A stretch of DNA of 20,413 nucleotides from a virus: the IMG/VR virus record IMGVR_UViG_3300009408_000043, positions 1 to 20,413 of that record, one strand, 5' to 3'. Numbering within the stretch: position 1 is the first letter of the stretch; every line of letters begins with the position of its first letter. The notes under the pieces were generated by a model. It did no database searches and was not told where the DNA came from. It worked only from the letters and a program-made list of their open reading frames with translations. Of the stretch, positions 1-20,413 are shown piece after piece. The position numbers were made by a program, and so were the translations under genes.

Positions 1-813
1 GTCGTCGGCAGCTCCTGTGTGCTCGGCCACCCAGGGACAGGTCACGTCGTACCGCCCGGGGCTGCGCTCCGACTTGATCTGAATGAGGTCGGGCACCGAC
101 AACAGCGGGTGGTCCGGTACCAGGTCGGCCCCATTGTCACGGGTGTCCCGGCGGCTGGCGTCAAGGTCGATGCCGAATGGCTCGGCCAGGGCCTCCAGCG
201 TCACGCGGTCGAACGGGGACCAGTGCAGCAGGCGGCATCGGGGGTAGGCGATCTCGCCGGTGATAAAGTCCACCTGCGCCTTGTTCGTCTTGGTGTTCAC
301 TCCCTCCGGCAGCCTGACGTAGCGCGTGACGCCCTTCATCCCCGGGTCCCTGCCGTCCGGGGCCAGGCCGCGCTCTACCAGCCCGTCCAGCAGGTTCTCG
401 ACCCGGGTGCGGTTGGTCTCCGGGGTGACCAGCACCCACCCCCATTGCTCGCTCCCGGGGCTGGTCTCCAGGATGTAGGTCGGCGGCGGCAGGAGCTTCA
501 CTCGCTCGACCGGGAGCTTCTCCTTCACATCATCCGCGACGATGACATAGGTCGCCTCGAACAGTGCTTTGCGTCTGTACTGGCGCCCGGTGTCGGGGTC
601 GGGACGGAACAAGCTGATGGTGAAATACTGATTGCTGTCCGGCAGCAATGGGCGTTGGCCGAAAGGATGACCGCCCCAGCAGATGCCCCGCCGCTCGCCG
701 TCGATGTTGGCCGGGTCGTCTCGGAAGCTGGTCGTGTGGGCGCGAAGGTATTCTCCCTCGAAAATCGTTTGCAGGAACTCGACATTGGATATAGAATACA
801 TGGCAACCCTCAT
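1..813 (-). CDS. DNA primase, RepB/AEP-like (partial, C-terminus beyond left edge)
   Basis: An open leftward frame of 271 codons has no stop before the window edge, so the gene is partial. It starts at the ATG at 813, which has a GGGGAG ribosome site 9 bases upstream; an in-frame ATG at 801 is the alternative. The middle reads ...PPPTYILETSPGSEQWGWVL, followed about 55 residues later by GVTRYVRLPEGVNTK. This pairing of a TSPG-x-x-QxW strand and an R-x-x-RLP-x-xxN-x-K strand is what I know from RepB-type archaeo-eukaryotic primases and phage or plasmid primase-polymerases. The visible end contains YDVTCPWVAEHTG, a Cys/His segment often found between the primase core and a C-terminal helicase. 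Expected role: priming of phage DNA synthesis, working with the polymerase and helicase encoded to the right. A helicase domain may follow outside the window. The family is inferred by pattern only. Confidence 0.7.
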   Translation of the reverse strand, partial: MRVAMYSISNVEFLQTIFEGEYLRAHTTSFRDDPANIDGERRGICWGGHPFGQRPLLPDSNQYFTISLFRPDPDTGRQYRRKALFEATYVIVADDVKEKLPVERVKLLPPPTYILETSPGSEQWGWVLVTPETNRTRVENLLDGLVERGLAPDGRDPGMKGVTRYVRLPEGVNTKTNKAQVDFITGEIAYPRCRLLHWSPFDRVTLEALAEPFGIDLDASRRDTRDNGADLVPDHPLLSVPDLIQIKSERSPGRYDVTCPWVAEHTGAADD

Positions 814-834
814 CGGTTGTCTCCCCTCTCACTC

Positions 835-863
835 GCCCCCGACCCCCGGGGGCACTTTTTTTT
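835..863 (+). terminator. Rightward intrinsic terminator-like hairpin
   Basis: GCCCCC at 835-840 and GGGGGC at 848-853 form a 6-bp GC stem with a 7-base loop, followed after two bases by eight T residues (856-863). The orientation fits termination of a rightward transcript, yet both flanking genes run leftward. It lies in the 52-base gap between the NinX-like gene and the primase gene. It could stop antisense transcription, or be chance in GC-rich DNA. Confidence 0.4.
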
Positions 864-865
864 GT

Positions 866-1135
866 TCACCCCTCTTGCGCCAGGATCACCCGCACCACTG
901 CCACGCGGGGGTCTTCATCCTTCGCCTGGTACACGCCACAGGATGCAACCCATCGGCCGACTTCCGGGTGCAGGGAGATCCGGTGCTGCTCGATCAACCG
1001 GCCGATCTGCGACCAGTCTCCCGTCGGGTCCCATAGATGGTAGGTTCGGGTGAGGTAGAGCCGCCCGTCTCGCATCTCAATGGGGATTCCCAGCTTCTCG
1101 GCCAAGTCTCGAGCCAGGGTGTTGATGTCACTCAT
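866..1135 (-). CDS. Small phage protein, NinX/DUF2591-like
   Basis: An 89-residue protein starting at the ATG at 1135, with GGAGGA ending 4 bases upstream, which makes this start convincing. The central part, WDPTGDWSQIGRLIEQHRIS, followed by a W-x-A strand and a C-terminal A-V-V-R-V-I-L helix, resembles the DUF2591 (NinX) pattern of lambdoid phages: (P)S-T-D-W-x-Q-G-G-P-I-I-E-R-x-x-I ... W-x-A ... A-x-x-R-x-x-V. The biochemical role of that family is not known to me. It is the first gene of the leftward block and would be transcribed ahead of the primase. There is no signal peptide or membrane segment. The family match is from memory of the consensus and could be superficial. Confidence 0.55.
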   Translation of the reverse strand: MSDINTLARDLAEKLGIPIEMRDGRLYLTRTYHLWDPTGDWSQIGRLIEQHRISLHPEVGRWVASCGVYQAKDEDPRVAVVRVILAQEG

Positions 1136-1174
1136 GGTGTCCTCCGGTGGGTCTATCAGGATAAACCACCCCGG

Positions 1175-1183
1175 ATCCTAGCA
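1175..1183 (-). promoter_or_regulatory. Possible leftward extended -10 promoter element
   Basis: On the minus strand these bases read TGCTAGGAT, a TG-N-TAxxxT extended -10, about 40 bases upstream of the NinX-like start. No good -35 box is present at the expected distance, so support is limited to this element and the divergent context. Confidence 0.3.
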
Positions 1184-1230
1184 CAATCAACTGAGGGAAC
1201 ACTAGCCTCGAAGAAAGTTTAACCTTGAGG

Positions 1231-1260
1231 TTGACGTGGTTCTGACTTGGGGGTTATGCT
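1231..1260 (+). promoter_or_regulatory. Rightward sigma70-type promoter of the replication block
   Basis: TTGACG (-35, 1231-1236, 5 of 6 consensus matches) and TATGCT (-10, 1255-1260, 4 of 6) are separated by 18 bases. The predicted start near 1267 leaves a leader of about 30 bases before the ATG at 1297, which has GGAGA about 8 bases upstream. It is the only good promoter I see for the eight rightward genes. Confidence 0.55.
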
Positions 1261-1296
1261 TCCGCCCGTAACCTGAGCAAAACGGAGATTGGAAAA

Positions 1297-1530
1297 ATGA
1301 ATGACAGCCGCGATCCTTTGAATGACAGCCGCGATCCCTGGAAGCATCGTTCGGCCAACATGAGTTGTTCCACCTGTATGTGGTTTGTGCTGAAAGAGAA
1401 GGCGGTAGGCAGCAAGAACACGGCGCCCATTGGCCGTTGCCGCAAGCACGCACCCACGGTGGATGGCTACCCGGTCGTGTTTGGGACCGACTGGTGCGGC
1501 GACCATAAGCTGGACGAGAACGCCATCTGA
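1297..1530 (+). CDS. Small Cys/His zinc-ribbon-like phage protein
   Basis: A 77-residue protein. The ATG at 1297 has GGAGA about 8 bases upstream. Met22 (MSCSTC) could be an older or alternative start, because residues 2-15 are a duplicated heptad absent from what I recall of related proteins. Metal-ligand pairs are clear: CxxC at 24/27, CxxH at 48/51 and CxxH at 67/70, the last within DWCGDHK. This spacing suggests one or two zinc-binding sites. Short proteins with C-x-x-C ... G-R-C-R-x-H-A-P ... W-C-G-x-H are common in phages and prophages with no assigned function. Being first behind the rightward promoter, it is probably early-expressed. A DNA-binding or protein-binding role is possible but not shown. 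Confidence 0.75.
   Translation: MNDSRDPLNDSRDPWKHRSANMSCSTCMWFVLKEKAVGSKNTAPIGRCRKHAPTVDGYPVVFGTDWCGDHKLDENAI
1298..1337 (+). repeat. Two perfect 19-bp direct repeats, period 21, at a gene start
   Basis: TGAATGACAGCCGCGATCC occurs at 1298-1316 and again at 1319-1337. The 21-base period keeps frame and gives a duplicated NDSRDP(L/W) heptad at the N-terminus of the zinc-ribbon-like protein. Confidence 0.9.
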
Positions 1531-1540
1531 GGAGGACCAC

Positions 1541-1744
1541 ATGGCCTTTGACACCACCTACACCTTCAAGGTCTCGAAGGAGGCCTTGAAGGCTTTCAGG
1601 GAGGCGGCGGAAGGCCGCTACCTGAAGAACCCGAACGACCTCCTGCGGGAGATGATGGAAGCTGCGGCTGAAGGCCGCATTACCATTCACCTGACCCCGG
1701 AGCAGGAGGCCGCCCTGTCCCTGTACGAAGACCTCGAGGAATAA
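1541..1744 (+). CDS. Ribbon-helix-helix-like small protein
   Basis: 67 residues. I chose the ATG at 1541 because GGAGGA lies 4 bases upstream and the frame upstream of it overlaps the previous gene. The layout fits a ribbon-helix-helix fold: a beta strand with alternating residues (TTYTFKV, residues 5-11), a helix (residues 13-24), a turn, then a second helix starting with NPNDLLREMM (about residues 32-46). A short acidic C-terminal helix, LTPEQEAALSLYEDLEE, follows. Such proteins usually bind DNA as dimers and autoregulate. Its place as second gene behind the divergent promoter would suit a regulator of early transcription. The fold is inferred from pattern and no close family is recognised. 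Confidence 0.6.
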   Translation: MAFDTTYTFKVSKEALKAFREAAEGRYLKNPNDLLREMMEAAAEGRITIHLTPEQEAALSLYEDLEE

Positions 1745-1747
1745 CCG

Positions 1748-2263
1748 ATGAGCATTGAACAGAAGATCGACAAACTGACACAGGCGGTAACGGCCCTGAC
1801 CGCGGCAATCAATGCGGTGGCTGAGACCTCTGCCGCCGTACCACAGGCACCCACTGCGCCGACGACACCTGCCTCACAGGCTGCACCTGTCCCGCAAGCG
1901 CCCGAGACTCCCGTGGCCGCACCTGTCGCTCCGGCAGCGACGGCAGATCTGCAACCGGCAATGCCTGCGCCCCCGAGTCCCCCGCAACACAGCGCCGAGG
2001 CCCAGAACGCGCCGCAACCGGCCGCTGTAGCTCTGGCACCCGCTGCGCCTGCTGCGCCTGCTGCGCCTGCTGCGCCTGCCGTCGAGCCCCCGTCGTTCGA
2101 TGAGGTGAACGCCGCTCTGGTTGCCAAGGCCCAGCAGCTCGGCGCCGAGGGGGCTGCGAAGATTCGCGGGATGCTCACGGAGCAGTTCGGCGTCACAGGG
2201 ATCAGCCAGATCCCCGCCGAACGTTTGGGTGAAGTGCTGACGGCAGTGGGGGGGTTGGGCTAA
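1748..2263 (+). CDS. Pro/Ala-linker protein of the replication block, unknown function
   Basis: 171 residues in three parts: an N-terminal amphipathic helix with heptad spacing (I-x-x-K-I-x-x-L-x-x-A-V, residues 3-25) likely to form a coiled coil; a Pro/Ala-rich low-complexity linker (about 28-112); and a compact C-terminal domain (about 113-171) with FDEVNAALVAKAQQLGAEG and a FGVTGISQIPAERL turn. Small C-terminal domains of this kind (D-V-x-A-A-L ... K ... FG-x-x-x-x-x-x-I-x-x-E) recur in phage proteins next to recombination or ssDNA-binding genes, but I know of no proven function. GAGGA lies 7 bases before the ATG. The stop codon overlaps the next start as TAATG, so it is probably translationally coupled to the DUF2800 gene. 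A scaffold or accessory role in replication is inference from position. Confidence 0.7.
   Translation: MSIEQKIDKLTQAVTALTAAINAVAETSAAVPQAPTAPTTPASQAAPVPQAPETPVAAPVAPAATADLQPAMPAPPSPPQHSAEAQNAPQPAAVALAPAAPAAPAAPAAPAVEPPSFDEVNAALVAKAQQLGAEGAAKIRGMLTEQFGVTGISQIPAERLGEVLTAVGGLG
2042..2077 (+). repeat. Four perfect 9-bp tandem repeats in a Pro/Ala linker
   Basis: GCTGCGCCT is repeated four times without change (2042-2050, 2051-2059, 2060-2068, 2069-2077), coding for repeated Ala-Ala-Pro. This is prone to length change by slippage in multiples of three residues. Confidence 0.9.
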
Positions 2264-3570
2264 TGGGTGACCACGCACGACTGTCGCCATCAAATATCCG
2301 CTGGCCAGTGTGTCCCGGCTCGATCCGGGAGGAAGCGCAGTATCCGGAGCAGGAGGCAGGGGCCGCTGCCATCGACGGCACCGGGTCGCACCTGCTGCTG
2401 GAGATGTGTCTCAACGAGGGGGTGGACGCCAAGCACTACCTCCACCAGACCATCGGCAAGGGTCACGAGGACTGCCCCGAAGGCTGGCGGGTCGAGTACG
2501 ACCGGGCCGAGCGGGTGCAGATGGCGCTGGACTACATCGAGCGCCGGAAGCAGGAGGTACCAGACCTCGAGGTGGGCAGCGAGGCGCGGGTCAACCCTGG
2601 CTACTGGTTCGGGCGCGATGACTGGTGGGGCACCTGCGACGTGCTCATGGTCAGCGTTCACCCCACCGAGGGACTGCTGGAGGTTGTGGACTACAAGGAC
2701 GGCCGGGGCTGGGTGTCCGAGGACACCCGGCAGCTCGTCTCCTACGCCCTCGGGAACCTGATGCCGTTCCTACACCCCGGCGGCAACGCCCCGCTGCACC
2801 GTGGCGTGGTCACCGCGCAGGAGGCGGCCGAGTGTGCGATTCGCAAGGTGCGCCTGACCATCGTACAACCCCGGACGAACCCGCCGGTGCGCTACCGGGA
2901 GGTGGGCACCGAGTGCTTCTTCGCGGAGGCGATGGCCCTGGTGGACGCCGCCTTCGCAACGGATGACCCGGATGCCCCGCTGGTGCCGGGGAAGCATTGC
3001 CAGTGGTGCGCCCACAAACCGAACTGCTCCGCACGGAGCGAGGAGAAAGCCGTGGAACAGACGAAGCAACTGAGCGTCGTCATGCCGGACACCGCCTCCC
3101 TGGCGGAACGGCTGGCGACTGCGCCGGACACCGTGCCGGCGGAAACCCTGAGCCAGTTTCTCGACGCATGGAAGGCACTGTCCGACTTGCACGAGATGGT
3201 CGAGAAAGAGGCTCGGCGCCGCATCGAAGCCGGGGGCAGTGTGCCCGGCTACATCGTGGCCCCGGGTCGGGTGACCCGAAAGTGGGTTGCCAACGAGGAG
3301 GAGATGTGGAAGAAGCTCCGCAACATGGGCCTCAAGAAGTCCGACGCCTTCGACATCAAGTTGAAGTCCCCGGCGAAGATCGAGGCTCTGCCTCAGCTCA
3401 CCGAGCGGCAGAAGAAGCGCCTGGCGGAGTTCATCGCGGTCATCGACGGCAAGCCCAAGCTGAAGAAGGGCACGCCGAAGACCGAGAAGGACGTGTCCGC
3501 CATGTTCCGGGACATCCCGACCCTTGAACCTGCCGCTGAAGTGGCAACTGAAACCCTGTCGTTCCTGTGA
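2263..3570 (+). CDS. DUF2800 protein, Cas4-like PD-(D/E)XK nuclease with likely Fe-S cluster
   Basis: 435 residues, start overlapping the previous stop (TAATG). Nuclease motifs appear in RecB/Cas4 order: His43 in GTGSHLLLE; Asp126 in GTCDV; Glu140 and Asp143-x-Lys145 in EVVDYKDGRG; and Gln157-x-x-x-Tyr161 in RQLVSYALG (QhxxY motif). Four cysteines sit where Cas4 and AddB nucleases bind a 4Fe-4S cluster: Cys17 near the N-terminus, then C246-x2-C249-x5-C255 (HCQWCAHKPNC). DUF2800 proteins occur beside DUF2815 in many phage replication blocks. A DNA end-processing exonuclease in replication or recombination is the likely role, inferred from motifs. The C-terminal 150 residues are helical and charged and end in LSFL; the helicase also ends in LSFL. 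Confidence 0.88.
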   Translation: MGDHARLSPSNIRWPVCPGSIREEAQYPEQEAGAAAIDGTGSHLLLEMCLNEGVDAKHYLHQTIGKGHEDCPEGWRVEYDRAERVQMALDYIERRKQEVPDLEVGSEARVNPGYWFGRDDWWGTCDVLMVSVHPTEGLLEVVDYKDGRGWVSEDTRQLVSYALGNLMPFLHPGGNAPLHRGVVTAQEAAECAIRKVRLTIVQPRTNPPVRYREVGTECFFAEAMALVDAAFATDDPDAPLVPGKHCQWCAHKPNCSARSEEKAVEQTKQLSVVMPDTASLAERLATAPDTVPAETLSQFLDAWKALSDLHEMVEKEARRRIEAGGSVPGYIVAPGRVTRKWVANEEEMWKKLRNMGLKKSDAFDIKLKSPAKIEALPQLTERQKKRLAEFIAVIDGKPKLKKGTPKTEKDVSAMFRDIPTLEPAAEVATETLSFL

Positions 3571-3581
3571 GGAGAAGACTG

Positions 3582-4388
3582 ATGGAAATCAAAGTCAAAG
3601 GCATCCTGTCTTACCCGCGCCTGTTCACCCCGCGCAAGATCGCGCCGGATTCCGAGCCGAAGTATTCGGCCAACATCCTTGTCTCCAAGAACGACCCACA
3701 GGTGGCCACCATCCAGCAGGCCACTGAGCAGGTCAAGGCCGACGGGTTTCCGAGCGGCTTCCCGGCCAACGGCAAGCTGCCGCTGAAGGACGGTGCCACG
3801 GAGTTCCCCAACGATCCGCGCATGCACGGGTACTACATCCTGAGCGCCAAGGCCGTCGATAAGCCGGTGGTCGTGGACGCCAACCTTCAACCTGTGATGG
3901 ACGGGTCACAGGCGTACCCCGGTGCGATGGTGTGGGCGAGCGTTGGGCTGTTCTCCTACAACAAGACGGTCAACAAGGGGGTTGGTTGTGGTCTGAACGG
4001 CATCATGGTGACGGGCGAGGAGGGGCCGCTGGGTCGCCTTGACAACCGGCCCACCGCCGAGCAGATGTTCGCCGGCGTGGCGACGGGCGCCGCCCCTACC
4101 TCCGCCGCAGCCCCGGCCCCTGCTGCTCCGGCTCCGGCTCCGGCTCCAGCTCCAGCTCCGGCTCCAGCTCCGGCTCCGGCCCCTGCTGCTCCGGCTCCGG
4201 CTCCGGCTCCAGCTCCAGCTCCGGCTCCAGCTCCGGCTCCGGCCCCTGCGCCCGTGCAGCACCAGATGACCGAGAAGGCCAACGGGGTGCCGTATGAGCA
4301 GTGGGTCGCCCAGGGCTGGACCGACCAGATGCTCATCGAGCAGGGCTACATGCTACCCCCTGGCGGCGCACCGCTGGCGTTCCAGTAA
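3582..4388 (+). CDS. DUF2815 single-stranded DNA-binding protein with long Pro/Ala linker
   Basis: 268 residues from the ATG at 3582. AGGAG lies 7 bases upstream, so a GTG at 3567 is less likely. Residues 1-165 match the DUF2815 pattern (K-x-x-G-x-L-S-Y-P-x-L-F-x-P ... YSANILVSKNDP ... Y-I-L-S-A-K ... YPGAMVWASVGLFSYN ... GVGCGLNGIM), a family treated as an OB-fold ssDNA-binding protein similar in role to T7 gp2.5. Residues about 174-224 are a pure Pro/Ala linker built on a duplicated 63-base unit. The C-terminal tail (225-268) holds YEQWVAQGWTDQMLIEQGYM and lacks the acidic tip typical of bacterial SSB. That tail shares a motif with an insertion in the phage polymerase. The role is coating ssDNA and probably recruiting replication partners through the tail. 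Confidence 0.85.
   Translation: MEIKVKGILSYPRLFTPRKIAPDSEPKYSANILVSKNDPQVATIQQATEQVKADGFPSGFPANGKLPLKDGATEFPNDPRMHGYYILSAKAVDKPVVVDANLQPVMDGSQAYPGAMVWASVGLFSYNKTVNKGVGCGLNGIMVTGEEGPLGRLDNRPTAEQMFAGVATGAAPTSAAAPAPAAPAPAPAPAPAPAPAPAPAPAAPAPAPAPAPAPAPAPAPAPAPVQHQMTEKANGVPYEQWVAQGWTDQMLIEQGYMLPPGGAPLAFQ
4117..4242 (+). repeat. Perfect 63-bp tandem duplication in the SSB linker
   Basis: Bases 4117-4179 are repeated without a mismatch at 4180-4242, and an 8-base start of a third unit is present. Each unit codes for 21 residues of Pro/Ala. Within each unit there is a 6-base substructure of CCGGCT/CCAGCT. Confidence 0.95.
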
Positions 4389-4399
4389 TTCACCAACCG

Positions 4400-4430
4400 C
4401 CGACCCCCTGCATCCGGGGGTCGGTGTTTT
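4400..4430 (+). terminator. Intrinsic terminator or attenuator between ssDNA-binding protein and polymerase
   Basis: CCGACCCCC (4400-4408) pairs perfectly with GGGGGTCGG (4416-4424), a 9-bp stem with a 7-base loop, followed by TGTTTTC. The T run is short, so termination may be partial. It sits just after the ssDNA-binding gene and 25 bases before the polymerase start. It would lower polymerase transcript relative to the SSB, which is needed in larger amounts. Confidence 0.65.
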
Positions 4431-4455
4431 CGAGGGGGAGAAGGATGAGCTTCCT

Positions 4456-6513
4456 ATGAGTATCTTGCACCTAGATTACGAAACATTCTCCGAGTGTGAC
4501 ATCACCAAGGCGGGGGCGCATGCTTACGCCGCGCATCCTTCGACCGAGGTGCTCATGCTCGGTTGGTCGCTGGACGGCGCTCCTGTGGAGGTGTGGGAGC
4601 CACACAAAGGCCCGATGCCGGACGTGTTGGCCAATGCGTTCAACGATCCTGACACCCTGCTGTACGCCTTCAATGCGCAGTTCGAGCGGCTCATCACCCG
4701 TGACGTGATGGGCATCAACATCCCGCCCCATCGGTGGCGGTGTGTCATGGTCATGTCGTACTACCTCGGATTCTCCGGTGGATTGGACGCGGTGTGCGAG
4801 CAAGTCGGTATCCGGGGGAAAGACCCGCGCGGTGCGCGGCTCATCAACCTGTTCTCGAAACCCGCGCCGAAGAATCACAAGGCGTCCCGGTACACCTGGG
4901 AGAACCGCCCCGAGGATTGGAGGGATTTCGTGGGGTACTGCCGCCAGGACGTGGAGGCCGAGATGGGGCTACACGCCTTCTGCAAGAGGTTCCCACTCAT
5001 GGCACCGTGGGATTGGGAGCAGTGGTTCATCGACCAGGAGATCAACGACCGGGGTGTGCCGTTGGATACCGATATGGCACGCTCCGCCGTGGAGCTGTGG
5101 TCCCGGGAGCAGGAGCGCCTCAAGAGCGATCTGGCTCAGTTGACCGGGCTCTCTCGGGTGACCCGTGGGCCTTTCAAGGAGTGGCTGGAAGGGTGTCTTG
5201 GCCGCGAGTTGCCGAATCTCCGCAAGGACACCCTTCAGCACATGGAGGGCCTGGACCCCTTTTCCGAGGCGGCGGAGGCCATTGACCTGTGGCTCCAGAA
5301 GGAGGCCAAGGCCACGGCGAAATACACCGCCATGCTCAACGGTGTGCAGGATGACGGGCGCGTGCGTGGCATGTTTCAGTACAAGGGCGCGTCCCGCACC
5401 GACCGGGTAGGGGGCCGCCGGGTGCAAATGCAGAACCTGAAGCGGCCGATGGTAGAGACCCCGGAGGCGGCGAACACCGTGGCCGAGGCCATCCGACTCT
5501 GCTCGCCGGACATGCTGCGTATCTTGTACGACAAGCCCGTTGCCGAGGTGCTCGGGAGCGCGGTGCGCCACGCCATCTGTGCCCCGGAAGGACGGCTGCT
5601 GATCGCTGCGGACTTCAGCTCCATCGAGTCAGTGGTGCTGGGGTGGCTGGCGCAGTGCTCCACTATCGATGAGATATTCCGGTCGGGCCGGGACAGCTAC
5701 AAGGTGTTTGCCGCCGAGTATTACGGCGTCCCCTACGAACAGGTCACCAAGGCGCAGCGGAAGTTCAGTAAGCCCCCGGTGCTGGGTGCCGGGTACTTCC
5801 TCGGCTGGCGTGGCCTGATCCGGTACGCGGAAAGCATGGGGGTGAAGATGACCGAGGAGCAGGCCAAGCGGGCGATTGACACCTTCCGGGGGATGTACCC
5901 CGAGATCGTTGAGTTTTGGGATTGGATCGACACCGCGGTTCGCCACGTCACTGCGACCGGGGAGGTGGTCACGGGGTATCGGCTCCAGGTGGCCCGCGAT
6001 GACCGATTCCTCCGGGTGCAGGTTCCGTCCGGGCGCTGGTTGAGCTACTACCTCCCTTCGGTAGAGACTCATGCGGCACCGTGGGCCGAATACGTCATGA
6101 CGGAAGCCGCGACCCACACCCGCGAGGAGTACCGGGACTCCGGGTGGACCGACGCCCAGCTCGTGCAAGCTGGACTGATGGTGCCGCCGGACACCGTGAC
6201 CAACTTCTCCTATATGGGTATGAATGACCGAAACCAGTGGGTCCGTATCCATGCGCACAAAGGCGGGCTGACGGAGAACCTGGTGCAATCCATCGCGGGG
6301 GATCTTCTGTGGGATGGCATCCGTGGGGCCGAAGCCGCCGGGCTGCCGGTCATCCTGCACGTCCATGACGAGATTGTGTGTGAGGTGCCTGAGGAGACCG
6401 CAGAACAGGATCTGGAGACCCTGAAGCGCGTCATGACCACGCAGCCAGGTTGGTGTCGGGATATGTGGCTCGGCGCCAGCGGGTTCATCACCAAACGCTA
6501 TATGAAAGATTGA
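4456..6513 (+). CDS. Family A DNA polymerase with 3'-5' exonuclease domain
   Basis: 685 residues from the ATG at 4456; AGGATGAG at 4442-4449 is the likely ribosome site, and the frame further upstream overlaps the SSB gene. Proofreading domain: Exo I DYET (Asp7, Glu9), Exo II NAQFE (73-77), Exo III YCRQD (Tyr161, Asp165). Polymerase domain: motif A DFSSIES (Asp386); motif B R435-x3-K439 through GAGY (Tyr447), with Leu443 at the usual Phe/Tyr/Leu site; motif C HVHDE (Asp638). This is the replicative polymerase of the phage. Two oddities: the Arg that normally follows the motif A Glu (E-x-R-V) is Val here (E-S-V-V), and between motifs B and C there is an insertion (about 545-585) carrying GWTDAQLVQAGLMVPP, similar to the SSB tail. 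VRR-NUC follows after 4 bases. Confidence 0.95.
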   Translation: MSILHLDYETFSECDITKAGAHAYAAHPSTEVLMLGWSLDGAPVEVWEPHKGPMPDVLANAFNDPDTLLYAFNAQFERLITRDVMGINIPPHRWRCVMVMSYYLGFSGGLDAVCEQVGIRGKDPRGARLINLFSKPAPKNHKASRYTWENRPEDWRDFVGYCRQDVEAEMGLHAFCKRFPLMAPWDWEQWFIDQEINDRGVPLDTDMARSAVELWSREQERLKSDLAQLTGLSRVTRGPFKEWLEGCLGRELPNLRKDTLQHMEGLDPFSEAAEAIDLWLQKEAKATAKYTAMLNGVQDDGRVRGMFQYKGASRTDRVGGRRVQMQNLKRPMVETPEAANTVAEAIRLCSPDMLRILYDKPVAEVLGSAVRHAICAPEGRLLIAADFSSIESVVLGWLAQCSTIDEIFRSGRDSYKVFAAEYYGVPYEQVTKAQRKFSKPPVLGAGYFLGWRGLIRYAESMGVKMTEEQAKRAIDTFRGMYPEIVEFWDWIDTAVRHVTATGEVVTGYRLQVARDDRFLRVQVPSGRWLSYYLPSVETHAAPWAEYVMTEAATHTREEYRDSGWTDAQLVQAGLMVPPDTVTNFSYMGMNDRNQWVRIHAHKGGLTENLVQSIAGDLLWDGIRGAEAAGLPVILHVHDEIVCEVPEETAEQDLETLKRVMTTQPGWCRDMWLGASGFITKRYMKD

Positions 6514-6517
6514 GAGC

Positions 6518-6829
6518 ATGGGAGCCAAGGAAAACAAAGTCGAGCGCCACCTCATCAAGCGCGTCCGGGGGCTGAACGGCATCTCGTACAAGTGGACCTC
6601 GCCAGGACACGCCGGGGTGCCTGACCGGATCTGCATCATCCCTTTTTATGGGGTGTTGTTTGTCGAAGTGAAGGCAGTCGATGGGGTGCTGTCCGACCAC
6701 CAGCTCCGCGTCCTCAACACCCTGCACGGGGCGGGCGCGGATACCGCCGTGGTGCGCGGTGTCTATGACGTGGACTGCATGCTGGAGGAGTGGCTGGGTC
6801 ATGTGGGGGTGTTCCGATGGGGCTTCTGA
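6518..6829 (+). CDS. VRR-NUC domain nuclease
   Basis: 103 residues, essentially a stand-alone VRR-NUC domain. Catalytic pattern seen: Glu9 in the first helix, GVPDR with Asp36, FVEVK with Glu50-x-Lys52, and Gln62 after a GxLSxHQ turn. VRR-NUC belongs to the PD-(D/E)XK nucleases; phage stand-alone members are thought to act as structure-specific nucleases, perhaps on Holliday junctions or flaps, assembling as dimers. It lies 4 bases after the polymerase stop and its last 13 bases overlap the helicase gene, the common polymerase, VRR-NUC, SNF2 order in phage replication modules. The ATG at 6518 has GAGAG just upstream. Substrate is inferred, not shown. Confidence 0.9.
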   Translation: MGAKENKVERHLIKRVRGLNGISYKWTSPGHAGVPDRICIIPFYGVLFVEVKAVDGVLSDHQLRVLNTLHGAGADTAVVRGVYDVDCMLEEWLGHVGVFRWGF

Positions 6830-8298
6830 GTCCACGCCTGCTGCACGAGTACCAGCGCAAGGCACACGTCCACCAAGTAACTCATCCCCATTCAATACTT
6901 TGGTTAGGGATGGGTTTGGGCAAGACAATCATCACCCTGTCCACCATCGAGTACCGCCTCCGGTCGGGACAGATACAGGCGGCGCTGGTGTTCGGCCCCA
7001 AGCGCGTCATGGAGGCCGTGTGGGAGAAGGAGGCGCGGAAGTGGGAGCATACCCGGCACCTGACCTTCTCCCGCATCATGGGCGACCAGAAGCGGCGGAA
7101 GCGGGCGCTGTTTGCCAAGGCGCACATCTACCTGTGCAACTACGAGAACATGAGCTGGTTGTCGGAGATGCTTCACCAGTTCTACATCGACCAGGGGCGG
7201 CCGCTGCCGTTCCAGATGGTTGTGTACGATGAGATCACCAAGCTGAAGAACGCCGCCTCCCAGCGCATGAAAGGCGGCCGTCGCACCGTGGATGCCGGGG
7301 AGCCCACCGAGCGGACGATCAAGGTGTTCGGGTGGAAGCCAGTCATCCGACACATCCCCTACCGCACCGGGTTGACCGGCACCCCGGCGAGCAACGGCTA
7401 CATCGACCTGCACGGGCAGTTCCTCGCGGTGGACGGCGGCCAGCGCCTCGGTGAGTACGTCACTCACTTCCGCCAGCAGTACTTCGAGTCCGATTACATG
7501 GGCTGGAATTACCAGGTCACGGACGCAGGGAAAGCCGAGATCGAGCGTCGCATTGCGGACATCACCCTCCGCATGGCGACAGAGGATTATCTGGAGCTGC
7601 CCCCTGTGCTGTTCAACAACATCACCGTCACCCTGCCACCGAAGGCTCGCAAGGCCTACGATGAGATGGAGCGCCAGATGTTCACGGAGCTGGACACAGG
7701 GCATGCCGTGGAGGTGTTCAGCCGGGCGTCAGCCACCAACAAGTGCCTGCAAATCTGCAACGGGTTCGCCTTCCTCGACCCGGAGACCGACGAGCGGGCG
7801 GACCTGCACGCGGCCAAGCTGGACGCGCTGGAGAGCATCATCGAAGAGGCCGCCGGCAACCCGGTGTTCGTCGCCTACACCTTCCGGCCGGACTCAGATC
7901 GCATCCAGGATCGGTTCAAGAAGTTGAAGCCCGTTGACCTCGGGCGGATCAGCGAGCGCGAGCTACCCCGCGTCCTGAAGCGATGGGCCGAGGGCCGCAT
8001 CCCGCTCATGCTCGGTCACCCCGCAAGCATCGGCCACGGCATCGACGGGTTGCAGGATGGAGGCAATACGCTGGTGTTCTTCGGACTGCCCTGGAGCCTG
8101 GACCTCTACGACCAAACCGTAGCCCGGTTCGCCCGGCAGGGCCAGAGCCGCAGCGTCACGGTTCACCGGATACTGGCCGAGGACACCCTGGACTTCGCGG
8201 TGCTGGACGCCCTGGAAACCAAGGACACCACCCAGCGGGGCCTCATGGATGCGATCAAGCGGTTCCGCGTGGAGTCCTCGGGCCTGAGCTTCCTGTGA
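6817..8298 (+). CDS. SNF2-type superfamily 2 helicase/ATPase
   Basis: 493 residues. I chose the ATG at 6817 (MGLLSPRLLHEYQ), which puts the Q-motif-like HEYQ close to the N-terminus; a GTG at 6790 would add nine unlikely residues. Motif I is WLGMGLGKT (Lys36), motif II is VVYDEIT (Asp138-Glu139), motif III is LTGTPASNG, and motifs V-VI are GHGIDGLQDGG and QTVARFARQGQ (Arg437 and Arg440 as probable arginine fingers). This is a compact phage SNF2/DEAD-like ATPase with both RecA lobes and no accessory domain. It probably remodels or unwinds replication intermediates with VRR-NUC. It ends the rightward block; only 3 bases separate its stop from the stop of the convergent endolysin gene. Confidence 0.92.
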   Translation: MGLLSPRLLHEYQRKAHVHQVTHPHSILWLGMGLGKTIITLSTIEYRLRSGQIQAALVFGPKRVMEAVWEKEARKWEHTRHLTFSRIMGDQKRRKRALFAKAHIYLCNYENMSWLSEMLHQFYIDQGRPLPFQMVVYDEITKLKNAASQRMKGGRRTVDAGEPTERTIKVFGWKPVIRHIPYRTGLTGTPASNGYIDLHGQFLAVDGGQRLGEYVTHFRQQYFESDYMGWNYQVTDAGKAEIERRIADITLRMATEDYLELPPVLFNNITVTLPPKARKAYDEMERQMFTELDTGHAVEVFSRASATNKCLQICNGFAFLDPETDERADLHAAKLDALESIIEEAAGNPVFVAYTFRPDSDRIQDRFKKLKPVDLGRISERELPRVLKRWAEGRIPLMLGHPASIGHGIDGLQDGGNTLVFFGLPWSLDLYDQTVARFARQGQSRSVTVHRILAEDTLDFAVLDALETKDTTQRGLMDAIKRFRVESSGLSFL

Positions 8299-8301
8299 GG
8301 G

Positions 8302-8712
8302 TCAGGACACCAAGGGGGTCGGGTCTTCGTACCCGCCCCCGGGCAGTTTGATCTCGTAGTGGACGTGGTCGGTGATCCCCGGATACGTCTCCTGCAGCCC
8401 CTGAGCCCGGCCGAGCATGGCCCCGGCTACCACGGCCTGTCCCACTTCGACCAGGGGGTGGATGTAGAAGACCCGGTGCAACTTGTCCTTGTGGTCCTTG
8501 ACCTCCACGTAGCGGTAGTGGCCCTTCGGCCCGTCCGGGGCGTAGGGGTAGCCGATCTTGGTCACGACCCCATCCACCGGGGACAGGATCGTGTCGCCCT
8601 TCTCGCACTCCAGGTCCACCCCGTTGTGTGCGCGACCACCGCGGGGCGCGCCGAAACGGCCCTCACCCCAGCGGTCGGTGCCCCGGATCGTCATTTTCGT
8701 GATGCGTTTCAT
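8302..8712 (-). CDS. M23 (LytM-type) endopeptidase, probable endolysin
   Basis: 136 residues. Zinc ligands of the M23 family are all present: H29-x3-D33 in AHNGVDLE and the H116-x-H118 pair in DHVHYEI; His85 in FYIHP is the usual third conserved His. The core motifs GDTILSPVDGVV and VGQAVVAGAMLG are typical. There is no signal peptide, membrane segment or cell-wall-binding domain, so the enzyme needs a holin to reach peptidoglycan, where it would cut cross-link peptides. The start at 8712 overlaps the preceding stop (TAATG) and has no good ribosome site of its own, so translation is probably coupled. It is the last gene of the leftward late block, next to holin-like genes. Confidence 0.88.
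   Translation of the reverse strand: MKRITKMTIRGTDRWGEGRFGAPRGGRAHNGVDLECEKGDTILSPVDGVVTKIGYPYAPDGPKGHYRYVEVKDHKDKLHRVFYIHPLVEVGQAVVAGAMLGRAQGLQETYPGITDHVHYEIKLPGGGYEDPTPLVS
8314..8340. terminator. Strong hairpin at convergent gene ends, possible bidirectional terminator
   Basis: GGGGG (8314-8318), an unpaired T, CGGGT (8320-8324), a 6-base loop, ACCCG (8331-8335) and CCCCC (8336-8340) form a 10-bp stem with one bulge. It lies 15 bases after the helicase stop, inside the last codons of the endolysin gene. No T run follows on either strand, so classic termination is doubtful. Confidence 0.35.
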
Positions 8713-8873
8713 TAGACCGGCAGAGCCTCGCGGATACGTAGGGCCTCGTCACGCACCTCTGCCGCGTCATCCGGGTCTGCGCCTGCCAGCATGGCCTCGA
8801 CACCCCTCGACAGCAGCGTGTCCAGCCACTTTGCTTCCGGCTTGGTCAGTCTGATCTCAACATAATCGTCCAT
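8712..8873 (-). CDS. Small acidic protein of the lysis cassette, unknown function
   Basis: A 53-residue frame reading MDDYVEIRLTKPEAKWLDTL and ending EALRIREALPV. GGAGG lies 6 bases before the ATG at 8873; an adjacent ATG at 8876 would add one Met. The start overlaps the stop of the holin gene (ATGATGG) and its TAA overlaps the endolysin ATG (TAATG), so it links the two genes without any gap. Composition is acidic and helical with no membrane segment. I recognise no family. Its place between holin and endolysin suggests a small lysis-timing or accessory protein, but nothing in the sequence proves this. The tight fit of ribosome site and overlaps is the main support that it is a real gene. Confidence 0.72.
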   Translation of the reverse strand: MDDYVEIRLTKPEAKWLDTLLSRGVEAMLAGADPDDAAEVRDEALRIREALPV

Positions 8874-9394
8874 CATTGGCCTCCGTGGTTTGCTCCGCGA
8901 ATCGCGGTTTTTGACTTCGAGCCCTCCGAAGACCCGAAAAAGAAGTTCATGATCTGACTGATGCCGGCCGAGAGGATGCCGAGCAGGAACATGGCGATGT
9001 TCAGCAGCCGATCCTCAAGCACCGCTCCCCCGGTGAACACGGCGTACAGCACTGCGACGAATCCTGCGAGGAACACCGTCGCCAGTGCGACCTGCGGCAG
9101 CAGCGTTGTGGACGCCGCCATCTGCCGGGCGCTGGCGCGATCCTGCGCGGCGATCTCCTTCTCCTTGACGCCGAGACGACGCATCTCTACCCGGAACGTG
9201 TTGTCTGCCTCCTTCAGCTTCAGCAGGATGTTCGGGTCGCCGGAGGCCACGGCCTGGGCCAGTGCGTCCTCGTTCGGCTCGATGCCGAGCGCATCGGAGG
9301 CAACCTTCACTGCGACCCCGGCCAGCGGCCCGCCGAGCGCCGTGGCGATCACCGGTGCGACCTTTGCCAGCGTCGCTTTCCAATCAAAGTTCAT
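8873..9394 (-). CDS. Holin, three-transmembrane (GTA holin-like, PF11351 type)
   Basis: 173 residues from the ATG at 9394, chosen because GGAGG sits 6 bases upstream; a start at 9409 would lack this. Hydrophobic segments are at about 10-35, 99-122 and 129-154, with a charged helical stretch (60-92) between the first and second. The C-terminal FFFGSSEGSKSKT is characteristic of the family of three-TM holins found in phages and gene transfer agents. It would form inner-membrane lesions that let the M23 endolysin out. The first hydrophobic stretch is glycine/alanine-rich and may be only partly membrane-embedded. The first codons overlap the end of the 34-residue gene, and the TGA overlaps the start of the 53-residue gene. 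Confidence 0.85.
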   Translation of the reverse strand: MNFDWKATLAKVAPVIATALGGPLAGVAVKVASDALGIEPNEDALAQAVASGDPNILLKLKEADNTFRVEMRRLGVKEKEIAAQDRASARQMAASTTLLPQVALATVFLAGFVAVLYAVFTGGAVLEDRLLNIAMFLLGILSAGISQIMNFFFGSSEGSKSKTAIRGANHGGQ

Positions 9395-9488
9395 TGTCCA
9401 CCTCCGCAATCAACAGGATCAATCCCAGCACCCCGATTGCCACCAACGCCGTCGCAACGACGCAGTAACAGAATGGCATGTACTTCAT
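9384..9488 (-). CDS. 34-residue single-TM protein of the lysis cassette
   Basis: The frame reads MKYMPFCYCVVATALVAIGV, then a Leu/Ile-rich stretch, then AEVDNEL. It starts with an ATGA overlap on the upstream gene stop (9485-9488) and ends 11 bases inside the holin gene. GGAG lies 9 bases upstream of the ATG. Residues 8-28 form one clear membrane helix, and the ends are short. No lipobox is evident, so it is not a typical Rz1 spanin. Candidates are a pinholin-like peptide, an antiholin or a holin partner; the sequence alone cannot decide. The holin ribosome site GGAGG lies inside this frame, so translation of the two is probably coupled. Confidence 0.65.
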   Translation of the reverse strand: MKYMPFCYCVVATALVAIGVLGLILLIAEVDNEL

Positions 9489-9772
9489 CGCGGTTGGCTC
9501 CGTTCGTCAATGTGTTGCGACACCACCTTGACGATGTGGTCTGTGATGGCATTATAGCCGAATACTAGCGCGGCGGTAAGGACGGCCCCGATCACTGTGC
9601 GCCGGATGATGTTACCCGTCGCTTTCGACCGCTCGTATTCCCGCCGCAGATGCGCCCAATGGTCGGGGGTGATCTTCAGCTCGTCATGGTAGGCTCGGAT
9701 ACCTTCGCGCACAGACTCGCGTATCAAGAGTTTGAGGGCGTCTTCGTCATTCACGTTCAATATCCCAGTCAT
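9485..9772 (-). CDS. Small membrane protein of the lysis cassette, unknown function
   Basis: 95 residues: an N-terminal charged helical part (residues 8-52) with TPDHWAHLRREYERSKATGN, one membrane helix (about 58-76, IIRRTVIGAVLTAALVFGYN) flanked by arginines, and a charged C-terminal tail. The layout (P-x-x-H-x-x-H/W before a basic turn and one TM) is common in small phage membrane proteins next to holins; I know no proven function. It could be a holin accessory or regulator. It is first in the lysis cassette, with a 28-base gap upstream that holds a perfect TATAAT. The ribosome site is weak (GGAT). Its TGA overlaps the next ATG as ATGA. Confidence 0.75.
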   Translation of the reverse strand: MTGILNVNDEDALKLLIRESVREGIRAYHDELKITPDHWAHLRREYERSKATGNIIRRTVIGAVLTAALVFGYNAITDHIVKVVSQHIDERSQPR

Positions 9773-9800
9773 GACCGATCCAACTGTTGCAGATTATACT
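9773..9800 (-). promoter_or_regulatory. Possible leftward promoter of the lysis cassette
   Basis: On the minus strand a perfect TATAAT (9793-9798) lies 20 bases before the ATG at 9772, in one of the few real gaps of the late block. No convincing -35 box or TG extension is present, so support is partial. Confidence 0.35.
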
Positions 9801-10325
9801 CTACGGGGAGCTGGTCTGGTTCCGGGTCACCTCAGAAACCCCGGACTTCCAGCAGTGTTCATCTTCCCAGACTGCCGCCTCCACGTCAGCTACCGTCTTC
9901 GCGACGTTGATTGCATCCTCCAGCGCCTGGCGTTTGCCGATCAGCGCACCGGCGACGGCTGCGAACTGGTCGGCCTTGGTCACGATCTTCGCGGCAAGCA
10001 CGTCTTTGTTCACACCGCACGCAGCGGCTATCGCATCGAGCAGCGGGGTTGCAGCAGTGGGGTCGGCAGTGAATGCGCGAGCTTCGCGCTCTTGCTGGGG
10101 CCAGCTTGCAATCTCGCGTTCCGGGTAGCCCGTGACAAGCGCGTTCATGGCCTGATCGAATGCGGCGTTGATTTCGATCAGTTTTCGCGGCTTCGCGTCG
10201 TTTGCGAGATCGGGCTGTGTCTTCTTGACCAGCTTGCCGTTGACGATCTTATATTGATCGGCGTCCTGTCCTTCAATGGTAATCACGTCCTTGGTGCCGT
10301 CATTATACTTGTGGATGCGAGCCAT
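9801..10325 (-). CDS. Tail fibre assembly (chaperone)-like protein
   Basis: 174 residues directly downstream of the tail fibre, with start and stop overlapping as TAATG and AGAGGG upstream. The central and C-terminal part (about 75-155) has the pattern W-x-x-Q-x-x-E-A-x-x-F/Y ... TPLLDAIAAACGV ... K-I-V-x-K-A-D-x-F ... G-x-L-I-G-K-R-Q-A-L-x-D-x-I, which I associate with DUF4376/Tfa-like phage proteins that follow fibre genes. Such proteins help fibres fold or trimerise, and some stay on the fibre tip. The N-terminal 40 residues (ARIHKYNDGTKDVITIEGQD) look like a short beta-rich module. GC content returns to the local high level here, unlike the end of the fibre gene. Family placement is by pattern, with fair support from position. 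Confidence 0.65.
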   Translation of the reverse strand: MARIHKYNDGTKDVITIEGQDADQYKIVNGKLVKKTQPDLANDAKPRKLIEINAAFDQAMNALVTGYPEREIASWPQQEREARAFTADPTAATPLLDAIAAACGVNKDVLAAKIVTKADQFAAVAGALIGKRQALEDAINVAKTVADVEAAVWEDEHCWKSGVSEVTRNQTSSP

Positions 10326-11629
10326 TATGCGACCCTCTTAACTCGAATAAACACATCTGTATTTGTGTTTGCAAGGGAAGACTGAAGACTTCCCATTGAT
10401 GTATATGGAGTTGTGTTGTCCGTCCAATATGTATGAGTTAACGCAGATATATCGTAGTCTGCACTTGACCCGTGTGACACACCATTAAAAACGGGGAAAT
10501 TATATCCAGTTGTTCCAGTCTTTCTCGTTTGCAACATTCCATGACAGCTTCCGAGATGGAGACAGTTAGGCACGATTATAAAAGACCCCAGGGTCTGGCT
10601 CCCTGACGCGCTGAATGAAGTCCAGCTCTCAAAATAATGCCACCAAAACGCACTAGCATAACTTGTATTATTCGGCAGCAGGTATAAAGACTGTGCCGCC
10701 GACATCGTTTTCTGCCAAACAGAAACGCTTAGTTCATAAATCTGGTCATCCGCCACAGCGATGTGGAGCGGGACTGACGTCATGCCGACAAGTTGCGCCT
10801 GCAAAAACGCCTCTTGTCCAACCTGTAGTGTTACATCTGCTGTGAGTGTTGACAGGTCGATACGGGCTGGCAACTGTGACACCGGGAGCGTAGCGTTTGC
10901 ATCCAGCGTCGCCACGCCGTTTGCTGCTCCAGGGATCAACTCACCAGCAATGTTCCCGCTCGCATCCAGCGTAGGCACAGCCCCAGCCGTCGCACCTGCC
11001 AACTTGTCGGCTTTCCCGGAAGCGTCAACACTCACCCACGCGGCCCCGTCATGGTACTTCAAGCCGGAAACATTGGTGTCATACCACAAAGGGAACACGG
11101 CTGGATCGGGCGCGGTGGCCCCGACATTGATGACCGTGCTGCCGGGGGCGACGTTGGTGAGCTTGGTGGCCGGGCTGTCCCAGCCAAGCAGATACCCCGG
11201 AATCGGCGTTGGGAGTGTCGGGTCCACGCCCGTCGTTGTGGGTGACAGGGATAGGGAGCGGGAATCCGCCTCGACAAGCTGCTGGACAAGGTACGTCAGC
11301 TTGTCCAGCGCGTCCTCGTGGACCTGTGGGTAGAACGCGCCCTGGCTCACGAAGTCCGTCTCTTGGGTCGGGACGAAGTCCGACTTGATGAGCAGGGTAT
11401 ACCCGGTGGGCAGCGGGTTGGTCAGCGTCACCGTGCGCCCCGTCGTAGACCCGACGCCGTTCACCGTGTAGTCAGTACCCTCGGTCAACGTGGTGACGTT
11501 GCCCGCAGTGTCGGTCTGGTACAGGATCAGCTCGGACGCCTGCCAGATCGTCCAGTTGTAGTCAAAGGTGGTTGTCACCCCGTTTCCGGTGTACGGGCCG
11601 GCGACGATGCTGGTTGTTGGTACGGTCAT
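10325..11629 (-). CDS. Tail fibre protein, T7-fibre-like N-terminus with exchanged-looking C-terminus
   Basis: 434 residues from the ATG at 11629 with GGAG 8 bases upstream; the start overlaps the previous stop as ATGA. Residues 1 to about 120 match the virion-attachment domain of T7-like fibres: YTGNGVTTTFDYNWTIW, LTEGTDYTVNGVGS, TDFVSQGAF and HEDALDKLTYLVQQL. Residues about 200-260 are fibre shaft repeats (GKADKLAGATAGAVPTLDAS type). The C-terminal part from about residue 275 is rich in Ser, Thr, Tyr and aromatic residues and would bind the host receptor. By hand count, bases 10321-10740 are about 44% GC while the first lines of the gene (11221-11340) are about 64%. This suggests the receptor-binding half came from another source. 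Confidence 0.88.
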   Translation of the reverse strand: MTVPTTSIVAGPYTGNGVTTTFDYNWTIWQASELILYQTDTAGNVTTLTEGTDYTVNGVGSTTGRTVTLTNPLPTGYTLLIKSDFVPTQETDFVSQGAFYPQVHEDALDKLTYLVQQLVEADSRSLSLSPTTTGVDPTLPTPIPGYLLGWDSPATKLTNVAPGSTVINVGATAPDPAVFPLWYDTNVSGLKYHDGAAWVSVDASGKADKLAGATAGAVPTLDASGNIAGELIPGAANGVATLDANATLPVSQLPARIDLSTLTADVTLQVGQEAFLQAQLVGMTSVPLHIAVADDQIYELSVSVWQKTMSAAQSLYLLPNNTSYASAFWWHYFESWTSFSASGSQTLGSFIIVPNCLHLGSCHGMLQTRKTGTTGYNFPVFNGVSHGSSADYDISALTHTYWTDNTTPYTSMGSLQSSLANTNTDVFIRVKRVA

Positions 11630-14600
11630 TTCTTCACTCCGAACAGCAACTTGTCGATGGTGGTCTGATCGAGGTTTCCTGCTGCTGCTTCCGTTATTGT
11701 AGCGTCAATCCCCTCGACTGTCCTTGAGATCTGCGCGGCCCCGCCGACGTGGAAGATCGCCGATGCAGCGATAGCAAGGTTACGCATATCACGTTTGGTG
11801 AACTCCTCGTCGCCACCGAAGGCCAGGCTCACCAGCTTCTTGCCAGACGCCCCGAGGTCTGCGGCGATCCCGTAGAGCGGCATGTCCCCTCCCATGTTGT
11901 ACACGGCCCCACTGTAGACGGCCCCGCCGAGTGGGATCATGCGGGACAGGTAGCCCATCTCCTCCAGGATGAACTTCTCCCATAGCATCTTGTCGTCGTC
12001 GCTACCGTCGTCTCGCATGAGGGCGGACCACACCTCGGCCACCAGAACCGAGATAATCGACGGGGCGATGCCTGCGTAGAAGACCCGCACCGCGGCCTCG
12101 CCAACGGTGTATTTGCCGCGTGCTGCGCCAACCGCCGCGTCCTCCAGCGCGTTGTAGAAGCTCAGGAAGGCCGTTCCGAACAGGGTCAGCCAGCGCATTG
12201 ACTCCGGGCGTTGCTTCTGCGCCACCGAGGGGAGGTTCTTCGCCTCACCCGACCCCTGCACCCGCTCCACCGCGGAGTCGGCATAGGCGATGGCCTCCTG
12301 CTCGATCTCCTCTGGGGACTTCTTGCTGCTGGCCTTCTCGATGTGGGATCGATACGCAGCTACCCAGGTGGGTAGATCGACACTGTACGTCTGGAACAGG
12401 CCATAGCCCAACATGCCAAGGTAATTCCACTTCGCCTTGCGGCCAGACTGACCTCGGGCCTGCTCGCGGGCGAACTTGATCTCCCGGTCCCTGGTTTGCA
12501 TGCGGTAGGGCATCACGGCGCTCTTCTCATTGACCCATCGCACGGTCTCAACGGGGTCGCTGAGGATCTCGATGATCGCTTTGATGAGACGTTTCTCACC
12601 TACACCGATCCGGCCGTCGGACAGCTCCCCGACCGAGTTCACCAGGCCGAGTGTCTGAGACAGCATGCCGCGCACCGAACCCCATAACACAGCCAGCGTG
12701 AAGCCGTGGCGGACATGGGCGCTGAGTTTCTCCACCGCGCTCGGTGTCCGGCGGTTCCCGCCCGCCACGTCAACGAGGTTCTCCTTCAGCGCCTGGAGCA
12801 TGTCGTAGCCTTCGGCCTGATTGATGGCGTTCTCAACCTCGTGATCCGACAGAAGCCTATTGAGGCCATGGATCGTCTCGTAGTGCGTGATGTAATGCAC
12901 CACATCGGTCATCGTGTCGATCATCACGTTGAGATCAAGGTTCAACGGTCCCACGAAGTTCGTCACCCCATGCGTCGCGTCGGGGTGGAGCAGCGGGTCA
13001 CGGAAGCCCAACCCGTCAAACATCTGATCTACCGCCTGCTGAGCCTTCGCAGAACTCTCCTGCGCCAGCATCCGGTAGTCGTAATCAATCGGGGCGTACC
13101 CTCCTTTGATGACCTCTCCGGTTACAGGGTGGGTGATCTCCATCTCCTGCTTCTTCTTGAGCCTGGCACCCTTGGTTCGCATGACCACTTCCTGCATGAG
13201 CGGGAACAGCTCCCGGTAGATGGCCCACGTCTCCTTGACGATGGTCCAGTCCTTCTCATCCAGCAGGGACAGCACCTCCTTGACGAAGGGGTGGTCCAGG
13301 GTGGCCGTCTCGTCCTTGGCGATCAGGCCGTAGCCCTTGAGCAGCTTGTCAAGGTTCTCCTGCGTCCCCATGTTCAACACCGCAGCGATCAACTGATCCC
13401 CGCGAAGGTGGGTGTGCTTGCCACCTGTCGCGGCGGCGAGGCTCTGAATCGGGTGCAAGGTGTTGTGCTTCTTGAGCTGCTCCCGGTCCCGATTTGCCAG
13501 AAGTTCCGCAAACTTCATGACCGACCACTTCGACATCTCGTGCTCGGCCTCAAGCGCCTCGGTCTTCGGGCGGTCGAGAATCTCTGTAACCGGGCCGGCC
13601 CGCTTGTGGCCTTGCAGTCGCATCGCCAGCCACGGAGACCCCGCAAGGGAAGCGCGCAGCTCACGGAACAACCTTTTGCCTCTGTCTCGCCCCTGCTCAT
13701 GGAGCCTCTGAGACTTGTCGCGGGCAACCTGCTTGTTACTCTTCTTGTCGATTCGGTTCCTGTGGATGGCGGACAGCAGCGTTTCCTTCGTCTCAGCGAA
13801 GTCACGGTCCTTGTCGGCCAGGCGAATCTTATTGACGTTGAGCGCCGCGTGCCGGAGGCTCATCACCGAGTCGTAGACCGCCAGGGCCTGCCCCACGGTG
13901 AGTTCTTTGAAGGGGGTGGTCTTCCCAGCGATCACCACGTCGGGAGGCTGTACGTCCCCGGTCTTCTCGTTTACCCACTTGGTAAACAACTCGACCGCCA
14001 GCTCGGACTCGGGTACGTCAATGCCAACGCGAGTCAGCATGACCGCGATCCGCTCCCAATACCCCTCACCAGCGCGGATCACCTTCTCACGGTAGGACTC
14101 CTTCTTGAACTTATTGAGCTTGCCCCACGCCTTCTGGACTTCCTTCTTGTACGCCGTGGCCTCGTTGAACAGGTAGTGGTTGACGAGGCGGATCTCGGCC
14201 CAATGTGCTGCATCCTCCATATCACCCCGCGCCTCGGCGGCGCCCTGTAGGCGGGCGGCACGGATCTCAGCGGCCCGGTACTCCCCCGGCGTCAGGTCAG
14301 ACACCTTCAGGTTCACCAGGCGCTCCTTGACCGCCGCCTTGATCGCCTGCACGTCGGGCGTCCGCTTCCCGGTTGCCTTGTTCAGCCGCAGGAACTCCTT
14401 GAGAATCTTGTCGGAGTGGGCCTGGCTGGTCAGCTCCTCGGCTTCCTTCTGCAACCGTTTCGGGTCCGTCAGGTCGCCGTAGATGGCCTTCAGCTCGGCC
14501 TCGGCTAGCCGCGCCGCTTCCGTCTCAGGGTCATCCATCATGGCCAGCATGCGGACAAGCTGCTCCCCCGTCTTGACCCCCTCAAGCTGGGCCAGCTCGG

Positions 14601-17600
14601 CCAGGGCATCCGGGTGCATGCCATCCTTCGCAACCGTCATGTTATAGAGGCGCTTGGGGATTCGCTTGACGCCGAGGATCTCCTTGACCGCCTTCCGATC
14701 CAGCTTTACCCCGTTCTGAGAGCGCATGGATTCACGAAGCCGGTGGCGCTTCTCGTCCCGCAACTTGGGAATCCACCGCTTCATGATAGACTGCTTCTTG
14801 TCCCTCCACTCCTTCGTGTACTGCTTCTTCAGCGTCTTGTACCACCGGCGGACCAGACGATCCTTCGCCTCCTGTGCGGCCATCCAGTCGGCCAGCTCCG
14901 GGTCGCCACCGGCCTTGTCCATCCTGGCCTGCTCTGCGGCCTTGCGCTTCTCCTCCCGCGCCTCCTTCCGCTTCAGTACCCGGCCCACCACCTCGTTGGC
15001 AATGGAGCGGTAGCGGGACAGGGCGACCTGCTCCTCCACCGCCGTGTCGATCGCCAGCAGTTGATCGAACAGCTCGGACGCCTCGGCCTTCACTTCGTCG
15101 GTCAAGAACTCCGGGGTGTCCTTGTAGACGTAGAGCATCCACTGGCGGGCGGAGCGAAAGGTGTCGCGCAACGCCGCCGACGGGGCCTCGCCGGAATACA
15201 AGAACTTCTCGAACTCGGTGGCGAACCACTCGTGGACTGCGCGAAACGTCTTCGGGTCGTCACTGGCGCCAGCCACCACCCGGTACACATCGGCCGCCGA
15301 CAGCCCGGTGTACTCCGCGATCTTCTCCTCCAGGCCCCGCAGTGGCCCCATCATCCCGCCAGCGAGCCGCGTCTCGGCCTCCAGGATGAAGTGCGCGGAC
15401 TCGCGGAGGAACGTCGTCAGGTCCGCCGCGTGGGTGAAGTACATGGTCAGGGTGTTCGGGTTGAAGCTGCCACGCCCACCCGACTGCTCAGCCACCTTGC
15501 CCTTCCGGTAGGCGTACTCCCGCAACCAGGCCCGTGCCAAGCGGGCGTCGAGGGTTGGATCCTCACCTTTCTTCTTCGGCTTCTTCACCAGGCCCAAGTC
15601 GCGCACCTCGGCGTTCAACTCGCCGGATTCCAGCGCCGCCTTCACCGCGCGGGCGTTGCGCCCGGTGAACACCGAGTCGGGCATCTTCGCCACTCTCGCC
15701 ACCCGGCTCAGTGCGGGGCCTACGATGTCCAAATCGAGGCTGTCCGCCACCTCCCGCACCGAGACCCCGAGTTGCCTGGCCTTGGCCGCCATCCATGCCG
15801 GGACCACATGGGCCAACTTCTTCGCGGCCGCCGGCGTTGCAATGCCCGCGTCCTCAATCGCCTGGAGGTGCTCGTCGTAGATGGCCTTGGCTTCCTCCAG
15901 GACTCGGACGTTCTTCATCGCCCGCTCGATCTCCTGCGAGACCCGGGTGCGGAACTCCTCCTGGAACATCTCGATCTCGGACTGCGAAGGGGTGTCCTTC
16001 CCTGGGCGCACATGCGCCCGGATGCGCTCACCCTCGGGGCCGAGCATGATGTCAACCGCATCCCCGACATCCAGCTCAATGTCCTTCTGCTCAGCCTCGG
16101 CCTCCTTGATCTTCTCTTGCAGGGCGGCCATCCACGGGACGGTGTTCTCGTCCTTTCCGGTCTGGTACAGCTCATCGACCACCCGCTTCGCGTCCCGCGG
16201 GTCGAGGTAGTATTTCACCCCCTTGGCCCGCCCCACGTCGTTCAAGACTTCCCGCCGCAGGCCCGGGTTGGTCTTGGCAAACTTCATGCTCCGGGCCAGC
16301 TCCAGAATCTTGTCGATCCGGCGATGGCCGTCCTGGGCCTCGCGGTCCAACATCATTGCCTCCGCGCTCACCGACACCACGGATACCGGGGCCACGAACA
16401 CCATCGCCGCCTGCGTACCCTGGACCCCAGCGTGCAGCGTCGCGGCCAGGGCCTCCGGTGAAACGGAAGCGGCTATCGCGTCACCGAGGCTGTACTCCCC
16501 GTCCTGCTCCCTGCTCGAATACCACTTGAGCAGCTCACCAATGGTGGATTTGGTCCACTCCTGAAGTGCCTCGGTGCCACCTTCCGCGAGGACGACGTTG
16601 CGGTACTCCCTAGCGCCACGGAGGAGAACTTCCCGCATCGTCGGATCACGGAGCGCGTCCTCCACCACCTTGCGGAAGAGGTGTTTGCCGATGGTGCGGG
16701 TAGCGACACCCGAGAGCACGTCCGTGAGTACCTTGGCACCGAGCATCTCCTCCGCCGCAGAAAACCCGCCCGCGATGATGGCGCCCGCGTCAACATACTC
16801 CTCCGGCAACGGCTTCCCATCGACAATTAGCCGACGGTACTGCTCGCGGGACTCACCGGCTTCCTGGATGAAGGAACCCTTTGCTGTGCCAGCGAGGAAT
16901 CCAACTCGAGCGCCCCATGCAGCCTGGGTCAATGCGGACCCCAGCGTGGCAACCTCACCGAAGCCTGGGATCAAGTTGGTGATGGCCGCCCGGGCTGCAC
17001 CCACTGTCATGCCCGCGGCTGCCCCGGCCCCTGCGTACTTTACACCCGCGCCGTACACATCCCACATGGCAGGTGCGGAGGAAACCGCAGGTGCGAGGAA
17101 GCCAGCGAAGCCACCGATCTTGCCCGGGGACTGGTTGGCCGCCTTCCGCGCCCGCTCCAGCTCAGCCTCCTGCTCTGGTGTCAGCGGGTCGGCGCCCCCG
17201 AAGCGGGCCATCGCGGCCTGAGCACTCAGCTCATTCGCCACGGCGGCAGCGCGGCCCGCATCAAACGCAATGCCGAGGCGCTCCCAATCCGAGGCGTATA
17301 GCGGGCCTTCCGTCTGGTCCATGAATCCAGCAACACGCTTCACGGACTCCAAGGCGTCTCGTACACGCTGGTCCTCGGGCGCATAAAAACCATAATAAAA
17401 ACCATAAGAACTATCTGCTGAGAAGGTGACACCCAGGGTCTTCTCGACCGCGTTGATTTTGGGGATGTCGTCCCACATAGCCGCAGCCTTGCGCGGGTTG
17501 CCCAGGTGCTTTGCCAACGGCTCAGACGCCTGATCCAGCATTTCACGCAGGGTGATCTGCTCCTGCACAAACACCGGATCAAAGCTCGCCTCGTAGTCCT

Positions 17601-17925
17601 CTGGCAGCCCGGCGCGTTTCAGGTCGCGCAGCTCCCTGGCGGCCTTCTCGGGGTTCCACTTGGACAACCCCTCGAACGCAGCCACGCGCCATCGTTCACC
17701 GTAGGCGTGGTCCTCGCTATATCGCTGCACGGCGTGCCAGACGGATAGCGCCTCAACGTCCCGCGCAGTGAGACCTATGGGCTCACTGTACGGGTCTTCT
17801 TGGGCGGGGGCGGAAAGCAGCTTCGTAAGAGGGCCTTGCGGCCGGGGACTTTGCGCTGGTGGGGTTGCGTCCTGCCCGACGGCATCTTTGCGCTCCCCAT
17901 CTCCTTCTGGTACGACCAACGCCAT
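11626..17925 (-). CDS. Giant polyvalent-type internal virion (ejection) protein
   Basis: 2099 residues from the ATG at 17925 with GGGGGG about 5 bases upstream; a GTG at 17931 would add two residues and overlap the previous stop. An acidic, proline-bearing N-terminus is followed by a Gly/Ala-rich region (about 265-355 and onward) that looks membrane-active, then long charged helical stretches. Around residues 820-860 FNPNTLTMYFTH and TTFLRESAHFILE resemble the large-polyvalent-protein segment that normally reads TFLHExxHxxLE, a zinc protease motif; here the first His is Arg841. Hydrophobic segments near 1740-1765, 1910-1935 and just beyond mark a C-terminal LPD38-like part. By size, position between gp15-like and fibre genes, and composition it should be ejected with the DNA and help form the trans-envelope channel. 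I saw no lytic transglycosylase or RNA polymerase motif. Confidence 0.75.
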   Translation of the reverse strand: MALVVPEGDGERKDAVGQDATPPAQSPRPQGPLTKLLSAPAQEDPYSEPIGLTARDVEALSVWHAVQRYSEDHAYGERWRVAAFEGLSKWNPEKAARELRDLKRAGLPEDYEASFDPVFVQEQITLREMLDQASEPLAKHLGNPRKAAAMWDDIPKINAVEKTLGVTFSADSSYGFYYGFYAPEDQRVRDALESVKRVAGFMDQTEGPLYASDWERLGIAFDAGRAAAVANELSAQAAMARFGGADPLTPEQEAELERARKAANQSPGKIGGFAGFLAPAVSSAPAMWDVYGAGVKYAGAGAAAGMTVGAARAAITNLIPGFGEVATLGSALTQAAWGARVGFLAGTAKGSFIQEAGESREQYRRLIVDGKPLPEEYVDAGAIIAGGFSAAEEMLGAKVLTDVLSGVATRTIGKHLFRKVVEDALRDPTMREVLLRGAREYRNVVLAEGGTEALQEWTKSTIGELLKWYSSREQDGEYSLGDAIAASVSPEALAATLHAGVQGTQAAMVFVAPVSVVSVSAEAMMLDREAQDGHRRIDKILELARSMKFAKTNPGLRREVLNDVGRAKGVKYYLDPRDAKRVVDELYQTGKDENTVPWMAALQEKIKEAEAEQKDIELDVGDAVDIMLGPEGERIRAHVRPGKDTPSQSEIEMFQEEFRTRVSQEIERAMKNVRVLEEAKAIYDEHLQAIEDAGIATPAAAKKLAHVVPAWMAAKARQLGVSVREVADSLDLDIVGPALSRVARVAKMPDSVFTGRNARAVKAALESGELNAEVRDLGLVKKPKKKGEDPTLDARLARAWLREYAYRKGKVAEQSGGRGSFNPNTLTMYFTHAADLTTFLRESAHFILEAETRLAGGMMGPLRGLEEKIAEYTGLSAADVYRVVAGASDDPKTFRAVHEWFATEFEKFLYSGEAPSAALRDTFRSARQWMLYVYKDTPEFLTDEVKAEASELFDQLLAIDTAVEEQVALSRYRSIANEVVGRVLKRKEAREEKRKAAEQARMDKAGGDPELADWMAAQEAKDRLVRRWYKTLKKQYTKEWRDKKQSIMKRWIPKLRDEKRHRLRESMRSQNGVKLDRKAVKEILGVKRIPKRLYNMTVAKDGMHPDALAELAQLEGVKTGEQLVRMLAMMDDPETEAARLAEAELKAIYGDLTDPKRLQKEAEELTSQAHSDKILKEFLRLNKATGKRTPDVQAIKAAVKERLVNLKVSDLTPGEYRAAEIRAARLQGAAEARGDMEDAAHWAEIRLVNHYLFNEATAYKKEVQKAWGKLNKFKKESYREKVIRAGEGYWERIAVMLTRVGIDVPESELAVELFTKWVNEKTGDVQPPDVVIAGKTTPFKELTVGQALAVYDSVMSLRHAALNVNKIRLADKDRDFAETKETLLSAIHRNRIDKKSNKQVARDKSQRLHEQGRDRGKRLFRELRASLAGSPWLAMRLQGHKRAGPVTEILDRPKTEALEAEHEMSKWSVMKFAELLANRDREQLKKHNTLHPIQSLAAATGGKHTHLRGDQLIAAVLNMGTQENLDKLLKGYGLIAKDETATLDHPFVKEVLSLLDEKDWTIVKETWAIYRELFPLMQEVVMRTKGARLKKKQEMEITHPVTGEVIKGGYAPIDYDYRMLAQESSAKAQQAVDQMFDGLGFRDPLLHPDATHGVTNFVGPLNLDLNVMIDTMTDVVHYITHYETIHGLNRLLSDHEVENAINQAEGYDMLQALKENLVDVAGGNRRTPSAVEKLSAHVRHGFTLAVLWGSVRGMLSQTLGLVNSVGELSDGRIGVGEKRLIKAIIEILSDPVETVRWVNEKSAVMPYRMQTRDREIKFAREQARGQSGRKAKWNYLGMLGYGLFQTYSVDLPTWVAAYRSHIEKASSKKSPEEIEQEAIAYADSAVERVQGSGEAKNLPSVAQKQRPESMRWLTLFGTAFLSFYNALEDAAVGAARGKYTVGEAAVRVFYAGIAPSIISVLVAEVWSALMRDDGSDDDKMLWEKFILEEMGYLSRMIPLGGAVYSGAVYNMGGDMPLYGIAADLGASGKKLVSLAFGGDEEFTKRDMRNLAIAASAIFHVGGAAQISRTVEGIDATITEAAAGNLDQTTIDKLLFGVKK
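17383..17406 (-). repeat. AT-rich 12-bp tandem duplication coding YGFY-YGFY
   Basis: ATAAAAACCATA is repeated head to tail (17383-17394, 17395-17406). On the coding strand it gives TATGGTTTTTAT twice, coding for YGFYYGFY near residue 175 of the giant protein, in otherwise GC-rich DNA. Confidence 0.9.
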
Positions 17926-17927
17926 GT

Positions 17928-20264
17928 TCACCCCCCACTCATTACCTGAGCAATGGCCTCTTCTTTGCTGAGGCCCTCATCCTTCATCAACTTCTTCACC
18001 ATCATGTAATTGTGCAAGAAGTAGATGGTATTCCCAGGAGGCATGCCGCCATCGGGGAATGCGTCACGGATCTCCTTCATCAACGACGGAATCACACTCG
18101 GCGGGATGTCATCGAGCAGCTCCAGGTCCTCGCTCTCACGGAACTCCCGGACGAGATTGTTGGCAATCTGCTCGTACCGTTGCTCATCCCGCTGGTCCTC
18201 TGGCGTATTCTCTATGGCAACGGCCAACATCGCCCTCAGCGTCATGCGACGGTTTGCCGTCTTCTTGTCGAGCTCTTCAAGATCAGAGGAGCTTGGGCTA
18301 TCTTTCTTCATCAACCGCGTCCGCTCTACATTCAACGGCGCCATGACAGTCCTGAACGCATTTTCAATGGCCGGGTTCTTCTCCGCAACGTCTACCGCCT
18401 TGTACAGCTTCGGAGGCTCCTTGTGACCTGCCCGCGCAGACCTCAAGACCTCCTTGTAATAGGACATCGCTTTATTCGCACCCTTATAACCCCCACCGAA
18501 GGATTGGAAGAACTCCACGATGTCGCCAATTTTCTCGACTTCCTCTGGCTTCATCCGGTACAACGTCTGTAGCGCCCGGATGTTACCTGCCTCCGTGTCT
18601 GTGAAACCACCGCGACGCTGTACAGGGGGCTTCTTGTGCCGAACCCTGAACGCTGAAGCCAGGAACTCGCGCTCGTGTGGGCCGAGCTTGCTGTCCGAGA
18701 ACGAATCGGGGTTCTCACCGTCGAGAACCTTCTTGTACATGGACAAAAACTCCTGCCCCCGCCCTTCCTTCTCTGCGGCCTTCCTCGCCTTCTCGAACTC
18801 ACCCCATCGGGATTTGAGGTCAATGATTGCTGCACGCTCAGGCTTGCCGTCCAGCTTCTTGTTGCGACGGATCTCTGCGGCCATCTCCTCGTAGGTTTTG
18901 CCGACCGGATCCCACACACCGTCCACAGCGGCCTGCGCCACGACGAGGTGATCGGTAGAGGCCCCTGCCTTGCGAGCGCGGTCAAAGTCCCGCCAACGCC
19001 CCCGCAGGTCAGCAATCGCGGCACGCTCTGCACGACCGGATAGGCTCCCGTGGATCGTAGCCTCCATGTCCTCCAGTGATTTATTCGCTGGATCCCATAC
19101 CGAGTCTACAGCATCCTGCGCCATCGACAGGTACTCGTCTACCGAACTCTTCTTGCCACCCGTTGAGTCTGTACCGTGGTACTTCTGATAAACCCGGTCC
19201 AGTTCGAGCTTCTGCGCCGGGGTTAAATGGACCCGCACTTCAGGAGGAAGTTTGTCCGGCGACACCCCGGACCTTGCGCTGTCGAAAGCGTCGTTGTAGA
19301 TATTCAGGTTCTCTTCCTTCCTATCGAGATCCCAAGTCCCGTAGCGGGAACGAATCTCGCTGACGACGAACTTCTCCATCTCACCAGAATACTTCTTGCG
19401 AGCCTCCGCCTCCATGTCCCATACGCTCTTGTTGGCGGGGTCAAACAGGGCATCAGCCGCCACCTGGGCATTCGCCAACAGGTTCTCGTGTTCAAGCGAC
19501 TTTCGGAGCTGCTGAACCCGCTCCTTCAGGGCGGCCTTGGCCTTCGGGGTGAGTTCCTTATCGGCGTCCTTCAACAGCCGCTCGGCACCGCTGATGTCTT
19601 TCACCCCGAGGGCAGACTCGACGGCAGAGGTATGGAAGCTATCAAGGAACGCCCGCCTGCGGGCAAGCGCGATGTCCGGGTCGCTGTCGAGGCCCTGCAA
19701 CTGCAACGCCTCATTGACCGCCGCCAGGCCGCGTTGCTTCTCGATGAACATATTTTTCGGGTCGCCGTAGAACAGGCTCGCATTTGTCACCGTATTGCCC
19801 ACCTCGTCCTTCAGCACCTCCCCCTGGTAGAAGCGGGACTCCTTATCGGCGTGGGTGAGGATCTGCTGGCGGTAGCGCAAAGCATGCGCCTCCGCCGTCT
19901 GAAGGAACGCCTGCTGAGCCTCTGGTATCTCCAGCGAGTCGGCGTACTGCTTCTTCAGATCGTCCAGCTTCTTCAGCACATCCCGGCTACGATCCACCGC
20001 GTCCTTGCCCCGGAGGTAAATATACCCCTCACCCTGAGCGTACAGCAGGGTCTGAACGTCCCGCTCGTACTTGAGCAGGGCGTCACTGGAGTCTGCCTTC
20101 ACCTTCCGCCGGTAGATGTCGTCAACGACCTGGGCCGCCTCCGCGAGCGGGGCCGCGAACGGCGACGGGCCGAGATTGACTGCCTGTGCCCGAGGTTGGG
20201 CGACAACCTGAAGGGTTTGCGTTGGGCCTTTTTGCTGAGGAACCTTTGGCATCATGCGTCCCAC
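17928..20264 (-). CDS. Internal virion protein, gp15-like, with threefold internal repeat
   Basis: 778 residues from a GTG at 20264 (GGGGA 6 bases upstream); an ATG at 20255 is a reasonable alternative. The protein is almost wholly helical and charged, without membrane segments or Cys clusters. The N-terminus (QTLQVVAQPRAQAVNLGPSPF, then FAAPLAEAAQVVDDIYRRK) resembles the start of podophage internal virion proteins. Three related segments of about 55-57 residues occur near 262-316, 379-433 and 440-496, each with A-x-x-A-V/A-D-x-h-W/F-D-P-x-x-K-S/T-x-x-D/E-M-x-A ... E ... h-x-x-L/I-R/K-x-R-W/Y-x-x-F/D. Size and its place between a gp14-like end and the giant ejection protein make it the likely middle ejection protein, probably a tube-forming component in the periplasm. 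The giant gene begins 2 bases after its stop. Confidence 0.7.
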   Translation of the reverse strand: MGRMMPKVPQQKGPTQTLQVVAQPRAQAVNLGPSPFAAPLAEAAQVVDDIYRRKVKADSSDALLKYERDVQTLLYAQGEGYIYLRGKDAVDRSRDVLKKLDDLKKQYADSLEIPEAQQAFLQTAEAHALRYRQQILTHADKESRFYQGEVLKDEVGNTVTNASLFYGDPKNMFIEKQRGLAAVNEALQLQGLDSDPDIALARRRAFLDSFHTSAVESALGVKDISGAERLLKDADKELTPKAKAALKERVQQLRKSLEHENLLANAQVAADALFDPANKSVWDMEAEARKKYSGEMEKFVVSEIRSRYGTWDLDRKEENLNIYNDAFDSARSGVSPDKLPPEVRVHLTPAQKLELDRVYQKYHGTDSTGGKKSSVDEYLSMAQDAVDSVWDPANKSLEDMEATIHGSLSGRAERAAIADLRGRWRDFDRARKAGASTDHLVVAQAAVDGVWDPVGKTYEEMAAEIRRNKKLDGKPERAAIIDLKSRWGEFEKARKAAEKEGRGQEFLSMYKKVLDGENPDSFSDSKLGPHEREFLASAFRVRHKKPPVQRRGGFTDTEAGNIRALQTLYRMKPEEVEKIGDIVEFFQSFGGGYKGANKAMSYYKEVLRSARAGHKEPPKLYKAVDVAEKNPAIENAFRTVMAPLNVERTRLMKKDSPSSSDLEELDKKTANRRMTLRAMLAVAIENTPEDQRDEQRYEQIANNLVREFRESEDLELLDDIPPSVIPSLMKEIRDAFPDGGMPPGNTIYFLHNYMMVKKLMKDEGLSKEEAIAQVMSGG
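18777..19481 (-). repeat. Three protein-level repeats in the 778-residue virion protein
   Basis: Repeat 1 is at 19317-19481, repeat 2 at 18966-19130 and repeat 3 at 18777-18947. Shared signatures are LFDPANKSVWDMEA, VWDPANKSLEDMEA and VWDPVGKTYEEMAA, each followed after about 20 residues by IRSRYGTWD, LRGRWRDFD and LKSRWGEFE. Repeats 2 and 3 are nearly adjacent, and about 62 residues separate repeat 1 from repeat 2. DNA identity is lower than protein similarity, which points to old duplications. Confidence 0.8.
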
Positions 20265-20290
20265 GAATCGTCCCCGACCGGAGACTTCAT

Positions 20291-20413
20291 CTACTTCTTC
20301 ATCTTGTACCAGGCGCCCGCCACCTTGGCCCCCGCCGTCAGCAGGGAGCTGAACATAGCATTACGCCCACGAGCGGCAACCGCCCTCCCCTGAGCCCGAT
20401 CAAGTGCCGCCTG
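20291..20413 (-). CDS. C-terminal end of a gp14-like internal virion protein (partial)
   Basis: A leftward frame enters from the right edge and ends at a TAG at 20291-20293, leaving 40 residues: QAALDRAQGRAVAARGRN, then AMFSSLLTAGAKVAGAWYKM and KK. A charged helix followed by a Gly/Ala-rich SSLLTAGAKVAGAWY tail is the typical end of podophage gp14-like internal virion proteins and of some tail adaptor proteins. It stands immediately upstream of the 778-residue gene, the order gp14-gp15-gp16 seen in T7-like phages. With only 40 residues the assignment rests mostly on gene order. Confidence 0.5.
   Translation of the reverse strand, partial: QAALDRAQGRAVAARGRNAMFSSLLTAGAKVAGAWYKMKK

Follow-up and report, generated by a model that had tools for sequence, protein, structure and literature searches.

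The 20,413-base virus fragment analysed here (hereafter, the window) raises the question of why two proteins of one replication cassette, a single-stranded DNA-binding protein (SSB) and a DNA polymerase, should carry the same short peptide. Based on Pfam and PHROGs matches, the genes of this cassette are ordered DUF2800 nuclease, SSB, polymerase, VRR nuclease and SNF2 helicase (features in Table 1). The SSB gene starts with a GTG at 3567 or, alternatively, with an ATG at 3582, and its product is a member of family PF10991 (E=9.1e-31; score 107 against a cut-off of 26). The polymerase belongs to family A, with recognizable motifs A, B and C, a Klenow-like fold, and residues D386, K439 and HDE 637-639 invariant across 36 polymerases. 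Two genes on the minus strand of the window encode a 2101-residue protein matching phrog_9880, a family of unknown function (11626-17931), and a 778-residue protein matching endolysin/head families (17928-20264); both products are likely large virion proteins.

Table 1. Features of the SSB and polymerase genes of the window
Feature	Position	Strand	Basis
ssDNA-binding protein gene, Enc34-type/DUF2815	3567..4388	+	Pfam PF10991; phrog_112, phrog_7011
Flexible Pro/Ala linker of SSB, residues 180-229	4104..4253	+	direct reading
SSB copy of the 30-residue module, MTEKANGVPYEQWVAQGWTDQMLIEQGYML, SSB residues 234-263	4266..4355	+	profile, alignment
SSB terminal PPGGAPLAFQ	4356..4385	+	alignment of SSBs
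Family A DNA polymerase gene	4456..6513	+	PF00476 E=7.9e-25; phrog_17 E=1.7e-113
Polymerase motif B region, RKFSKPPVLGAGY	5758..5796	+	direct reading; R435, K439, L443 invariant, 36 polymerases
Hairpin strand 1 carrying the polymerase insert, residues 528-540	6037..6075	+	DSSP, AlphaFold2 model
Polymerase copy of the module, MTEAATHTREEYRDSGWTDAQLVQAGLMV, 29 residues, polymerase residues 548-576	6097..6183	+	profile, alignment, model
Hairpin strand 2, polymerase residues 580-589	6193..6222	+	DSSP, AlphaFold2 model
Polymerase motif C, HDE, residues 637-639	6364..6372	+	invariant in 36 polymerases

The initial annotation had described a 16-residue peptide common to both proteins, and this observation is real. 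The two 16-mers (4314-4361 and 6142-6189) are in frame in the SSB and the polymerase, with 9 identical residues rather than the 10 originally counted. Their alignment reached a BLOSUM62 score of 60, against 51 for the best of 2000 shuffled polymerases aligned to the SSB tail, and nothing similar to the peptide turned up in the window's remaining replication proteins (scores of 12-23). The size of the element had to be revised: the SSB 16-mer is the second half of a module of 30 residues, which in the polymerase measures 29. An alignment of copies from other phages gave the consensus MTxKAxGxTYExxxxxGWTDxxLIxxGYMx, and both window copies fit its profile (W18, D20, G27 and the 30-residue frame). 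A profile built from 14 other copies matched the SSB copy with E=6e-17, and one built solely from other copies recovered the polymerase copy with E=5.6e-6 among 8951 ORFs. Hence, the two replication proteins do bear the same small module.

As had been proposed, the SSB copy follows a long Pro/Ala linker, and the polymerase copy lies between motifs B and C as an insertion rather than as ordinary family A core. The insert is absent from eleven polymerase relatives at 45-57% identity, 8 of which come from phages whose SSB bears the module; at less than about 40% identity, polymerases have neither. The AlphaFold2 model of the window polymerase (36 sequences; mean pLDDT 93.6, pTM 0.89) placed the insert, with a block pLDDT of 93, at the tip of the hairpin formed by strands 528-540 and 580-589. 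The remainder of the model is Klenow-like, its best Foldseek match being the Klenow fragment 1kfs (E=1.7e-22). Within the insert, DSSP assigned helices to residues 556-561 and 566-571, spaced as in the SSB module and flanked by short strands. Meanwhile, in the model of a relative with two modules on its SSB (L066; 35 sequences), both modules displayed block pLDDT of 94-96 and the secondary structure E-HHH----HHHHHH----HHHHHH---E, and the linkers were of low confidence. The OB domain of this model matched 4klk, the Enc34 SSB 5odl and T7 gp2.5 1je5 (Foldseek, E<=5.5e-8), indicating a gp2.5-type OB fold. The same strand-helix-helix-strand pattern is thus predicted, at pLDDT of about 93-96, for SSB and polymerase modules. 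Helices had been anticipated by the initial annotation; according to these models they would belong to a folded micro-domain and not to a mere helical tail.

To establish how widespread the module is, degenerate DNA patterns for its GWTD core, which are blind to protein type and biased toward copies with this core, were run over 2.9 million viral contigs. These scans revealed about 140 module loci; about 50 of the 63 stretches of the GY form and 92 of the 95 of the GM/GL form were true copies. After redundancy removal 135 carriers were left, 20 of them with two or three copies and 115 with the module no more than 20 residues from the C-terminus. Although carriers were found regardless of protein identity, they are overwhelmingly SSBs and DNA enzymes, and the usual placement is the end of an SSB tail, behind a Pro/Ala linker. 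The largest groups comprise 70 carriers around L198 (phrog_7011 SSB) and 30 grouped with the window SSB; smaller ones include SSBs of the DUF669/phrog_6015 and phrog_112 types and phrog_862 and phrog_27714 proteins, which are SSB-like in appearance. Because unrelated SSB-type families (PF10991, DUF669, phrog_862, phrog_27714) all bear it, the module is not tied to one OB core.

In most phages the SSB is the sole carrier, and at least 18 of the 96 positive records have the module on two or more different proteins (our own count from the hit tables). A random occurrence in unrelated proteins with no such co-occurrence is not what is seen. Cultured carriers include Salmonella phage 9NA, the Sashavirus group, and phages of Klebsiella, E. 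coli, Vibrio, Shewanella and Stenotrophomonas. A slightly more stringent pattern, applied to 257 Gb of genomes from bacteria and archaea, yielded a single match, and the pattern scan of plasmids yielded none. These counts indicate a viral element that is rare in or absent from prophages. A host or plasmid origin is rejected on these scans, the sole genome match, in a Zixiibacteriota bin, being itself an SSB gene.

The residues that follow the module vary among SSBs. In many relatives, PSFA or PSFV replaces the window-type terminus, and in L066, L003, L128 and other DUF2815-type SSBs a PSF followed by A, V or G is conserved at the extreme C-terminus. Two SSB tails (L108:3944-4822, TDDIPF; L072:1776-2915, GGDIPF) have the module and then a tip resembling the bacterial SSB-Ct, that is, two docking elements. 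Some DUF669-type SSBs, as well as the SSB of L125, which lacks the module, end in PPW tips (L014:5323-6219, LPPWMQQ; L045:956-1849, VPPWMQKPAG; L199:947-1753, PPWAQKK; L125:1431-2339, APPWDM), which are perhaps another docking motif.

Besides SSBs, several DNA enzymes carry the module. The insert between motifs B and C occurs in the polymerases of the window, L125, L005/L024 and L007/L015, and in a diverged version in L006 and L137. The closest relative of the window, L125 (43 kb contig, polymerase 69% identical), has the module on its polymerase only. In a different polymerase, that of L067, the module lies upstream of motif A, just before a cysteine-rich CPWC segment, where 21 relatives have none, so that family A polymerases were grafted at two different sites. 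An SF2 helicase (L261; Pfam ResIII and Helicase_C, phrog_16) has the module inserted after its TATP motif, a site at which 10 comparable homologues lack it, and the same phage encodes an SSB bearing the module three times. The module is also present in a P27-type terminase small subunit (L057/L121; Terminase_4, phrog_83), compared with which phage homologues are shorter by about 40 residues across the matched region. In L250, the gene directly after a module-bearing SSB encodes a 133-residue protein with the module N-terminal to a GapR-like DNA-binding domain (PF10073, E=1.7e-30). The helicase, terminase, GapR-like and L067 polymerase cases are single sequences from metagenome contigs, that of the terminase being 4.3 kb long.

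Further carriers are DUF6378 proteins, namely gp29 of Salmonella phage 9NA and the related proteins of E. coli phage Bas82 and Klebsiella phage Carvaje; 9NA and Bas82 each have the module on the SSB as well. Unannotated proteins of marine phages also carry it. A DUF2800 protein had been named in the initial annotation as a possible partner: in L111 a DUF2800 nuclease does bear the module at its C-terminus, and the adjacent SSB is likewise a carrier, whereas the DUF2800 protein of the window has none. The product of window gene 1748-2260 combines a Pro/Ala linker with a helical domain at its C-terminus and lacks the module; linker proteins at this position bear it in L003, L017, L118 and L184, inside the linker in L003 and L017. 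Two adjacent proteins (L115:5568-6512 and L115:6582-7733) each have a clear module accompanied by a diverged copy (YEATGSYTIQQLLDAGWSHDQMVSEGHA). Two of the polymerases contain further, large insertions resembling inteins: that of L005:5992-8415 (L024 contig) starts with TENCVSGDAEVLTDRG and ends with LAHNCVQ near motif C, and that of L007:5540-8638 (L015 contig) is at another site, upstream of the region that matches window residues 436-685. A mycobacteriophage terminase gave a single weak tblastn match. An Acinetobacter phage RNA ligase and a Curvibacter phage ParB, also single weak tblastn matches, were not confirmed by the profile and were discarded.

Based on these findings, we postulate that the module is probably a folded docking tag by which lytic phages bring proteins to a shared receptor at their DNA. 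It would be an autonomously folding micro-domain of 30 residues (short strand, two helices, short strand) serving as a common address for DNA-transaction proteins. Carried on SSB tails by long flexible linkers, it would decorate phage ssDNA with many copies, and in some phages it would have been grafted into loops or tails of proteins expected at the same DNA, namely polymerase, helicase, nuclease, GapR-like protein and terminase small subunit. Insertions arose independently in loops where homologues have none (the B-C hairpin, the L067 polymerase, the L261 helicase and the terminase small subunit). A protein-protein docking role is the simplest account that we infer: the tail is the hub site of known SSBs, and the module has been attached to proteins working at the same DNA. 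The carriers would then meet at one receptor. The tether between polymerase and SSB-coated DNA proposed in the initial annotation is disfavoured in its strict form by L125, with the module on the polymerase only, and by the many phages with the module on the SSB alone.

If the module docks, our first choice of receptor, to which we give about an even chance, is a third protein of phage or host origin that binds all carriers. It is favoured by the predominance of phages with a single carrier and by the lone polymerase copy of L125. Gene content named no such receptor: among 20 phage genomes clustered, no non-carrier protein family was common to all, and the widest, a primase, occurred in 16 and went undetected in the remaining four. 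Because the comparison relied on simple ORF calling and on sequence searches, and several of the records are fragments, it may have overlooked a diverged receptor. Copies on different proteins of one genome were only slightly more alike than random copies (similarity of 0.57 against 0.52), so that co-evolution with a common partner is at most weak.

The second choice, clearly less likely given docking, is contact between the modules themselves. In its full form, a module that binds itself would cross-link ssDNA-bound SSBs through their Pro/Ala spacers, and tagged enzymes would join the network. Tandem copies (the 20 carriers with two or three), the sticker-and-spacer layout and the missing third-party gene among the 20 phages all speak for such self-association, which is compatible with any SSB family. 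However, in L125 the polymerase copy has no SSB copy to meet, and the two-module SSB model, with a pTM of 0.58 and low-confidence linkers, gives no sign of a fixed arrangement of the modules with each other or with the OB domain. We regard this form as unlikely, though it is the strongest of the alternatives. Whether by one hub or by a self-associating condensate, the docking tag may be a portable device for assembling a replication compartment, common to several lytic phage groups. SSB-coated DNA would then display the tag on spacers, and polymerase, helicase, nuclease, GapR-like and packaging proteins would gain access by grafting; this broader picture we put forward tentatively, at slightly less than an even chance.

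Another explanation would have the tail module cover the DNA-binding groove of its own SSB, the other copies being imitations. The tail position and the mean net charge of the modules (-2.3) agree with it, as does the acidic tail of T7 gp2.5, which competes with ssDNA, and that of the Enc34 SSB, which affects DNA discrimination (PMC5686142). The same module occurs in enzymes that lack an OB fold and on SSBs of unrelated families, and the model scores show no apparent docking onto the OB domain, which makes such intramolecular regulation improbable.

A functionless in-frame DNA repeat, mobile and inserted into coding regions, could also place the same short segment in loops of unrelated proteins. 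The palindromic elements of Rickettsia are in-frame mobile DNA repeats of this kind. Here, however, DNA-level similarity as in those elements was not found. Across 137 distinct 30-residue copies W18 and G27 are invariant (137/137 each), D20 is conserved in 136/137 and G17 nearly so, while third positions of the conserved Gly, Ala and Thr codons are near-random (1.75-1.97 bits of 2). In a single gene, tandem copies can reach 97% protein identity at dS 0.7-1.34 and dN 0.01; within genomes, DNA divergence exceeds protein divergence and dN is below dS in nearly all pairs. Between the window and L125, the polymerase module has dN 0.32 with saturated dS (whole polymerase, dN 0.25). These figures indicate selection on the protein rather than a recent DNA repeat, and together with the C-terminal placement of most copies and the near restriction to DNA proteins they largely refute a mobile repeat, which we consider very improbable. 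Chance similarity of two unrelated helical segments, to which the mere 9/16 identity in the window might point, is refuted by the shuffles, none as good, and by profile matches to many proteins (E of 1e-6 to 1e-20), and its likelihood is negligible.

Neither a shared motif of SSBs and replication proteins nor the core strings of the module were found in open-access literature, no Pfam model scored above cut-off for the module peptides alone, and no PDB chain matched the module profile up to E=10. Similarities to Decapeptide PF25296, AbiEi_4 and SAM_SMF were far below cut-offs and were rejected as identities; at most they hint at a helix-turn-helix-like shape. In PHROGs, the last 30 positions of phrog_7011 (Gp2.5-like SSB; about 273-302) are the module, filed there as part of the SSB with no record of its occurrence on other proteins. 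SSB tails as hubs and clamp-binding motifs are already known. What did not turn up in searches of the open-access literature, Pfam and PDB is one folded micro-domain on the SSB tails and the enzymes of the same phages, repeatedly in loops of catalytic domains. It offers a single handle on the assembly of replication machineries in phages other than T4 and T7, cultured phages 9NA and Bas82 make it open to study, and its sequence can help in assigning functions to uncharacterised phage proteins.

Clamp-binding motifs and PIP boxes are likewise one element reused on polymerases, nucleases and other replication proteins. These are extended peptides, whereas the module is a predicted folded micro-domain that also occurs on SSBs, and its consensus lacks a beta-clamp binding pentapeptide of the QL(S/D)LF type. 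The thioredoxin-binding insertion of T7 DNA polymerase is a family A insert used for protein docking, located in the thumb; the window insert has an unrelated sequence and another site, the hairpin between motifs B and C. The T7 gp2.5 and Enc34 (DUF2815) SSBs share the OB-fold type and a C-terminal tail expected to contact the replisome, that of gp2.5 touching the polymerase and the primase-helicase (PMC5686142). Their tails are unstructured and acidic, while the window SSB has a mildly acidic, predicted folded module of 30 residues on a Pro/Ala linker, of a type found in other enzymes too. The bacterial SSB-Ct (...DDIPF) acts as a C-terminal hub: carried by a flexible linker, it recruits genome-maintenance proteins (PMC10164576). 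The module resembles it as a C-terminal element on such a linker, although the window SSB ends in GGAPLAFQ instead of the IPF or LPF of that tip, and differs from it in being larger and in being placed inside enzymes as well.
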